NCBI GenBank assembly: GCA_022574595.1
Contig: JACZRS010000019.1
Coordinates: 1-64,000 of the forward strand
Source of the DNA: Planctomycetota bacterium
GTDB lineage: Bacteria > Planctomycetota > Phycisphaerae > Phycisphaerales > SM1A02
Length of the DNA stretch: 64,000 nt
Direction of reading: 5' to 3'
Shown: in pieces, positions 1-64,000 of the stretch
Numbering within the stretch: position 1 is the first letter of the stretch
How the letters are laid out: each line of letters begins with the position of its first letter
Translations under genes and position numbers: made by a program
Notes under the pieces: generated by a model
What the model was told of the DNA's origin: nothing
Seen by the model: only the letters and a program-made list of their open reading frames with translations
Database searches by the model: none

Positions 1-155
1 CTGATCGCGACGGACCAGCCGAACTGGTCCAACGTATCGCCGTCGTTGGGTAGGAGCTTGGCAAGTTGATCACCGAGGTCGGCGTAGGCCGGGGCGGTGC
101 TCAGGACGGTTGCTACTGCCGCTAACGATCCTGCTGTCATTCTGCTGTACTTCAT
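1..155 (-). CDS. Secreted FG-GAP-like repeat protein, N-terminus only (partial)
   Basis: The reading frame starts at the ATG whose first base is 155 and runs off the left edge, giving 51 codons. AAGGAGACGG lies directly upstream as a strong ribosome binding site. Residues 1 to about 25 form a signal peptide (MKYSRMTAGSLAAVATVL, ending APAYA). The mature part starts ADLGDQLAKLLPND and continues into DQFGWSVAI, which resembles the first blade of secreted FG-GAP/integrin-like repeat proteins. It follows the M56 gene on the same strand by 22 bp, so the two may be cotranscribed. Its substrate or partner cannot be read from this fragment. Confidence 0.7.
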   Translation of the reverse strand, partial: MKYSRMTAGSLAAVATVLSTAPAYADLGDQLAKLLPNDGDTLDQFGWSVAI

Positions 156-177
156 TATTCCGTCTCCTTATTGTGAA

Positions 178-3087
178 CTAGGGCAGGAAGTTCTCCATGA
201 CCCAGAGTTCCGAGTTTTTTTGGAAAGTAGTGAATGCGATGCGCTTGCCATCGGGATGCATGGTTGCGCGACGTAATCCGGGGATATTCGGGCCGATCTG
301 CTGTTGTTCGCCGGTCTGAACATTGACGCGCCAGATTTCGCGGGTGCGCTTGGAGAAGAGCAGGTGTTTGCCATCGGGCGTCCAGGTGGCAAATCTCCGG
401 CCATATTCAGTCTGTTCTGCCTTGTCCAGATGCACCACTTCGCGCGGTTCGCCACCGTCGGCCGATATCACGAAAATGGAGTCTTTGCCTTGATCATGAA
501 ATGCGAGCCAGTTGCCGTCCGGCGAGAGATCGAGCCCTTGCATGTTGTTCTTTGATTGATAGATTTGGGTTTCATCTCCGGTCGCCAAGTCGCGGCGAAC
601 GAGTGAACGCCGTCCCTGCTGGAAGTAGACCGCCTTGCCGTCCGGGGTCGGCAGCGGATTTCGCACATTGTTGCGTGCTATGACAAGCTGGGCGGCGCTG
701 GTTGTGAGATCGACGCGAAAGATGCCGTGCTCACCACTGAGACTTTCACCAGCCACGAACAGCGCCTTGCCGTCCGGTGACCATTGCACAGGTCCGACAT
801 TCCAGGCCGGTCCAAACCTCAGACGCGGCGACGGCTCGATGATGCGCTCGGCGCCGGTTTCGGGTGAATAGATTGCGAACACTGAGCTCTCAGCTTCATC
901 TTTCGATCGCGCTTTGTAGGCAAGCGATTTGCCGTCCGGAGACCAGTCACTGGATGATGTCGAATGCACAAACCGTGAACTGGCGTACAGAGGCGTTGAT
1001 TGAAAATCGATGTCGTTCTCGTCCAACGTGGCGACAAAGACGTTCCTTGACCCCGTTCGCTTACCGAAGTAGTACGAGCCATCGGCTGCGAAACCAACAG
1101 GCTCGCCTGCAAAGTCACTTTTCAGCAGAACCGGTGACCCAACAGGACGTCCGTTAGAGACCTCGATCATCCACAGGCTGCGCACCGATGTGCGGTCACT
1201 TGCAAAGAGTATGCCTTTGCCATTTGGCATCCAGCCCAAAAACTCGTCGTGGGCTGGATGCTGCACAACAGCGATCTCCCGACCGGACTTTAGTTCGATG
1301 ATGAATATGTCCTTTGGCTCTCTTGTTTCGGTTGGTGAGAAGTCAAACGCAACATGCTTGCCGTCAGGGGAGTAGCCAGCCATCCGCGGCGAGCGCGCAC
1401 CTTTCCATTCCTTGAGCGTAGTCACCGAACCGTCGTTTACGGAGACAATCGCTAACTTGCTGGGTGTGTCTGTGCTTATACGGAATTGTTCGAGGGTGAA
1501 ATACACCAAAAGGTTTTTGCCATCCGGCGCCCAATCGAACGGTCGTGACCACGGCGCGTTTTTGTCCTGATGCAGGACGCGCAAGTTCGATCCGTCTATG
1601 TCACTAACGCGCAGTGTGAAGATATTCTCACCAGACTCTTCGACGAACCAGTGGTATGCAATCTGCTTTCCGTCCGGCGAAATGACCGATTCCTCAGCCC
1701 ATCCGCTTAAAGTCGCCCACGATGTGTTATTGGTGACCAATCGGTTTACACCAGTTTTAAGATCTCGAATGGCAAGGTTGCCGGCCGTCCAATCCACGAA
1801 AGAGATATACCGGCCGTCCCGTGACACACCACTGGGATACACATTTGCATTATCATCCACCTTCCAAATATGACGTACCGACATGCCTGAAGCGTGATCA
1901 TCAAAAGATGCTTTGGGAGAAGCCGGAGTTAGGGGCATGGAAGCTGCCAACACGAGCGAACCGAGTACCAGAATGGTTGTCATGGCAATTACTCCAACTG
2001 ACAGATGACGCAACTGATCTGTGCGTGGTGAGAGAATGGCTTCGATGCGCCTAAGCAAAGCGCTCTTAGAGAACACAATGCCGACTGCTAATTCTGTTTG
2101 GAACATTCGATGGGTCAGTTGCTCGGTGAGGCGAGTCAACATCTTGGCATAGGGGAGTGGCGCGTTGGTTGCTTCAAGCACGATGTTGTCAGCAGCCTCC
2201 TCAGCCAGTGCTGCGATTTCACGTGCAGCCAACCACACCAGCGGGTGAAAGAAGAAGATTGCTCGGATGATCGACGCGAGATTAAGCACCAGCGGATCGT
2301 GGCGTTTGATATGTGCCAGTTCATGTAGCGCGATTGTGCGCAGCTCCTCAGCAGAAAGTTCATCAGTGAACCCATGTGGGAGCGCAATTACTGGATGGAA
2401 TGTGAGATAGGTCAGCGGCGCATGTAGATTGTCGATCTCAACGATTACGCAGCCGCCTTTTAGGCCTATTTGCTTGCGTGCTGCCTCGAATACTTCTGTA
2501 ATGCGGGGATCGGTGACAATTTGGCCCTGACGCGTGTATCGACGAAGGCGCAGTCGACCCAGGCTTACAAGACCAAGCAGGATTACTAAGCCGCCTGCAT
2601 AGACACTCCACGCTATTGCCCACGGATGAGCCGAGCGAGTCTCCTCGGATAGGGTATATGTTTGTGGGTTCTGTAGCTGCGTTGGAGCAGCGGTTTGTAG
2701 TGCATCCGATTTTGCTTCGATAGGATTCTGCGCAGAACTAGAAACCGGCAAGTCATCCGTTTCTTGCTCTTTGGAGGATGTAATTAGATCCAATGGCAAC
2801 TGGGTTGGCTCAACTGATACCGTTACATAAGCTGGGATAATCGGTATGTGAAGTTGTGGTGAACCGGTTTGTGACGCTAGCCAGGTGAGAGCAGGGATTA
2901 GAGGCGTTAATAATAAAGCTGATGCCCACACTCGATGTCGAAGTGCTGCTGAGCGCCGGCGCAAGGCATAGACTAGTAGTGCTGCTGCGCCAAGTAGGAT
3001 CGACGACTGCCAGAGTATTGACAGCATTATTCTTATTGCATCGAAGCCAATTGCATCTAGTTGGTCCCATGAGGTTGAGGCGATCAT
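178..3087 (-). CDS. BlaR1-like M56 zinc peptidase fused to a TolB/PD40 beta-propeller
   Basis: The 969-residue protein begins with hydrophobic segments (about 20-42, 50-70 and 157-178) as in BlaR1/MecR1 membrane proteases. The zinc motif HELAH is at residues 255-259, with a downstream EEAAD (about 296-300) likely carrying the third ligand. After a last membrane segment near residue 370 the usual penicillin-binding sensor is missing. Residues about 400-969 instead hold many PD40/TolB-type blades with SPDGK and TPDGK signatures, probably outside the cytoplasmic membrane. The start codon overlaps the stop of the BlaI-like gene by 4 bp (ATGA), so the two are translationally coupled. By analogy with BlaR1, the protease would inactivate the repressor when the propeller domain senses something. 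The ligand is unknown. Confidence 0.85.
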   Translation of the reverse strand: MIASTSWDQLDAIGFDAIRIMLSILWQSSILLGAAALLVYALRRRSAALRHRVWASALLLTPLIPALTWLASQTGSPQLHIPIIPAYVTVSVEPTQLPLDLITSSKEQETDDLPVSSSAQNPIEAKSDALQTAAPTQLQNPQTYTLSEETRSAHPWAIAWSVYAGGLVILLGLVSLGRLRLRRYTRQGQIVTDPRITEVFEAARKQIGLKGGCVIVEIDNLHAPLTYLTFHPVIALPHGFTDELSAEELRTIALHELAHIKRHDPLVLNLASIIRAIFFFHPLVWLAAREIAALAEEAADNIVLEATNAPLPYAKMLTRLTEQLTHRMFQTELAVGIVFSKSALLRRIEAILSPRTDQLRHLSVGVIAMTTILVLGSLVLAASMPLTPASPKASFDDHASGMSVRHIWKVDDNANVYPSGVSRDGRYISFVDWTAGNLAIRDLKTGVNRLVTNNTSWATLSGWAEESVISPDGKQIAYHWFVEESGENIFTLRVSDIDGSNLRVLHQDKNAPWSRPFDWAPDGKNLLVYFTLEQFRISTDTPSKLAIVSVNDGSVTTLKEWKGARSPRMAGYSPDGKHVAFDFSPTETREPKDIFIIELKSGREIAVVQHPAHDEFLGWMPNGKGILFASDRTSVRSLWMIEVSNGRPVGSPVLLKSDFAGEPVGFAADGSYYFGKRTGSRNVFVATLDENDIDFQSTPLYASSRFVHSTSSSDWSPDGKSLAYKARSKDEAESSVFAIYSPETGAERIIEPSPRLRFGPAWNVGPVQWSPDGKALFVAGESLSGEHGIFRVDLTTSAAQLVIARNNVRNPLPTPDGKAVYFQQGRRSLVRRDLATGDETQIYQSKNNMQGLDLSPDGNWLAFHDQGKDSIFVISADGGEPREVVHLDKAEQTEYGRRFATWTPDGKHLLFSKRTREIWRVNVQTGEQQQIGPNIPGLRRATMHPDGKRIAFTTFQKNSELWVMENFLP

Positions 3088-3479
3088 TGTTGTTCCTCCT
3101 TCTCGTGCTTGGCTATGAGGTTCTTGATAGCTTCGAGGTCTTGCTCTTTGATGTTTTTGCTATCAAAGAGTGCTGCGACCATTAACGATGCTGATCCATC
3201 AAATGCGCGTTTAAGCAGATCCTGAACCATCGTGCGATCAGCCTGGCCTTTTTGTGCTGTTGGCTTATATAGAAAAGCACGGCCATCGCGTCTGCGAGTT
3301 AAGTGACCCTTCTCAACAAGTATGGAGAGGATCTTTCGGATCGAGCCATCGGTTAGGTGCCTGCCGCGCTCTTTGAGAACTTCGAGAATGTGGTCAGTGC
3401 TGACCTCGCCAGCCTTCCATATGACCTGCATGAACTCGAGTTCCACTTCTGTAAACGTTAATGATTTTCGCCGACCCAT
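3084..3479 (-). CDS. BlaI/MecI-family transcriptional repressor
   Basis: This 131-residue protein has the typical BlaI layout. A winged helix covers residues about 5-75 (LTFTEVELEFMQVIWKAGE, then VLKERGRHLTDGSIRKILSILVEKGHL), followed by a helical dimerisation tail. BlaI-family repressors bind palindromes as dimers and are cut by the partner M56 protease; the cleavage site cannot be assigned here. GGAG lies 9-12 bp upstream of the ATG. Upstream are a near-consensus promoter and two copies of the same palindrome, so autorepression is likely. The gene is first in the unit, followed by the M56-propeller fusion. Confidence 0.9.
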   Translation of the reverse strand: MGRRKSLTFTEVELEFMQVIWKAGEVSTDHILEVLKERGRHLTDGSIRKILSILVEKGHLTRRRDGRAFLYKPTAQKGQADRTMVQDLLKRAFDGSASLMVAALFDSKNIKEQDLEAIKNLIAKHEKEEQQ

Positions 3480-3519
3480 GATCGAATCTCCGTTATCGAA
3501 TTGATCAAATATCCATTAC

Positions 3520-3589
3520 CGAGAATACCTTCTCGGATAATGGCGGGGCTACGGCAGAATGTCAAGAGTAAAGCGAGAATTTATTCTCG
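3520..3589 (-). promoter_or_regulatory. BlaI operon promoter flanked by two identical-core operators
   Basis: On the minus strand TTGACA (3565-3560) is followed after 17 bp by CATTAT (3542-3537), a perfect -35 and a 4/6 match to the -10 box. Two palindromes share the core CGAGAA-N4-TTCTCG. One is at 3520-3535, just downstream of the -10 box at the expected start site; the other is at 3574-3589, just upstream of the -35 box. Their centres are 54 bp apart, close to five helical turns. This fits dimer binding on both sides of RNA polymerase by the BlaI-like product. The operator assignment is inferred from symmetry and position. Confidence 0.75.
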
Positions 3590-3828
3590 GAAAGTGCAAA
3601 AAAACAGTGAGGCAGCTGCCATGATTCACAATTAACCCCCTTAAATCACTGATAAACATGGATTTACATGCATTTTGATGGTTTTTGCTAAGCGGCGAAA
3701 ATAGCCATCGAAAACCTTCATAAAAACCCCGGGGCGCTCCTACCAAGATCCCTTTTCCTGATTCTCTTGCCGTATAAGATTGATATTATTATTCCGGTCT
3801 AGGTTTAGTGATTGGAGATCTAGCCTCG

Positions 3829-4755
3829 ATGCCTAACATGATGAAGCACGTATTTACACGCTTGATTGATTGCTTGGCTTTAGTGCTTTTGAGTCCTGCT
3901 TGCAATGCTGCCGAAACCCTGCGTGTCACGGTAACTGCAGAGCATCGCGAGATTGCTTTACTGGAAGCATTGCCAGTGACTGTTAAATTCGAGAATGTGA
4001 GCCAATCTCCAGTCCAACTACGCGGAAATATTTTCTCTGAAGATCAGTATGGATTGCTAGTTGTCAAACGAAAAGGCGATCCAGAGATTGTGCTCCATAG
4101 CCCAGCATACAATGGAGTTTCTCCATATCCAGTCATACACACAATCGATCCGGGCAAATCGTATTCAACTAGTTTCACTATAAGTTGCATTTTTCACACA
4201 AGGCGTAATACGTCCATCTTCGACAAGGCGGGACGATATCAATTGTGGGTTGAGTATTATGATGGTGAGATTACGGCAAAGAGTAAACCCATTAGCTTCA
4301 ACGTTGTGAGGCCGCCTGCAACTGAAGAAAAAGCATTGAAGCTGGTTAAGGCACTTGAGTTTCCGGTTGGACTTTATGAACCGGATCTCATCCCCTACGA
4401 GCACACGGCTAAGGTTCATGCCGCACTCGAAGAGATTGCCTCGGACAAAGATTCAGTTATCTATGCCAACTACGCCAGAGCATCGCTGGCATGGCGGCAT
4501 ATTATGGGAGCGCTCAGATCTTACACTTATCCCAAAAGGTATGATCTACAGGAAGAGATCGCTGAGGCCGAGCGATTATTGGCGGCGATTAAAAACAACA
4601 AATTCACGCTTTCAAAGAAGGTGAAAGAATTGCGCAAACAATTCAAAAAACTGAAAGCGAATGCCCAACCTCAGCAGGATAATAAAAAGAGCGATGGCAG
4701 CGGTAATGCTGATGGAGAAGGTTCAAATAAGCGTGATGATCTTAAAGATGGATAA
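3829..4755 (+). CDS. Secreted protein of unknown function with Ig-like N-terminal half
   Basis: The ATG at 3829 is preferred over an upstream in-frame GTG because GGAG ends 11 bp before it. The product has 308 residues. A signal peptide (MMKHVFTRLIDCLALVLLSP, ending in CNAA) is followed by a region of beta-strand character up to about residue 165 that resembles an Ig-like fold (LPVTVKFENVSQSPVQLRGN). The C-terminal part is helical and strongly charged, ending in a Lys/Asp/Gly-rich tail. I do not recognise the family. A terminator-like hairpin follows the stop codon directly. Confidence 0.65.
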   Translation: MPNMMKHVFTRLIDCLALVLLSPACNAAETLRVTVTAEHREIALLEALPVTVKFENVSQSPVQLRGNIFSEDQYGLLVVKRKGDPEIVLHSPAYNGVSPYPVIHTIDPGKSYSTSFTISCIFHTRRNTSIFDKAGRYQLWVEYYDGEITAKSKPISFNVVRPPATEEKALKLVKALEFPVGLYEPDLIPYEHTAKVHAALEEIASDKDSVIYANYARASLAWRHIMGALRSYTYPKRYDLQEEIAEAERLLAAIKNNKFTLSKKVKELRKQFKKLKANAQPQQDNKKSDGSGNADGEGSNKRDDLKDG

Positions 4756-4951
4756 AAAACAACGGGGCGCTCCCACCAAGCGCCCCGTGCTTGTTTCTCG
4801 CGTCCTTGCGAGATGTTTTCATCCTTGACTCAGAACAGCCTGTAGTTAGCAGGCCGTTTGAGATAGATAGTTACGATGCTTCAGCTCGTGGATGCGTTGA
4901 CCGGTCAGGCGTGTATATACCTGTGTAGTTGAAAGTGACTGGTGGCCGAAC
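4754..4951 (-). repeat. Copy A of the xer 3'-end repeat (decayed)
   Basis: This stretch matches 6184-6414 in the same orientation over nearly its whole length. It includes a terminator-like hairpin (ACGGGGCGCT/AGCGCCCCGT, 4762-4788), a small hairpin CTCGC-N6-GCGAG, a third hairpin at 4835-4857, and the last codons of the recombinase gene. Relative to copy B it lacks about 26 bp within the end of the coding part. Together the copies bracket the gene at 5022-6158. Confidence 0.85.
4762..4788 (-). terminator. Terminator hairpin of the xer relic
   Basis: A perfect 10-bp stem (ACGGGGCGCT with AGCGCCCCGT) encloses a 7-base loop. On the minus strand it is followed by TGTTTTTTAT, giving an intrinsic terminator. 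It is the same hairpin that ends the intact recombinase gene. On the plus strand it lies just after the stop of the 3829-4755 gene and may act there more weakly. Confidence 0.75.
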
Positions 4952-4959
4952 GAGGATAT
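4846..4959 (-). pseudogene. Relic of the C-terminus of a Xer-type tyrosine recombinase
   Basis: Translation on the minus strand gives FGHQSLSTTQVYTRLTGQR, matching the box around the catalytic histidine and tyrosine of the intact recombinase (GHQSLSTTQVYTHLTVQR). No other recombinase sequence survives upstream, and a deletion has changed the downstream frame. Over the 18 codons from Gly-His-Gln to the Arg of QR, 9 of 11 base differences lie at third codon positions. The source was therefore a separately evolving functional homologue rather than a recent copy. Confidence 0.8.
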
Positions 4960-5021
4960 TATTAACTGGTGGTTATACGAGCCTGTGAACTGAACCTTCC
5001 TGAGATTTGAGGATACCAGAT

Positions 5022-6158
5022 ATGAACGCACTAAAAAGTTCCACTTTACAAGTTGTGATGGTTGTTGCTATTAGCATCATCACGGTCAATAGTTCTTCAC
5101 AAGCACAAGAGATTAGTCCGCAACTGATTGTTATTGCTGAGACAATGGTGCCAGCAACCGGCGATGCATACATTAGTCTGCGGGACCAGGCGCTGGCGCT
5201 TCCTGCGGAGGAAGTTGAGGCACTGATTACCTACTTGCGTGGTGATAAATTGCAGGTCGAGAAGCGCTTTCTCGGATCTGTTCTGCAAATTCGTTCAATA
5301 GAGACGGCGTTAACAGAACAGTTTGAGGAAAATCTTGCCTATATGATTGCGAAACCTCATCCTACTCGCCATCCGGATCACAAGAGGTATTCCTCACGTG
5401 TGTCGTCCAAACCGAGTAATGAGGACATACTGCACTTCGAGGCTGTGCTGAAGTTTGACATGCCGCTAGGCGCAAAGGGGAGCATTCTCAGCAGACTGCG
5501 CACCGGCAGCCGTCTGCACAGACGCAACATCGAGCCTTTCCTTCTCATCATCCGATCGAATTTTAACGCGGGCATAATAGAGCGCACTGGCGCGGCGCTT
5601 GGCCGCACGGCAGCTGTGTTTCCAGATGATCGGGTGATCCCTGCGCTTGTCGCAGCATACAAGAACCTACGGCTTGCTGAACCCGCGCCGAGCGCAATTG
5701 GTCGTGGGGCTCCGATCTTATCCGGGATCGGCAAGATCGGCACCCAAGAGGCTCTCGAGACCCTCGAGTCGCTCATGGATTTCGAACATCAGCTCATGCC
5801 TAAGCACGGTTTGGCACCGTGGGATGATGCCGACCAATTTGGCATCATGGACGAGCACTGGCGAGTCGTGCGCGCCCACTCTAAAGCCCAGCGACAAGCC
5901 AGGCAGGCCAACTTCGAATGGAGCGAAGAAGACGAGCAAGGCTACCAGGACCAGCTTTCGGCAGTACGTCGACGTCTTCAGGTGCGCTTGCTTTGGGAGC
6001 GCCTGTTCGACAGCCGTGCCGAACTTCAGGCCAAGCTCTCCGGCCAGGAATACGACGGCAAGGAAAAATACCGCAAGGCTCTGGAACGATTCCGCAAACA
6101 GTATCCAGCGAAGAATCACCCGAAGAACAACAAGGAGGATGACACGGATAACCCCTAA
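5022..6158 (+). CDS. Secreted protein of unknown function, HEAT-like helical
   Basis: The ATG at 5022 is chosen over an upstream TTG because GAGG lies 9 bp before it. The 378-residue product starts with a signal peptide (MNALKSSTLQVVMVVAISII, ending near SSSQAQ). A middle part of about residues 170-260 is helical and reminiscent of HEAT-like repeats (FPDDRVIPALVAAYKNL; GIGKIGTQEALETLESL). The tail is long and charged (KEKYRKALERFRKQYP). The family is not recognised. The gene sits exactly between the two direct copies of the recombinase 3' end, which suggests arrival or retention by recombination there. Confidence 0.65.
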   Translation: MNALKSSTLQVVMVVAISIITVNSSSQAQEISPQLIVIAETMVPATGDAYISLRDQALALPAEEVEALITYLRGDKLQVEKRFLGSVLQIRSIETALTEQFEENLAYMIAKPHPTRHPDHKRYSSRVSSKPSNEDILHFEAVLKFDMPLGAKGSILSRLRTGSRLHRRNIEPFLLIIRSNFNAGIIERTGAALGRTAAVFPDDRVIPALVAAYKNLRLAEPAPSAIGRGAPILSGIGKIGTQEALETLESLMDFEHQLMPKHGLAPWDDADQFGIMDEHWRVVRAHSKAQRQARQANFEWSEEDEQGYQDQLSAVRRRLQVRLLWERLFDSRAELQAKLSGQEYDGKEKYRKALERFRKQYPAKNHPKNNKEDDTDNP

Positions 6159-6183
6159 TTGTGAGCTAATACTATAACTATAT

Positions 6184-6414
6184 TAAAAAAAACAACGGGG
6201 CGCTCCCACCAAGCGCCCCGTGCATATTTCCTCGCGTCCTTGCGAGAGTTTTTCGTCCTTGACTCATAACAGCTTGCGTTAAGCAAGCTGTTTGAGGAGA
6301 GTTGTTACTTTACGATGCTTCTGCTCGTGGATGTGTATCGTCATAGACATCACGCATTCGCTGAACGGTAAGGTGTGTATAGACCTGGGTTGTTGAAAGC
6401 GATTGATGGCCGAG
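6184..6414 (-). repeat. Copy B of the xer 3'-end repeat (intact gene end)
   Basis: This is the 3' end of the intact recombinase gene with its downstream hairpins. The third hairpin (6269-6291, ACAGCTTGC/GCAAGCTGT) corresponds to 4835-4857 in copy A. One T-A pair here is C-G in copy A, a compensatory change, while another pair is broken in copy A. Confidence 0.85.
6195..6221 (-). terminator. Intrinsic terminator of the xer recombinase gene
   Basis: The stem ACGGGGCGCT/AGCGCCCCGT with loop CCCACCA is followed on the minus strand by TGTTTTTTTT. It lies about 90 bp past the recombinase stop. It may also stop plus-strand transcription from the 5022-6158 gene, though the T-run on that side is poor. 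Confidence 0.8.
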
Positions 6415-7353
6415 CAATTCCTGGACAGATCGCAAATCAGCGCCGTTATCCAACAGGTGAGTTGCGAAACTGTGGCGAAGGGTGTGTGGGCTGATGGCTG
6501 GATCGAGCCCGGCTTCGGTTAAATATTTGCTGACCTTGCGGCGGACGGAGCGTGTTGAGAGTCGTCCGCCGTGCTTATTGATAAATAGTGGTGCGTTGGG
6601 ATCGCGTGGTTGTCCTGTAGCTTGCAATTGGTGATCCAGCATTGCAGCGTAGTGGCTGATTGCAGCTAGAGCGTGTGAGCCTAGGGGAACGATTCGTTCC
6701 TTCTTGCCTTTACCTCGGATGATGAGTGATTGTCCTGCATCATCGACATCGCCGCGATTGATGCCGACCAATTCGCTAACGCGTATACCGGTTGAGTAAA
6801 GGGTTTCGAGGATTGCACGGTCACGCGCGCCTAGTAGTGTTTTATCATCAGGAGCTGCGAGAAGTCTTTCGACTTGTTCGACATCAATGGCTTTAGGCAG
6901 ACGTTTAGCTTGCTTGGGTGTGCGGATCATAAGCATTGGGTTATTGGAGATAACTCCTTGCTTTTCCAGCCAACGATAGAATGATCGAAGTGTAGCGATC
7001 TTGCGAGCCATTGTTGCCGGCGAGTAGTTTTGTTCTGATAAGTTTTCCAGGAATTTTCGAATCGCATTAACATCTGCATCGAGCATTGCAGCGGTAATGG
7101 TTGAAGCTCCGAGAGTTGCCACGATATGTTCGCTATTAGCACCCTCGCTTTGGCGTTTGATTCTTGAGCGCAGAGCATCAGCTTCTTGCTGTTCGTTAAT
7201 GTGTATATTGAGTGACTCTCCCAGGAACTCAATATACTGTCGAAGATCGACGCCATAACAACGAGCGGTGTATGGGCTGAAGTGTCGGTCATCGAGCAAG
7301 TAGCTAAGGAAATCTTTGATGACTTGCAGTTTAGGTTCGGCGGCTTTGTTCAT
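6310..7353 (-). CDS. Tyrosine recombinase, XerC/XerD family
   Basis: Xer recombinases resolve chromosome dimers at dif; relatives move cassettes and elements. The 347-residue protein has an N-terminal SAM-like core-binding domain (about 8-130) and a C-terminal catalytic domain. Catalytic residues are all visible: R191 (STGIRVSEL), a lysine in GKGKK (about 215-218), H290 and R293 (SPHTLRHSFATHLL), H316 (LLGHQSLS) and the nucleophile Y325 (TTQVYT). It is about 50 residues longer than E. coli XerC/D because of an insertion around residues 52-92. Which of XerC or XerD it corresponds to cannot be decided here. A relic of a second homologue's 3' end lies downstream. Confidence 0.9.
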   Translation of the reverse strand: MNKAAEPKLQVIKDFLSYLLDDRHFSPYTARCYGVDLRQYIEFLGESLNIHINEQQEADALRSRIKRQSEGANSEHIVATLGASTITAAMLDADVNAIRKFLENLSEQNYSPATMARKIATLRSFYRWLEKQGVISNNPMLMIRTPKQAKRLPKAIDVEQVERLLAAPDDKTLLGARDRAILETLYSTGIRVSELVGINRGDVDDAGQSLIIRGKGKKERIVPLGSHALAAISHYAAMLDHQLQATGQPRDPNAPLFINKHGGRLSTRSVRRKVSKYLTEAGLDPAISPHTLRHSFATHLLDNGADLRSVQELLGHQSLSTTQVYTHLTVQRMRDVYDDTHPRAEAS

Positions 7354-7409
7354 GTCTCTAACCTTGATTGGAATAATCGGTCAATTTCTTGTTGATCCCT
7401 TATCTATCC

Positions 7410-7652
7410 TTAGGACTGCACCTTCGGCGAATCATGCGTGGGGTGTGCCCTTCGACCGAGGTGGTGACAAACCACGGCCGCATCTAACCAACCAAAAGGA
7501 CAATCTTCATTTCGCGCCAGTTCAGCGACATGCTCAATAAGTGCATGCTCTGAGCCTTGATCCCATTGGAAGCCCCAGCGCTGGCCGGCTCTTTCCAATA
7601 CGAGTCTTGGTGGATCTTCCTGAACTTGGATGGCGACGATAGTGTCGAACAT
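7410..7652 (-). CDS. Small hypothetical protein (80 residues)
   Basis: The ATG at 7652 is preceded by GAGG at a suitable distance. The product (MFDTIVAIQVQEDPPRLVLE, later WDQGSEHALIEHVAELARN) has normal mixed composition, no signal peptide and no membrane segment. It lies in a same-strand series between the lipoprotein gene and the recombinase gene, 56 bp before the latter. I do not recognise a family. The reading of it as a gene rests on its position, ribosome binding site and protein-like sequence. Confidence 0.55.
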   Translation of the reverse strand: MFDTIVAIQVQEDPPRLVLERAGQRWGFQWDQGSEHALIEHVAELARNEDCPFGWLDAAVVCHHLGRRAHPTHDSPKVQS

Positions 7653-7694
7653 TAGTGGTCCTCGGCTGATTTGCGCCGACGACCAACATGGTCG

Positions 7695-8471
7695 TCAACG
7701 CCCGGAAACAATTTCCGGTACCGGCATGAGTCGTTCCCGCTCAGAGAGCAGCAGGTCTTGAATCAGCCGATAGCTGACAAACTGCGTGTACAGTTCCATG
7801 CGTACTAAATAAATATCTTTCCCAAACGCTCCTTGGGGGTCGTATCTGCCTTTGGAATATTTTTGTAGCTGCGATAGTGTCTGGTGATTAGTGGAATCAA
7901 AGACTCCTGCTGCTTGCGCTACGGGGCCTGAATGCCCTAATTCTCCTGGCGAAGCTGTTCCTCTAGGTGAACGAGTTAGCTTTTGAGGATCAAAGTTGCG
8001 GATACGGTTGTGTTTAACATCGAAAAGCTGAACCTTAATCCCAAGCGTCAGTGGTGGGTATGGTTCGTAGTCAGAAATGGTCCCAACTACTATCCCATCA
8101 ACATTCAGCATGTTGGCTAACTGCATCGCATCAGCAACTGAATTTACTGATTGTATTTCTTGCTTTCGCATTGCTGCGATGACGCGGTTGGCAGGAACAG
8201 CGTTTAACCCGTGAACCTGTTGTACTTCTCGAGTGAATAACTCAGCTGAGCGGTAAGGGTCAACAATCGAAACCCCCGATTCATTTGCGAAGGGTACGAC
8301 CGCCCAAAGTCGAGTTTCCTCGTAAGGAGCAACAAGGGCGTTTGGAGACCTAAGGGTTCTTATAGAACAACCACCGGTTAGCAGTAACAACCAAGCGATG
8401 GCGAACCATGCTGGGATATTAACTAACACGCTGCCTCTTCTAGTTGGCTGCATGGACTGTACACTTGTCAT
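7695..8471 (-). CDS. Lipoprotein, CsgG/LpoB-like
   Basis: The 258-residue protein carries a signal peptide ending in a lipobox (LLLLTGGC, lipidated Cys35), so it should be anchored in a membrane. The mature part contains AVVPFANESGVSIVDPYRS, a variable-loop region and DGIVVGTISDYEPYPPLTL. This pattern is seen in CsgG/LpoB-like lipoproteins (a nucleotide-independent alpha/beta fold), but the assignment is only a resemblance. It follows the TolB-like lipoprotein gene by 68 bp on the same strand and is probably in one operon with it. Confidence 0.7.
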   Translation of the reverse strand: MTSVQSMQPTRRGSVLVNIPAWFAIAWLLLLTGGCSIRTLRSPNALVAPYEETRLWAVVPFANESGVSIVDPYRSAELFTREVQQVHGLNAVPANRVIAAMRKQEIQSVNSVADAMQLANMLNVDGIVVGTISDYEPYPPLTLGIKVQLFDVKHNRIRNFDPQKLTRSPRGTASPGELGHSGPVAQAAGVFDSTNHQTLSQLQKYSKGRYDPQGAFGKDIYLVRMELYTQFVSYRLIQDLLLSERERLMPVPEIVSGR

Positions 8472-8539
8472 GGCATCCTGCCTGACGGCGAGCTCCGCTC
8501 TTAAAAAATGACTGAACAGCTAATTAAAGCAGTCCACTC

Positions 8540-9868
8540 TTATTGGTTCGGGTCAGGTGGCCCGGCAATTACAATTCCTGGTGGGGGTGGTTTGCGATAG
8601 TTTCCAGAGCGGCCAGACCCAATTGCCCAGATGTTGTCTACGCCTGAACGATCTGACACGAAATAAATCCTTCCATCCGCACCCCAAACAGGCTGGAAGT
8701 TTGCAAATTGGCCATTGGTTAGATTTCTTCGACCGGTTCCATCAAGCCTGACTATCCAAATGTCGGATTGCACAGGTCTTTCGCTAATCGAAGAATCGGG
8801 TTCAACAACAGTTGCGAAGACGATTTGATTGCCATCAGGCGCCCAGGAAGGATTGATCACAGCAGCATTAGCAGCAGAAGCTATTTCTGTTGGGTACATA
8901 GCTTCTCCGTTTATATAGTCCATAGTCCAGATGGTGTGATATCGACCGCCACGCTGCCTCGCTCTTTGAAAGAGGATTTTGCTATGTGCGATATCAGGAT
9001 TCCACTGTGGGAATAGTCCATAACCAAGGAACTTCTGCACGCTTGGCTGTTGCCAGTCTACAAGCCAAATTTCCCAGCGCTGCGACTGCGAGCCAAACTT
9101 GCAATAAGCCAGCATTGTCCCATCAGGCGACCAACTAGGATGTAGATCATGATCGGTATTGAATGTAACTTGTGTAACTGCGTTGGCATCGAGCGACATA
9201 ATATATATGTCCCAGTTGCCGGACCTGTTAGATGCAAAAGCAATGCTATTGCCATCTGGACTTATAGCTGGCTGCACATCATCAGATGGATCTGATGTTA
9301 GTTGTGTGACTGTTGTCCCGGTAGTTGACTTCATATAAATGTCGGAAGTCTCACGGTGCATAGTAGATGCAAAAGCCATGAGCTTTCCTGTGCGATCAAC
9401 ATCCGGATCAAAGCATGAGCCTTCATCCGCAAAGCTGATTTGTGAGATATTACGGTCGCCGGAATGATGACTTGGGCTTCTGTTGTTTGTGCCACTATTA
9501 AGGAGTTCGCCATACAGCCCAATCAAAGCAGCTCTAGGGGCTGGAGAACTACGTGGTGCAGGCGTGTTGGGGTTAACATTATAGTTAGGTCTATTGTCGG
9601 TTTTCTTTTTAGAGGGGACATCATGTGCCAGGGGGCCTTGATTAATATTTTCTGCGGTGGCTTGATTCCCAGTTTGAAGTAATGCGGAAGTGTAAGGAGG
9701 GGGTGGCACTATCTTGGTATCAGCTGCAGTCATTGTTTGGGAAGTATCATCAGGTGACATCGCAGCTGGCTTAGACCATTTTGAGAAGCTTCCTGAGCAA
9801 CTAATCAACCCAAGTCCACTGACAAGTAGTAGCGTGCAATGGATGTGATTTACTTTAACAACGCTCAC
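8540..9868 (-). CDS. TolB-like PD40 beta-propeller lipoprotein
   Basis: The 442-residue product starts with a GTG preceded by GGAG at 9 bp. Its lipobox is LISC (Cys24). After a low-complexity Pro/Asn/Ser linker of about 110 residues come PD40 blades (PAISPDGNSIAFASNRSGNWDI at about 200-221, PSWSPDGTMLAYCK, PSWAPDGNQIVFA, PVWGADGRIYFVSDRSG). TolB acts in the periplasm in envelope integrity with Pal. A role at the envelope is likely, but no Tol genes are next to it. The neighbouring lipoprotein gene downstream suggests a joint function. Confidence 0.8.
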   Translation of the reverse strand: MSVVKVNHIHCTLLLVSGLGLISCSGSFSKWSKPAAMSPDDTSQTMTAADTKIVPPPPYTSALLQTGNQATAENINQGPLAHDVPSKKKTDNRPNYNVNPNTPAPRSSPAPRAALIGLYGELLNSGTNNRSPSHHSGDRNISQISFADEGSCFDPDVDRTGKLMAFASTMHRETSDIYMKSTTGTTVTQLTSDPSDDVQPAISPDGNSIAFASNRSGNWDIYIMSLDANAVTQVTFNTDHDLHPSWSPDGTMLAYCKFGSQSQRWEIWLVDWQQPSVQKFLGYGLFPQWNPDIAHSKILFQRARQRGGRYHTIWTMDYINGEAMYPTEIASAANAAVINPSWAPDGNQIVFATVVEPDSSISERPVQSDIWIVRLDGTGRRNLTNGQFANFQPVWGADGRIYFVSDRSGVDNIWAIGSGRSGNYRKPPPPGIVIAGPPDPNQ

Positions 9869-10222
9869 GAGACTAGCTCCATACCTCTGAGACGGTCAAA
9901 CCCGAGGTTTACCATCAGTTTTCTCGCCTTCCCTGGCTTCTTTTAGGCTGCAAATTTAAGCCGATGAAGCTGGACGCTCGCATCGGCTATCGGCATGCAA
10001 ACCTAGGGAAACCACGGGCTCTTATCGGACGAATCTTCGACTGCCCTTGAGCCGGCAAAACATCCCCATAGTCGTCCAGATTTCATTATCGGCAAGCGAC
10101 GTGCCTGTCCTGAGATGATCTCAATAACTAGGTGCATAACATTGCAACGGTTTTTAAGGAATGATGGTAAGAAGCGCCCTTTTTGCCGGGAAGAAGCTAC
10201 ACTACTTCGTTTGCAATATGTA
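9869..10222. other. Intergenic region between TolB-like gene and tRNA-Lys
   Basis: No long reading frame is supported here. On the minus strand a 16-codon frame (MVNLGFDRLRGMELVS, 9915-9865) ends with TGA overlapping the GTG start of the TolB-like gene. It could be a leader peptide but may be chance. The rest must hold the divergent promoters. No riboswitch could be assigned. Confidence 0.4.
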
Positions 10223-10295
10223 GATTGCGTAGCTCAGTTGGTAGAGCAACCGCCTTTTAAGCGGTAGGTCCTGGGTTCGAGCCCCAGCGCGATCA
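10223..10295 (+). tRNA. tRNA-Lys (anticodon TTT)
   Basis: The 73-nt cloverleaf is complete. The acceptor stem is GATTGCG/CGCGATC with one G-T pair and discriminator A. The D arm is GCTC/GAGC, the anticodon stem ACCGC/GCGGT with loop CTTTTAA, and the T arm CTGGG-TTCGAGC-CCCAG. The anticodon TTT reads lysine codons. CCA is not encoded. The next gene starts 8 nt later on the same strand. Confidence 0.97.
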
Positions 10296-10302
10296 TTAAT
10301 TA

Positions 10303-13300
10303 ATGCTGGTATTACACGTCAATTGGGCAGAAGGAGCGCTTCGAGTATGGGCGGAATCATCAACCACCTACGCAGCGCGATCATCAAATGTATTAGATAG
10401 CGCTAATAATTTAGCGCCTATTGAGAGGTTGACTAGTGATGAAAATTCTCCAGCTGTCGCTTTAGCGGAACCGTCAATTATTGCGCTACATGATTTTGCG
10501 CTAGCGCCAGATGAGCTATCTCAAGAATTAATTGATCGAGGTTTGGTGGATGCAGATTGCTTGGCGGAGGTGCGCAATATCAGCCTGAACCTGCCCTGTG
10601 ATGATAATGGCCCGCGCCCTAGCGATAGGCTGATGAGCGCACTTGGGCCTGTGGAAATAGCCAATGATTTACGTCTTGGGAAAGTGCAGATACCAACGGT
10701 TGCCCTTTCCAACGATCATGCAATTGCATCAGCCTTGCGGCTGGAAGACGTTGGGCCAAGTGAAGGGCTGGAATTTGGGCGTTCACTTAGGTATTGGATT
10801 GTTGTTGCAAGGTTTGCCCTCGAACTGATCGTTGATCAAAGATTTATTCCAACTCTTGTTCAACCTAGAGATGGTGACTTGCAGGCTGCTTGGCATCCTT
10901 GGCTACACGATGAAGCTGCGCGGACTCGGGTAAGTGTGTTGCTCGCAGCTATGCCACCAATTGCCCGGGCCGTAGATGAATCTGAAGATAATCAGCCCTG
11001 GCGAGTCCTTAATGATGCCCTGCGCACGCTAACTGATAGTACAGTTCGCAAGGCTCTGATTGATGAAGACTACATAGATGCAACTCAAGGACGCGATGCA
11101 GCGCAAGATCCGCATGTTGCCTGGTGCAGGGGACTATTAGATCGATCAAATCTTGTAAATACAATTGGTGGATCGACCGCTCAAATTGTACGAACCGTTA
11201 GAAAATGGATTGATCAACTAGACGAATCAGGCCGTGGCCGCGATGGTTTTCACCTTTGCCTGGAATTGCAAGAACCAATAGAAGAGGATGTCAAGGAAGA
11301 TGAAGTCTCTGGACTTGATTCGCGTTGGCGATTGAATTTACTCTTGCTAGCTGACGACGGTGAGTCTCAAGTAACTATCGAAGCAGCTCAAATTTGGGCG
11401 GGATCACCTTCTGCTCAAAGTATCGAAGGCCGACGCTTGGATAGACCACATGAATTCATGCTCGCTGAACTAGGTCGTGCTAGCAAAATTTATCCCAAGA
11501 TAGAATCTGCACTTAAGGATCCCCAGCCTTCGGGTGTGGATCTGGATACCACAGAAGCTGTGCAATTTTTGCGCGAGTTTCGCCCAATTCTCGAAGATTC
11601 TGGTTTCAAAGTAATTGCGCCAAAATGGTGGGATCAACCATCAGGGCGGCTAGGTGTGCGTTTGCAAATTGATTCCGACCCACTTGCTGATGAATCATTC
11701 CGTGGATCGACCGGAACCATATCAAACTCTCCGCTTGGTCTGGACACGCTGGTAAATTATCGCTGGCAACTATCAGTTGGCGATCACGCCCTATCTCTGG
11801 ATCATCTTCATCGCCTGACCCAGATGGCTTCGCCTTTGGTTCGAATTGGCAAACAATGGGTTGAAATCAGGCCGGAGGATCTGGAAAAAGCTAGAGAGTT
11901 GTTTTTGAAGGATGAAAGTGGTGAGGTAACGCTGGGGCGGGCCCTTCGATTTGCCCAGGGTCTTGATGAGGTCACACACGGGCTTCCCGTATTGGGCACA
12001 CAAACATCCGGTTGGGTTTCGGAACTATTTGATCTAGATGGCCATGAATCAATGAAGCATCTGGAGCAACCCCAAGGATTTATTGGTGAACTAAGGCCAT
12101 ATCAAAAGACAGGTTTGAGTTGGCTTGTATTCCTTGAGCGTTATGGGCTAGGCGCTTGTCTAGCTGACGATATGGGTCTGGGTAAGACAATTCAGCTTAT
12201 TGCGCTGTTAGTCCATGAACGATCTACTGGGCAGGGAAAGCCAGGCCCAACGCTCTTGGTAGTGCCAACTTCAGTAGTTGGCAACTGGGCGCGTGAGCTT
12301 GAGCGATTCTCGCCATCCTTGTCATTTTACATACATCACGGTCCGGAACGGCCGTTGGGTGATGAATTTCTCCATATCGTTTCTAATAAGGATGTCGTCA
12401 TCACCACATACGCGTTGGTTCCGCGCGATCAGGAAACACTAAACAAACTGCATTGGCATCGAGTAGTTCTCGACGAAGCGCAGTATGTAAAGAACCCACC
12501 TACCAAACAAGCAACAGCAATTCGAGCGCTTTCTGCTTCAAGGCGTATTGCCATGACTGGTACCCCGGTTGAGAATCGCTTGACGGAGCTTTGGTCGATT
12601 ATGCAGTTCTGCAACCCCGGTTATCTGGGTACAGCAGAAGATTTCAGAAGACGATTTGCCGTCCCTATAGAACGACACCGAGATAAAGCCAAAGCTGATG
12701 CGCTGCGCGATCTTGTTGGTCCGTTTGTGCTTAGGAGATTGAAATCTGATCCTAAAGTTATTGTTGATCTGCCGCCTTGTATTGAAACCAAGGAGTACGC
12801 AACACTCTCGGTGGAACAGACAAAGTTATATCAAGCTATCGTAGATAAGATGCTTAACGCAGTTGATGAAGCAGATGGCATAAGACGCAAGGGACTTATA
12901 CTTGCGACTCTCACCAGACTTAAACAAATCTGTAATCATCCTGCCAACCTCTTGCGCGATGATAAAGCGCCGGAGATTATTGATGCCTCAACGGGTCAAC
13001 TTATAGATATAGATTCCAGACCGCTATCCAGTCGTTCAGGCAAATGTACTCGTCTTATGAAAATGCTTGAAGAATTAATCGCAGTTGGTGATCGCGCACT
13101 ACTGTTTACTCAATACAGGCGAATGGGAAATTTGCTTGAATCAATGATTCGACATGACCTTGACTGTGAAGTGATATACATGCATGGCGGAACTCCACAG
13201 AAAAAACGCCAAAAGCTTATCGATAAATTCCAATCGCCCGGCCTTGGAGCTGCGGTGTTTATCCTCTCACTTAAAGCTGGCGGAGTAGGACTTAACCTGA

Positions 13301-13581
13301 CCGCAGCCAATCACGTTTTTCACTTTGATCGATGGTGGAATCCTGCGGTAGAAAAACAAGCGACCGATCGCGCATTTAGAATTGGTCAAACCCGTACCGT
13401 GCACGTACACAAATTTATCTGCATGGGTACTTTAGAAGAACAAATCGATCAAATGATCGAACAAAAGATGGAGCTTGCGGACAATATTCTTGGCTCGGGT
13501 GAGGGATGGATTACTGAACTATCAACTCAGCAATTGCGTGATGTACTGAAATTACGTGGCTCAGCCATGGAGGTACAGTAG
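10303..13581 (+). CDS. SNF2-family DEAD-like helicase/ATPase
   Basis: The 1092-residue protein belongs to the bacterial Swi2/Snf2 ATPases, DNA-dependent motors that remodel nucleoprotein. The start MLVLHVNWAEGALRVWAES matches how these bacterial proteins usually begin. Residues 1 to about 600 form the family-specific N-terminal region. The motor follows: motif I DDMGLGKTIQ, motif Ia PTSVVGNW, DEAQ in motif II, TGTPVENRLTELWS, LKQICNHP, LFTQYRRM, and motifs V-VI KAGGVGLNLT and ATDRAFRIGQ. It overlaps the SWIM gene by one base. Such SNF2-SWIM pairs recur in bacteria, but their cellular role is not settled. Confidence 0.92.
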   Translation: MLVLHVNWAEGALRVWAESSTTYAARSSNVLDSANNLAPIERLTSDENSPAVALAEPSIIALHDFALAPDELSQELIDRGLVDADCLAEVRNISLNLPCDDNGPRPSDRLMSALGPVEIANDLRLGKVQIPTVALSNDHAIASALRLEDVGPSEGLEFGRSLRYWIVVARFALELIVDQRFIPTLVQPRDGDLQAAWHPWLHDEAARTRVSVLLAAMPPIARAVDESEDNQPWRVLNDALRTLTDSTVRKALIDEDYIDATQGRDAAQDPHVAWCRGLLDRSNLVNTIGGSTAQIVRTVRKWIDQLDESGRGRDGFHLCLELQEPIEEDVKEDEVSGLDSRWRLNLLLLADDGESQVTIEAAQIWAGSPSAQSIEGRRLDRPHEFMLAELGRASKIYPKIESALKDPQPSGVDLDTTEAVQFLREFRPILEDSGFKVIAPKWWDQPSGRLGVRLQIDSDPLADESFRGSTGTISNSPLGLDTLVNYRWQLSVGDHALSLDHLHRLTQMASPLVRIGKQWVEIRPEDLEKARELFLKDESGEVTLGRALRFAQGLDEVTHGLPVLGTQTSGWVSELFDLDGHESMKHLEQPQGFIGELRPYQKTGLSWLVFLERYGLGACLADDMGLGKTIQLIALLVHERSTGQGKPGPTLLVVPTSVVGNWARELERFSPSLSFYIHHGPERPLGDEFLHIVSNKDVVITTYALVPRDQETLNKLHWHRVVLDEAQYVKNPPTKQATAIRALSASRRIAMTGTPVENRLTELWSIMQFCNPGYLGTAEDFRRRFAVPIERHRDKAKADALRDLVGPFVLRRLKSDPKVIVDLPPCIETKEYATLSVEQTKLYQAIVDKMLNAVDEADGIRRKGLILATLTRLKQICNHPANLLRDDKAPEIIDASTGQLIDIDSRPLSSRSGKCTRLMKMLEELIAVGDRALLFTQYRRMGNLLESMIRHDLDCEVIYMHGGTPQKKRQKLIDKFQSPGLGAAVFILSLKAGGVGLNLTAANHVFHFDRWWNPAVEKQATDRAFRIGQTRTVHVHKFICMGTLEEQIDQMIEQKMELADNILGSGEGWITELSTQQLRDVLKLRGSAMEVQ

Positions 13582-14480
13582 TGGCATACGTACCCGGTGA
13601 AGCCCAAGCTGACAGACCGCTCATGCCCAAGCGCGTGCGCGGCGGGATGAAGATCCGTGGCAATGAGGGGCCTGTACCAAAGAGTTGGTTGACGACCAGC
13701 TGGGTAGAATTTATTGAAGAGCTTGTGTCAATTGAAGAATTGATCGAAGCCAAGGAATACGCACGAATTGGTCAGACTATTTCAGTTGACATTTTGCCGG
13801 GTCTTATTGAAGCGAAAATCCAAGGCCGATCCGCCAGGCCATATGTTACGCAATTGCATTTTCCGCAGCTAAGCGAGCAGCAATGGCAACAGGTAATTGA
13901 TGCCATGGCTTTTGAAGCTGTATATGCAGCTAAATTGCTCGCGGATGAACTTCCACAGGGAACACAGGATCTTTTTGCAAAGCTTGGTTTACAATTGCTC
14001 CCGCCCGCGGATTTGATACGTGTTGTTTGTGATTGTTCAATTGATGGGCCATGCAAACACGCAGCAACTGCTGCATATTTGATTATGCAGCAACTTGATA
14101 TTACGCCTCTACTAATTCTTACCCTTCGTGGCTTGGAAGCTGAGCATGTAGTCGAGCGCATAACTCAAGCGCGTGCCATTCACAGTCATGGCCAGGCCGC
14201 AGCGCATCCGGATCCCGTATTAGCAGACTTGCAAGAACCCGCACTTGCACTTGATCAATGTCTGGATGAATTCTGGCGTCCCGGCCCGGAGCTATCAGAA
14301 CTAGAACACATGCCCCCACCCCAACATGCCCCTCATGCGCTACTAAGACGCCTAGGCCCATCACCACTAGGCGGAAAATTCCCACTTGTAGGACTTCTAG
14401 CAAGTATCTACGACACAGTTTCCCAAGCAGCAATCAAATTACGCGACCACGCAGAACGTATTGACCAAGAGGATTCTTGA
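13581..14480 (+). CDS. SWIM zinc-finger protein, partner of the SNF2 ATPase
   Basis: The GTG start shares a base with the SNF2 stop (TAGTG), and GGAGG lies 7 bp upstream, indicating coupled translation. The 299-residue protein has the SWIM signature CDCSIDGPCKHAATAAYLI at about residues 150-168 (CxC, then CxH), a zinc-binding fold associated with DNA or protein binding. The N-terminal part contains ARIGQTISVDILPGLIEAKI, typical of bacterial SWIM proteins before the finger. The C-terminal region is Pro- and His-rich in part. It most probably works with the SNF2 motor. Confidence 0.88.
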   Translation: MAYVPGEAQADRPLMPKRVRGGMKIRGNEGPVPKSWLTTSWVEFIEELVSIEELIEAKEYARIGQTISVDILPGLIEAKIQGRSARPYVTQLHFPQLSEQQWQQVIDAMAFEAVYAAKLLADELPQGTQDLFAKLGLQLLPPADLIRVVCDCSIDGPCKHAATAAYLIMQQLDITPLLILTLRGLEAEHVVERITQARAIHSHGQAAAHPDPVLADLQEPALALDQCLDEFWRPGPELSELEHMPPPQHAPHALLRRLGPSPLGGKFPLVGLLASIYDTVSQAAIKLRDHAERIDQEDS

Positions 14481-14715
14481 GTAATCTTAAGACCCCGGTG
14501 TGTCAATTGGGGAACGTTAATGATGTTCGACGTAGTAACCTATGCGCCACAGTAATACGCCGTCATCGTCGTTATTTGCGGTCTTTCGTTTAAATTTTGT
14601 ATTAACCCTAGTAGGAATAGTGGAAATCCCGTATCGTATCTATGCGATCAGGGACGCGGTATGCTGCGGCGATGTAGGCGTATCGAACCCGGGTATCGTA
14701 GAAAGTGTTGTATGC

Positions 14716-15429
14716 ATGGCTGATATATTGAAACTTTGTGTAATTTGTGGAGAGGATTGCGCCGGGATGCCTCGTACTAAGGATGCGCAGGGGCAGTACT
14801 ACCACAAAGAATGCTTTGAACGAGAGCTGGAAGCACGGAAGCGCCGACGGGCTGCAGTAAATCCCGAGCCGCCGCCGGTAGCAGGCTTTGATCCGGAGCC
14901 TATGAGCATGCTGGATGAAATCGTCGATGAAGCGGTGGGAGTCGCGGATGCGCAGCGAACTTGCACCTCGTGTGGAAACCCATTGGCGGATAGCGATGTA
15001 ATTTGCATGAACTGCGGATTCAATACCCAGACTGGCCTCGCGATGAAGCTAGAAGTTAAGAAGGCAAAGAAAGACCGTAGTGCATCTTCACAAATGGCAT
15101 TTTCGATGTTTTTATCACCTTCAATTGTGAGCGTGATAATAATGGGGATTGTATGTCTATTGTTCTTTGTTGCTAATGCAGGTGGTAATGATGACTTGAT
15201 TTTACTAGTGAGACTTGTCGGAAGTCTAATCGCTCTTGTGATGGTAGTCTTTATAATAGTAGTTGCCTTCATGGAAGGTGTTGGTCAAGGTTTTCTTACC
15301 CTTTGTGTTCCGTTTTATATTTTCTACTTCCTGCTTGCAGTTACTGAAAATCAATGGGCCAAGTGGAGTTTTGTAGTCTACATTGTGATAATTGTGGTTG
15401 ATATTGTAATGTTTGGATTTGGGGTGTAA
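14716..15429 (+). CDS. Zinc-ribbon membrane protein of unknown function
   Basis: The frame is open further upstream, but the ATG at 14716 (MADILKLCVICGEDCAGMPR) is the most natural start because the first zinc-binding motif follows at once. The 237-residue protein has CVICGEDC and YHKECFE at the N-terminus, a linker, and a second ribbon CTSCGNPLADSDVICMNCG at about 86-104. Four hydrophobic segments follow. No enzymatic motif is visible. The stop overlaps the next start by one base (TAATG), so it is cotranslated with the DUF2752 gene. Confidence 0.7.
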   Translation: MADILKLCVICGEDCAGMPRTKDAQGQYYHKECFERELEARKRRRAAVNPEPPPVAGFDPEPMSMLDEIVDEAVGVADAQRTCTSCGNPLADSDVICMNCGFNTQTGLAMKLEVKKAKKDRSASSQMAFSMFLSPSIVSVIIMGIVCLLFFVANAGGNDDLILLVRLVGSLIALVMVVFIIVVAFMEGVGQGFLTLCVPFYIFYFLLAVTENQWAKWSFVVYIVIIVVDIVMFGFGV

Positions 15430-15851
15430 TGCCAGCAATACGATCATGTCAATCTCGTTGGTTCGGTCCCGTATCGATTTTCGTGGCGTGGCTTGCGTTG
15501 ATTGTTACATTTATCCATCCGCCTCACGGAACTGGTGTGCAGATCTGCTACATGCAAGCAATGGCAGGTATGCCATGCCCAGGATGTGGGATAACACGAT
15601 CAATGAGTAGCGCAGTTCATGGCATGTTCGCTGAGAGTTGGAGCTACCACCCGTTCGGTGTCCCGATCCTACTTCTATTTATTGCAACTGCAGGTCTAAG
15701 TATTTTGCCCCGCACACTCAGACAGCGCGTTGCTGCTAAAGTGTTTCATAACAGCAAAGCAACGAATATTGTATACATAGTGTTTGTCACGGCATTTGTA
15801 ACCTTCGGCGTGGCGAGATCAGTCTTGTACCTCATTTATCCAATCGCATAA
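15429..15851 (+). CDS. DUF2752 family membrane protein
   Basis: The 140-residue protein has three to four membrane segments and the DUF2752 signature MPCPGCGITRSMSSAVHG (about 48-65) followed by SYHPFG. The conserved cysteines (PCPGCG) suggest metal or redox chemistry, but no function is established for the family. It is coupled to the preceding zinc-ribbon gene. Its last 20 bp overlap the 3' end of the convergent tricorn-like gene. Confidence 0.85.
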   Translation: MPAIRSCQSRWFGPVSIFVAWLALIVTFIHPPHGTGVQICYMQAMAGMPCPGCGITRSMSSAVHGMFAESWSYHPFGVPILLLFIATAGLSILPRTLRQRVAAKVFHNSKATNIVYIVFVTAFVTFGVARSVLYLIYPIA

Positions 15852-18800
15852 GTAGATCTACCACTGCGGCTCGGAGTTGTTCATCATCATCGACCGCTTC
15901 TGCTTCGGGTGTTTGTGTGACAATGATGTCTGGCACTGCCCCGTGATTTTCCATATTCGTTCCATCCATTAGATGCCAGCCGCGGAAGGGTAAACGTACG
16001 GTTGAGCCATCGATGAGTGCGAACCCTCCGGTGCTTATCACGCCGCCCCAGGTTTCCTGGCCCACGAGTGTGCCGCGCTTTAGAGCTTTAAATGCATGGG
16101 AAATGATTTCCGCATTGGAAAAACTCTTTTCATTGCAAAGCATATTGATCGGCTGAGAGTAGCGCCAAATGAACAAACGATCCTGCGGGTAGTGGCCGGT
16201 GTCAGTTGGATCGGCGCCGCGCGGAATTGTATAAGCGTGTGGCTGAACCATTATCGATGAAAGCAATCGATCAGTAGTCCATCCTCCACCATTATTTCGT
16301 ACATCAATAACCAAACCCTCCCGTCCCTGAGCCGCAGCAAATAAATCGCGTTCGAAAATATCTAATGCAGCTTGTCCCATACTTTGAATATGTATATATC
16401 CAAGCCTGCCATCGGACATCTGAGAAACACTTTCAGCAGTTTCACTTCGCCAATCGTAATAAGCAAGTTGGCGCATGGCATTATAGCTAATGGGGGTGAT
16501 AAGAAGATTTAATTCAACAATCTGTGCGTCTTCACCCTCATGTTGGATGGACCGTTTTACAGTTACTAGTGTTTCAGTGCCGGTTAGGCCTTTGAGCATC
16601 GAAGCAATGGTGTCAGTTTGGCCAATGGTTTTGCCATCGATGGCTGTGATTATGTCGCCGGTCTTAATTGCCATAGAACCTTTTGATGCGGGCGATTGTG
16701 GGATTACCTTGGTTACCTTAAAGCCATCATCAACTCGATGGTGAATTGTCCCCAATCGTCCGTTGGCTTTGCGGTTGGGTGAGGAATACGCACCTCTGCC
16801 GCGCACACCTAAGTGCGATCCGGTTAATTCACCCAGTAGTCGGTTAGCAACGTGATTAAATTCATCCGCGCTGCGCGTTCTCATCGCTAGTTGGTGATAC
16901 TTGCTAGTGAGGGCTGTCCAATCGAGATCCTTCATAGTTGGGTGATAAAACAAAGTTCCAAGCCGCCTGGCCATTTCCAGGAATTTCTGGCTGGCTTGCT
17001 CTTGTAAATCGATGCGTATATCGTGCTTGATGTCGATGTATTTAAGATCGCCACCCGCGGGTTTGACGGTTGCTGCGCGCGAGCCGGTTACAATTACAAG
17101 TTTGTCGCCGCTTAGTGTTATGTGCTGCACATCAGCTGTGCTAGTTACTTTTTTACGGTCCTTGCCGTCCCATTTTACCGAATAAAGCGCTCGTTCGCCT
17201 GCTGTTCCGTTAAAAATATATCGATCACCAGCAGGTGTCATAGCCAGGCCAGTCTCGTTGCCGCTTAAAGTTGTGATTCTTCGCAGACGTAAATATGCGG
17301 TTTCAAGATCCCAGTTTAGATCATCTTTAACTTCTTCTTCAGCGTCATCATCTTCATCCTCTTCCTCGTCGTCCTCCTCCTCCTCAACTTTTGGTTTCAA
17401 TGGTTTACGCTTCTTAGCCACTTTTGCAGCCTCTTTGTAATACTCATCGAGTTCCTTTGGCGTAAGTGATTCGAGGTCTGGATCGAGATAAACCATCCAA
17501 ACATCAAACTCCTCGTTAACTCTTTCAGAAACAAAGCTAAGGATTTTTCCATCAGCGGACCATTGTGGTGACTCTTCATTGTCGGGATGGCGTGTGACGT
17601 TAAATGTCTCTGTTGAACCGTCGATAGCTGCGATAAAAATATCACTATTAAAATCCAGATCGCTTTGTGCGTAGGCTATAAACTTTGAATCCGGGCTCCA
17701 TTGCCAATGAATCCAAAAATCCCAGCCTTCAGCTATTGTGTGTTCATCACCTGTTTCTAGATCATGAATTACTAAATCGCCTCGCGTTCGCTTCATCGCA
17801 AGCTTTGTGCCATCAGGTGATGGTGAAGGATAACGATCGTTGGATTCAGTTTGAATTACCGGGTTGATATCAAACGCTAAAGCATCATGCCAGCGTTTTG
17901 AATCAAGCTCCTTGGGCAAATCTTCTTCTTTATCTTCTTTCTCATCCTCTTTTTCATCCTTTTCATCATCATCATCGTCTTCCTCATTAGCTTCAGCAGC
18001 TAAGTTAGCCTTAGCTTCTTGTGCTTTGGGTTCTTCTATTGATTCGTCTTCATCAGCTTCTTCATCTTCATCATCTTCCTCTTCGGGTTCCTCTTCTTCA
18101 ACAACATCCTTTGGCTTTGTTTGCTCATCGAAATCTTCCTTGACTTCACTACGAGTCAGCACAACAGTTGCAGCAAAGATTGAATCCGATCCATCTCGAT
18201 CGCTAGAAAAGTAGAGTTTTACACCATCAGGTGACCACGCAATATCGCGGTCATTTGCGTGGGAGTTGGTAATTCTGCGCGTGGGAGATTTGTCTTCGAT
18301 GTTGCGCACAAAGATTTCGCCATAGGCAACATAAGCCATGACCTTGCCATCCGGGCTAAGCTGGGCTTCGGAGACTTTCTTGTTTACTGCTAGAATTTGA
18401 TAATTATCTGATTCATCTTCCGAAGCGTTGATGGTTAAAGCTTGGGGAGTTGCGTTGGAGTTTTTTATGTCAAGCGTATAAAGAGTGTCCCAGACCGCAA
18501 TGATCGCAGTTGTTCCATCAGCGGAAACATCAAAGCCTTGTACATCATTATCCTTAAAAGATGTTAATCGAATTGGGCGAGGCTCATTATTACTTATCTC
18601 AATGCGATATAGGTTTACGCATTCAAGCTCACGGTCGGACATATATATAAGTCTGCGCGGTGTGGCAAAGCGCGCATATCCATCATTGCCGGGCCAGGAG
18701 GTGAGTTGTTTAAATGATTGGTTGCTTCGGTTATAAAGCCAAACATCTTGTGTTTCAGGGCCACGACCATGGCGGCGTGACCATCCATAGAAATATGCAC

Positions 18801-19365
18801 CTCTTGAGAATGCTACAAAGTTTGAACCAGGTCCAATAACAGGATGTGAACCGAACGCATCATGTATGCGATTAAAATCTCCTCCATCAACTGAAACCAT
18901 ATAAGGTCTATGTTCACGGTAAATGTCGTATTCGTGTACGCCATGAAAAGTTAATACTTGATTGCCTTGTTCATCTTTCCCCCAACCTGTTAGATTGCAG
19001 GATCGATCTGAATAAGTTATTTGCTTTAAACCCGAACCATCCTCATTCATGATATAGATATTGCGAAACCCATCGCGCATCGAGTCAAATGCAATTTGTT
19101 TGCCATCGGGACTCCACGCAGAGTTGAATTCCTCAGCCAGATGGCTAGTTAGCCTGAGAGCTTGCCCACCTGTCGAGCTAACTTTCCAAAGATCACCGCG
19201 CCAGGAAAAGACTACTTGCGATCCATCAGGACTTATTGATGGAAATCGTGGGAAATCGACATTGCCGCGTTCTGGCTGATCCGCAGCTGCGCAATATCCT
19301 GCTATTAATGAGATGACAAGTGATATAAGGACAAGTACTGGTTTACTAATTCGATAATGGATCAT
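15832..19365 (-). CDS. Tricorn protease homologue with PDZ domain (S41-like serine protease)
   Basis: This is a 1177-residue protein with a signal peptide (MIHYRISKPVLVLISLVISL, ending CAAA). Two PD40 beta-propeller regions follow (PSISPDGSQVVFSWRGDLW near the start; PSPSPDGTKLAMKR near 525). Then come a core helical part (FYHPTMKDLDWTALTSKYH), a PDZ domain (GDIITAIDGKTIGQTD) and the protease domain. The likely nucleophile is S1083 in SFSNAEII; NNGGGW and VGQETWGGVIST also fit tricorn. Compared with tricorn it carries two long Glu/Asp-rich insertions (around 415-490 and 660-690). Tricorn degrades peptides; here the signal peptide places it outside the cytoplasm. Confidence 0.9.
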   Translation of the reverse strand: MIHYRISKPVLVLISLVISLIAGYCAAADQPERGNVDFPRFPSISPDGSQVVFSWRGDLWKVSSTGGQALRLTSHLAEEFNSAWSPDGKQIAFDSMRDGFRNIYIMNEDGSGLKQITYSDRSCNLTGWGKDEQGNQVLTFHGVHEYDIYREHRPYMVSVDGGDFNRIHDAFGSHPVIGPGSNFVAFSRGAYFYGWSRRHGRGPETQDVWLYNRSNQSFKQLTSWPGNDGYARFATPRRLIYMSDRELECVNLYRIEISNNEPRPIRLTSFKDNDVQGFDVSADGTTAIIAVWDTLYTLDIKNSNATPQALTINASEDESDNYQILAVNKKVSEAQLSPDGKVMAYVAYGEIFVRNIEDKSPTRRITNSHANDRDIAWSPDGVKLYFSSDRDGSDSIFAATVVLTRSEVKEDFDEQTKPKDVVEEEEPEEEDDEDEEADEDESIEEPKAQEAKANLAAEANEEDDDDDEKDEKEDEKEDKEEDLPKELDSKRWHDALAFDINPVIQTESNDRYPSPSPDGTKLAMKRTRGDLVIHDLETGDEHTIAEGWDFWIHWQWSPDSKFIAYAQSDLDFNSDIFIAAIDGSTETFNVTRHPDNEESPQWSADGKILSFVSERVNEEFDVWMVYLDPDLESLTPKELDEYYKEAAKVAKKRKPLKPKVEEEEDDEEEDEDDDAEEEVKDDLNWDLETAYLRLRRITTLSGNETGLAMTPAGDRYIFNGTAGERALYSVKWDGKDRKKVTSTADVQHITLSGDKLVIVTGSRAATVKPAGGDLKYIDIKHDIRIDLQEQASQKFLEMARRLGTLFYHPTMKDLDWTALTSKYHQLAMRTRSADEFNHVANRLLGELTGSHLGVRGRGAYSSPNRKANGRLGTIHHRVDDGFKVTKVIPQSPASKGSMAIKTGDIITAIDGKTIGQTDTIASMLKGLTGTETLVTVKRSIQHEGEDAQIVELNLLITPISYNAMRQLAYYDWRSETAESVSQMSDGRLGYIHIQSMGQAALDIFERDLFAAAQGREGLVIDVRNNGGGWTTDRLLSSIMVQPHAYTIPRGADPTDTGHYPQDRLFIWRYSQPINMLCNEKSFSNAEIISHAFKALKRGTLVGQETWGGVISTGGFALIDGSTVRLPFRGWHLMDGTNMENHGAVPDIIVTQTPEAEAVDDDEQLRAAVVDLLMRLDK

Positions 19366-19578
19366 TTCTCAATCCTAAATGGGGCAGCGTGTTTTGCTTA
19401 TGTGCAAGGATATATTTTCGGACCAAACGAGCAGGTGCATCAGGATAGCTTTAGAACATAGAGACCGCACGTAATGTCTTGTAGAGTTTGCCTAATCGTT
19501 ACAGAGTTCCGGTTATGCAGGCACAAGGTCTGAAAACAATTGCGATCGTGTGTGATAGGAGGTAACTTAAGAGTTGTA

Positions 19579-19638
19579 ATGGCCGATAGTACAGCAGCAC
19601 CCCGCTGGGGAAATAGGGAGGGCGTAGGCGATGGATAA
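19579..19638 (+). CDS. Possible 19-codon leader peptide
   Basis: A perfect AGGAGG (19557-19562) precedes an ATG at 19579 by 16 bp. The short frame (MADSTAAPRWGNREGVGDG) ends with TAA inside the start region of the next gene, overlapping it by 8 bp. The unusual spacing weakens the case. It may instead be an untranslated leader. Confidence 0.25.
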   Translation: MADSTAAPRWGNREGVGDG

Positions 19639-19903
19639 GTCTAGAGAAACATCAGAGAAAATTCGTCCAATTCTTGAGGCGATGGAGCGCTCAATAGATT
19701 TAGCGCGTCGTAAGCGCTTGCACACAGCGCATCCAGCTTCTCCGACTCCTACATCAATTCCACCTACTAGGCCCTCTGCACCCATAAATGAGCAGCCAAG
19801 TGACGCCCAAGTGCCATATTACCGGCAGAAGGCCCGCCCCAAGAGGCCATCAGGTGTCCTGGGACGAGTTGATGACCCGAATTATCGGGCCCAGGCCAGC
19901 TAA
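19631..19903 (+). CDS. Small hypothetical protein (90 residues)
   Basis: GGAGG lies 11-15 bp before the ATG. The product begins with a helical segment (SEKIRPILEAMERSIDLARR) followed by a Pro/Thr-rich linker and a basic end (RQKARPKRPSGVLGRVDD). There is no signal peptide or membrane segment. The family is not recognised. The sequence on the opposite strand also has an open frame but without a ribosome binding site. Confidence 0.55.
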   Translation: MDKSRETSEKIRPILEAMERSIDLARRKRLHTAHPASPTPTSIPPTRPSAPINEQPSDAQVPYYRQKARPKRPSGVLGRVDDPNYRAQAS

Positions 19904-20076
19904 TTAGTCTAATCGTTATTACTTATCCGGTCGTTGCAAAGCAACGGCTTTGTTTGCTGCGCAGCATAATAACCAAGCTGGCCATTGATAACGGTCGATA
20001 TTCTTAACTGGAGGCGCGTTCTCGGCCGCAAGGTATATACCTGCGGGATCGAGCAATTAGCAGGAGCGCCTCCGTT

Positions 20077-20526
20077 ATGTGGAATCCATTTAAGCGCGAA
20101 ACGGATCAAGAATCCATGGCTAATAGGGCCATCGATCAATCAATCGAAACCAAAGGCCAACAAAGAAGTAGCGCAATTGCTACGCTGGAAATGGTTGGTA
20201 CTACGGTGGTGGCTACGCTTACAGTCATCGAACTAACCCAGGATGATGGCGTGGTTCAGCTTACGGAGCTGCTGGATGACCTGGCACAAACAGGGGCTAA
20301 GAACTTTGTGCTGGATGTTGGTAACGTCCAATATATGGATTCATCCTGCCTGGGATGTCTTGTGCAAGCTCTAAATCGCATGGCCTCTGCTGATGGCGGG
20401 CAGATTGCACTGGTTAATGCGGACCATAGTGTTCAATATCTCTTTCGCATGACTCAGCTTGATAGGGTATTTCGAATTTGCTCCGATGTGCTTACAGCAC
20501 TTGAAACGATTGAACGAAACAATTAG
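20077..20526 (+). CDS. STAS-domain protein, anti-sigma factor antagonist-like
   Basis: AGGAG precedes the ATG. The 149-residue protein has an N-terminal extension of about 30 residues and one STAS domain. The phosphorylation loop reads VQYMDSSCLGCLVQA, with Asp88-Ser89, the serine being the usual target of anti-sigma kinases. SpoIIAA/RsbV-type proteins bind anti-sigma kinases and release sigma factors. No kinase or phosphatase gene is adjacent, so the partner is elsewhere. Confidence 0.88.
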   Translation: MWNPFKRETDQESMANRAIDQSIETKGQQRSSAIATLEMVGTTVVATLTVIELTQDDGVVQLTELLDDLAQTGAKNFVLDVGNVQYMDSSCLGCLVQALNRMASADGGQIALVNADHSVQYLFRMTQLDRVFRICSDVLTALETIERNN

Positions 20527-20836
20527 CGAATTTGGAAATAAGAAAAACCCGTTTAGCCGGCGGGCTTGACCCGCTGCGTTATGGAAGATGGTACTAGTGA
20601 GAACTTAACCCGTTTAGCCGCGATCCGGAGGGGAGCGTTTTAGGAATAAGGTGTCAGGTGTCAGGAGTCGGGAGTCAGGGAAGAAAATAAGAAAACGTCA
20701 AAACGTCAAAACGTCGAAACGTCGAAACGTCGAAATATTTAGCCGCGGGGCTTGCCCCGCGATCTTTGATAGAAAATTAAAAGATAAGACCCTCACCCCA
20801 ACCCTCTCCCAAGGGGAGAGGGAGTAAGAAAAGGGA
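20527..20836. repeat. Repeat-rich spacer with several short repeat families
   Basis: This 310-bp spacer contains no plausible gene. It holds four 7-bp units of the type GTGTCAG/GAGTCRG (20651-20678) and five 8-bp units RAAACGTC (20692-20731). The motif GTTTAGCCGSG occurs at several places, next to GC-rich hairpins. A CCCTCACCCCAACCCTCTCC palindrome lies near 20791-20827. The last two families have relatives near 58320-58450. On the minus strand it follows rplS, so some hairpins may end that operon. Confidence 0.75.
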
Positions 20837-21217
20837 TTATCCTTTGGTGTGCTTAAGGCCGCGACGTTGATCTCGGAGGCGACGACTTTTACCAACGCGA
20901 TCGCGCAGGAAATATAGCTTGGAACGCCGGGCATCGCCGCGCCTTACGATTTCTATTTTGGCTACGCGCGGTGAGTGCAAGGGAAATACTCGCTCGACAC
21001 CTTCGTTGGCTACGATTCGCCTGACTGTGATCATGCGATTTACACCACGGCCCTTATCCGCAATCAGCACACCTTGGTAAACCTGAATGCGCTCTTTTTC
21101 CCCTTCAATGATGCGAACATGTATGTTGAGGGTATCTCCGACACTGAAATTTGGGACTTCACTCTCAGGCTTGAGTTGTGCGGAAACGAGTGATTCGACT
21201 GTTTGTTGAATGTTCAT
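20837..21217 (-). CDS. rplS: 50S ribosomal protein L19
   Basis: The 126-residue protein matches L19 along its length: VPNFSVGDTLNIHVRIIEGE, RIQVYQGVLIADKGRGVNRM, TVRRIVANEGVERVFPLHSP and KSRRLRDQR. L19 lies at the interface of the 30S and 50S subunits. It is the third gene in the conserved order rpsP-trmD-rplS on this strand, 38 bp after trmD. Confidence 0.96.
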   Translation of the reverse strand: MNIQQTVESLVSAQLKPESEVPNFSVGDTLNIHVRIIEGEKERIQVYQGVLIADKGRGVNRMITVRRIVANEGVERVFPLHSPRVAKIEIVRRGDARRSKLYFLRDRVGKSRRLRDQRRGLKHTKG

Positions 21218-21255
21218 GGCTTTATCTATTTGGTAAGTGTTAAGGATCAGGGTTA

Positions 21256-21954
21256 TTAGTCATTAAGTAAATCAGGTCTTATATCTAAGGTTCGCTTTCG
21301 CATTATATCCATACGCCACTGATCAACTGCTTGATGATCGCCACTTAATAAAACCTCAGGCACTTCCCGGTCATTCCAAACGCGTGGCCTGGTGTAATGT
21401 GGGCAATCGAGCAATCGTTCATTATTTTCTCCGCGGGCTGAAAAGGAGTCCTGGGCTGCTGAATCTTCGTGGCCTAGAACACCTTTGCCGAGCCTCACTA
21501 CTGCATCAACTAAAATCATTGCTGGTAATTCGCCTCCGCTTAGAACGTAGTCTCCCACGCTGATCTGAAGCGGCTGAAGAGCTTCGATGACTCGTTCATC
21601 AATTCCTTCATAGTGTCCTGCAATTAGTAATAGTCTTTGACAGCCAGCGAGATTCTCAACTTTGCTTTGGGTTAAACGTTGGCCTTGGGGGGTTAGCAAA
21701 ATTCGCTTTGCGGGTGTTGAGTCCATTTGCTCTACTGCGTTAACCGCATCAAACAAAGGTTGGCACATCATCACCATCCCAGGGCCACCACCAAACGGCC
21801 GATCATCAACCTTATGGTGTTTGTTATCTGCCCAATCGCGGATGTTGTGAACGTAGTAGCTAGCGAAACCTCCTTCTTGTGCTCTGCCGAGTATGCTTGT
21901 TGAAAGCACCGGCTCAAACATTTCTGGGAACAATGTAAGTATGTCGATTCGCAT
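21256..21954 (-). CDS. trmD: tRNA (guanine-N1-)-methyltransferase TrmD
   Basis: TrmD methylates G37 next to the anticodon, preventing +1 frameshifts. The 232-residue protein starts MRIDILTLFPEMFEP and has the trefoil-knot S-adenosylmethionine pocket (LLIAGHYEGIDERV, then ISVGDYVLSGGELPAM). DRPFGGGPGMVMM is also typical. It lies between rpsP and rplS as in many bacteria. The rimM gene usually found between rpsP and trmD is absent. Confidence 0.97.
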   Translation of the reverse strand: MRIDILTLFPEMFEPVLSTSILGRAQEGGFASYYVHNIRDWADNKHHKVDDRPFGGGPGMVMMCQPLFDAVNAVEQMDSTPAKRILLTPQGQRLTQSKVENLAGCQRLLLIAGHYEGIDERVIEALQPLQISVGDYVLSGGELPAMILVDAVVRLGKGVLGHEDSAAQDSFSARGENNERLLDCPHYTRPRVWNDREVPEVLLSGDHQAVDQWRMDIMRKRTLDIRPDLLND

Positions 21955-22049
21955 TGAATCAGCAATCTATGATAAATTAGTCTTGACATGATCCAGACCA
22001 ACCCAGACCAAGCCAGACGCGACCAGCGGTCGCGGCTTTATAATTATTG

Positions 22050-22322
22050 TTATGCCTTCTGCAATTTCTTACCCGGCTTGGGATCGCAATCAACTCGTCT
22101 TAACAAGCTGGCTACGGTCTTGCTTGGCTGAGCGCCAACGCTTAACCAATAATCAACGCGCTCGATATTGACAGAGAGCTGCTTGTCGTCCTTAGCTAGT
22201 GGATCGTACCAACCTAGTTGTTCAATGACTCTGCCATCGCGTGGTGCGCGTCTATCCATTGCGTTAATGCGATAAAACGGACGATGCCGACGGCCCATCC
22301 GTTTCAGACGTAATACAACCAT
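22050..22322 (-). CDS. rpsP: 30S ribosomal protein S16
   Basis: The 90-residue protein has the S16 pattern MVVLRLKRMGRRHRPFYRIN followed by APRDGRVIEQLGWYDP and VDYWLSVGAQPS. AGGAG precedes the start. S16 assists 30S assembly. It heads the cluster rpsP-trmD-rplS; 95 bp separate it from trmD, with no rimM between. Confidence 0.97.
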   Translation of the reverse strand: MVVLRLKRMGRRHRPFYRINAMDRRAPRDGRVIEQLGWYDPLAKDDKQLSVNIERVDYWLSVGAQPSKTVASLLRRVDCDPKPGKKLQKA

Positions 22323-22497
22323 ATTATTTGGCTCCTTGGAAAAGCGCTTGCTTGGTCACTGTCGATCCTGCTGGTTAAGGATCAAACGGCTGCGTAGCGA
22401 GGGGAGATCGGCCCGTATGCCGATTCCGTGACGCGGCGCTTCAGCTAGCGGATAAAGAACGAGCAAGGATAGCAGGCAAATGAGCCGGATCAATCTG

Positions 22498-23202
22498 CTA
22501 CAGCATCTGCTCTGCGTAGAGCACCTCAAATATACTTGGATTGCCCAGGAATAAGCCTAGAACATCGATAATGAGCATCGCTCCTGCCCAAGCCGTACCA
22601 ATAAGAATACCTCCAATTGGCGTTAGGAAGAAAATGGCTATGAATACCATCATTCCGAAAATCATTGCTTGGGGATTACTAAAGAACTCATCAGCTTTGC
22701 GTGAAAAACCTGCCAGGATTCTTGAGCCATCTAATGGTGGAATTGGTAGTAGATTAAGTGGCGCTAGGATGAAATTCAGTCCTACCCCGTGAAATAAGAA
22801 AACCGCTGCTGGCCGATATGCAACAGAATCTTCTGGACAAAGCCATAGCCAAAGTACTAACAAGATCGTGCAAACAAAACCGATCAGCAGATTCATTGCT
22901 GGGCCGGCTGCCGATACATAAATATCACCCTTACGCCCATCACGAAACCTGCTTGGATTAACGGGCATAGCGCCCCAGGCAATACCGCAAATAGCAAATA
23001 TGAGAAGTGATTGTCCTCCCATGTGGACTATCGGGTTCATGGTTAATCGATTAAGAAGCTTAGGCGTATCATCGCCCTGCCACATCGCAACCCAGCCATG
23101 AGCAAGTTCGTGTAGTGTGATTGATAGCAATACCCAGAAGATCCAGCTAACTAGCTCGATGTACCGTTCATTTTGAACGAAATCGTGTACCCACCAAGTC
23201 AT
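22498..23202 (-). CDS. Site-2 protease family (M50) membrane metalloprotease
   Basis: The 234-residue protein has about six membrane segments. The first carries the zinc motif HELAHG (in SITLHELAHGWVAMWQGD). The second metal-binding motif NLLPIPPLDGSRIL lies at about 168-181, as in compact S2P proteases without PDZ domains. AAGGAAGG precedes the ATG. Such enzymes cut membrane-embedded substrates such as anti-sigma factors. The next gene upstream on this strand is an HtrA-type protease, and a two-step proteolytic pathway is possible but not shown. Confidence 0.9.
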   Translation of the reverse strand: MTWWVHDFVQNERYIELVSWIFWVLLSITLHELAHGWVAMWQGDDTPKLLNRLTMNPIVHMGGQSLLIFAICGIAWGAMPVNPSRFRDGRKGDIYVSAAGPAMNLLIGFVCTILLVLWLWLCPEDSVAYRPAAVFLFHGVGLNFILAPLNLLPIPPLDGSRILAGFSRKADEFFSNPQAMIFGMMVFIAIFFLTPIGGILIGTAWAGAMLIIDVLGLFLGNPSIFEVLYAEQML

Positions 23203-23292
23203 AAACCTTCCTTATGCGGCAATTGATTATCTCAGCTGCTTAGCGCTTGTATCAGATCTTAGCCGGTTTCTGAAAGATTGGCTTGGCAAGCG

Positions 23293-24867
23293 TTAATTCT
23301 CTGGCGAAAGTTTATGTAATTCGCCTGCACGATACACGCTGATACTTGTTGCTCGGTCATACGATCGCATTGCTTCTCTAACGGCTTGAAGGTTTCGGAT
23401 CTTCACATCGTCAAATTTGACAATTACATCACCAGCGCGAAGTCCTGCATCATGGGCTCTTCTGCCTGCATGCACAGCAGCTACGTATACACCATCTTTA
23501 CCTGGAAACCTGATTACTTCTGTGAGATCATCTGATAGTTCCTCAACAGTGAGGCCGAAATTTCTAAAGTTTATAAATTTAGACCCTAGATAGCGATCAC
23601 TATCCAATTCCTCAATAGAAGGTCGAGTTCCCAATTCCAAAAGAACGCTGCGTTTTTTCCCAGAGCGAAAAACAGTCAATGCCAAGTTAGTCCCTGGAAA
23701 AGATCGCGCAATGACATTGCGGAATTCTGCGCTTTTTTGCATATATCTTCCATCAAGTGCAATAACAATATCGCCACGGCGAAGTCCAGCTGCATCAGCT
23801 GGGCCTTGTTCTACTACACTACTAACTATAATGCCGCTACTTCCCGTATATCCAAAAGCAGATGCTGAGTCAGTTGTGATTGGGCGAAACCTGATACCAA
23901 TCCACCCTCGAACAACGTGGCCGGTGCGAAGTACACTTGTTACCACACTATTTACCATGTTTGAAGGTATGGCAAATGCTATTCCCTGATTGCTACCATT
24001 TCTTGTGACAATAGCGTTATTAATTCCAAGGACTTCGCCGCGCAGGTTTACTAGTGGCCCTCCACTATTACCGGGGTTTACCGCTGCATCTGTTTGGATG
24101 AAATTGCTATAGGCAGCCAGACCCATACTTCGCCGGCCTTTGGCGCTGATGATTCCTGACGATACTGAATGATCCAGTCCAAATGGATTACCTATTGCAA
24201 GCACCCATTGCCCAACCTGAGCTGCATCGGAATCCGCAAATCTAGCTGCAATAAGGTCATCTGCTTCGATTTTTAATACCGCCAAATCGGTTTGTGAATC
24301 GCCATCAACAAGAACCGCTTTGTATTCTTTTCCATTATTAAGAGTTACGCGAATCTCTACAGCATCAGCTACTACATGATTATTGGTAACGATGTATCCA
24401 TCACTGCGAACAATTACACCGCTTCCTTGGCCCCCCGGTACTCGCCTTCGAGGGCGTTCTTGCTCTTGCTCTGCATCATCAGGTTCTTGAGCTTCATCCT
24501 GTTCAATCTCATCACCTTCGTTTGTTTCTTCATCACCATCGTCTTGGCTGGGTGGCCCAAAGCGATCCAACCAATCGCGTAGGTCTTCAGGCATCTCACC
24601 GCGATCATTTCGCCTTGTTCTTCTTGTTGTTACTTCTTCAATTGTGGTGATATTTACAACTGAAGGTGTGATTCTTCTTATCGCCAATTGGAATGCTAAG
24701 GAGATTTCCTCGGCGCGCCTGATGGCATTTTCTTCAGCCTGAGTAGCTTTAATATCTTGAGCTATTGCGCTAGTAGTACCAAGTTGGCCTGTAATAATCC
24801 ATCCACTTATTATTATCGCGAGCAATGAAATTGTGACTTTGAAGTATTGATTTTGCGGCTGATACAT
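23293..24867 (-). CDS. HtrA/DegP-type periplasmic serine protease
   Basis: The 524-residue protein begins with a signal or anchor segment (VTISLLAIIISGWIITGQLG). An acidic linker of about 35 residues (105-140) precedes the trypsin-like domain. The triad is complete: H164 (TNNHVVADA), D194 (TDLAVLKI) and S268 (NPGNSGGPL). Two PDZ domains follow (GIIVSSVVEQGPADAAGL; GVYVAAVHAGRRAHDAGL). HtrA proteases remove misfolded envelope proteins. It lies 90 bp upstream of the M50 protease gene on the same strand. The acidic insertion between the signal region and protease core is longer than usual. Confidence 0.94.
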   Translation of the reverse strand: MYQPQNQYFKVTISLLAIIISGWIITGQLGTTSAIAQDIKATQAEENAIRRAEEISLAFQLAIRRITPSVVNITTIEEVTTRRTRRNDRGEMPEDLRDWLDRFGPPSQDDGDEETNEGDEIEQDEAQEPDDAEQEQERPRRRVPGGQGSGVIVRSDGYIVTNNHVVADAVEIRVTLNNGKEYKAVLVDGDSQTDLAVLKIEADDLIAARFADSDAAQVGQWVLAIGNPFGLDHSVSSGIISAKGRRSMGLAAYSNFIQTDAAVNPGNSGGPLVNLRGEVLGINNAIVTRNGSNQGIAFAIPSNMVNSVVTSVLRTGHVVRGWIGIRFRPITTDSASAFGYTGSSGIIVSSVVEQGPADAAGLRRGDIVIALDGRYMQKSAEFRNVIARSFPGTNLALTVFRSGKKRSVLLELGTRPSIEELDSDRYLGSKFINFRNFGLTVEELSDDLTEVIRFPGKDGVYVAAVHAGRRAHDAGLRAGDVIVKFDDVKIRNLQAVREAMRSYDRATSISVYRAGELHKLSPEN

Positions 24868-25023
24868 GCTCTAGGATTCCTTATATAGTCTCTAAAAGTA
24901 ACTGATCCGACGCGCAGAAGCTATACTACTTAACCTCATTTCACAGCCATGTATTTCCTAAGAATCGGCGCATGTTGGTCCCTATCTTTACGGCTATACA
25001 TAAAGTGGTTCATCAAAGCCTTA

Positions 25024-26163
25024 TTAGGCAGCGCCAGCCTTATTTTTCAGATCTTCCGCTATCCCCAATTCAACCAGCCGCGCCAAGGGGCTGTGAGGCT
25101 TGGTTGCCTCTTCTGCCAGCTTGGCTTTAGCAGCAGGATTAGTGTATCGGCTAAAGAGCATGGCTTTGATGGTGCCAAACATTCCGCCAACGGATGAGAA
25201 GGTGTGATCGACTGCGGTCGGTTCGAGACCACAATGCACCATGCAATCCTGGCATTTGGGATTGCTCGATGCTTGGCCATAGTTATCCCAATCAGTTTCG
25301 TTTAATAATTCATCAAAGGTGTCGTAGTAACCTTCTTGAAGCAGGTAGCAAGGTTTTTGCCAACCAAACATGTTGTAAGTGGGGTTACCCCAAGGCGTAC
25401 ATACGTAATGACGCTTACCCATTAGATATTCAAGAAACAGAGGCGATTGGTTGAATTTCCAAGTCTTTTTGCGATTACCCAGGATCATTGTAAAAAGATC
25501 ATTGGTTTCTTTGTGCTTTAGAAAGCTTTGTTGATCGGGCGCTTTATCGTATGCGTAACCCGGACTTACCATCATTCCCTCTACGCCAAGCTTCATCATC
25601 TCGTCGAAGAAACGTCGCACGGAATTTGGATCTGTACCCTCAAACAATGTTGTATTTGTGGTTACGCGGAATCCTTGTTTAACAGCTTGGGCAATCGCAA
25701 TAGAAGCAGTGTCGTAAATACCCTCGCGGCAAACAGCAAAATCATGATGATCGCGCTGCCCATCCATGTGAATGGAAAACGTCAAAAACCTGCTCGGCTT
25801 AAACCAGCCAGCGTCTAGCTTCTCTTTCAACAGGATCGCGTTAGTGCAGAGGTAGATATATTTACGTCGTTTGATGAGTTCTTCGACTAGCTCTTTTATG
25901 TGCGGGTACATCAACGGTTCGCCACCGGGGATGGATACCATTGGTGCGCCACATTCATCAACCGCTTTGAGGCAGTCTTCGAGCGATAGATCTTGCTTGA
26001 GGATATGGGCGGGATATTGGATTTTCCCGCAGCCGGCACAGGCTAGATTGCAGCGAAATAGCGGTTCCAGCATAAGAACCAGGGGATATCGCTTCCGACG
26101 TAATAACTTTTGCTTGATTACGTAGGAGGCAACGGTCCACATTTGAGCAACTGGTACACCCAT
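25024..26163 (-). CDS. hpnH: Adenosyl-hopene transferase HpnH (radical SAM)
   Basis: HpnH adds the 5'-deoxyadenosyl group to diploptene in C35 hopanoid synthesis. The 379-residue protein starts MGVPVAQMWTVASYVIKQKL, which fits HpnH; a TTG further upstream is in frame but less likely. The radical-SAM cluster motif CNLACAGCG is followed by YPLVLMLEPLF-type and GEPLMYPHI segments. The C-terminal part has the cysteine-rich region CQDCMVHCG. No other hopanoid gene is visible in this window. Confidence 0.93.
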   Translation of the reverse strand: MGVPVAQMWTVASYVIKQKLLRRKRYPLVLMLEPLFRCNLACAGCGKIQYPAHILKQDLSLEDCLKAVDECGAPMVSIPGGEPLMYPHIKELVEELIKRRKYIYLCTNAILLKEKLDAGWFKPSRFLTFSIHMDGQRDHHDFAVCREGIYDTASIAIAQAVKQGFRVTTNTTLFEGTDPNSVRRFFDEMMKLGVEGMMVSPGYAYDKAPDQQSFLKHKETNDLFTMILGNRKKTWKFNQSPLFLEYLMGKRHYVCTPWGNPTYNMFGWQKPCYLLQEGYYDTFDELLNETDWDNYGQASSNPKCQDCMVHCGLEPTAVDHTFSSVGGMFGTIKAMLFSRYTNPAAKAKLAEEATKPHSPLARLVELGIAEDLKNKAGAA

Positions 26164-26402
26164 GAGCCAAGACAATAGCCGATTTATCTGATCCGGTCGC
26201 CTCAGCTGAGGGTTGATTTGTGAAGGTCCGATATAAAAAAAGATAGGACAAATACCAGAGAATCTACGATCCCTGGATTGATTTGCCTCGTAATACGGTC
26301 AAGGTGATTACTGCAGCTATTCAATTTGGGGGTTCCGGGGGCATCGGTGGAGTGTTAGGCCAGCACTTGGGTAACAGGTCTGCCTCAATTGTTGGGCGTA
26401 TT

Positions 26403-27041
26403 ATGCCCTTGCACTTTACTGCTACCAGGGGAGCCAAAGGCGTGATCAAGCCTTCCGATGAAGCGTTAGTCGAAGCCTATATCAAGGGCGATCGATCTGC
26501 GCTCGAGGAATTGATCAATAGGTACAAGAACGAGCTACTTGGCTTTTTGTCGCGCTACCTCGGATCCCAAGCAGCGGGTGAGGACGTTTTCCAAGAGACA
26601 TTTTTACAGTTTCATCTTTCAGCTGAGACCTTTGATCTCACGCGCCGATTCAAGCCTTGGCTTTTTACGATTGCTGCTAATAAGGCCCGAGACTACCACC
26701 GCAAACATTCCAAGCGCTCAATGATTTCACTTTCAGCTTGGATTAACCGTGCGGATGAAGGTTTAGCTTTCATTGACCTTTTAGAAGCGGACTTACCTTC
26801 CCCGGAGTCACCGGTTCTTGATGCTGAGCGCAGCAAATTGGTTAGGAAAGTTGTTGATTCATTGCCAGTCCATTTACGTGAGATATTACTGCTGAGCTAT
26901 TTTCAGCGCATGAGCTACAACCAGATTGCAGGCTCATTGCAGATCCCCTTGGGAACTGTGAAAAGTCGTTTGCATACAGCAGTTGCAGCATTTGCCACGG
27001 CTTGGAAAGCAGGGAAAGTTCAGCAGGAGCGAAAATCATGA
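26403..27041 (+). CDS. ECF-type RNA polymerase sigma factor
   Basis: Region 2 (SDEALVEAYIKGDRSALEEL, then GEDVFQETFLQFH and RRFKPWLFTIAANKARDYHR) and region 4 (LPVHLREILLLSYFQRMSYN, then IPLGTVKSRLHTAV) are clear. The frame is open 120 bp further upstream from a TTG, but homology begins after the ATG at 26403; a GTG slightly later is also possible. ATGA overlap with the next gene shows coupling. ECF factors switch on envelope or stress genes when their anti-sigma partner lets go. The neighbouring membrane protein is the likely partner. Confidence 0.87.
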   Translation: MPLHFTATRGAKGVIKPSDEALVEAYIKGDRSALEELINRYKNELLGFLSRYLGSQAAGEDVFQETFLQFHLSAETFDLTRRFKPWLFTIAANKARDYHRKHSKRSMISLSAWINRADEGLAFIDLLEADLPSPESPVLDAERSKLVRKVVDSLPVHLREILLLSYFQRMSYNQIAGSLQIPLGTVKSRLHTAVAAFATAWKAGKVQQERKS

Positions 27042-27952
27042 CCAACGAGATAAACCAACCATTTAAGTTAAACCCAGACGATCAGCAATTGCTGGATGCT
27101 CTTGTTGAAAGTGGATTTGATCCGCAAGTTCTGGAATCACTTTCTGCTGAGGATCGCTGCCGCGTGGGCGCAATTCTTAATCTCTTTGAACTTTTAGAAG
27201 ATTATCCGGTTGAGGATGCAGATGATTCTCTTGTTCATGCAACCTTAGCGCGAATAGATCAATACGAATCGCGCGCAGCTGCTAAAGCATCTGAAGAAGT
27301 TGCATTACAATCTGCAAGTCGCAGGGGTTTCAGACTGCCCGATCTGATTTCCGTTGCGGCGGTATTTCTGATTGGAGCAAGTATATTTTGGCCCATGCTT
27401 TCAACTATGAAGCAAAGGCGTATTGATGACAGCTGTGCTAACAACCTAAGGCAGATGGGATACGCATTCGCCCAATACGCCAATGACTACAACGGCTCAA
27501 TCCCAGTAGCGCGGACAGGACTTTTTAGCCAATGGACTCAATCTTTTACCAACGCAGTTAACCTCGGGCCACTGGTTGCTGGCAAATACTGCGAGCGTGA
27601 TCATCTAGAATGTGCCGGCCACGAAGGGCTAGTCGGAGCCAGCTACGGGTATCAGTGGCAAATTCCTGATAGTGATCTGACCTGGGGAGTAAATAGCATT
27701 ACCGTCATTTTAGGTGATCGAAATCCACTGATCGATGCAATTTACCAGGCTAAATTGCAAACGCCAATCCTAAGCAATTCGCTAAATCATGGTGGTCGTG
27801 GTCAAAATGTCTTGCGTACTGATGGACAGTGGATGTGGCTTGAGAACCCAATGGTGGGGGCTGATGACAATATTTGGTTGCCAAAGGGTGTGTCAGCCCT
27901 GCATGATGGTGAATTGCAGACTGATGGACAGGATATATTTCTCGCTCAGTAA
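27038..27952 (+). CDS. Putative membrane anti-sigma factor with type IV pilin-like outer domain
   Basis: The ATG overlaps the sigma stop (ATGA) and AGGAG lies upstream. The 304-residue protein has a cytoplasmic helical part (1-100) and one membrane segment (about 102-121). Right after it comes CANNLRQMGYAFAQYANDYN (133-152), the pattern seen after the N-terminal helix of DUF1559-type pseudopilins. The C-terminal part ends in a histidine-to-DG motif (NHGGRGQNVLRTDG), also seen in that group. Position next to the ECF gene and the topology argue for an anti-sigma role, but no zinc-binding ZAS motif is visible in the cytoplasmic part. Confidence 0.65.
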   Translation: MTNEINQPFKLNPDDQQLLDALVESGFDPQVLESLSAEDRCRVGAILNLFELLEDYPVEDADDSLVHATLARIDQYESRAAAKASEEVALQSASRRGFRLPDLISVAAVFLIGASIFWPMLSTMKQRRIDDSCANNLRQMGYAFAQYANDYNGSIPVARTGLFSQWTQSFTNAVNLGPLVAGKYCERDHLECAGHEGLVGASYGYQWQIPDSDLTWGVNSITVILGDRNPLIDAIYQAKLQTPILSNSLNHGGRGQNVLRTDGQWMWLENPMVGADDNIWLPKGVSALHDGELQTDGQDIFLAQ

Positions 27953-28057
27953 TTCGTCCTGATCACAATACATTACATATTGACATAGCCCTGTTGGTTG
28001 CTAGGCTTCCCTCCCCGTTTAATAGTGAACGGTTTTGGTCCTGGTGGGACAGTAGAA

Positions 28058-28327
28058 ATGCCTAAGAACAAACCTCACAAAGGCCTGCTTAAGCGGGTTC
28101 GGATTACCAAGAGTGGCAAGATCAAGATGCATCGCGCATTTGGTCGTCACCTGCGTAGTCATAAATCAGGGCAACTTATGCGTAGCTATCGTAAAGCAAC
28201 TTTCGCACATCCATCGGATGTTGGAAGGCTTAGCGCTCTACTAGGATTAAAAACACGCTTAATAAAAAAAGCCAAACCAGCGGCTGAGGCTGCTGAAGCT
28301 AGTGAAGATAAACCAGCGAAGAAGTAA
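28058..28327 (+). CDS. rpmI: 50S ribosomal protein L35 with C-terminal extension
   Basis: The ATG at 28058 gives MPKNKPHKGLLKRVRITKSG, typical of L35, followed by HLRSHKSGQLMRSYRK. At 89 residues it is longer than the usual 65, because of an Ala/Lys/Glu-rich tail. It precedes rplT as in the common infC-rpmI-rplT operon, but infC is not upstream; the preceding gene is the putative anti-sigma factor. Confidence 0.94.
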   Translation: MPKNKPHKGLLKRVRITKSGKIKMHRAFGRHLRSHKSGQLMRSYRKATFAHPSDVGRLSALLGLKTRLIKKAKPAAEAAEASEDKPAKK

Positions 28328-28417
28328 ATTCTTCTTGGATAGATAAACAGAACTTGCTGAACGGGTTCAAGAGTCGAGAAAAATCGACCTCCGTCTCGGC
28401 GCAACCGGAGTTGACTC

Positions 28418-28789
28418 ATGACCCGCGTTAGAAAAGGTGCTGCTAGAAACAGGTCCCGGCGTAGATTGCTGCGTAAAGCTCGTGGATATCAAGGCACTAG
28501 AAGTCGTCATCGCCAACAAGCAAAGATCACACTTACTCGAGCTGGGCAATTTGCCTATCGTGATAGACGCGCCCGCCGCAGGGATTTCCGTCGCTTATGG
28601 ATCACACGTATAACTGCTGCGTGTCGAATGAGAGGAACTCGATACAGCCGCTTTATCTATGGACTGCAGCGGGGTGGTATTTTACTTAACCGTAAAATGC
28701 TTAGCCAACTTGCGATTGAAGATCCTAAAGCTTTCGATCAACTTGTAGAGATTGCGCAAAAAGCTGAAGCTGCAGCAGCAAAAGCATAA
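28418..28789 (+). CDS. rplT: 50S ribosomal protein L20
   Basis: The 123-residue protein matches L20: MTRVRKGAARNRSRRRLLRK, RKARGYQGTRSR, YRDRRARRRDFRRLWITRI and NRKMLSQLAIEDPKAF. L20 is needed for early assembly of the large subunit and often represses its own operon. It starts 90 bp after rpmI. No L20-binding leader was identified. Confidence 0.97.
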   Translation: MTRVRKGAARNRSRRRLLRKARGYQGTRSRHRQQAKITLTRAGQFAYRDRRARRRDFRRLWITRITAACRMRGTRYSRFIYGLQRGGILLNRKMLSQLAIEDPKAFDQLVEIAQKAEAAAAKA

Positions 28790-28843
28790 TGCACTCAAAG
28801 TAGAGTTATACAATTCAGTTCAAGCTGTATAAAGTAGTGCGCC

Positions 28844-30088
28844 ATGGTTTTCGTTAACGAGAATTACCTCAAGCTAAAAGGCGGCTATCTCTTTCCCGAG
28901 ATAGGCAGACGCGTTGAGGCATTTAAACAAGCGAATCCCCAGCTTGTCGATCGAATTATCCCTTGTGGTATAGGTGATGTAACCGAGCCGCTTCCGCCTG
29001 CGGTTATTAAAGCTATGCACGATGCGGTGGATGAACTTGCCAAACGTGATACTTTCCGAGGCTATGGCCCGGGTAGTGGCTATGACTTTCTCAAAAAGGC
29101 CATAGTCGAAAACGATTTTTCCGCTCGAAATATAGTTATCGAGCTAGATGAGATATTTATCTCCGATGGCTCAAAGTGCGATTGCGGTGCGATCTTAGAT
29201 ATCTTCGGCAAAGATAATCGCTTGGCAATCACTAACCCGGTCTATCCGGTTTATGTTGATACCAATGTAATGGCTGGCAATACCGGCCTTGGCAATGATG
29301 ATGGTTCCTATGAGGGAATCGAATATCTACCCTGCACTGCGGAAAACGATTTCGTGCCCGCAATACCAACTAAACCCGTCGAGCTTATTTATCTTTGCTA
29401 CCCCAACAATCCAACAGGCACAATGATCAATCATGATCAACTTCGCGCATGGGTTGATTACGCATTAGCTAACGATGCGATTATTCTTTATGACGTTGCC
29501 TACGAAGCTTATGTCAGTGATGAGACTTTGCCTCGATCCATTTATGAAATAGAGGGCGCGAAAAAATGTGCAATCGAATTTCACAGCTTCTCCAAGAACG
29601 CTGGATTCACCGGCGTGCGCTGCGGCTACACCGTTTGCCCAAAGGATGTACATGCTGTTACTAAAGGTGGAGAGCGCATTAAGCTGCACAGCCTGTGGAC
29701 CAGAAGATGGAACACAAAATCCAACGGTGTGAGCTATCCAGTACAACGAGGCGCAGAAGCTATTTACTCTACTGAAGGTAAGAAGCAGGTTCGCATACTC
29801 GTTGATTACTACATGGCCAACGCAGCACTACTACGCAAAGGCTGCGAAGAGTCCGGCATGAAAGTCTACGGAGGAATACATTCGCCTTACGTCTGGGTAG
29901 TTTGTCCTAGTGGGACGGATAGCTGGGGCGTCTTTGATAAATTGCTAACCCAATTGCAAATCGTTACAACCCCAGGCGCAGGCTTTGGAAGCTGCGGCGA
30001 AGGGTATTTTAGAATCTCCGCCTTTAATTCATTAGAGAATATTAAGGAAGCAGTAAACAGATTAAGTGGCCCGGTTTTTTCCAAATAA
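28844..30088 (+). CDS. dapL: LL-diaminopimelate aminotransferase
   Basis: DapL converts tetrahydrodipicolinate to LL-diaminopimelate in one step for lysine and peptidoglycan synthesis. The 414-residue protein matches from the start (MVFVNENYLKLKGGYLFPEI), through GIGDVTEPLPPAVIKAMHDA and FISDGSKCDCGAILDIFG, to the pyridoxal-phosphate lysine in SFSKNAGFTGVRCGYTV. The pathway is known from plants, chlamydiae, planctomycetes and others. It stands alone between rplT and the oxidase gene. Confidence 0.96.
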   Translation: MVFVNENYLKLKGGYLFPEIGRRVEAFKQANPQLVDRIIPCGIGDVTEPLPPAVIKAMHDAVDELAKRDTFRGYGPGSGYDFLKKAIVENDFSARNIVIELDEIFISDGSKCDCGAILDIFGKDNRLAITNPVYPVYVDTNVMAGNTGLGNDDGSYEGIEYLPCTAENDFVPAIPTKPVELIYLCYPNNPTGTMINHDQLRAWVDYALANDAIILYDVAYEAYVSDETLPRSIYEIEGAKKCAIEFHSFSKNAGFTGVRCGYTVCPKDVHAVTKGGERIKLHSLWTRRWNTKSNGVSYPVQRGAEAIYSTEGKKQVRILVDYYMANAALLRKGCEESGMKVYGGIHSPYVWVVCPSGTDSWGVFDKLLTQLQIVTTPGAGFGSCGEGYFRISAFNSLENIKEAVNRLSGPVFSK

Positions 30089-30164
30089 ACCGGCTAATTC
30101 TTATCAGAAGTAAACAAATAGAGCTTGCCTTGGCAGGTGAGCAGGGGTTACACTTGACATTGAA

Positions 30165-32024
30165 ATGATTAACATACTAGCACTTATTCTGACAATCCCA
30201 TTCTCTGTTGAAGGTGTTGGTTCAGTCTCAGGCACAATCTCATCAGGCGCTTCACCTATCTCCGATGCAAGGGTGACGCTGTTCACGAAATCGCTCACTG
30301 TGTTTCTTGAAACGCGTTCTGATAATAACGGAGAATACTTTTTTGATCCGCAGTCCAAGGGGCAGCACTTGCTTGGCGTAGCGGCTGTAGGATATGACTA
30401 TGAGCAAGTTATGGCTGATGTAAGCGCGACACCTCTTGATGTCGACTTCCAACTGGAAGCTGAATCTCATCAGGGTTCGTGGGATATCATAGGTAATACC
30501 TTGCCCGAACTGTTTGACTCAACTGACATCGCTTTCCTGCTTGAGGATGGCACGGTTTTCTATTGTCACGATACCGTCGATCCCATCCGTTTTGATCCGG
30601 TAACTGGTGAGAAAACGTTTCCAGCTGGCGCAGCTGTGGAACAGGGATGTATGAACGGAACACTGCTGGCAAGTGGCGAGTTGATGATGGTGGGCGGACA
30701 GACGCCATCTGATCCGGGGTCGTTCACCAACGCTATCCCCTGGGTCAAAGCTTACAACCCAATCACCGATTCATGGCGATGGATGGAATTCCTTCAACAC
30801 AAACCCGGTCGATGGTATCCCGGTTTGACGCGGTTGGCGGATGGTTCGGTTCTGGTGATGGGCGGCGGACAGGCTCCTGACGCATCGCGGACAGATACAG
30901 CAGAACGCTTCGTTCTTGAAACCGAAACATGGGAGTACACCGGGTCGATGGTGGACCCCGTCGAATTTCCCCCCTCGGCCCTACTTTATACCGGCGATGT
31001 TCTTGCGACTTGGTCGCAGCCGCAGCTATATGATGTGATAACGGGAATCTGGAGTGTGACGGGCAACTTTACTCAACCTAACCGCGGATGGCCGGGCCAT
31101 AGCGATCACTCCATCGTCGTGTTAGGTGATGGCGATGTTCTTGCTGTGGGCATTCGTGGTGCAAGTCTCGGCTACAACGTAATGGTCGAGCGCTATGATC
31201 CAGATACTGCAACTTGGAGTGCGGGTTCGAGTCCCGACCTTGTGCGTAATCAGTGCGAAGTGGTGCAGCTACCTGATGGACGAATACTTGTCGCTGGTGG
31301 TGAGACGGAAGAACCGAATCCACCCGTTGATGACATACTCGGCATAGTTCGCTGGTGTGATTTATACAGCCCAGACAGCGACAGTTGGCATCGTGTGGAC
31401 AGTATGATTTGGCATCGTGAATATCATGCGGTCACTCTCCTCATCCCCGATGGACGAGTAATTACAACCGGCGGCACGTATATCAAATTCCAGGTTGGTC
31501 CTTCAAGTGCAGATATAGAAGCGTTCTCACCGCCATATCTTTTCCGTGGAGTAAGGCCGGAGATTACTTCGATCTCTACTACTACCCCTCAGCGAGGCGA
31601 GACCATCTCACTGAATATCGCGCCCACAACACAGCTAACCAGTGTTGTACTCATGGGATCAGACACTACAACACATTGGGTTTCAGCAGGTATCCCGCGT
31701 CGCCTTGTGCTTCCCATAACTCAAAAAGGGTCCACAGCGACAGCAACACTGCCGTGCGATCCAAACGTTATTCCACTAGGCCGATATATGGTCTTCGCTA
31801 TGGCAGATGACATTCCTTCGATAGCGCGGATAGTGGAGGTTGTCCAAGGCAATGCAGCCGATCTCAATGGCGATGGTGTTGTTGATACTCTCGATCTCCT
31901 GTTATTGTTCGCCCAATGGGGGACTTGTGACAATCCTCCGCCCGCAGGTTGCCCAGCTGATATCAACTGCGACGGTATGGTCAATGTGCAAGACCTCCTC
32001 GCACTTTTCGCAAACTGGGGATAG
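30165..32024 (+). CDS. Secreted copper-radical oxidase (glyoxal/galactose oxidase-like) with dockerin-like C-terminus
   Basis: The 619-residue protein has a short signal peptide, a carboxypeptidase-regulatory-like beta domain (about 18-95), a kelch propeller (about 115-450) and a DUF1929-type end domain (465-550). All residues of the copper-radical site are present by comparison with glyoxal oxidase: C162 (GCMNGTLLASG), the Tyr218 of GRWYPGLTRLADG that would be cross-linked to it, the pair Y420-H421 (REYHAVTLL) and H504 (TTTHWVSAG). Such enzymes oxidise alcohols or aldehydes and make hydrogen peroxide. The last 65 residues hold two dockerin-like calcium loops (ADLNGDGVVDTLDLLLLFA and ADINCDGMVNVQDLLALFA), ending in NWG. 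The substrate is unknown. Confidence 0.88.
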   Translation: MINILALILTIPFSVEGVGSVSGTISSGASPISDARVTLFTKSLTVFLETRSDNNGEYFFDPQSKGQHLLGVAAVGYDYEQVMADVSATPLDVDFQLEAESHQGSWDIIGNTLPELFDSTDIAFLLEDGTVFYCHDTVDPIRFDPVTGEKTFPAGAAVEQGCMNGTLLASGELMMVGGQTPSDPGSFTNAIPWVKAYNPITDSWRWMEFLQHKPGRWYPGLTRLADGSVLVMGGGQAPDASRTDTAERFVLETETWEYTGSMVDPVEFPPSALLYTGDVLATWSQPQLYDVITGIWSVTGNFTQPNRGWPGHSDHSIVVLGDGDVLAVGIRGASLGYNVMVERYDPDTATWSAGSSPDLVRNQCEVVQLPDGRILVAGGETEEPNPPVDDILGIVRWCDLYSPDSDSWHRVDSMIWHREYHAVTLLIPDGRVITTGGTYIKFQVGPSSADIEAFSPPYLFRGVRPEITSISTTTPQRGETISLNIAPTTQLTSVVLMGSDTTTHWVSAGIPRRLVLPITQKGSTATATLPCDPNVIPLGRYMVFAMADDIPSIARIVEVVQGNAADLNGDGVVDTLDLLLLFAQWGTCDNPPPAGCPADINCDGMVNVQDLLALFANWG

Positions 32025-32034
32025 GAGTCTCCGG

Positions 32035-33000
32035 GTGAAATGTAGTACTGAAACAAATATCTGTATCGAAGATGTTTTCCAAGCAGCAAAGACTATTGAG
32101 CCATACGCTCATCGCACGCCGGTTGCTACTTGCAAGTCTTTGGATGATCTTGCCGGCTGTGAGGTTTTCTTAAAATGTGAAAACTTGCAGAAGGTCGGGG
32201 CATTTAAGTTTCGTGGTGCGTGCAATGCGGTTATGAATCTTTCTGAAGAGCAGGCAAGCCGCGGTGTAGTGACGCATAGCTCAGGCAATCACGCGCAGGC
32301 GCTTGCGCTTGCTGCTAAGCTTCGTGGTATTAAAGCTGATATTGTTATGCCAAGCAATTCCAGCGAGGTTAAGCGCGCAGCTGTCAAAGGCTATGGCGGA
32401 ATTGTTCACATTTGCCAAGCTAACGAAAAAGCCCGAGAAGAATTAGCAGCTGAGCTTGTAGAAAAAACCGGTGGCGTTCTAATCAACCCCTTTGATAATC
32501 CGTTCGTAGTTTCAGGTCAAGGCACCGCAGCACTCGAACTGCTCAGCGATTTTAACGATCTCGATGCAATAATCACGCCAGTAGGTGGCGGGGGTCTCTT
32601 ATCCGGCACTTGTATAGCAGCTAAAGGATTAAAGCCTGATATAAGAGTCTTTGGAGCTGAACCAACCGGCGCCGATGATGCAGCTCGGTCACTAGAGGCA
32701 GGCGAGCTTATCCCCCAAACCGGGCCAAACACAATTTGTGATGGCCTGCTAACAAGTCTTGGCAAACTAACCTGGCCCATAATCCGCGACAATGTGGAGT
32801 CGATATTTACAGTAACGGACGAAAAAACAATCGAGGCAATGCGATTTTTCATGCAGCGAACCAAGATGTTAATAGAACCAAGTGCCGCAACAGTAATCGC
32901 AGCAATCCTATCCGACCAATTCAAACAACTAAAAGGCATAAAAAAAATCGCAGCAATAATCACCGGCGGCAACGTAGACCTAGATAACCTACCATGGTAA
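32035..33000 (+). CDS. Threonine dehydratase / serine racemase-like PLP enzyme
   Basis: The GTG at 32035 is chosen because AGGAG lies 7 bp before it, overlapping the region after the oxidase stop; the frame is open far upstream within the oxidase gene but those codons are a shadow. The 321-residue protein is a fold-type II PLP enzyme: K58 in GAFKFRGA, SSGNHAQALALAAK, VGGGGLLSG, and ITGGNVDLD near the end. It lacks the C-terminal regulatory domain of biosynthetic IlvA, fitting catabolic threonine dehydratases or serine racemases. A diverged copy of its last 17 codons lies 250 bp downstream. Confidence 0.88.
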   Translation: MKCSTETNICIEDVFQAAKTIEPYAHRTPVATCKSLDDLAGCEVFLKCENLQKVGAFKFRGACNAVMNLSEEQASRGVVTHSSGNHAQALALAAKLRGIKADIVMPSNSSEVKRAAVKGYGGIVHICQANEKAREELAAELVEKTGGVLINPFDNPFVVSGQGTAALELLSDFNDLDAIITPVGGGGLLSGTCIAAKGLKPDIRVFGAEPTGADDAARSLEAGELIPQTGPNTICDGLLTSLGKLTWPIIRDNVESIFTVTDEKTIEAMRFFMQRTKMLIEPSAATVIAAILSDQFKQLKGIKKIAAIITGGNVDLDNLPW

Positions 33001-33004
33001 GTAG

Positions 33005-33021
33005 GGTCCGCTGTGCGGACC
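33005..33021. repeat. Small GGTCCGC hairpin after the dehydratase gene
   Basis: The sequence GGTCCGC-TGT-GCGGACC forms a perfect 7-bp stem immediately after the stop codon. No T-run follows, so it is more likely a short dispersed hairpin than a terminator. Confidence 0.5.
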
Positions 33022-33036
33022 ATTCTTACTTAACAC

Positions 33037-33127
33037 CAGTGGCACGGGCGTCTCGCCCGTGCATATTCTTAATTCAAGAGCAAGTTTCCAAAGACAGGCC
33101 CACAAGGGCGAGACGCCCGTGCCACTG
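33037..33127. repeat. 91-bp palindromic dispersed element, copy 1
   Basis: The element begins CAGTGGCACGGGCGTCTCGC and ends with the inverted counterpart GCGAGACGCCCGTGCCACTG. Its middle is AT-rich, so its arms can pair over more than 20 bp. Within the left arm GGGCG and CGCCC also form a small hairpin. A second copy lies at 35147-35238. No coding capacity is seen, so it resembles a miniature non-autonomous or REP-type element. Confidence 0.85.
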
Positions 33128-33242
33128 AAGAATTAATTATTCGCCGCCACTGGCTCCAGCTATCCGGCTTTGCGAAACAAGTGCTCTTAGATATCGAAAG
33201 TAAAACACGGGTTTCCGCTCCGCGTGAACCCGTGGCACCAAC

Positions 33243-33293
33243 CGAATCGGCGCAATAATCTCCGGCGGAAATGTCGATCTAGATAAACTGCCT
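33243..33293 (+). pseudogene. Relic of the 3' end of a threonine dehydratase-like gene
   Basis: The frame encodes IGAIISGGNVDLDKLP, matching IAAIITGGNVDLDNLP at the end of the intact gene (32944-32994). In the last 11 codons 7 of 8 base differences are at third positions, so the source was a functional diverged homologue. No more of that gene remains upstream; the palindromic element and an ACGGGTT hairpin lie between relic and gene. Confidence 0.75.
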
Positions 33294-33309
33294 TTGCGAT
33301 ATAGACTTG

Positions 33310-33567
33310 CTACTTCGGTACATCTTCCCAGCCACAGAAGCCTCCACAGTTGCCCCCGGCGATATACTCGTTTTTCTCTATGGTCCCATCGCTCCACATA
33401 CGGTAGAGAGTATGCTGGCCGAAAGTTCCCGCAGTCGCAACGCTCATGGCCCTCGGAATTGCCTGGATATGCGTCTGGGCTTTGGCGCGGTGTGCAAAGA
33501 TGTCTAATCCAACCAGTACTGCCACTGCGGTAAGTAGGATGGCGATTGTTTTCTGACCTCGACTCAT
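33310..33567 (-). CDS. Small secreted hypothetical protein
   Basis: AGGAG precedes the ATG at 33567; an upstream extension of the frame overlaps an inverted repeat and is not believed. The 85-residue product has a signal peptide (SRGQKTIAILLTAVAVLVGL, ending AHRAKA). A short mature part contains YRMWSDGTIEKNEY and a glycine/cysteine end (NCGGFCGWEDVPK). The family is not recognised. The mature chain could be a small disulfide-bonded protein. Confidence 0.6.
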   Translation of the reverse strand: MSRGQKTIAILLTAVAVLVGLDIFAHRAKAQTHIQAIPRAMSVATAGTFGQHTLYRMWSDGTIEKNEYIAGGNCGGFCGWEDVPK

Positions 33568-33635
33568 GATTGATCTCCTGTGATGTGATTCAAGAGGATA
33601 CATCGACCGAGCCGGGGTTTGAGCATTAAGCGAAG

Positions 33636-33678
33636 AAAAGGGACAGGAGTCTTTATTAAAGACTTCCGTCCCACCTTT
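33636..33678. repeat. Palindrome related to the GGGGACAGGCTACTTT repeat family
   Basis: The stretch contains GGGACAGGAGTCTTTA and its near-perfect inverted partner TTAAAGACTTCCGTCCC. Its left end (GAAGAAAAGGG) is shared with 35073-35083. It resembles a degenerate palindromic member of the family found inside two reading frames further right. Confidence 0.6.
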
Positions 33679-33724
33679 AATTCCCATTAATTTTTTTCCG
33701 TTTTGAATATAGTTTAAGTGCTCG

Positions 33725-34159
33725 TTATGAAAATGGGTATAGATGTATTTTCTCTAATATTGGTCCGATGAATTTATGATAAACAACTATAATTATAACG
33801 ATTTCGGTGCTAGCTAGACAAGTCGCAGTGAATAGCGCGAATCGCTCCAACGGTGAGGATTGTGGTGTCGAAATTGAATTTCTAAGTTCAGAGGACTCCA
33901 TCAAGGCACCGAAACAACATGCAAATGCCATTAATAGCAAAAATAAATAAATGAACCCGCCAATAGTACCCAATATAAAAAAAAGCGGCCACTTAATTAT
34001 GGCGGGCCAATCATTCATAAAGGTAAAAAGCATGTCACCAATCAGTTGAACTAGTCCAGCCAGAGCAATAAGCACATATACGTAGATTGGACTTAAAACA
34101 ACCATAACGATAAAGCTCTTGATGGCTTTCTTTTGTTTTGTGTGACCATCATAGAGCAT
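33725..34159 (-). CDS. Hypothetical membrane protein (144 residues)
   Basis: Three to four hydrophobic segments are clear (SFIVMVVLSPIYVYVLIALA; WPLFFILGTIGGFIYLFLLL; FALFTATCLASTEIVIIIVV). The N-terminus is basic (HTKQKKAIK), consistent with an inner-membrane protein with its start in the cytoplasm. No ribosome binding site is strong. The family is not recognised. Confidence 0.55.
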   Translation of the reverse strand: MLYDGHTKQKKAIKSFIVMVVLSPIYVYVLIALAGLVQLIGDMLFTFMNDWPAIIKWPLFFILGTIGGFIYLFLLLMAFACCFGALMESSELRNSISTPQSSPLERFALFTATCLASTEIVIIIVVYHKFIGPILEKIHLYPFS

Positions 34160-34279
34160 ACTTTCACCGGCCTTTTACTATTTGTTGCTTTCGACCCATA
34201 CCACTACTGGGATTATACCTGATTAAGTGTTAGGATTGCTTTGTAGACCGTCCTCATTTCAAACATGGAGAGCCAGAGA

Positions 34280-35026
34280 ATGACTATATCTAGCATTAAC
34301 TTTACCACAACTAGAGTCACAGTCTATGATTCAGGGAAGCCGCTTGGAACAGCAACAGGCTTTTTCTTTAGACGGCAGGATGGGTGCGAGTTTCTTGTTA
34401 CAAATCGTCACGTCGTGATCGACGAAGAACGTTCATTCAAGCCTGATACTATGCAGCTCAGGCTTCATCAGAACCGGGAATTCTTGGACCAGAACACGAC
34501 TTTGACTCTTAGTCTCTACAATGATTCTGGTAGATCACTGTGGCTTGAGCATTCTGCATACGCAATGACAAAATGTGATGTGATAGCAATACCCATGAGC
34601 CCGGAGGTACTCACTGGCAATAACTACGAGCTATTCAAGAAATCGTCGGTTACAGCTTATACAACCGAACTTACCGATATCCCTGAGGTGAATCCATTTG
34701 GTGATGTCGTTGTTCTGGGATATCCACAAGGCTTTTATGACGACCACAACAATTTGCCTGTCTACCGGAAAGCCATGATTGCTTCGCAGTTTGGGGTGCC
34801 TTTCCAAAATAATCCTTATTTCCTTGTTGACGCCAACCTCCACCAGGGAATGAGTGGGAGCCCCGTCGTTAATTCGCACCACACTCTTTTTAGTGAGTCT
34901 GCAGCGGTAGAGGGGTACAAACTATTTGGCATACACTCAGCACAACACATGATGAACGGTGAACCGTTAGGGTTGAATGTCGTTTGGTATTCATCTCTTA
35001 TCGTAGATATCGTTCAGGGTGATTGA
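34280..35026 (+). CDS. Trypsin-like serine peptidase, apparently cytoplasmic
   Basis: The ATG at 34280 is preferred over one at 34265 because GGAG lies at a suitable distance only from the former. The 248-residue protein has a chymotrypsin-fold triad: H44 (VTNRHVV), D100 (KCDVIAIPM) and S192 (HQGMSGSPVVN). No signal peptide is seen, so it probably acts in the cytoplasm, unlike HtrA. No PDZ domain follows. It resembles stand-alone bacterial trypsin-like peptidases. Its substrate is unknown. The gene stands among dispersed repeats. Confidence 0.82.
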   Translation: MTISSINFTTTRVTVYDSGKPLGTATGFFFRRQDGCEFLVTNRHVVIDEERSFKPDTMQLRLHQNREFLDQNTTLTLSLYNDSGRSLWLEHSAYAMTKCDVIAIPMSPEVLTGNNYELFKKSSVTAYTTELTDIPEVNPFGDVVVLGYPQGFYDDHNNLPVYRKAMIASQFGVPFQNNPYFLVDANLHQGMSGSPVVNSHHTLFSESAAVEGYKLFGIHSAQHMMNGEPLGLNVVWYSSLIVDIVQGD

Positions 35027-35146
35027 ATGCGCTGGCAATCGAGTCGGAATAGGCGTCCTACTAAATTTGGGGAAGAAAAGGGGAGCGGCTACTTTATTAG
35101 ATAGAATAGCTGTATCACTTTGTATTGTCCCGAAGACTAAATTCTT

Positions 35147-35238
35147 CAGTGGCATGGGCGTCTCGCCCGTGCGGGCATTCTTATTGAATACTTATTCCCG
35201 AATCAAGATTATGTACGGGCGAGACGCCCGTACCACTG
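35147..35238. repeat. 92-bp palindromic dispersed element, copy 2
   Basis: It starts CAGTGGCATGGGCGTCTCGC and ends GCGAGACGCCCGTACCACTG, closely matching copy 1 at 33037-33127 in both arms. The AT-rich middle differs. The arms carry two changed bases that restore pairing only in part (CATGG opposite GTACC). Confidence 0.85.
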
Positions 35239-35264
35239 GAGGAAAAAGATATTGCAAAGAGTGT

Positions 35265-35376
35265 TGGGTGCCACCGACAGCGAGTCTTCGAGTCGTCGGT
35301 GTGGTTGGGGGTTTGTCGCGCAATCTGCACGCACGATTCGCTCGCCTCTCGGCTCACTCACTGTGCGTGGCACCCC
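35265..35376. repeat. Palindromic unit bounded by GGGTGCCAC/GTGGCACCC
   Basis: Outer arms are perfect inverses of 9 bp. Inside are two further hairpins, CCACCGAC with GTCGGTGTGG and GCACGATTCG with a GTGC partner. This nested arrangement is typical of dispersed palindromic elements. No second complete copy is seen in this window. Confidence 0.55.
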
Positions 35377-35393
35377 TCATTAATTACTATTAA

Positions 35394-36230
35394 TTATGCA
35401 GCAGTCGATCGGTTGGGGCGGGGTAGGACGCCGTGGGATCTTAGGTAGATCTTTGCTTTGCCGGGTGCGGCTTTTATTTTGCTGCCTACAAATAATGCTG
35501 GTTTCTTGGCTTTTTTGAAAGAGCTACCGAGTAGGGATTTAGTTGTAGAAATCCATTGCTTTAATAATGATGGACTCGATGTTTCCTTGGCAGCTTCCGA
35601 AGGATCGGTGGAATCCAGGGATTCCGGGGGATCGATTTCTTCTAACTTAGATGAGTTTGATATATCGTTAGCTACAAGAAAGTCTGGCTTGAAGGTTTCT
35701 TCAAGCGAGTCTATTTCCTGCTCATCAATAGACATCGCATCAGCAGCAGAATTAAAGTAGCCTGTCCCCTTTGTTTTCCAATTACATGCTGCTCTATATG
35801 AAGTGCAACCGAGCATTAGAGTTGTCATTGCGGTTTGCGCTATTGTCTCAATGTTAAAACCTATGCCGGCTAGTCTTAAGAGGCTTAGTGTGCAGATCGC
35901 AGCCCAGCCAACTAAAACAGCATGGCCGATTCTTCGCTGCTTGTTTGTAACTCGCCAGGGGATGATGGTTAGTGCTGCGGCTGCGCCTATTACCAATGCC
36001 TGGATTGATGCCCAGACTGTGCCTAGGAAGCCGGTATAGCTGAGGCCGATGGATCTAAATATGTCATCGTTGGCTGTGGTTTGGTAAAGGCTGACTGTGC
36101 CGGCAGCACCGCCCCAGCTCATGCTCGCAGCACCTACAAGGCTGATCAATGAATAGGCGACAAAAACCCACGCCCCGCCTATGGCATATTTGTGGTAGGG
36201 CTTTATTCGTTGTACTAATCGATTAAGCAT
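35394..36230 (-). CDS. Hypothetical membrane protein with acidic and basic tail
   Basis: The 278-residue protein has four hydrophobic segments (AIGGAWVFVAYSLISLVGAA; GFLGTVWASIQALVIGAAAA; IGHAVLVGWAAICTLSLLRL; TIAQTAMTTLMLG) up to residue 145. A soluble tail follows: first acidic (SIDEQEIDSLEETFKPD), then Lys-rich (KKAKKPALFVGSKIKAAPGK). GGAG lies upstream of the ATG. A 20-bp dispersed repeat is embedded in frame at the linker, coding for KGTGYF. The family is not recognised. Confidence 0.65.
   Translation of the reverse strand: MLNRLVQRIKPYHKYAIGGAWVFVAYSLISLVGAASMSWGGAAGTVSLYQTTANDDIFRSIGLSYTGFLGTVWASIQALVIGAAAALTIIPWRVTNKQRRIGHAVLVGWAAICTLSLLRLAGIGFNIETIAQTAMTTLMLGCTSYRAACNWKTKGTGYFNSAADAMSIDEQEIDSLEETFKPDFLVANDISNSSKLEEIDPPESLDSTDPSEAAKETSSPSLLKQWISTTKSLLGSSFKKAKKPALFVGSKIKAAPGKAKIYLRSHGVLPRPNRSTAA
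35753..35772. repeat. Dispersed repeat TAAAGTAGCCTGTCCCCTTT inside a membrane protein gene
   Basis: These 20 bp are identical to 44749-44768 inside serA and lie in the same orientation and same reading frame in both (coding KGTGYF on the minus strand). Degenerate relatives are at 35078-35097 and 33636-33678. Confidence 0.85.
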
Positions 36231-36354
36231 GGCAGAGACTCCAAAGGGAAGGGGGCGGAAAGGGGGAGGGGTTCTGTCAGCTTGTTTGGAAGTTGAGGTG
36301 GCGGGTTTCAGGTGGTGTGGGTTAGGGCTGGAATTGTGCAGTTATTGGTGGTAG

Positions 36355-36415
36355 GAACCCCACCCATTGCTATGGGTGGGCGTCGGGGGGAGGGTGGGCG
36401 TCGGGGGGAGGGTTT
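36355..36415. repeat. Hairpin and G-rich tandem repeat upstream region of the membrane protein
   Basis: CCACCCATTGCTATGGGTGG forms a hairpin with loop TGCT-like bases and is followed by GGGCGTCGGGG. A 17-bp unit (GGTGGGCGTCGGGGGGA) is then repeated in tandem. Similar hairpins followed by GGGCGTCGG occur near 58407-58500. Confidence 0.7.
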
Positions 36416-36427
36416 AAATGTGTGGTG

Positions 36428-37547
36428 TTAGGTAGGGGCCTTTTCTCGTTCTGAGCGACGGCGTTTTAGTTCTGCATCAATAAAACCCTCCAGTCGGCCA
36501 TCCATTACTGCTTGGACATTGCCATCTTCAAAGTTTGTGCGGTGATCTTTCACACGATTATCGTAGAAAACATAGCTGCGAATTTGTGTGCCCCAGTCGC
36601 GGCCGACCTTTCCGCCTGTTACTTCGGTCAAATCAGATTCGCGTTTTTCTTCTTCGAGCTGTTCGAGCTTGGCTTTTAGAACATTCATCGCTTGTCGCCG
36701 GTTTTGGATTTGTTCACGATGAGTTGAAGCAACGACCATAATTCCGGTAGGCTTATGAACCAGCCTCACCGCTGATGCGACTTTGTTTACATTCTGCCCG
36801 CCGGGCCCGGATGAGCGCGCAAAGGTTGTAATTTCCAGATCGTTATCATCAATTTCCACGTTTGTGTCTTCAAACTCTGGAATAACATCAACGGTTGCGA
36901 AACTCGTTTGTCGTTTACCTTGAGCGTTGAATGGGCTTACGCGCGCAAGTCGGTGTGTGCCTCGTTCGCAAGACATATACCCATAAGCGAACGGCCCCTT
37001 GACATGATATTCAACTTCGCTAATCCCTGCTTCTGAGCCATGTACACGATTGATCTCTTGAACCTTAAAGCGCGCAGTTTCCCAATAGTACAGATACATG
37101 CGTTCGAGAATGGACGCCCAATCGTCCGCTTCGTTTCCGCCACCACCTGATTGAATATGCACAAAGCATGCGCGGTGATCGTGTTTGCCGGACAGTAGCG
37201 ACTGCGTTTCCACCTTGTCCATTTGGCTGGTTAGGGCAAATAGCTGCTCATCAACTTCAATAAGCAATTCCTGATCGTCTGCTTCCGTTGCTAGTTCATA
37301 TCCAACCTGAGCATCTTCAAACGCAGTCAAGACGTCCTCTAAAGGTTCGGTTTGTGCTTTATAGAGCTGATACTCATTTATGACTTTCTGTGCAGCTGTT
37401 TGGTCGTTCCAAAAATCAGCAGCCCCCATCTGCTCTTGAAGCTCGTTACGTTTTGCTATTTTGGAATCGTAGTCAAAGAGAGTCGCGGATAATTGTGATC
37501 CGCGCCTCGAGGCCGTCCAGGATAGGTTGGTGGGCGTCGTAGTGCAT
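36428..37547 (-). CDS. prfB: Peptide chain release factor 2 with programmed +1 frameshift
   Basis: RF2 ends translation at UGA and UAA. The first frame starts at ATG 37547 ([20 protein letters not shown]) and reaches an in-frame TGA as codon 25 within CTTTGAC (37478-37472). Slipping one base forward at CTT-T reads on as [20 protein letters not shown] to the stop at 36428, 372 residues in all. The anticodon-like SPF motif (ARVSPFNAQ) and GGQ ([12 protein letters not shown]) are present. The slip is the known autoregulatory switch: scarce RF2 favours frameshifting. The usual purine-rich Shine-Dalgarno-like stimulator just before CTT is not evident here (TATCCGCGACTCTCTT). Confidence 0.96.
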
Positions 37548-37778
37548 GGTTTCTATAACTCTCTGCTTTTTTAAGAAGGCTAGGTTCTGTTTAGCTACGG
37601 TTGCATTCAAACTGCTCTAAAGCGGCATTGTATCCCCCATTTTCCCACATGCACCCTCCTGGGCTGTGCATCCTTGCATTACTTGGCATTATCCACCATA
37701 TTGGGTGTTGAGATTTTAGCTAATGCCTGATCGGCTGTGCTGATTGGCCCTTCAGTCTAATCGTCAAAGAGGTTCGAT

Positions 37779-39770
37779 ATGTCAAATAAATCTAAGTGTA
37801 CCTGGCTTTTTACGTTGCTCATTACCTGCTCAGCTGCTCTTGGCCAGGGCGATCCTGACACCATCGACAAAATTATCGATGAAGGAAAAAACAACTCCAA
37901 GGTATGGGATCACCTTACGTATCTTTCAGAGGAAATCGGCGTAAGGCTTACCGGATCGACTAGGAAGATGCAGGCAAACACCTGGATGCGCGACATGTTC
38001 CGAGATTTTGGCCTAAGCAATGTACATCTAGATAAATGGGGTGAGATTGCGGTGCGATTCGATCGTGGGCCAAGCTACGCCAAGATGGTTTCGCCAACTA
38101 CGCGCGATTTTGAATTTACTACGCGAGCCTGGGGTGCAGGTACGGATGGCCCCGTGCGCGGCAAAGTAATTAAGCAACCAGTATCACTTGGCGATATTGA
38201 GGCAATGCAAGGTGAATTAGAAGGTGCGTGGGTTTTAACCAAGCAGCCTGCTCGTAGAAGACGACGGCGTGGTGGTGGGGGTGGTGGAGGCGCTGAGGGC
38301 CGAGGCGATCGTGAAGCTGCCCGTGAACAGCGCCAGCAAATTACACAAGCTTTAAAAGATGCAGGAATTGCTGGCCGCATCTTTGGTGCACGATCTGACC
38401 TTGTTATAACCTCAAGTGTTCGCGGTTGGCGAGATCTTGATTACAACGATCTTCCCAGTGATGTCGAAATCATCATCAGTCGCATTGATTATGATACGAT
38501 GAATAGTCGCATTGCAGATGGTGAAGAAGTTGAATTTGAAGCTGATTTACAGAACAATTTTGCACAAGGGCCGTTCCCGGTTTTTAATACTATTGCGGAA
38601 ATACCCGGCACGGAATGGCCCGAACAGGTTGTAATTGTCTCCGGCCACCTCGATAGTTGGGATGGACCTGGTTCAACGGCAACACAGGATAACGGCACCG
38701 GATCATGTGTAACGCTGGAAGCAGCACGAATTCTCATGGCTGCGGGCGCAAAGCCTAAGCGCACAATACGCTTCATACTATGGGGTGGTGAAGAACAAGG
38801 CTTGCTTGGTTCAAGGGCCTATGTTAAAGCACTTTCCAATGAAGAAAAGGCAAACATCTCAGTAGTACTAGTTGATGATGGTGGAACAAATTACGAAGGT
38901 GGTGTGAGCTGCATCGCTTCACAGGAGCCAATGCTTGCTGCTGCGATCGCGCCGGTACAGGAAGCTTTTCCCGACTTACCTATGGAACTTGATATCAGAG
39001 AGAAGATGTCTCGCTTCGGTGGATCAGATCATGCACCGTTTGTAAAGCAAGGTATACCTGGGTTTTTCTGGATGGAGTCAGGAAGTGGAGGCCGCGAGGG
39101 CAAGAACTATCGATTCATACATCACACACAGCACGACACTTTGCGATATGCAGTACCCGAATACCTCGTGCAATCATCTGTTTGTGCAGCGGTAACGGCT
39201 TACAACCTGGCGTGCGCTGATACGCTTTTGCCTCGTGAAGTCAAAGAGGAAGAATTAGTAGCTGAAGCACAACCTGAGGAACCTTGGGATACCACAATCG
39301 GACCCGTCTCCGGCAAATGGAGCGCACATATGACAAGCGAAAATGCGCCCGATGCTACATTTACATTCACATTAGAAATGAGCACAGATGGTAGAGTGCG
39401 AGGCTCGGTCGATTCTGAATTCGTTGACGGCAAGATTTCCAATACATCATTTGATCCAGCAACCAACAAAATAAAATTCACGCTATCCTCGAATATGGGT
39501 GAGATAGTTTACCAAGCAACAGTTTCCGGTGAAGAAATTACCGGCAAGCTGGGGATTGAAGATGCGTTTAGCAGTGACTTTATTGCCAAGCGCGTAAAGG
39601 AAGAGAATATTGCGGAAGCTTTAGATGCGACAGGAGATTCCGGAGTATCCGAGGTATCTGAGGGCACGACGAACTTGGAGGAGGGTGCTAAAGCAGCAGA
39701 AGCAGAATCAGAAGCAGGCACTGAGACTAAGGAATCAGATAAAAAGAAGAAAGATGATGATGGTCAATGA
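37779..39770 (+). CDS. Secreted M28-family zinc aminopeptidase
   Basis: AAGAGG precedes the ATG. The 663-residue protein has a signal peptide (KCTWLFTLLITCSAALGQ). The M28 zinc-binding order is visible: SGHLDSWDGPG (about 288), DNGTGS, WGGEEQGLLGS, SDHAPF and HTQHDT. This family removes N-terminal amino acids from peptides using two zinc ions. A PA-like insertion domain covers about 115-260. It carries an unusual RRRRRGGGGGGGAEGRGD stretch near residue 165. The C-terminus adds a beta-rich domain (about 510-605) and an acidic Lys/Glu tail. Confidence 0.88.
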   Translation: MSNKSKCTWLFTLLITCSAALGQGDPDTIDKIIDEGKNNSKVWDHLTYLSEEIGVRLTGSTRKMQANTWMRDMFRDFGLSNVHLDKWGEIAVRFDRGPSYAKMVSPTTRDFEFTTRAWGAGTDGPVRGKVIKQPVSLGDIEAMQGELEGAWVLTKQPARRRRRRGGGGGGGAEGRGDREAAREQRQQITQALKDAGIAGRIFGARSDLVITSSVRGWRDLDYNDLPSDVEIIISRIDYDTMNSRIADGEEVEFEADLQNNFAQGPFPVFNTIAEIPGTEWPEQVVIVSGHLDSWDGPGSTATQDNGTGSCVTLEAARILMAAGAKPKRTIRFILWGGEEQGLLGSRAYVKALSNEEKANISVVLVDDGGTNYEGGVSCIASQEPMLAAAIAPVQEAFPDLPMELDIREKMSRFGGSDHAPFVKQGIPGFFWMESGSGGREGKNYRFIHHTQHDTLRYAVPEYLVQSSVCAAVTAYNLACADTLLPREVKEEELVAEAQPEEPWDTTIGPVSGKWSAHMTSENAPDATFTFTLEMSTDGRVRGSVDSEFVDGKISNTSFDPATNKIKFTLSSNMGEIVYQATVSGEEITGKLGIEDAFSSDFIAKRVKEENIAEALDATGDSGVSEVSEGTTNLEEGAKAAEAESEAGTETKESDKKKKDDDGQ

Positions 39771-39820
39771 GATTGAGTAATAATTAATATGCTCTTCCCA
39801 AACTGGGCGGAGGCGAAAGA

Positions 39821-39846
39821 AAAGCCCACCATTAGTGGTGGGCTTT
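39821..39846. terminator. Bidirectional terminator between M28 and FMN reductase genes
   Basis: AAAGCCCACCA and TGGTGGGCTTT pair perfectly around the loop TTAG, followed on the plus strand by ATTTTTATT. The stop codon of the convergent FMN reductase gene (39832-39834) lies in the loop. Confidence 0.85.
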
Positions 39847-40428
39847 ATTTTTATTCAAACTTGCCACGGTTTGGCAGAGCTTCGCACCTATTTGCTCGAT
39901 CGCATCTTGCTGTTTGGGATCCTTAAGTGTGCCATCATCATTAAATGCTTCGTGAGCTTGTGAGATCGCACGCTGATCGGGCAATACTAGCACACCAATA
40001 TTGCTAAGAATGGCGCGCACATGCACTAAGCCGCGTAGGCCTCCAAGCCCACCCGGTGAAGCGCTCATTATCGCAGCGACTTTGCCTTTGAAACATTCTA
40101 GAGGCTGCTCATCAGGTACAGGTCTCGATGCCCAATCTATTGCGTTTTTAAGTGCAGCTGTAATTGAGCTGTTGTACTCCGGACAAGCAATCAGAAACCC
40201 ATCATGCTGCTTTAGTATTGCCTTGAGCTTGATCGCATTATCAGGCAGACCCTCAGCTTTCTCAAAATCCTCATCAAATACAGGCAAGGGATACATCGCT
40301 AAATCAATAACTGTGACATCAGCACCAGCTTTACTAGCACCGTCACCGGCAACCCGCACCAGCCGCTTATTAAACGAGTTTTTTCGTAAAGAACCAGCAA
40401 ACGCAAGTATTCGTGGGTTATTACTCAT
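39832..40428 (-). CDS. NADPH-dependent FMN reductase family protein
   Basis: The 198-residue protein has the flavodoxin-like fold of the NADPH-dependent FMN reductases (chromate/quinone reductase type). ILAFAGSLRKNSFNKRLV is the phosphate-binding loop for FMN. PEYNSSITAALKNAIDWASR and ASPGGLGGLRGLVHVRAIL are the other typical segments. Such enzymes reduce quinones or flavins using NADPH. The gene ends inside the terminator loop shared with the M28 gene. Confidence 0.9.
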   Translation of the reverse strand: MSNNPRILAFAGSLRKNSFNKRLVRVAGDGASKAGADVTVIDLAMYPLPVFDEDFEKAEGLPDNAIKLKAILKQHDGFLIACPEYNSSITAALKNAIDWASRPVPDEQPLECFKGKVAAIMSASPGGLGGLRGLVHVRAILSNIGVLVLPDQRAISQAHEAFNDDGTLKDPKQQDAIEQIGAKLCQTVASLNKNKAHH

Positions 40429-40488
40429 AGAAAATAGTCTCTCTCTGCACAGCAGGGCTGGCTAGGGTATGCTTTACACGTGCAAACA

Positions 40489-41718
40489 ATGGAAGCAATA
40501 AATCGATTATCGCCGCGTGCTAAGAATATCAAACCTTCCGCTACTTTGTCTCTTAGCGCTAAAGTAAAAGCGCTCAACGCAGCTGGGGCGGGTGTTATTG
40601 GCTTCACCGCAGGCGAACCTGACTTTGATACTCCACAGCATATTAAACAAACAGCAATCGATGCGCTCAATGCGGGCAAAACAAAATATATGCCCATTCA
40701 AGGCGATCCCAGCGCTAGAAAAGCCATCGCAGATAAATTGCAACGTGAAAACTCAATTAGTTGCTGCAGTGACGATATCATCATCACCTCCGGTGGCAAG
40801 CAAGCGCTATACCTGGCCCTTCAATGCATTGTTGATCCAAATAGAGGTGATCAAGTTTTAGTACCAACTCCCGCGTGGGTTAGCTATCGTCCAATGATAG
40901 AACTTGCAGGCGGCGAAGTTGTAGAACTGGCCGGCTCAATTGATAATGATTTTAAGATCACAGCTGACCAACTTGAAACAGCAATAACTGATCGGTGCGT
41001 TGGGATAATGCTAAACAGTCCATGCAATCCCACCGGCACAATGTACAGTCAGCATGAACAATGCGATCTAGCTTCGGTATTGGAAAAGCATCCAAAGATC
41101 ACAATCATCAGCGATGAAATATATGAAAAATTAGTCTTTGGCGGAATAGATCATTTCTCAGTAGGCTCAATTGATTCCCTCGCAGAACGAGTTATAACAA
41201 TCAACGGCCTAAGCAAAGCCTATGCAATGACGGGTTGGCGAATTGGTTACGCATGCGCGCCTGGAAATGATTCGCAAATGGCCAAAGCTATGGCGCGCGT
41301 GCAAGGACAACTAAACAGCCACATGACGTCGTTTTGCTATGATGCGATTGCAGAGGCACTTAATAATTCTGCGGAAGATGTAGAGAAAATGTGTCAAGCA
41401 TTTGCCAGTCGAGCCGTATTGATCTACGACCATCTTTGCGCCATGGACGGGTTTATTTGCCCCAAGCCAACCGGTGCCTTTTATGTTTTTCCTGATATTA
41501 GTAAACACTTTGGTCGCAAAACATCTAAAGGAAAGTTGATCGATTCATCAATGTCATTTGCTGAAGAACTATTAGATGAGGCAAAGGTCGCGGTTGTTCC
41601 AGGTGATGATTTCGGTGAGTGTGGCAAAAATCATGTGCGCTTGAGCTTTGCCTGCAATGAAGAGCAGATCAACCAAGGCTGCAAGAGAATTAGAGATTGG
41701 CTTGGAGCTTTGAGTTAG
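40489..41718 (+). CDS. Class I aminotransferase, aspartate aminotransferase-like
   Basis: The ATG at 40489 follows an in-frame GTG three codons upstream; either may be used. The product of about 409 residues has the class Ib aspartate aminotransferase pattern: FTAGEPDFDTPQHIKQTAID, TSGGKQALYLALQ, NSPCNPTG, SDEIYEKLVF and the PLP lysine in NGLSKAYAMTGWRIGYA. RLSFACNEE near the end contains the carboxylate-binding arginine. Substrate is probably aspartate/2-oxoglutarate, but prephenate or other acceptors are possible in this group. Confidence 0.9.
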   Translation: MEAINRLSPRAKNIKPSATLSLSAKVKALNAAGAGVIGFTAGEPDFDTPQHIKQTAIDALNAGKTKYMPIQGDPSARKAIADKLQRENSISCCSDDIIITSGGKQALYLALQCIVDPNRGDQVLVPTPAWVSYRPMIELAGGEVVELAGSIDNDFKITADQLETAITDRCVGIMLNSPCNPTGTMYSQHEQCDLASVLEKHPKITIISDEIYEKLVFGGIDHFSVGSIDSLAERVITINGLSKAYAMTGWRIGYACAPGNDSQMAKAMARVQGQLNSHMTSFCYDAIAEALNNSAEDVEKMCQAFASRAVLIYDHLCAMDGFICPKPTGAFYVFPDISKHFGRKTSKGKLIDSSMSFAEELLDEAKVAVVPGDDFGECGKNHVRLSFACNEEQINQGCKRIRDWLGALS

Positions 41719-41745
41719 ATCAAAATTGCGGAAGTAGAAGCACAA

Positions 41746-42330
41746 TCATTTCTTACGATTATGCCCTGATTTTCTGAATCTGGTTCGCTCACGCATTGTT
41801 TGCGGGTTAACTCTCAAAGCAACGTGTTTGCGATTAGTTCGTTGTTTTATTCTCGATTTTGCTGAATATAATCGGCTGTTAGAACGGACTCGAGCTTTTG
41901 TACCAACATTACGAGCTTTGTAGAAGACTGGTCTGCGTTTGTTGCTGCCTGAGCGTTTGCTTTGAGATTTACTAGCCTTAGTAATTTTAGTTGAAGTGCC
42001 AATTGGCAAAGCCCCAAGACTTGTTTGCATTACACCGGCTTTCTTGGCAAGCTCAGCTGCTGATGCTATTTCAGCGTATGGATTTAGCCTTACTCGACTA
42101 GCGCTACTTCGCGGAGTAATGCTAAATCTTGAATTTGCAACTCGTGGCCTTATTGATCTACTCGAATTGCCGAGAAAATCGTTGTAGATCTCTACAGTAG
42201 TTCGAGTGTCATATTCTTTAGGAGCGGTTTTGTTGGAGTTTTCATGCTGATTAGATAAAGGTATCGCATACCCTCCACCGATTCCAACGCCAAGCACACC
42301 AACCGCTAAGCCGATTCTTAATGCCAACAT
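41746..42330 (-). CDS. Secreted, strongly basic protein with DTRTT motif (paralogue 1)
   Basis: The 194-residue product has a signal peptide-like N-terminus (LRIGLAVGVLGVGIGGGYAI), then DTRTTVEIYNDFLG at residues 41-54. The remainder is rich in Ser, Arg and Lys; the last 70 residues are dominated by Arg and Lys (SKSQSKRSGSNKRRPVFYKA; RERTRFRKSGHNRKK). The upstream gene encodes a paralogue with the same motif at the same position. The tail could bind polyanions such as DNA, polysaccharide or peptidoglycan. No known family is recognised. Confidence 0.65.
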   Translation of the reverse strand: MLALRIGLAVGVLGVGIGGGYAIPLSNQHENSNKTAPKEYDTRTTVEIYNDFLGNSSRSIRPRVANSRFSITPRSSASRVRLNPYAEIASAAELAKKAGVMQTSLGALPIGTSTKITKASKSQSKRSGSNKRRPVFYKARNVGTKARVRSNSRLYSAKSRIKQRTNRKHVALRVNPQTMRERTRFRKSGHNRKK

Positions 42331-42636
42331 AATTGCCCCCGGAACTTACCTGGATTTGGCCTGGATTTGGCCTGGATATAGAGCCTAGAGAATCGTCGGC
42401 ATGAGTTGGCCCCGGCTTCTCGATAATCTCTCAGAGATCACTGATGCCTGTCAAGGCTCCCCAGTCATACCAATTGCAGAAGCTCATCACTGAAAGTTGC
42501 CCGCACAGACAGAAAAGTTGCCCCAATTTAAGGCCGAGAATAAGTGCGTACTCAGCCTGGTAGCACAGTTAAAAAACGCAGCAATTTGATCATTGCTACG
42601 TTTTCTGTTGTCAACAGAGTTGGTTTTATTTATTTG
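42331..42636. other. Intergenic region between the two basic-protein genes
   Basis: A short tandem repeat CCTGGATTTGG (42349-42359, 42360-42370 and a partial third unit) lies just upstream of the 41746-42330 gene. No promoter is certain and no gene is seen in the rest of this 306-bp stretch. Confidence 0.5.
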
Positions 42637-43239
42637 TTAGTAGCCTGGCATAGTTCCTGTTCGCGTATGACGAAAGCGTCTGGTGCGGTCAAGTTTGCTT
42701 CGTTTTTGTGCACTGAGAAGATAGCCACGGGATCGTTCTCGTTGTCGCCTTTTCTTAACCGTATTGAGCTGGCGATTGCGATTTGATTGTTTTATGCGGC
42801 TTGCCGCTGCTGTTACTGTCCTATTTCTAGTGCGTTCGAACTTAGTCTGGTTGCGATATCGCTTTAGCTGCTTGTTGGTCTTGTTACCTCGTGCTTTAGA
42901 GCTTGATTTACCAGTGCTAGAGCGTTTTACCGCTTTGGGCTTAATGCTTAGTGCTTGATTTAATACTTTTAGCCCACTATTTCCCTGATCGGTCGCCGGA
43001 GTGTTATACCATGCCCCATTTAGTAATCGGTCTGATAATTCATCACTAATTGCTGGTGTTTCGGTGCTCTGTGCTGAGCCGAAGAATTCCTGATAAATAT
43101 CAGTTGTTGTCCGTGTATCAATAGCAGCAACTTCTTGCTCAACCGGAAGATTATCAGACGTGCTATAAAAGGCTGGATAAGCAAGTGCTGAAATTGAAGT
43201 GGTTATTATCAGGGCAAAAACTTTGTATTGCGGCATCAT
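42637..43239 (-). CDS. Secreted, strongly basic protein with DTRTT motif (paralogue 2)
   Basis: AAGGAG precedes the ATG. The 200-residue protein has a hydrophobic signal segment (VFALIITTSISALAYPAF). DTRTTTDIYQEFFG lies at residues 41-54, aligned without gaps with paralogue 1. The C-terminal half is Arg/Lys-rich (KQLKRYRNQTKFERTRNRTV; KKRRQRERSRGYLLSAQKRS). Shared signal, motif position and basic tail show a common origin, although the tails are not alignable by eye. The function is unknown. Confidence 0.68.
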   Translation of the reverse strand: MMPQYKVFALIITTSISALAYPAFYSTSDNLPVEQEVAAIDTRTTTDIYQEFFGSAQSTETPAISDELSDRLLNGAWYNTPATDQGNSGLKVLNQALSIKPKAVKRSSTGKSSSKARGNKTNKQLKRYRNQTKFERTRNRTVTAAASRIKQSNRNRQLNTVKKRRQRERSRGYLLSAQKRSKLDRTRRFRHTRTGTMPGY

Positions 43240-43463
43240 GATCCGCTCCTTTGTCTTTGATTGTCGCCTCCCTTGGAACTATCAAGCATGCGCCAAGGCT
43301 TTGATGATGCAAACGCAAATAAACAGATCAAGCATCAAAACGGCTGAATCAATCACCTGGAGAAATGGGGTAGGCCGTAACAACCAACTTCCGGGGGTAA
43401 CGATTATGCGGATTATGTCAGTTATGCAGGCGAACAAGCAATTGGCGTATACCATGATGGCAT

Positions 43464-44417
43464 ATGGTCGAGAGCGAGCAAAATATCCAAGCGCCCCCAG
43501 TAATGGCGCAGTGCATTACCTGTGGTTATGACCTAAGAGGATTGGAAATTGATAGCTCCTGCCCGGAATGTGGCACATCAATCGAATTATCAATGCGCGG
43601 TAACCGCTTATCACTATCAGATCCAGCATGGGTTGCAAAGCTCGCACGAGGTCAATCATTACTAGTACAAGGCCTTAAGATTTTCTTGCTTGCAATCTGC
43701 GTTGGCTCTGTATATTTGATAATTGGCATTGTAGTTCCTCTAGTAGTATCTTTTGGTTCTCGTTTTACAATTCCAAGTTGGTTCTTGACCGCTATCTTTA
43801 CAATAATTGGTATGGGTATATTCTTTGGGATAATAATTGCGACAATCGGTTGCATCCTTGTTACAACCCAGGATCCGCGAGAAAGTTTAAGAGAATCATC
43901 TCTATCTACTCGAAATATTGCCCGGAAGGCTCTATTTGCAGTATATGCAACCGTTGCAATAGAGTTCGCATGTAGTTTCGTTCTCGATTTATTTACAGCT
44001 TCGAACACCGTTGTCCAAGTCTATATAATTATCATGTTCATAATTTTAGGCATCTTTCTAATGGCTTCACTTGTAGCAACTCTGCGTTGGCTTATGAACC
44101 TTGCTCTGCGCATACCAGATCATGAATTGCGGAAGCGCACATTAGAATCCAGTCGTTTTTTCTATTGGGCCTTACCCGTCTTTTTTATTATTAATATCAT
44201 TATACCAGTGAGTCGTACTACGCCTGGCGGAGCAGGGGGAGGACTTAGCGCCCAGGCTATTTGGTTTATGCTACTAAGTTGTGCTTCTGTAATATTTATG
44301 TTTGCTATTTTAATTAGGTCGAATCGACTATATTTAATACTGCGTGAATACAGTAGCGTTTTTCGCAAATGCGCCGCTGAAGCTGACGCTGCAACTACGA
44401 CACAATTAGCTGATTAG
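43464..44417 (+). CDS. Zinc-ribbon membrane protein of unknown function
   Basis: The N-terminus contains CITCGYDLRGLEIDSSCPEC (about 17-36), a zinc ribbon commonly found in planctomycete membrane proteins. Five to six hydrophobic segments follow to residue 310. The start could also be the ATG at 43503, directly before the ribbon; neither has a good ribosome binding site. The stop overlaps that of serA by 3 bp on the opposite strand. Confidence 0.65.
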   Translation: MVESEQNIQAPPVMAQCITCGYDLRGLEIDSSCPECGTSIELSMRGNRLSLSDPAWVAKLARGQSLLVQGLKIFLLAICVGSVYLIIGIVVPLVVSFGSRFTIPSWFLTAIFTIIGMGIFFGIIIATIGCILVTTQDPRESLRESSLSTRNIARKALFAVYATVAIEFACSFVLDLFTASNTVVQVYIIIMFIILGIFLMASLVATLRWLMNLALRIPDHELRKRTLESSRFFYWALPVFFIINIIIPVSRTTPGGAGGGLSAQAIWFMLLSCASVIFMFAILIRSNRLYLILREYSSVFRKCAAEADAATTTQLAD

Positions 44418-46039
44418 TTGCCGCTTAATGCAACACTTGCAACGCGCAGAATTCCGGGCGATTTGCGCAATTGCTCCAGCAAATTTTCCGGGGGTGCTGT
44501 TTCGAGTTTTAGGATCATCATGGCGATGCTTTGATTTGTGTCAGTGTCGAGCTTTCTACCAATCACCATTTCCGCAATGTTCATTTTGGCGTTACCAAAT
44601 AGTTGGCCGACCATTCCAATGCGGCCTGGTACATCCTTGTTTGTAAGCAATACCATGTTGCCGGATGGAACCATATCCATTGCATAACCATCGAGATGTG
44701 TAATGCGCGGCAGGCCATCTTCGTAAATCGCGCCTTGTACTTTGTGAATAAAGTAGCCTGTCCCCTTTAATTCGATTGCGAGGCGATCTTCGCCTTGGTC
44801 TGATGCAATTATTGTTTGAAGATCAATATGACGCTGTTCTGCGATTAAGCCTGCGTTAATTACATTGACCGGTTCATCTAAATGCTGGCTTAGTAGTTGA
44901 GCAAGGGCAAAGCGCGCGATTGTGTCTGCTGCTCCTGCAAGGGCTTCGCCGCGAACTGTAACTTTGACAGAGCCTAATGGTTCTTCACCAATTGCTGCGT
45001 GAAGCAATGCGATCATTTGGCCGCTTAGATCAACAAACGCTTGTTGACGATCTGATAAATCAAGAACTAAACCGCCCGCGTTTACTGCACCGATCATTCC
45101 TTCGCCCCGCAGATAAGTTGCTAAAGCCTTACACGCGCCAACCGCTACCGCTTCCTGCGCTTCAACCGTAGATGCACCTAGATGTGGAGTAGTCAAAATT
45201 TTCGGATGGTTGCGCAGTGGGCTATTTTCCGGGGGCGGTTCGTTTTCAAAAACATCAAGCGCAGCACCAATACATTTGCCAGACTCTAAGGCTTCCAGCA
45301 GATCTTCTTCATCTACAATCCCTCCACGCGCTGCATTTATAACAAGGATCCCACCAGGCTTTACTGCATCGAACGCTTTTGAATCCAGCATTTTCGTAGT
45401 TACGTCTGTCTTTGGTACATGGAAACTAACAACATCGACCTGGCTAAGCATCTCTTGAAATGATTGAAGTAGTGGTACTTGATCATCTAGGGTTGATGTT
45501 GCGTTTATAAATGGATCGTGTCCTATGACTTTCATGCCGAACGCTAGTGCGCGTTGAGCGAGTGTTGTACCGATTCTCCCCATACCCACAATTCCCAAGG
45601 TTTTGCCATGCAGTTGAATTCCTGTGAATTTGCTTCGATCCCAACCTCCGCCAGCAATTGCAATATGTGCCGGTGCGATATTTCGCGCTAGTGCGATCAT
45701 TAGCGCGAAGGCGTGCTCCGCGGTGGTTATGGTGCTAGCGGATGCTGAGTTCATTACCGCAATACCCATGCTTGTAGCAGTAGGCAGGTCGATATTGTCA
45801 ACTCCCACACCAGCTCTAGCGATTGCCTTGAGCTTTGATTGCCCGCCTGCTGCACATTGATTAAGTACATCCGCGGTGATCTGAACTGCTGATCGGATTA
45901 CCACGCCATCATGCTCTCGCAATACATCTGCCAGTTCAATGCCAGCTAGGCCTATTTGTGTCCAAACCTCAATACCGGGCAGAGATTCAAGGTATTGAGC
46001 CCCCTCAGGAGCCAACTTGTCCGCAATCAGTATCTTCAT
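44414..46039 (-). CDS. serA: D-3-phosphoglycerate dehydrogenase (long form)
   Basis: SerA starts serine synthesis by oxidising 3-phosphoglycerate. The start MKILIADKLAPEGAQYLE at 46039 is chosen by homology and a purine-rich GGGAGA upstream; the frame is open 57 bp further. The 541-residue protein has the NAD-binding motif GKTLGIVGMGRIGTTLAQRA, catalytic NAARGGIVDEEDLLEALESG and TPHLGAST. The intervening domain and a C-terminal ACT domain (NMVLLTNKDVPGRIGMVG) follow, as in long-form enzymes. A dispersed repeat (44749-44768) lies in frame in the region before the ACT domain and seems to lengthen the protein by about 11 residues. Confidence 0.94.
   Translation of the reverse strand: MKILIADKLAPEGAQYLESLPGIEVWTQIGLAGIELADVLREHDGVVIRSAVQITADVLNQCAAGGQSKLKAIARAGVGVDNIDLPTATSMGIAVMNSASASTITTAEHAFALMIALARNIAPAHIAIAGGGWDRSKFTGIQLHGKTLGIVGMGRIGTTLAQRALAFGMKVIGHDPFINATSTLDDQVPLLQSFQEMLSQVDVVSFHVPKTDVTTKMLDSKAFDAVKPGGILVINAARGGIVDEEDLLEALESGKCIGAALDVFENEPPPENSPLRNHPKILTTPHLGASTVEAQEAVAVGACKALATYLRGEGMIGAVNAGGLVLDLSDRQQAFVDLSGQMIALLHAAIGEEPLGSVKVTVRGEALAGAADTIARFALAQLLSQHLDEPVNVINAGLIAEQRHIDLQTIIASDQGEDRLAIELKGTGYFIHKVQGAIYEDGLPRITHLDGYAMDMVPSGNMVLLTNKDVPGRIGMVGQLFGNAKMNIAEMVIGRKLDTDTNQSIAMMILKLETAPPENLLEQLRKSPGILRVASVALSGN
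44749..44768. repeat. Dispersed repeat TAAAGTAGCCTGTCCCCTTT inside serA
   Basis: It is identical to 35753-35772. In serA it codes for KGTGYF. In SerA homologues the equivalent position usually goes from a Gly-Thr directly to an Arg-Ile beta strand, so the repeat with adjacent bases appears as an in-frame insertion. Confidence 0.85.
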
Positions 46040-46204
46040 CCGTGAAATAGTCTCCCATAAAACTGCCACCATAGCCTCACTAGTCATACTCCCCAAATCC
46101 AGCCTTTTGGGATATTAAGCCTCTTTGGACGGACCCGTTCTAAAGGGCTAGAATGTCCGCTTAAAGGACTAGGGTATATAAATTTTTGAGGATTATTGAC
46201 CAAG

Positions 46205-46474
46205 ATGAGTATTGCAGCTGCACAAAGACAAGAGTTGGTAAAAGAGTACCAACGACACGATAGCGACTCAGGATCACCTGAGGTGCAGATCGCTATTATC
46301 ACAGAGCGCATTAGATCGCTCAGTGGGCATCTGCAAACCCACAAGCATGATTACGCATCACAGCGTGGCCTTGTCTTGTTAGTAGGTAAGCGAAATCGCC
46401 TGCTTAAGTATCTTGCTAGAACCAGGCGAGATGCATATCAGGCGTTAATCAAGCGGCTCGGCCTTCGTAAATAG
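46205..46474 (+). CDS. rpsO: 30S ribosomal protein S15
   Basis: The ATG at 46205 gives exactly 89 residues, the normal S15 length, starting MSIAAAQRQELVKEYQRHDS. SGSPEVQIAIITERIRSLSG, HKHDYASQRGLVLLVGKRNR and LLKYLARTRRDAYQALIKRL are characteristic. An upstream TTG adds three codons and is less likely. It precedes pnp as in many bacteria; an intrinsic terminator overlaps its stop. Confidence 0.96.
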   Translation: MSIAAAQRQELVKEYQRHDSDSGSPEVQIAIITERIRSLSGHLQTHKHDYASQRGLVLLVGKRNRLLKYLARTRRDAYQALIKRLGLRK

Positions 46475-46488
46475 GCTGGGCCTTTTTT
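46455..46488 (+). terminator. Intrinsic terminator overlapping the rpsO stop codon
   Basis: GGCTCGGCC (46455-46463) pairs with GGCTGGGCC (46474-46482) with two G-T pairs, followed by TTTTTT. The left arm lies in the last codons of rpsO, the stop in the loop. This would separate rpsO from pnp in part. Confidence 0.7.
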
Positions 46489-46654
46489 GTCAAGCGGTGT
46501 GGGGCTGGCCAACGGTGGCAGTAGGTAATCGACAGTTCATTTAATATGTGACTGTTACTTACCTTCTGCCTCTTAGATGTCGGCGGCCGCTCTGGCAATT
46601 GGATTCTGTGCGGAGTTGATGCGCACAGTGACATCTATAAGAGGTACAAAAAAA

Positions 46655-48826
46655 ATGACATATGTATGTGTAGAGCGGCAAATCGGAGGCCGCACGCTTA
46701 AATTTGAAACTGGCAAGGTCGCAAAGCTCGCATCCGGAGCGGTGATGGCCAGTTACGCTGATACCACACTTCTCGCAACCGCTATGCGGGCAGAGCCACG
46801 GAAGGGGCTGGACTTCTTCCCGCTGCAATGTGATTACCGAGAAAAACTCGGGGCAGGCGGAAAGTTCCCCGGAGGATTCCGCAAAAGAGAAGGCGCACCT
46901 AGCGAAAAAGAAATCCTAACCATGAGGCTGATGGATCGTCCGATTCGTCCATTATTCCCCGATGGCTTTGTTGATGAAGTTCAAATCCAAGCGTGGGTAA
47001 TGAGCCACGATGGCCAGAATGATGCGGACGTCCTGGCGTGTACAGCAGCCTCGGCAGCTCTTTGCCTGACTGATGCCCCATTTGAAGGGCCGGTCGCAAC
47101 TGTTCGCGTTGGACGTATTGTTACCGATGACGGTGAAGAATATGTACTCAACCCCACGCACGCTCAGATGGAATTTTCCGATCTGGACTTAGTGCTTTCA
47201 GGTCACGCAGATGGCCTGAACATGATCGAAGTAGGAGCGGCGGAAGTTCCCGAAGCTGATCTCATTGAAGCGATTCGTGTCGGGTACGAAGAAGGCATCA
47301 AACCAATGCTCGAGATGCAACTGGAGTTGATGGAAAAAGCGGGTAAGAAAGAAAAACGTCCCGGCACTCTACTTCTGCCACCTGATGAGATTATCGAGCA
47401 GGTGAAGAAGATTGCCGGCGAGGAAATGACCAAGCTCAGGCAGATCAAAAGTAAGCAAGAGCGCGGTGACGCAATTAGCGAACTTAAAGAGCGTATGATC
47501 GAAGAACATTTCGCAATACCAACAGGTGTAGCTTATTCCGAACACTTAGAAGCGGAAACACGTCAAGGACATGCTAAAGAGGCATTTAGAAGTTTAGAGA
47601 AGAAAACCGCACATCGACTTATTGCTGAAGACGGAGTGCGGGCGGATGGCCGTAAATTAAATGAAATCAGAGAACTGTTAATGGAGGTGGGTTTCTTACC
47701 TCGCGTTCATGGATCTGCTCTATTCCAACGCGGCGAAACACAATCAATAGTAACCTGCACACTAGGCACTACCCGCGATGAGCAGATCGTCGATGGGTTG
47801 ATGCCCGAGTACGCCAAGAAATTTTATCTTCACTACAACTTCCCGCCGTTCTGCGTTGGTGAAGCTGGCCGCATCATGGGGCCTGGTCGTAGAGAGATAG
47901 GCCACGGCGGATTGGCGGAGAGATCATTGCTGGCAATCCTGCCTGACCTTGAAGAATTCCCCTATACCGTGAGAATTGTCAGCGATATCACAGAATCCAA
48001 CGGCTCATCTTCCATGGCTTCGGTTTGTGGTGGATGTTTAGCCCTTATGGATGCAGGTGTGCCTATCAAGGCAACTTGTGCAGGCATATCAGTAGGTAGA
48101 TTCACATCTGCTGATGGCAAAGTAACCCACATTACCGATATCATCGGCGAAGAAGATTTCTTCGGTGAAATGGACTTTAAAGTGTCCGGCACTCGTGATG
48201 GCATCACCGGCGTGCAGCTTGACCTTAAAGCGCGCGGCCTGGGCATTGAGGAAATCTCGACCATACTCGATCAAGCCAAAATCGGTAGGCTGGAAATTAT
48301 AGAAAAAATCGAAGGCATTCTGCCACAGCCGCGAGCGGATCTTTCAGCTTACGCGCCACGAATTATCACAGTTATGATCGATCCAGAGAAGATCGGCAAG
48401 CTCATAGGTCCTGGTGGTAAAACCATTCGAGGTATTCAAGAGCGAACAGGCGCAACAATTGATGTTCAAGAAGATGGCACAGTGCTTATCGCAGCTATTG
48501 ATGGCGATGCAGGACTTAGAGCCAAAGGCGAAGTTGAAGCGCTTGGTGCTGAAATCAAAGTTGGAACAATCTACGAAGGTGAAGTGGTTTCAATTAAGGA
48601 CTTCGGAGCATTCATCGAGATCGCACCGGGAACCGATGGCATGTGCCACATTTCTGAACTAACCGATGGATACGTCAAATCCGTTAGTGATGAGATCAAA
48701 GTCGGCGAACGCATAAAGGTTAAAGTGATCAACGTGGATGATACTGGCCGTATCAAGCTGTCAAGGCGAGCAGCTATGGAAGAAGAAAATAAAAAAGAAG
48801 AGGAACCGGTCGGCGCCAATAGTTGA
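46655..48826 (+). CDS. pnp: Polyribonucleotide nucleotidyltransferase (PNPase)
   Basis: PNPase degrades RNA from the 3' end using phosphate. The ATG at 46655 (MTYVCVERQIGGRTLKFETG) follows AGAGG at 11 bp; the frame is open upstream but without homology. The 723-residue protein has two RNase PH domains (ATAMRAEPRKGLDFFPLQCD; HGSALFQRGETQSIVTCTLG), FGEMDFKVSGTRDGITGVQL in the active site of the second, a KH domain (IGKLIGPGGKTIRGIQERTG) and an S1 domain (GAFIEIAPGTDGMCHISEL). It forms a conserved pair with rpsO. Confidence 0.97.
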   Translation: MTYVCVERQIGGRTLKFETGKVAKLASGAVMASYADTTLLATAMRAEPRKGLDFFPLQCDYREKLGAGGKFPGGFRKREGAPSEKEILTMRLMDRPIRPLFPDGFVDEVQIQAWVMSHDGQNDADVLACTAASAALCLTDAPFEGPVATVRVGRIVTDDGEEYVLNPTHAQMEFSDLDLVLSGHADGLNMIEVGAAEVPEADLIEAIRVGYEEGIKPMLEMQLELMEKAGKKEKRPGTLLLPPDEIIEQVKKIAGEEMTKLRQIKSKQERGDAISELKERMIEEHFAIPTGVAYSEHLEAETRQGHAKEAFRSLEKKTAHRLIAEDGVRADGRKLNEIRELLMEVGFLPRVHGSALFQRGETQSIVTCTLGTTRDEQIVDGLMPEYAKKFYLHYNFPPFCVGEAGRIMGPGRREIGHGGLAERSLLAILPDLEEFPYTVRIVSDITESNGSSSMASVCGGCLALMDAGVPIKATCAGISVGRFTSADGKVTHITDIIGEEDFFGEMDFKVSGTRDGITGVQLDLKARGLGIEEISTILDQAKIGRLEIIEKIEGILPQPRADLSAYAPRIITVMIDPEKIGKLIGPGGKTIRGIQERTGATIDVQEDGTVLIAAIDGDAGLRAKGEVEALGAEIKVGTIYEGEVVSIKDFGAFIEIAPGTDGMCHISELTDGYVKSVSDEIKVGERIKVKVINVDDTGRIKLSRRAAMEEENKKEEEPVGANS

Positions 48827-48849
48827 TCGCTGATCCTCAATTGATAATA

Positions 48850-48876
48850 AGCCTCGGGCAAAAGGCCCGGGGTTTT
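48850..48876 (+). terminator. Terminator of the rpsO-pnp operon
   Basis: The stem GCCTCGGGC with GCCCGGGG around AAAAG is followed by TTTTTT, directly after pnp. It has one G-T-type mismatch and is otherwise a standard intrinsic terminator. Confidence 0.88.
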
Positions 48877-48922
48877 TTCTGCGCAAGCAGTCAAGCCGTC
48901 AAGGGGCTAAGATTATAAATAT

Positions 48923-49771
48923 ATGGATTGGATTAAGTGGATATTAATTGGTGTAGTAGCAGGCGTAGTACTTATGGCGCCCGTAACTCGTATTCTGCTA
49001 AAAAGAGCAAGAGATCGTGCGCGCCTGGCTGAACGTCGCGCGCGCGACGCAGAACGTCTGGCTGAACTTGGTGCGATGACAGGGGGCCTGGCGCACGAGA
49101 TCAAGAACCCTTTATCAACAGTGGGACTAAACGCACAATTGCTTGCAGAAGCTATTTCGGACTCTGCTCTACCTCAGGATGAACGCGACCGACTTCTGCG
49201 ACGAATAGATGCGCTTTCAAGAGAGATAGAGCGCTTAAGAGGCATCCTTACAGATTTCCTCCAATTTGCAGGTCGAGTAAATCTTGAAACTGAAAACCGA
49301 GATTTGGTTCAGATCATTGCTGATATTTGTGATTTCTATCAGCCTCAGTGCGATCAAAGTTCAGTTGTGTTGCGCACCCAATTGCCAAGTGTACCGGTGT
49401 TAGTGCGGGTTGACGAAAGTCTTTTCAAACAAGCGTTATTAAATCTGATGATCAACGCAACTCAGGTGATGAGCGCAAACTCAAGATCCAGCAACGACCC
49501 CAATCAACAAGGCACTAGTGGCGAGCTAATGTTGCGCGTTGAAACTGACAATAACGAAGCCCGCCTTCATGTAATTGATACAGGGCCGGGGATTGATAGC
49601 AAGAAGTTAAAGGAGATATTCCACCCTTACGTTTCACATCAAACGGGTGGAACCGGGCTTGGCCTTCCAACCGCAAGGCGAATTATCGAAGAGCATGACG
49701 GGCGACTGGAAGTGCATTCAGAACTTGGTAAAGGAAGTGATTTTGTGATTCACCTTCCTCTTAGTTCGTAA
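48923..49771 (+). CDS. Sensor histidine kinase without an extracellular sensor domain
   Basis: The 282-residue protein has one N-terminal membrane segment (residues about 5-25) and a basic coiled-coil stretch (RARDRARLAERRARDAERLA). The H-box is TGGLAHEIKNPLSTVGLNAQ with H58. The ATPase domain shows the N-box NLMINATQVM, G1 DTGPGID and G2 TGLGLPTARRIIEEH. There is no periplasmic loop or PAS domain, so the signal may come from the membrane or a partner protein. The convergent neighbour, 13 bp away, is an ANTAR response regulator and a likely target. Confidence 0.92.
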   Translation: MDWIKWILIGVVAGVVLMAPVTRILLKRARDRARLAERRARDAERLAELGAMTGGLAHEIKNPLSTVGLNAQLLAEAISDSALPQDERDRLLRRIDALSREIERLRGILTDFLQFAGRVNLETENRDLVQIIADICDFYQPQCDQSSVVLRTQLPSVPVLVRVDESLFKQALLNLMINATQVMSANSRSSNDPNQQGTSGELMLRVETDNNEARLHVIDTGPGIDSKKLKEIFHPYVSHQTGGTGLGLPTARRIIEEHDGRLEVHSELGKGSDFVIHLPLSS

Positions 49772-49784
49772 TGTATCTCTATTG

Positions 49785-50444
49785 TTAATTTTCAGCAAAG
49801 ATCTCAACATTGTCGAGTATGGATTTAGCAACTTCAATGAGAGGCCTGCGTGAGTTTCTCGCTTGCTTTTGCAGCATTTTCATGGCTTCAGGTTCGGTAT
49901 TGCCCTTGCGCTGGACAATGAACCACTTAGCTTGTTCAATGGTTTTGCGATCATCCAAGCGTTGCTTGAGAAATCCTATTTCAAGGCCATTATCAATGTA
50001 ATCTTGGTATCTTCTCCATGCAACTTCAATACTTACTCTCAAATGATCCTGACTTGCTGGTTTCAATAAAAATCCGAAGACTCCGATTTCCGCTGCTGTA
50101 GAAACATATTCGGGGTCCGAGTAAGCGGACAATATCATTACAGGTACCCCGTACTGTTTGAAGATTGTTTTGGCAGCCTCCAATCCATTGGTCTTTGGCA
50201 TTCGAATGTCAAGCAGAGCTAAGTCAGGTTTCTCTCGTTGGCAAAGCTTAATGGTTTCTTCACCATCTGCGGTTGGTCCAACTACTTGGTATCCAAGATC
50301 GGTAAGACTTGCACATATTCCAGTTGCAACAAGATGTTCATCATCCGCAACTAATATACGCTTTGGACTATTAGCAATAACATCCGAATTATTGATCGGT
50401 GAGATGCTAGTGCTCAAATTGTCATTACAGTTACCAACCGACAT
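49785..50444 (-). CDS. Response regulator with ANTAR RNA-binding output domain
   Basis: AAGGAG precedes the ATG. The 219-residue protein has a receiver domain with the acidic pocket D34-D35, phosphoacceptor D79 (LALLDIRMPK) and a conserved Lys in FLLKP. Residues about 150-210 form an ANTAR domain (LKQRLDDRKTIEQAKWFIVQ, ending RRPLIEVAKSIL). ANTAR proteins bind tandem small hairpins in nascent RNA and prevent transcription termination. The convergent histidine kinase gene is the likely partner. The RNA target was not identified in this window. Confidence 0.93.
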   Translation of the reverse strand: MSVGNCNDNLSTSISPINNSDVIANSPKRILVADDEHLVATGICASLTDLGYQVVGPTADGEETIKLCQREKPDLALLDIRMPKTNGLEAAKTIFKQYGVPVMILSAYSDPEYVSTAAEIGVFGFLLKPASQDHLRVSIEVAWRRYQDYIDNGLEIGFLKQRLDDRKTIEQAKWFIVQRKGNTEPEAMKMLQKQARNSRRPLIEVAKSILDNVEIFAEN

Positions 50445-50565
50445 GACCGTAGTCTCCTTCCCCCGGAGTCCAACGATCTTGGATTGAATAGTAATAGCCG
50501 TTAATAGCGGAGATCAATCATGGATCTACTAGCGGCGAATTAGGATATCGACCACATCATAGGGG

Positions 50566-51741
50566 TCAATCCAGGAAATCACGTGCGTCTAAGCGCTCAG
50601 GCACATATGTTTCAGTTACATATGAAATATCTTTTGTAATTAGTGATTCAACCTCCATTTTAAAACCGTTCCTCAGCATGTGCTGTATCTCGCGTTGCCA
50701 AGGCTTTTTGTCTATAAACCAGGGATATCCCGCAATCTGTTTTGCACGAGTTATGTCGCGCTCATTTAAATCAATTTTTACATCGTCCTTCAATGCGCAG
50801 CGTTCGTAATCCTCTGCTCTTATACCGATGAACTTTGCATCAGGCACAGCCATTCGCTCGCTTTCAAATGCAAGACTAATCGAACCCTGCTTAATTACAC
50901 TATAAATATAGTGTCCCCAAGGATCGCAATCTAGCAGGCAATAAATGGGTAAGCCAAGTTCTATATTCAAACGGCGCAAAAGTCGCCTCACACCTCTTGG
51001 CGGTTGTCCTGAACCTTCTGTCAAAATGCAGTTGTGAATTTCCCAGAAGCGATCTTCGTTGAATCTGCTCCAAACTGTATCTTTTTCAACGTGCAGGACG
51101 AAATCAGCTTCGCAGTTTTTGAACTCAATTACACTGGGTTCACAGATACTTGGGATAGAGTAGCCGCCTGTACCCATTCTACGACAATCAATTTCATCGC
51201 CGTTGTCGATAATGGTAATGTTGCCCACCATAGTGCCGCGTTTCTTTGCAAAGATATGTAATTCCTCACGCAAAGCATGCATGGAAACTTCAAGGTCTTC
51301 CAGTATGGGATCAGATTCACTTTGATCGTTAAATGTTTTTTCTTTTGTACCTTCGATTGTGTGTAAGCATTTGTAGTACATGCCACGCAAACTCAGAGTT
51401 TTTTGCGCTTCAATCAAATCCTTGCATCCGTTAGCTAGAAGCATAGTTTGCATGAATTTCTTGGCTTGATTTAGATTGAATAGGTTACGGCGCTGACTGT
51501 TGGATCCCATTTCCAGGATTCGCTTACGCTTGTTGTATTTCATATTTGAAACAGTGCGCAGCGGTATATCCACAAATGGATCACGCTGATTAAGACTCGA
51601 TTTAACCACAGCCTTGCCCATGGTGTCTATCTTGCTGATGGTATCTTTGTCTTTCTTTTTAGAAACTGGACTTAGGCGCCGTCTTGTAGGTTTCTTTGCA
51701 ATCGACTTATGTGTGCCTAATTTAGTTTTCTTTTTTGCCAT
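50566..51741 (-). CDS. top6A: DNA topoisomerase VI subunit A (Spo11-like)
   Basis: Subunit A makes the DNA double-strand break through a tyrosine. The 391-residue protein has a basic N-terminal extension (first 75 residues), then the winged-helix domain with LSLRGMYYKC, in which Y123 is the expected nucleophile. The Toprim domain has E219 (VLHVEKDTVW) and D271/D273 (CLLDCDPWGHYI), the metal-binding residues. The gene follows that of subunit B by 48 bp on the same strand. Topoisomerase VI is mainly archaeal and plant and is uncommon in bacteria, so the complete pair is notable. The N-terminal Lys/Arg extension is longer than in archaeal proteins. Confidence 0.92.
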   Translation of the reverse strand: MAKKKTKLGTHKSIAKKPTRRRLSPVSKKKDKDTISKIDTMGKAVVKSSLNQRDPFVDIPLRTVSNMKYNKRKRILEMGSNSQRRNLFNLNQAKKFMQTMLLANGCKDLIEAQKTLSLRGMYYKCLHTIEGTKEKTFNDQSESDPILEDLEVSMHALREELHIFAKKRGTMVGNITIIDNGDEIDCRRMGTGGYSIPSICEPSVIEFKNCEADFVLHVEKDTVWSRFNEDRFWEIHNCILTEGSGQPPRGVRRLLRRLNIELGLPIYCLLDCDPWGHYIYSVIKQGSISLAFESERMAVPDAKFIGIRAEDYERCALKDDVKIDLNERDITRAKQIAGYPWFIDKKPWQREIQHMLRNGFKMEVESLITKDISYVTETYVPERLDARDFLD

Positions 51742-51789
51742 TTATCTGATTTCTACTTGTGTGTACGATCAAGTAACCATGCCATAAAT

Positions 51790-53616
51790 TTATTTACGCT
51801 TGCCTGTTCGTTTTCGCGCCGTTTTTTTCTTCTTTTTTGTTACTTTTCTTTTCTTGGCAACGCTTTGGGGTTCTTTTCCAAAAAGTGTGTCATCTTCTTC
51901 ATTAATTTCAGGTGCTGCACTAGCAACAATTACTACGTGTTCGTCTCTTGCCAAACTTGCTACTTCATCAATAACTTTGCCTTCATCATCGAGTTGCTGA
52001 TCTGCCTGAGCAGTCCTGCGCTTGGCTTGTTTTAACAATGCGTAATAAATGCGCTTTGCATCCGAGCCAGTTATATCCTCACACGCTTTAGCGACCTCGC
52101 CTATGTACCTCTCAAAGATAGTGCGGCGTTCGGATTCACGTAGCATTCGCTTTCTACGACGCAGATATGTTCCTAGCTTTCTCCCACATTCCTGGAGTGC
52201 TAGCTTCATCTCCTTGCGAATCTCATCGTAATCCGCAATCGCTTCTTTGGATTCACTTGTAAATGGAACCCAAACACTAGCCATGTGAATCATGATCACT
52301 AAGGGACCTTGCGGGAGACTTCCCCGCGGTTGGCTTAAACCATAATTCTTCCAACTTGCTTCTAATGCGCCCTTAAACGAGCAGCAAGAGGACTGCTGAT
52401 ATAGTAGCGGAACCCTATTTGCGAACCTGATAACGCGAGCAGCATCTTCACCTTGAATTTCGCCTCCATATGCGATTCCAACTTCTATTTGAAATGGATT
52501 GCCTCTATACACCGCAGGTGGCCGAGTCGCAGCCGTATAAAACTCAGCCTTCACACCACGCAAGAGCCCTGCAAGCATGGCTTTGGAACCAATAGGAACT
52601 AAGCAGTCCGTTGGTGGTGGGTTAATGCGAATTTCCTGAATCGCTTTGTATAGCTTCTCTGCATCATTATGATCAATTGTCTTAATCCAACTATTGCCGG
52701 TCAGTCCCGCTGCAGAAGCAATGTCTCTTGCCTTGGTGGGACCTACTCTACAAAAATCATTACGTAAGAAGCCCGCAAGCTGCTTCTCCGTCGTGCGCTC
52801 TAGCATTTGAATCAACGTGCCAAGTTCAATGCCCTTGGGGTGCGGCTTGATTTCCAATGGTTCATCTGGCAGCTCATCAACCGTACGCTTAAAGTGACGG
52901 GTTTCATTGCCAGGTGTTACATATGTAATATCAGCATGAGGATTGGCGATAGCTGTAAGCTCAAGGTACTCGTCGATCGACTGTCTACCTTTTAGGTATT
53001 TGCCTTCAAGTTCAATTTCTACTTGCGTTCCATGACCTTGCGGAAAAAGTTTGTCATCTTCTTTGTGTTCATCATCGCTGACGACCTCTGCTCGATTCTT
53101 GGAAGTATCCATCTTTATGCGCATTTCGTGGGCTGGTTTGCGCTTTGAAGGTTTGGAGATAATCAACACGGGTTTGCCAGTAGTCATTAAGCCGTACATC
53201 CCCGCTGCACTGATACCTATTCCTTGCTGACCGCGGCTCATTTTCATTTGGTGAAACTTCGAGCCGTACAACAGTTTGCCGAAAATATGTTCTATTTGCT
53301 TTTTTACAATGCCCGGCCCATTATCGCGGACAATGATTTTGAATCTCGTTTCGTCCTTTTGAAGAATCTGCACAAAGATGTTTGGGAGTATTCCACCTTC
53401 TTCACACGCGTCAAGCGCATTATCTACCGCTTCCTTAATTGTAGTAAGTAACGCTTTACGCGGATTATCAAATCCCAGCAGGTGGCGGTTCTTTGCAAAA
53501 AACTCGCTGACAGAAATATCGCGTTGTTGGCTGGCCATGGACTCAGCAGTCGCAATTGTGCGCTGTTTCTTTTTTCGAGGCGATTTTCTACTTGCTGCTG
53601 TCAAAAGAGAACTCAT
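51790..53616 (-). CDS. top6B: DNA topoisomerase VI subunit B (GHKL ATPase)
   Basis: Subunit B is the ATP-driven gate of topoisomerase VI. The 608-residue protein shows the GHKL ATPase motifs: N66 (KEAVDNALDACEE), DNGPGI (98-103) and GQQGIGISAAG (129-139). The H2TH region (DFCRVGPTKARDIASAAGL) and transducer (NPFQIEVGIAYGG, FANRVPLLYQQSSC) follow in the usual order. Both ends are lysine-rich: an N-terminal SRKSPRKKKQR and a C-terminal KKRKVTKKKKKTARKRTGKR, absent from typical archaeal proteins. It is upstream of the subunit A gene and probably cotranscribed. Confidence 0.95.
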   Translation of the reverse strand: MSSLLTAASRKSPRKKKQRTIATAESMASQQRDISVSEFFAKNRHLLGFDNPRKALLTTIKEAVDNALDACEEGGILPNIFVQILQKDETRFKIIVRDNGPGIVKKQIEHIFGKLLYGSKFHQMKMSRGQQGIGISAAGMYGLMTTGKPVLIISKPSKRKPAHEMRIKMDTSKNRAEVVSDDEHKEDDKLFPQGHGTQVEIELEGKYLKGRQSIDEYLELTAIANPHADITYVTPGNETRHFKRTVDELPDEPLEIKPHPKGIELGTLIQMLERTTEKQLAGFLRNDFCRVGPTKARDIASAAGLTGNSWIKTIDHNDAEKLYKAIQEIRINPPPTDCLVPIGSKAMLAGLLRGVKAEFYTAATRPPAVYRGNPFQIEVGIAYGGEIQGEDAARVIRFANRVPLLYQQSSCCSFKGALEASWKNYGLSQPRGSLPQGPLVIMIHMASVWVPFTSESKEAIADYDEIRKEMKLALQECGRKLGTYLRRRKRMLRESERRTIFERYIGEVAKACEDITGSDAKRIYYALLKQAKRRTAQADQQLDDEGKVIDEVASLARDEHVVIVASAAPEINEEDDTLFGKEPQSVAKKRKVTKKKKKTARKRTGKRK

Positions 53617-54216
53617 TGATTCTTATCCATGGTGGTTCTGATCATTTCAATCAGTCAGATTCCCATGCTCCCGTTACATGATCGGTCTGCCAAGGGGCAA
53701 TATGAGCATTTTTGATATTACTGAGAACAATAGAATCACAAATAGCTTGATTTAAGGGAGTTGGCATAGATTTATTGCTAATTTGTCTACTTGTGACAAA
53801 GCCCTAGGTGGTATGCCCAGGGCTATGCCGTATTCGGGGAGGATTCAAGAATTGTTACTTGCAGGAAAAACAAGAATCAATACGCACGACAAATCATAGT
53901 TCATCTCCCCGGGCGCGATGTGAGCCCAGTTCGCAGGGCATTGCCGTGCCTGACATCGAACCGTTCGTGGGCGGACAGTTCAAGGTGTCGCCAGAAAATC
54001 TTCCTCCCCAATCTCTTTTGTTAGTTTGAAAAATAGGTAAAAGTAGATACCAGCTAATGTTGTGATTGTGTTAGTTCCTTGCAGGTTGATCTGACTAATC
54101 AAAGAGGTTCACATTTGCCATCAATATCAAATTCCATATTTGCCTTGGATGTACATGAGCGTCTATGCTCTCCGCCCTAATTCAGTCATTTTGCTAACCT
54201 TGCAGGAAGTGCCGCT
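53617..54216. other. Long intergenic region before ndk
   Basis: These 600 bp lie between the divergent top6B and ndk genes. No convincing gene, tRNA or known RNA was recognised; a 73-codon frame at 53808-54029 has no ribosome binding site and unusual composition. A short hairpin CCCTAGG-N-CCAGGGC-like arrangement occurs near 53802-53824. It should carry both promoters; a non-coding RNA is possible but unsupported. Confidence 0.4.
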
Positions 54217-54687
54217 ATGCAAACTACACTAATTATTTTGAAGCCTGATGCAGTGCAACGAGGCTTGATGGGCAGTATTATCTCCCGATTTGAGGATAAA
54301 GGGCTGAGAATAGTTGGTTGCAAGATGATGCTAATTCCTCGTGATTTGGCTGAAAAGCACTATGAAGTACACGCAGATAAGCCGTTTTATGAGGGATTAC
54401 TTAATTTTATGACATCTGGACCAGTCCTGGTCATAGCCCTTCAGGGAGTGGATGCCGTAGAAGTCTGTCGTAAGCTCATGGGGGCAACTTTCGGATCAAA
54501 AGCTGAACCGGGGACTATCAGAGGCGATTTTGGTATCTCAAACAGCTTCAACTTGATTCATGGCTCTGATAGCCCTGAAACTGCACTCGAGGAGCTGGAC
54601 AGATTCTTCAAACATGGTGATCTGATCGACTATGAGCGAGCTATCGAGCCCTGGGTCTACGACATGACCGCCGGTAGCCCAGAATAG
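54217..54687 (+). CDS. ndk: Nucleoside diphosphate kinase
   Basis: Ndk balances nucleoside triphosphates through a phosphohistidine. The 156-residue protein starts MQTTLIILKPDAVQRGLMGS. The active histidine is H115 (FNLIHGSDSPETA). It is about 13 residues longer than E. coli Ndk, at the C-terminus. AGGAAG precedes the ATG. Confidence 0.96.
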   Translation: MQTTLIILKPDAVQRGLMGSIISRFEDKGLRIVGCKMMLIPRDLAEKHYEVHADKPFYEGLLNFMTSGPVLVIALQGVDAVEVCRKLMGATFGSKAEPGTIRGDFGISNSFNLIHGSDSPETALEELDRFFKHGDLIDYERAIEPWVYDMTAGSPE

Positions 54688-54882
54688 GTCAGAATTTGCG
54701 GGAACCAATCGAAGGCCAATGCGTCGGACCTCTCCCCGAAAAGTAGGGCCAATATTGGTTTTCTAACCGGGTGTTGAACCGATCAATCTTCCATACTGGC
54801 ACAAACAGGGCGGTTTGGGCAAAAAAGGCTGTTATGGGACGTTGCGATGAAGGATTATTGCACCTCCCGATAAGAAAGTGGA

Positions 54883-54917
54883 TTGCTTTATTGCAAGAAG
54901 TTTTTATAATACTTCTT
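54883..54917 (+). promoter_or_regulatory. Promoter with inverted repeat around the -10 box
   Basis: TTGCTT (54883-54888), a 16-bp spacer and a perfect TATAAT (54905-54910). AAGAAGT (54895-54901) and ACTTCTT (54911-54917) form a perfect inverted repeat surrounding the -10 box, which could be a repressor operator. It lies about 190 bp upstream of the sigma gene. Confidence 0.5.
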
Positions 54918-55040
54918 AGACTGTGAACCCTGTTATGGGATGTCCAGTATCTAGTGGTGGCAGGGAAGGGAACGGCAAAGTTTGTGATTATCTTCACAAT
55001 CTCTCGCCGATGAAATCTTGCCCACCCGCTAGGGAATACT

Positions 55041-55067
55041 TTGACGTAGTGAGACGTCTTATACAAT
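55041..55067 (+). promoter_or_regulatory. Promoter-like site directly before the sigma-70 family gene
   Basis: TTGACG and TACAAT are 15 bp apart, slightly short, and lie about 40 bp before the start codon. The repeated AGACGTC (55052-55058 and again near 55071) may bind a regulator. Confidence 0.4.
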
Positions 55068-55104
55068 CATAGACGTCCTTTTAGAACTATTGAGGACCAA
55101 AGCG

Positions 55105-56154
55105 ATGCTTCAGGCCATGATTGGCAAAAACTCACCGTACAGTCGGGTGCGACAGCGCCAGAGGATATCGGTGCAGGGACAACAGATGGCCGATCCACGA
55201 TATGGTGGATTTACCCCTGCTGAAGAGCGTCTGCTGAGGCAGATTCTCTCGCAGCCTATGGACTACATTGACTCAGATGAGTTCCGTAAGCCCAAAGCTG
55301 AGAAAAAAATCTTTGAAGATGCTGAGGTAATTGAGCGTCCAGATGTCTCGTGGTATCGCCCACTTATGGACGATCCACAGCCAGATCGACAGCCTCGCAA
55401 CACCGGAACCGTGCTTCTAAGTGCGGCTCAGGAAAGCGTGCTATTCCTGAAGTACAACTACGCTCGCCATCGAGTAAGCGAGCTTCAGATCAAGATAGGA
55501 CCAGCTGATCCCAACGATGGGCAGGCACGCGAACTACTGCAGTGGTATAGAGTTGCGACTCAATATCGGGAGCAGATTGCAGAAACCAACCTCGCGCTGG
55601 TGCTGGCCATGGCCAAGCGTACCCGCATGAGTGAAGTTGACTTTGCAGACCTTGTAAGCGAAGGAAACATGGCCTTGCTGCGATCGGTTGACAAGTTCGA
55701 CTGTGGGCGTGGCTTTAAGTTTTCGACCTACGCCTGCCGTGCTATTCTCAAAGCGTTTTCGCGACAGGGAATGAAGCTGAGCAAATATCGTCAGCGATTC
55801 CCCACGGATTTCGATCCTGCGTTGGAAAAATCCAACCACCTGGAAATCCTGCGTAGAACGCACGAACTTGAGGCTGCGGATGAAGTTAAGCACATTGTCC
55901 TATGCAATGATGCCCAGCTAACCAAGGTCGAGCAGACGGTGATTCATCATCGCTTCGGTCTTGGTTGTGAGATTCCTCCACCTCCTCTAACTCTTGAGCA
56001 GGTCGGCCAAATCATCGGCGTGACCAAAGAGCGCGTGAGGCAAATCCAGAATAAAGCCCTCGATAAAATTCGAGTAACCTTAGAAGAATACGCTTCCCGC
56101 AAAGAAGATGAAGAGGCTGAAAAGGAAGAAAAAGCAGCTAGTTCAGCAGCCTAA
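55105..56154 (+). CDS. RNA polymerase sigma factor, sigma-70 family
   Basis: The ATG at 55105 has GAGG 9 bp upstream, rather than the upstream TTG. The 349-residue protein has an N-terminal part without homology (about 1-95), region 2 (LALVLAMAKRTRMSEVDFAD, DKFDCGRGFKFSTYACRAIL) and region 4 (RFGLGCEIPPPPLTLEQVGQ, GVTKERVRQIQNKALDKIR). Region 3 is short. It is not a housekeeping RpoD by length and N-terminus; a group 2/3 alternative factor is likely. The C-terminus is rich in Glu and Lys. Confidence 0.88.
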   Translation: MLQAMIGKNSPYSRVRQRQRISVQGQQMADPRYGGFTPAEERLLRQILSQPMDYIDSDEFRKPKAEKKIFEDAEVIERPDVSWYRPLMDDPQPDRQPRNTGTVLLSAAQESVLFLKYNYARHRVSELQIKIGPADPNDGQARELLQWYRVATQYREQIAETNLALVLAMAKRTRMSEVDFADLVSEGNMALLRSVDKFDCGRGFKFSTYACRAILKAFSRQGMKLSKYRQRFPTDFDPALEKSNHLEILRRTHELEAADEVKHIVLCNDAQLTKVEQTVIHHRFGLGCEIPPPPLTLEQVGQIIGVTKERVRQIQNKALDKIRVTLEEYASRKEDEEAEKEEKAASSAA

Positions 56155-56203
56155 AAAGAGCTTAATTAAGCTTATCCAAGCTTAATTTCACTAAAAACCC
56201 CTT

Positions 56204-56232
56204 CCCGATCCGTTTTAACGGGTCGGGTTTTT
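56204..56232 (+). terminator. Terminator after the sigma-70 family gene
   Basis: CCCGATCCGTT (56204-56214) and AACGGGTCGGG (56217-56227) pair with one mismatch and are followed by TTTTTC. The hairpin lies 50 bp after the stop codon. Confidence 0.85.
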
Positions 56233-56268
56233 CTTTGCGCGTATAGGATCATCTGAGCCGATTCAGCG

Positions 56269-58308
56269 ATGATGAGCAAGCAAAAAACTGGCAAACCTAG
56301 CTCTGTGAACCTGCAGATTCTTGATACTGCTCATAATCCTAAGGGCAGCATTCGTAAGTCCAAATCAGGCAGACGCAGGGCGATTGTGCTGGGGATTGTC
56401 CAGCTACTGATTATCGCTCACATAGTTCAGTGGTTTATCACAGGCAAAACCTCCACGCCCATCGAACCTTCGGAATCTATGGAGTTTGCAAAGCATGGCG
56501 TCATCAACGCGGGGCTTATATTCTTCGTAATTGCGTTACTTTCAACACTAATTCTCGGCAGATGGTTTTGCGGCTGGGGATGCCATCTCGTACTACTACA
56601 GGATCTTTGCTCATGGATGATGAAAAAACTTGGCGTGAGGCCCCGGCTCTTTCGTTCGAGGTTACTTATCTATGTCCCGTTGATTATTGCGATCTATATG
56701 TTCATTTGGCCTGCGTTTTATAGGTGGGGGGTTTACCCCAATTGGCAAAAGCTTGCGAATCTTTACCCAGCCATTTCTCAACCCCAAACACTTCAATCCT
56801 GGTCGGGCTTTTCTCTAGAACTAACAACAACTGATTTTCTGGGAACATTTGCAGGTCTATTTGTAGCAATCCCCTTTTTGTTTGTTTGCGGATTTGCATC
56901 AGTTTATTTCCTGGGCGCAAAAGGATTTTGCACCTACGGCTGCCCATACGGCGGATTCTTTGCACCGCTCGATGAACTTGCGCCCGCTAGGATTCGTGTG
57001 ACCGATGCATGTGAACAATGCGGCCACTGTACAGCAGTATGTACATCAAACGTGCGCGTTCACGAGGAAGTGCGTGAATTTGGAATGGTGGTTAATCCGG
57101 GGTGTATGAAATGCCTGGACTGTGTAAGTGTCTGCCCTAAGGATGCGCTGTACTTTGGCTTTGGCAAACCAGCGATTCTTAAAGGCAAAGCCAGGCACAA
57201 ACAGCCGACAGGGAATTATGATCTGACAATGCGCCAGGAAATTGTACTATTTATCACGTTCTGGCTCAGTTTCTTTGCAGCAAATGGTTTGTACGGCTTA
57301 ATACCTATGCTGTTCGCGCTTGGAACTGCGGGTATCACTACGTTTTTAGTATGGAAAGTTTGGGAAATTCTCTGCAAACCCAATGTTCGGTTTCATAAGT
57401 TTCAGTTTAAACATAAAGGCAAGATCAAAAAGGCTGGTTGGATTTTTACTGCGATGGTGATGGGAGTTATTTGTGTTACTACTCATAGCGCAATCGTTCA
57501 TGCAGTTGTGCGCATTGGTGAATATCACGAAATTCGTGTACAGGCGACAAAGCAGAACGTGTTTACGATAAATCCAGTATTACTAAGCGACCAAAAGCAC
57601 AGCCACGCACAATCAGCAATCGTAGCCTACAGCTTTGTTTCATATATTACTGGCGGACGAATTGGAATTTTACCAAAATGGCAATCAGTGCTTTGCGCTC
57701 GAATTGCAATTCTTAATGCTGCAATGTTAAAGCGTGACGAAGCTGTAGCCATATTGCTTGATGGTCTTGAAAGGTTTGGGTCAAGTGAGCCACTCTGTCA
57801 AACTTTAGCCCTGGTCTATATATCGCAGCTTCGCCACGTTGATGCGATAGATTTTTATAAACAAATATTATCAACAGAAATTACATATAGCGCCATGATG
57901 GACGACTTCGTAACTCTCTGCCAGGATGAAATGCGTTTTGATGATGCCATCGAAGTTTGCAGGAAGCGTTTGGAGATTGACCCAAAGCTGCTGCGCACCA
58001 TGCGCTGGCTTTCACTACTACTAATTAAAGATGGCCACGTTCAAGAGGGTATAGATGTTATATACCAAACGCTGGAAATTGATCCAAATAGCGCAGCTGG
58101 CTACGCAGCATTATCCAAAGCTTATTACAAACTCGGCCAAGACGACCAAGCTGAACAAGCCATGCACAAAGCTCTGGATTTAGATTCAACGAATCCACTT
58201 CTTTATTCACAAATGGCGATTTTACTTGACGCACTAGGCCGACCTATCGAAGCAGAAGAATATCGCGGTAAAGAAGAAGAGTTTAGGGAAGCAGATACTC
58301 ATCGTTGA
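56269..58308 (+). CDS. NapH/CcoG-like 4Fe-4S membrane protein fused to TPR domain
   Basis: The 679-residue protein has five or six membrane segments. It shows the motif pairs RWFCGWGCHLVLLQDL (about 99-114) and GFCTYGCPYGGFF (about 222-234), as in NapH/CcoG-type proteins. Two ferredoxin-like clusters follow: CEQCGHCTAVC and CMKCLDCVSVCPK. Residues about 480-670 form TPR-like helical repeats (SEPLCQTLALVYISQLRHVD; PNSAAGYAALSKAYYKLGQD). NapH relatives move electrons across the membrane to periplasmic enzymes; CcoG assists copper in oxidase assembly. The TPR fusion suggests a large partner complex. Which role applies cannot be read from context. Confidence 0.85.
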   Translation: MMSKQKTGKPSSVNLQILDTAHNPKGSIRKSKSGRRRAIVLGIVQLLIIAHIVQWFITGKTSTPIEPSESMEFAKHGVINAGLIFFVIALLSTLILGRWFCGWGCHLVLLQDLCSWMMKKLGVRPRLFRSRLLIYVPLIIAIYMFIWPAFYRWGVYPNWQKLANLYPAISQPQTLQSWSGFSLELTTTDFLGTFAGLFVAIPFLFVCGFASVYFLGAKGFCTYGCPYGGFFAPLDELAPARIRVTDACEQCGHCTAVCTSNVRVHEEVREFGMVVNPGCMKCLDCVSVCPKDALYFGFGKPAILKGKARHKQPTGNYDLTMRQEIVLFITFWLSFFAANGLYGLIPMLFALGTAGITTFLVWKVWEILCKPNVRFHKFQFKHKGKIKKAGWIFTAMVMGVICVTTHSAIVHAVVRIGEYHEIRVQATKQNVFTINPVLLSDQKHSHAQSAIVAYSFVSYITGGRIGILPKWQSVLCARIAILNAAMLKRDEAVAILLDGLERFGSSEPLCQTLALVYISQLRHVDAIDFYKQILSTEITYSAMMDDFVTLCQDEMRFDDAIEVCRKRLEIDPKLLRTMRWLSLLLIKDGHVQEGIDVIYQTLEIDPNSAAGYAALSKAYYKLGQDDQAEQAMHKALDLDSTNPLLYSQMAILLDALGRPIEAEEYRGKEEEFREADTHR

Positions 58309-58317
58309 GTATTCCTC

Positions 58318-58505
58318 TAATCCCTCTCCCCCTGGGAGAGGGCTAGGTCTCCATAGGCGACTCGCCGTGGCGAGGTGAGGGTCTTTTCTTTTATTGTCAT
58401 TTAAGAACCCCATGGATTGCTATCCATGGGCGTCGGGGGCGCGGCTAAACAGGCTCTTGATATGAACTCATGGATTGCCACCGGAAGTTCATGGGCGTCG
58501 GTGTG
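58318..58505. repeat. Hairpins followed by GGGCGTCGG and GC-rich repeats
   Basis: CCCCATGGATTGCTATCCAT followed by GGGCGTCGG (58407-58435) and a variant AACTCATGGATTGCC (58464 onward, to GGGCGTCGG) are members of the family seen at 36355-36380. CCCTCTCCCCCTGGGAGAGG (58322-58342) and CGCGGCTAAAC (58440-58450) are related to the spacer at 20527-20836. Confidence 0.7.
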
Positions 58506-58511
58506 TTATTA

Positions 58512-61046
58512 TTACCCCCAGTTGGCTAATAATATTAGTAGGTCTATGGTATCAACCAAGCTGTCACTATTGAGATCGGCAAGACAACATACATCGCATG
58601 ATCCCCAGGAGGCAAATAGCAATACTATATCTGCTGTTGTTATTGCAAGATCTCCATCTATATCGCCAAGTAATGGTTGGATTGGATTTCCTTGAAATTC
58701 GTATGCGCCCATATCAGCGATTATTGGAGTGCCGCAACCGGTATCTGGGGTTTGCGGCGTATCTGCAAAGCGCGGATTGCCAACAAGATCGATAGGCGTG
58801 AATTCGTTTGTGTTTTCATCACTATCAAGATCAGCGATATCGCTAGGTACGACATTATTCCAAGCTGCATCAATTGCGGGGGAGTCAGCGCTAAGGAAAA
58901 AGTTGTCATCATCTGGATCTACAAATAGTGGGTTATCTGCGATGTTGCCGATCCCACCTAACTTGCCGGTTAGCCCTTGCACTGTTGAGTAATTTATTGT
59001 TGCCGTGAATTCAGGTGATTCATCACTAATAAATATCTGTGATGATTCGTTTGTACCGTCTTGATCTTGGTTATTCCAGAGAATGGCGTTGTTAATTGTT
59101 GCAGATACATCAATAAAGGAGCCAATTCCATTAGGTCCAATATATACACCGCCACCTGATCCTAGTGCTACATTATTAGCTATTGTGCAGTTAGTTAGTG
59201 TTGGGTTGCTTTCCCAATAGGTGCTAGCAACTGCGCCTCCGTTAGAGTTACTGCTATTACCTATGAATATGCAATTAGTAAAGTTGGGTTTAGCTCGGTC
59301 CCAACAGGCAACCGCTCCGCCGTCGTTTGCGGTTGATTGATTATCAAGGAATTCGCAGTTTATGTAATGCGGTGCTGAAAGATAAGTCTCTAGTGTGGCA
59401 CCTCCTGAAGCCGCAATGTTTTGGGTGAATCGACAATCAATGAATTGTCCAGAATTTGGTCCATATGAAAACACCGCTCCGCCACCATTGTGTAAAGCTG
59501 AATTGCCTACGAAGTCGCAATCGTTGAATGTAGGATCAAATGGGGTCTGGTTGTAGATTGCACCTCCTGAAAAATTAGCTTTATTTGCAGTAAAAGTGCA
59601 GGCGATTATAGTAGGTGCTCCAGAAACATTTGCGATCGCACCCCCAAGACCCATAAAATCATCTGGATCAGCGTCATCGTTACCGACTTCGTTACCTGTG
59701 AATGTGCAATTAATAAGGAATAGGTCTTCTTTAACAAGTGCGTGACCTAAATTGAAGATAGCGCCGCCGAATGCGTAAGCAGGATATTCACCTATTTCAA
59801 TTACGAGTTTATTATTTGTGAAAGTGCAGTTTTGTATTATGGCGTTACTGTATTCAGTAGCCAATCCCGCACCACGAGACCATTCATTTACCACTCCCAC
59901 ATTGGCATTAAAAATGCAGTCGTTCAATGAAATATTACCGGCTACATTGTAAACACCACCGCCATATATTTTTATTATGTTTTCTTCGAAAATGACGGAG
60001 TTAAGAACAGTATCACTCATGAAACTATTGACACCTCCGCCGGAACGAGCCTCGTTTGCTGTGAATATTGAATCAGAAATTGTTGCTTGTGCGAATTGGT
60101 TGTTTACCGCCCCTCCCATTTTATTCGCCTGATTATCAAAGAAAATTGAGTTGGTAATAAATAAAGTTGATTCTTGGGTGTGTATAGCTGCTCCTCTTTC
60201 CGCTGAATTTGCAGTAAATACACAATCAATTACTTCTAGAAGCGAATTATCATATATTGCAATTGCACCGCCATTTTCTTCCACATAATTGCCGCTAAAT
60301 AAGCAGTTGATCATAGTCAGATTGCTTGAAATAATTAGCAATCCTCCTCCGTTTTGCTCTTCTTGAGGCAAGGGTGTGTTTGCTATTGAGTGTGAAATGG
60401 TGATTCCATCAAGAATGGTTTGCTCTTGTGAGTTAAATAGTGAAACTATATGAAAACTATTGGGAGCTAATTGTGCCCCGCAGTTATCTTCACAAAGCAA
60501 GTCTGCCCATAAAACACAGAGCTCATCCCACTCAATGTAGCAGCAAGCAGGATCCCACACGCAAACTTCACTTTCGCACAAACCACATTCGCAGCCAGGT
60601 GTTTTGTGTTCACTGCAACAATCATTTAGCTCAACGCATTGGCCCTCAGGATCGAGCGCTCCTGTAAATACCGTTTCGTAAAGTTCGACATTGCGTTCAT
60701 CAGGATCCTCAGCCCCAATACCCGCATATCCGCCTATAAGGGATGTAGAACTAATCAGCTGGAATGTTGCGAACCGATCATCTGTGCCTTGGTTATTCGC
60801 TGCGTCCTGATCGGGTCTATAAACCCCCTGAGCAACTCGTATTTCTAAGACTTCTCCATTGTTTGCCGCCTCGGTCAGGGCATCTTGTAAGAATGTAAAA
60901 GCAGTATCCCAGGTTAAGCCATCCCCATCAAGAGGCGCATCATCATCTACATAAAGTACCGAGCCAGCGTTGGCCGTTATTGTCAATGAGAAAAACACAG
61001 AAAGAACAATCGATTTCGTAGCCATAGATATCAACTTAGCAACCAT
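58512..61046 (-). CDS. Secreted right-handed beta-helix protein with dockerin-like C-terminus
   Basis: The ATG at 61046 has GGGAGG at 8 bp and a signal peptide follows (MATKSIVLSVFFSLTITANA). The 844-residue protein is a long beta-helix of right-handed parallel type, with many GGAVYN-like rungs (GGGVYNVAGN, GGAIYNQTPF, GGAVASTYW), as in Chlamydia-type polymorphic membrane proteins and polysaccharide-active enzymes. Near residue 175 lies a Cys-rich insertion. It ends in two dockerin-like loops (GDIDGDLAITTADIVLLFAS, ADLNSDSLVDTIDLLILLAN) with WG at the end. No catalytic residues can be assigned. Confidence 0.85.
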   Translation of the reverse strand: MVAKLISMATKSIVLSVFFSLTITANAGSVLYVDDDAPLDGDGLTWDTAFTFLQDALTEAANNGEVLEIRVAQGVYRPDQDAANNQGTDDRFATFQLISSTSLIGGYAGIGAEDPDERNVELYETVFTGALDPEGQCVELNDCCSEHKTPGCECGLCESEVCVWDPACCYIEWDELCVLWADLLCEDNCGAQLAPNSFHIVSLFNSQEQTILDGITISHSIANTPLPQEEQNGGGLLIISSNLTMINCLFSGNYVEENGGAIAIYDNSLLEVIDCVFTANSAERGAAIHTQESTLFITNSIFFDNQANKMGGAVNNQFAQATISDSIFTANEARSGGGVNSFMSDTVLNSVIFEENIIKIYGGGVYNVAGNISLNDCIFNANVGVVNEWSRGAGLATEYSNAIIQNCTFTNNKLVIEIGEYPAYAFGGAIFNLGHALVKEDLFLINCTFTGNEVGNDDADPDDFMGLGGAIANVSGAPTIIACTFTANKANFSGGAIYNQTPFDPTFNDCDFVGNSALHNGGGAVFSYGPNSGQFIDCRFTQNIAASGGATLETYLSAPHYINCEFLDNQSTANDGGAVACWDRAKPNFTNCIFIGNSSNSNGGAVASTYWESNPTLTNCTIANNVALGSGGGVYIGPNGIGSFIDVSATINNAILWNNQDQDGTNESSQIFISDESPEFTATINYSTVQGLTGKLGGIGNIADNPLFVDPDDDNFFLSADSPAIDAAWNNVVPSDIADLDSDENTNEFTPIDLVGNPRFADTPQTPDTGCGTPIIADMGAYEFQGNPIQPLLGDIDGDLAITTADIVLLFASWGSCDVCCLADLNSDSLVDTIDLLILLANWG

Positions 61047-61138
61047 TGAAAAGCCTCCCGAAAATTGCAATAATACCCTTTACGCTCAGATCTGGCACAT
61101 CGGCGCTTAGGTCGGCTAAGCAGTAATTTTAGTATGAA

Positions 61139-62860
61139 CTAACCCCAATTGGCTAGAAGCAATAGCAGATCGATCGTGTTTACTATTCCATCGCCGTTTA
61201 GGTCGGCTGGGCAGGTTATTGGGGGTGGATCGCATGGTCCCCATGATGCGAACAAGGCCAGAATGTCAATTGTGCTTACGGCGAGATCGCCATTTAGGTC
61301 GCCAAGTGGGGTTATGCCACTGTTATTCATCAGAATTACAACATCTGCGGTTTCATCTATGAGCGCTAGATCGAGATCGCGATCATTGTCTATATCGACA
61401 AGTAGCGCGCATGATGCTGTTGCTGGTGCGTTGATTTCCTGATTAAATGTGAAGATGCCGTTGCCATCATTAGTTAAGATTCGCCAATCTCCCTGGAAAC
61501 TTGAAAGCACCCAATCGAGATCGCCATCACCATCGAGATCGCCTAGATCGGTTGCAAGTACGAATGGGTCGACCATATGGATGAGTGGGGGGGCAAGAGT
61601 TCCGTCGCCGTTGCCTAATAGAATTGCTCCTGTATTGGCTGTGCCGTTGGCAGTTGATACATCTTCAAAGCCGTCACCATTAACATCGCCGACTGTAATC
61701 ATCCATGGTCCGCCCCCGGCATTTTGTGGTGTTTGAGGTGTAAAGGCGCCATGACCATTATTCAGGTTGACGATCATTGTTTGGCTGAAGCGTGCGCCTA
61801 CAACAAGATCCATTAGGCCATCATTATTCATATCCGCAGCTGCGAGGGCCCATTCACCGTTACCTCCGCCTTCAAAGAAGGTTGGCGCGCCAAATACGCC
61901 GTTACCGTTATTAAGAAGGATAGAAAGGTTAGAGCTACTTGCGTTGGTGTTGACGATATCCATATCGCCATCGCCATCCACATCAAGCACCGCTATTCCT
62001 CGCGGGGCTGAACCTACTGCAACCTGCTGCTGTGGTGCGAAAGTGCCATCGCCTGTTCCTAGTAGAATTGATACGGTTCCAACTGCTATATTAGCTACAC
62101 AAATATCTGCAAGACCATCATGATTAAAATCGCCCGGTTCATTTGGGCTTGCCTGAGTATTTACCGGAAATGTGGGTTGAATAAAATCATCAAATAAGCC
62201 GGTGTCATCTGCTTGATTTAGAAAGACGCGGAGGTCTTCGCTTACTTCGTTGATGATAGTAATATCCGCCCAGCCGTCGTTATTCAGGTCGGTTGCGAAA
62301 CCGCCATAGGCTCGGGATTGATCGTTTTCATCAATGAGCGTACTTAGAACATCTAATTCAGTAAGATCAATTGCAGCGGGCATCGCAGCGGTCCAGAACA
62401 CGAATGAATAACCACCAAATCTTAGAGTGGGTCCGCCCTTGGCCTGAATATCGTGTGAGAGAAACACCATTACCTGTTCGCCGAAGAAGAAGTTATTGTT
62501 TGGGTTTAGTGTTACTGATTGGTTGTTATTGGAAAACTGGAAGTTTCCTTGTGCGGTTCCACTCCATCTGCCGAAGGCCCAGAAACTCTGGTTGGTTATT
62601 GATGCTGGGTCTACGGGTTGATCGAAATTAACTGTAATCGAAGAGCCAGTTGGTACGCTGATTGTGTGAGCTGCTGGTTGAGTGGATACAACTCCAAGTT
62701 CTCCTGCGCTAGCTTTGGTAGTAGCGCATAATAAAATTGCAAAGCCAAGAAATACACTTGGCAAGGCGTTTAGTTTATTGCTAATTTGTGCCCTTGAAAC
62801 CCAGTGTTTTTGCTTGTTATCAAGTGATTTTCGCTTAAGGGAAATGTGCCAGTTATTCAT
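61139..62860 (-). CDS. Secreted FG-GAP/VCBS repeat protein with dockerin-like C-terminus
   Basis: The 573-residue product has a signal peptide after a basic N-terminal stretch (about residues 35-53). An Ig-like domain follows (TISVPTGSSITVNFDQPVDP, Big-5 type). The rest is an FG-GAP/VCBS propeller with DxNNDGxxD calcium loops (DLNNDGWADITI, DFNHDGLADICV, DVDGDGDMDIVN, DMNNDGLMDLVV, DVNGDGFEDVST). The end holds a dockerin-like tandem (GDLNGDLAVSTIDILALFAS, ADLNGDGIVNTIDLLLLLAN) and WG. It may be an adhesion or carbohydrate-binding protein on the surface. Confidence 0.86.
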   Translation of the reverse strand: MNNWHISLKRKSLDNKQKHWVSRAQISNKLNALPSVFLGFAILLCATTKASAGELGVVSTQPAAHTISVPTGSSITVNFDQPVDPASITNQSFWAFGRWSGTAQGNFQFSNNNQSVTLNPNNNFFFGEQVMVFLSHDIQAKGGPTLRFGGYSFVFWTAAMPAAIDLTELDVLSTLIDENDQSRAYGGFATDLNNDGWADITIINEVSEDLRVFLNQADDTGLFDDFIQPTFPVNTQASPNEPGDFNHDGLADICVANIAVGTVSILLGTGDGTFAPQQQVAVGSAPRGIAVLDVDGDGDMDIVNTNASSSNLSILLNNGNGVFGAPTFFEGGGNGEWALAAADMNNDGLMDLVVGARFSQTMIVNLNNGHGAFTPQTPQNAGGGPWMITVGDVNGDGFEDVSTANGTANTGAILLGNGDGTLAPPLIHMVDPFVLATDLGDLDGDGDLDWVLSSFQGDWRILTNDGNGIFTFNQEINAPATASCALLVDIDNDRDLDLALIDETADVVILMNNSGITPLGDLNGDLAVSTIDILALFASWGPCDPPPITCPADLNGDGIVNTIDLLLLLANWG

Positions 62861-63165
62861 CTTTGACCCCTGTAAGTATTAAAACGCCCTTTCCAGGCGA
62901 TGGCGATTTTCTAATTAGTACAGATGTTCAACATATGTCAGCTCTTTCACAATTACAAGGATTAAATTTATTACTTTCCCGTAGTGATCGTTCTTCTGCA
63001 ATTTAAGTGTATAACCGATAGATATATTAACGCCTTGATCAGCGTGATCGAGTCTGAACCACGAAGTTTGGAACTTTGGCGGATTCCCACCATGACTGTG
63101 AGAATTACCGATTCGCAACCTAAGAGCTATTGCGCTTTGGCTGCTGCGGATCTTGGAGTAACTCA

Positions 63166-63672
63166 ATGAAGGATCTACGACCCATTGGCCGCAGGGCCAG
63201 AGTTTTTTATGCGCGCACAAGATACAGTGGATGTGCAGCTGATTTATCACCTCTTGCAATAACTAAGGGACATTTCCAAAGTTCGTATTCAAAGAATCGT
63301 TCGTATGATCCTGTCTTAAGAGCTGTATCTTGGATGATCTCAGCAGATCAGAAGCAAGTTCTATACATTGGACCAGTTTCACAATTAACGGATATTTTCT
63401 TAGTTGATAGCGCACACCTAAGGGCCGAGCAAAATCGTAGCACTTTGGGTTTGCAGGAACAATTGCGCAAACTTATTCAGCGCCATGCAAGAGATATTTC
63501 CGAAAATAGTGAGCGGTTGTCAACTGAATACCATTTTGATCAGCTGGGTTCATTAATTTCAACAATTAAGCTAAGCTCCTGGCCTGTTCGAGATGATACA
63601 AACTTCGTCTTGTTTCGAGCAGGAATAGCTATTGTGATGACCAATCAAGGAATAGGATCAAAAGCGCCATAG
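63166..63672 (+). CDS. Hypothetical protein (168 residues)
   Basis: The ATG at 63166 follows GGAG at 7 bp; the frame is open further upstream but without a ribosome binding site. The product begins MKDLRPIGRRARVFYARTRY and contains AVSWMISADQKQVLYIGPVS, followed by a helical stretch (QEQLRKLIQRHARDISENSE). No signal peptide or membrane segment is seen. The start overlaps the stop of a short upstream frame (ATGA). The family is not recognised. Confidence 0.5.
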   Translation: MKDLRPIGRRARVFYARTRYSGCAADLSPLAITKGHFQSSYSKNRSYDPVLRAVSWMISADQKQVLYIGPVSQLTDIFLVDSAHLRAEQNRSTLGLQEQLRKLIQRHARDISENSERLSTEYHFDQLGSLISTIKLSSWPVRDDTNFVLFRAGIAIVMTNQGIGSKAP

Positions 63673-63871
63673 CACTGGGCAATTTACTGGGCAACTTACT
63701 GGGTATGTGAAGCTGGGAGGGCGCTTTCTTTTGAGCGATACTCTATACTAAACGGGTAGGCAACTTGCCGCATCCATTACCCAAAGCTAAAGTGCCAACT
63801 TGATGCCAAGTGTTTTGGGCTAGATTTTAACTATCAAACGAGAAGAATACAGCCAAGCTAGAGGTAAAGTA
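63673..63871 (+). promoter_or_regulatory. metK leader region with structured RNA potential
   Basis: A TATACT box (63745-63750) may be a -10 element with a weak -35. The following leader can form nested stems: GGGTA/TACCC enclosing GGCAA/TTGCC, then CCCAAA/TTTGGG enclosing ACTTG/CAAGT. The position before metK is where SAM-binding riboswitches occur. The conserved bases of SAM-I, SAM-II or other classes cannot be matched with confidence, so this is only a structured leader. Confidence 0.35.
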
Positions 63872-64000
63872 ATGTTAGCAGATTCATACGTGTTTACCAG
63901 CGAATCCGTCTCGATGGGGCATCCCGACAAGATCGCGGACCAGGTTTCCGATGCGGTACTCGATGCAATGCTTGCTGTTGATCCTAACGCACGAGTGGCT
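63872..64000 (+). CDS. metK: S-adenosylmethionine synthase, N-terminal part (runs off window)
   Basis: MetK makes S-adenosylmethionine from methionine and ATP. The 43 visible codons read [20 protein letters not shown], then [18 protein letters not shown], the N-terminal signature with the ATP-binding GHPDK motif. AGAGG lies before the ATG at 9-13 bp. The 3' part is outside the window. Confidence 0.96.

Follow-up and report, generated by a model that had tools for sequence, protein, structure and literature searches.

How can a bacterial topoisomerase VI (topo VI) replace topoisomerase IV (topo IV), and what places an enzyme that is slow and distributive on supercoils, and gives it processivity? 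These questions are raised by the 64,000-nucleotide stretch of Phycisphaerales DNA analysed here (the window), in which the genes of both topo VI subunits, top6A and top6B, are intact, adjoin each other and encode the full set of catalytic residues (Table 1). Judging from sequence comparison, we consider it probable that topo VI replaces topo IV as the decatenase in this organism, with an acidic-x-LF motif in the tail of Top6B docking on the DnaN sliding clamp and a poly-lysine stretch holding DNA. In particular, tethering of topo VI to DnaN is the most likely role of this tail.

Table 1. Positions, strands and supporting evidence of the topo VI genes, their extensions and their neighbours in the window.
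Feature	Position	Strand	Evidence
top6A, topo VI subunit A (DNA-cleaving, Toprim), 391 aa	50566..51741	-	Pfam, NCBIfam, residues, fold
top6B, topo VI subunit B (GHKL ATPase, transducer), 608 aa	51790..53616	-	Pfam, NCBIfam, residues, fold
Lys/Arg-rich N-terminal extension of Top6A (residues 1-30; 13 K/R)	51652..51741	-	alignment, pLDDT
EEDDTLFG codons (Top6B residues 573-580), conserved LF motif, candidate DnaN sliding-clamp-binding motif	51877..51900	-	tail comparison
Lys/Arg-rich end of Top6B (residues 588-608)	51793..51855	-	block pLDDT about 45-50
Response regulator with ANTAR domain, downstream neighbour of top6A	49785..50444	-	Pfam, gene order
Nucleoside diphosphate kinase, divergent neighbour of top6B	54217..54687	+	Pfam, NCBIfam, gene order

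Top6A matches the Toprim (E 4.5e-58) and TP6A_N (1.2e-15) families of Pfam, and Top6B the Topo-VIb transducer (5e-58) as well as the GHKL ATPase. Both proteins score above the NCBIfam cut-offs, namely 680.3 bits against 274 for NF003218 (topo VI subunit B) and 532.7 bits against 465 for NF003333; the label of the latter, 'topoisomerase IV subunit A', is in our view wrong, as the PDB entries matched are topo VI and a related model, also from the PRK04342 series, bears that name. As the earlier note had claimed, both subunits are complete: Top6A has Y123 (with Y122), E219, D271 and D273, which we take to be its active-site residues, and Top6B has N66, DNGPGI from 98 and GQQGIG from 129. An alignment of 29 A subunits shows Y123, E219, D271 and D273 without variation, and one of 45 B subunits does so for N66, 98-103 and 129-134. 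The structural models have a mean pLDDT of 87.5 (Top6A, with residues 1-26 below 50) and 79.6 (Top6B, below 50 at 1-18, 572-590 and 595-597, and also in short stretches of the core, at 31-33, 115-124, 129-132 and 450-452). To both, the closest PDB folds are archaeal topo VI chains, those of M. mazei among them, the Top6B model matching the 2HKJ and 1MU5 chains, which presumably contain the H2TH domain, over 469-471 columns with a TM of 0.88 (by target length). With a catalytic tyrosine and the Toprim E and DxD in one subunit, and a GHKL ATPase, a transducer and this fold match in the other, both belong to type IIB topo VI, and from sequence and models they would form a working A2B2 enzyme of archaeal descent. 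Spo11 is a far weaker match to the Top6A profile (8URQ, E 2.1e-8, versus 1.2e-85 to 4.3e-109 for topo VI-A chains) and a full Top6B is present; a protein closest to Spo11, with a partner lacking H2TH, as in the meiotic core complex, was thus not found here. In domain order, catalytic residues and fold, the enzyme is like topo VI of M. mazei (2Q2E, 9O0G) and Saccharolobus shibatae (2ZBK), Top6A scoring nearer the latter and Top6B nearer the former. Where it differs is the end of Top6B: the C-terminal (Ig-like) part of the M. mazei protein is unmatched, and a disordered tail, with an acidic-x-L-F motif followed by poly-lysine, stands in its place.

The Lys-rich extensions that the earlier note had described on both subunits, and had proposed to bind DNA non-specifically, are real (13 of the first 30 residues are K or R in Top6A, and 15 of the last 26 in Top6B). 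Overlooked, however, was the LF, in which the B extension is most conserved. Namely, LF is present in 52 of the 53 complete Top6B C-termini of our set of 61 related genomes, and in 142 of 156 distinct bacterial tails, against a mean of 7.3 and a maximum of 16 in shuffled tails (the shuffles ignore kinship), while [QDESG]..LF occurs in 100 of the 156 against 2.6. To arrive at this set, named loci truncated by the end of a contig (L285, L289, L320, L340) or with a frame shift before the tail (L264) were dropped, and 66 of 222 C-termini were left out as reaching fewer than 25 residues beyond the core plus 30 (the tail-less type), as duplicates or as cut (G059); the fragment G031 lies outside the 156 and is counted among the 51 motif sites used below and the C-termini of the relatives. 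Tails of the class sample come from 60 genomes, picked to span its families. The LF does shift in position, though, from mid-tail to the extreme C-terminus, and is the last residue pair in several genomes.

Could an ordinary topo VI have replaced topo IV, with the tails being non-specific, lysine-based DNA-binding extensions and the LF incidental? We regard this as unlikely, although it is the alternative that deserves most attention. Actinobacterial TopA, which has a similar lysine-rich tail, is said to owe processivity to its lysine repeats, although it is a type I enzyme and the opening of that abstract gives no clamp motif (PMC7398561). Elusimicrobia, Rokubacteria and one Betaproteobacterium indeed have lysine tails that lack LF; beside the Nitrospirota described below, tailed Top6B without LF were seen in all four Elusimicrobia, in Rokubacteria and Betaproteobacteria, in the Myxococcales tail (QLSLV), and in G451, G474 (family f96), G459 (f99) and G378 (f102) of the class sample. 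Against this stand the excess of both patterns over shuffled tails and the terminal LF pairs, and non-specific DNA binding alone does not explain the LF motif.

If the LF is a docking site, which partner does it dock? The consensus of DnaN clamp motifs is QL[S/D]LF, the Q of which is not absolutely required (PMC13254535, PMC9690074). The tail in the window reads DDTLF, with no Q; Q..[LM]F is found in 22 of the 156 bacterial tails, and tails of the host's order mostly open the motif with D, G or another residue, Q being present at 5 of 51 sites. In Nitrospirota, the canonical QxxLF is present in 15 of 28 tails (shuffled mean 0.03) and every LF is part of it, the other 13 tails being without LF (two of these have QLALL). 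To see what the clamp motif of the host's own order looks like, we turned to DnaE, for which 29 of 30 loci were aligned (G002, shorter than 1000 aa, was left out). Four of these (G024, G011, G012, G016) have no motif at the aligned place and were taken for wrong-strand frames, because the longest frame exceeds the matched one. In four genomes of family f5, DnaE reads SSDDFLFG, TSDDFLFG or NAADFLFG, and since these have no Q, the clamp motif of this order can do without it. A matrix built from 25 DnaE motifs of the order (three from family f6, which is without topo VI), with neutral padding of tail ends, gave p<=0.05 for 79 of 156 Top6B tails, 0 of 34 GyrA/ParC tails and 6 of 66 Top6A N-termini; the other 77 Top6B tails are singly above 0.05. 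Some of the best matrix matches, in a run with G-padded tail ends, which favours a terminal LF, were without LF. Finally, the ParC-type (3) and ParE-type (5) frames of f6 had neither Q..[LM][FL] nor LF in their last 80 residues.

By analogy with MukB-ParC in E. coli, the LF might instead dock another partner, such as a subunit of the SMC complex or a segregation protein, a reading that we find rather improbable. In its favour, MukBEF recruits E. coli topo IV and SeqA keeps topo IV off the fork (PMC11253446, PMC8837201), and the Q is missing from most motifs of the host's order. It is opposed by the DnaE motif of that order, which has LFG in common with the Top6B tail and, in f5, the acidic lead also, as well as by the Nitrospirota tails and four of nine tails of family f105, which read QQELF, QMELF, QLELF and similar.

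In the clamp-docking account, topo VI would stand in for topo IV as chromosome decatenase, beside gyrase, in this Phycisphaerales lineage; the acidic-x-LF motif of the disordered Top6B tail would dock in the DnaN pocket, while the poly-lysine of Top6B and the lysine-rich Top6A N-terminus would hold DNA. Clamps left behind the fork would then place topo VI on freshly replicated sister duplexes, the site of precatenanes, and the tether would raise its processivity. Genes, residues, predicted folds, gene-content pattern and motif conservation are established, and from these we infer the activity of the enzyme, its clamp binding and its position behind the fork. Topo VI is known to prefer unlinking and to be distributive on supercoils, and accessory factors as well as precatenane removal have been postulated for it (PMC8837201); unpublished data mentioned in PMC11302465 have the M. 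mazei enzyme complementing a parE mutant of E. coli.

The gene content of related genomes bears on the first of these steps. Topo VI-B is present in 54 of the 61 genomes that make up the relatives set, the host's own among them, in 136 of 294 genomes sampled from the phylum and in 156 of 248 sampled from the class (two being weak matches, E about 1e-4). Rarity in the host's group is thereby rejected, and the statement that topo VI is uncommon in bacteria has to be qualified, topo VI-B being common here. Bacterial topo VI without topo IV, Planctomycetota families included, has in fact been published (PMC11302465), and bacterial topo VI as first noted is for this reason already known. The check for gyrase and topo IV proposed in the earlier note gave one PF00521 (GyrA/ParC) and one PF00204 (GyrB/ParE) gene in the window's genome, the GyrA having a GyrA-box-like QQHRGGRG (by eye); a second pair (ParC/ParE beside GyrA/GyrB) was not found with these two families in this 96.4% complete genome. 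Among the relatives, a full second type IIA pair exists only in five genomes, all of family f6, each with two PF00521 and two PF00204 and without both topo VI genes. The 55 relatives with a topo VI subunit have one PF00521 in 51 cases, none in two (72-74% complete) and two partial ones in two.

Would gyrase alone suffice for decatenation, topo VI being auxiliary? Bacteria of this phylum are apparently viable with gyrase alone, because a single PF00521 is all that is present in 71 of the 158 phylum genomes lacking topo VI-B, and likewise in G050 of the host's order (98% complete; one PF00204, topo VI absent). That said, topo VI-B is near-universal among the relatives, and of the six members in which both subunits are missing, five possess a second type IIA pair, so that we hold an auxiliary role to be quite improbable. 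Across the phylum, at least two PF00521 matches are seen in 17 of 136 genomes with topo VI-B versus 84 of 158 without (Fisher p 9.8e-14, relatedness ignored). A strict one-for-one exclusion of topo VI and topo IV in the phylum is rejected by these 17, for which the survey covered matches to A-type genes. One of them (G194) has one gene in two matches, in G171 and G303 the second match is fragments only, G174 and G294 have two near-full matches with a GyrA-like score, G239 has one of 457 bits, and a short-type match is present in 12 (G294 again included). According to PMC11302465, in the parts that concern this point, the three type II enzymes are together only in Pseudomonadota and Terrabacteria; in contrast, some genomes of the phylum studied here combine topo VI with two or more PF00521 genes. 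Completeness is 80 to 83% in the four genomes that have topo VI-B and no match to PF00521.

The possible objections named in the earlier note, an archaeal contaminant and contig chimerism, can be set aside: nothing was found in their favour, and they are opposed by the occurrence of topo VI across nearly all relatives and also in named MAGs, by the common gene order and by the GC steps. Namely, of the named relatives, those closest are MAGs of Planctomycetota and Phycisphaerales, and the order rpsO-pnp-hisK-ANTAR-top6A-top6B-ndk-sigma is whole in two of five related 19.9-kb stretches and kept in part in the other three. The ANTAR response regulator adjoins top6A in all five and in two of three shorter named loci (not L270), and the kinase is beside top6B in two of five and two of three, respectively. 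GC is 0.42-0.46 in two 2-kb steps over the topo VI genes, against 0.44-0.55 elsewhere in the window. From its presence in the relatives and the common neighbours, topo VI is therefore native to this genome.

The enzyme is like the bacterial topo VI of Allen and Maxwell 2024 (PMC11302465), of the same family and with gyrase present and topo IV absent, although the relevant parts of that paper describe no clamp motif of the kind seen in the Top6B tail. It would share the decatenation role of topo IV (ParC2ParE2), the cleavage subunit of which is unrelated. Eukaryotic topo II alpha, also a type II enzyme, is listed as a partner of the sliding clamp PCNA (PMC9690074); being type IIA, with another clamp and another motif, it is a functional parallel only. 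Part of a table in that review lists topo I and topo II alpha among PCNA partners and no topoisomerase among those of the bacterial clamp, and our literature searches found no published link of topo VI or topo IV to a sliding clamp. Nor did we find the conserved acidic-x-LF candidate motif in print. It would be one short, mutable and directly testable answer to the questions posed at the outset; if confirmed, it would add a topoisomerase to the partner list of the bacterial clamp and tie untangling to DNA copying, and family f6, with its two type IIA pairs, is a natural comparison.

Tails of archaeal Top6B, in the phylum of a Nanoarchaeia relative, contain QxTL in 6 of 23 cases, mostly near the end (shuffles 0.05; best 30 of 117 loci), as compared with 3 of 156 bacterial tails. 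They resemble QSTLDSFF, found in a PCNA-binding peptide (PMC4929162), and the nearest published link that we found is a P. abyssi NucS pull-down containing PCNA and both topo VI subunits (PMC4929162, PMC8228993). A clean contrast is opposed by two of the 30 archaeal loci (the best of 117), which end in QTKLF or QTTLF. It is a tentative idea, and one we would not favour at present, that clamp tethering is old in this branch of topo VI, that the motif follows the clamp of the host, and that the moved enzyme was re-plugged from PCNA to DnaN when standing in for topo IV. Were it true, horizontal transfer would have created a replisome-tethered decatenase. The B tree is a quick one, with no bootstrap, and its labels follow a crude length rule, by which G103, G142 and G115 appear as 'tail_noCBM' though they have no real tail, and G451 as 'tailCBM' via QPLLL. 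The A tree (bootstrap not settled, archaeal branches long) has two Top6A types, which is in line with the at least two transfers of topo VI from archaea to bacteria proposed in PMC11302465.

The topoisomerase VI of the window is an enzyme of a familiar kind, found in a group already known for it; the new element is a short motif in the disordered C-terminal tail of its subunit B. That the gene pair encodes both subunits, as the earlier note had claimed, is borne out by the concordant tests named in the table, the two genes being adjacent, top6B before top6A, with a 48-base gap. Subunit A is nearer to the enzyme of S. shibatae (268 bits) than to that of M. mazei (161 bits), whereas subunit B is nearer to M. 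mazei (510 bits) than to S. shibatae (297 bits), hinting that the two subunits may have had different histories. The genes are native to the lineage, with no late import. Namely, among the relatives set, which counts 61 genomes with the window's own, 54 have subunit B and 55 subunit A, and the neighbours are common to relatives, which speaks against the recent archaeal contaminant or chimeric flanks that the earlier note had considered. The closest named matches are Planctomycetota and Phycisphaerales MAGs (best 90% identity), and the window probably comes from the order Phycisphaerales (class Phycisphaerae, phylum Planctomycetota). Its own genome (4.09 Mb, 31 contigs, 96% complete) carries it on contig C19.

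Features of the window
Feature	Position	Strand	Evidence or remark
top6B	51790-53616	minus	profile, residue, solved-structure, fold tests
top6A	50566-51741	minus	profile, residue, solved-structure, fold tests
ANTAR-domain response regulator	49785-50444	same as top6A	downstream of top6A
ORF, 852 aa	58512-61070		chlamydial polymorphic-membrane-protein repeats
ORF, 573 aa	61139-62860		neighbour of the 852-aa ORF; zero NCBIfam matches
SNF2-type helicase, 1092 aa	10303-13581		adjoins tRNA-Lys; top NCBIfam match SCO1167/SCO6262 family, score under cut-off

Five related 19.9-kb stretches were compared with this neighbourhood. The full order rpsO, pnp, histidine kinase, ANTAR regulator, top6A, top6B, ndk and sigma factor recurs in two of them (genomes G036 and G034); in G019 the genes from rpsO to top6B are kept in altered order, and in G008 and G043 matches are limited to the ANTAR regulator and the topoisomerase VI genes. 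The ANTAR regulator adjoins topoisomerase VI in all five stretches and in 2 of 3 named loci. In family f4, top6A and top6B are separated (e.g. G039, G043, G051). In the single-contig relative G031, top6A lies in one frame and top6B in pieces (C1:802000-803500 and C1:850400-853500; loci L158 and L159): residues 451-608 adjoin top6A, while residues 6-43 lie about 49 kb off on the opposite strand, which is either a rearrangement or an assembly fault.

The check for gyrase and topoisomerase IV that the earlier note had proposed gave a single GyrA/ParC-type gene (profile PF00521) and a single GyrB/ParE-type gene (PF00204) in the window's genome. Among the 61 genomes, the five of family f6 (G041, G045, G049, G053, G057) lack both topoisomerase VI subunits and have two PF00521 and two PF00204 matches each, the second pair being adjacent in three of them (G045, G049, G057); compared with the GyrA of the window's species, their first A subunit shows 58% identity and their second about 33-34% (G041, G049). 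Genome G050 (family f2, 98% complete) has neither topoisomerase VI nor a second match to either profile and is apparently gyrase-only, while topoisomerase VI is present in three genomes of the same genus (G037, G042, G046). Among genomes with topoisomerase VI, those departing from one match each are G043 (two PF00204), G010 and G013 (74% and 72% complete; zero PF00521), G013 and G020 (zero PF00204), and G011 and G023 (PF00521 matched twice, each time in part). In the sample of 294 genomes of the phylum, at least two, one and no PF00521 matches occur in 17, 115 and 4 genomes with subunit B, and in 84, 71 and 3 without it. From these counts and those of the relatives, genomes with topoisomerase VI therefore tend to lack a second type IIA enzyme and the reverse, though the exclusion is not strict. 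One PF00521 match each was also found in the six genomes reached via named loci (Nanoarchaeia, two Nitrospira, Myxococcales, Betaproteobacteria, and Elusimicrobia, where it appears as two partial matches). Our counts extend the absence of topoisomerase IV from topoisomerase VI bacteria outside Pseudomonadota and Terrabacteria, as described in a part of PMC11302465. Twelve genomes of the phylum (G078, G084, G093, G108, G156, G202, G230, G233, G242, G245, G255, G294) have, besides subunit B and a GyrA-like gene, one more protein matching PF00521, of a short type (329-363 bits; 633-708 aa for the five extracted), and therefore, judging from A-type genes, some may possibly hold three type II topoisomerases.

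In the tree of subunit A, two types split at 100/98 support: type I unites the window, Nitrospirota and Elusimicrobiota with the Nanoarchaeia row and S. shibatae, and type II joins other genomes of the phylum and one Myxococcota row to M. jannaschii and M. mazei. In the tree of subunit B, the 27 tailed rows of the class form one clade (SH-aLRT 97), nested in a clade (95) with rows from Nitrospirota, Elusimicrobia, Rokubacteria and Betaproteobacteria. Both trees appear to agree with the proposal, made in a section of PMC11302465, of at least two transfers of topoisomerase VI into bacteria.

Within the order, the extension of subunit B beyond the core runs from 42 to 155 residues, in sequences with a placeable anchor and no contig end in the tail. 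The tails are highly variable in sequence and length, while a Leu-Phe (LF) dipeptide is kept: of the 53 C-termini that are complete in the relatives set, 52 contain it, and the sole exception, G052, ends GQYELYAS. Counting the order's tails with a found anchor plus that of genome G300, LF is present in 51/53 (lacking in G052 and in G059, which is cut by a contig end) versus a mean of 2.6 and a maximum of 10 in 2000 rounds of shuffling, and 51 of the 66 tail phenylalanines of this set sit in LF. Glycine follows directly at 21 of 51 sites. Most genomes of families f1, f3 and f4 have acidic residues ahead of LF and a lysine run after it, and the window's tail has the same layout (EEDDTLFG, then KKRKVTKKKKK); for f5, as for some f1 and f2 genomes, the motif lies at the extreme C-terminus (QELF, DEQLF, QEGLFD, QGNLFD, PSLF, DPRLF). 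Short linear motifs typically behave in this way, shifting place while being retained, and LF may be read as one of them.

What might such a motif bind? Partners of the bacterial sliding clamp DnaN carry the consensus QL[S/D]LF, of which Q-aliphatic-x-[L/M][F/L] is the revised form; the glutamine is helpful without being absolutely required (PMC13254535, in part). At one aligned place, DnaE of the order has QMNFFG, QGSLFG, QLNIFA and others, and the four f5 genomes read have DDFLFG or ADFLFG there; the glutamine therefore appears dispensable in the order's DnaE motif too. A scoring matrix built from 25 DnaE sites of the order reached the threshold of p 0.05 or better in 79 of 156 Top6B tails (statistics that ignore kinship), versus 0/34 GyrA/ParC tails and 6/66 Top6A N-termini (about 3 by chance); LF itself occurs once in each of these control sets (1/34 and 1/66). 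In the three ParC-type and five ParE-type frames of f6 that were read, the last 80 residues hold no such motif.

Wider samples were read as well. In the class sample, as covered by 60 genomes chosen to span its families, those families with long tails mostly carry LF: f1 in 6/6 and f2 in 9/9 further genomes, f105 and f107 in 9/9 each, f99 in 4/5, f96 in 2/4, and f101, f104 and f106 in 1/1 each. It is absent from the tail-less families f7, f8, f9, f100, f108, f109 and f111 (0/8) and from f102 (0/4, one with a 58-aa LF-less extension). In f105, four of nine genomes have QLELF, QMQLF or QMELF. Pooling all distinct bacterial tails, LF is found in 142/156 and Q..[LM]F in 22/156, the latter against 0.2 in shuffles. 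Subunit B was matched in 44 of 148 Nitrospirota genomes; tail counts rest on the 28 strong matches, the other 16 having E 2e-7 or worse. Fifteen of these 28 tails hold QxxLF (QQALF, QQDLF, QARLF, QIALF, QMTLF, QQELF, others), two further ones QLALL, and 11 neither. The Myxococcales tail has QLSLV, and LF is absent from the lysine tails of Elusimicrobia, Rokubacteria and one Betaproteobacterium. Two observations support the tail motif as a candidate clamp motif: it is conserved in two phyla of bacteria, and it resembles the motif that DnaE of the same hosts carries.

Going beyond the sequences, we infer that a clamp tether would place topoisomerase VI on just-copied DNA. Excerpts of PMC8837201 describe the M. 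mazei enzyme as better at unlinking crossings than at relaxing supercoils, on which it is distributive, and suggest that it clears precatenanes behind the fork, possibly aided by accessory factors. E. coli topoisomerase IV is brought to its place by MukBEF (PMC11253446, in part) and kept off the fork by SeqA (PMC8837201, in part), whereas for the window's enzyme we propose a clamp tether instead.

Subunit B was matched in 117 of the 119 genomes sampled from the archaeal phylum to which the Nanoarchaeia row belongs, and two of the best 30 of these 117 loci end QTKLF or QTTLF. Among those 30, tails reaching at least 40 aa beyond the core hold QxTL in 6/23, versus 0.05 in shuffles (0/2000 equalled). 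This resembles QSTLDSFF, contained in a peptide that binds the clamp PCNA (PMC4929162, in part), and as a lead only, QxTL may be regarded as a putative PCNA binder.
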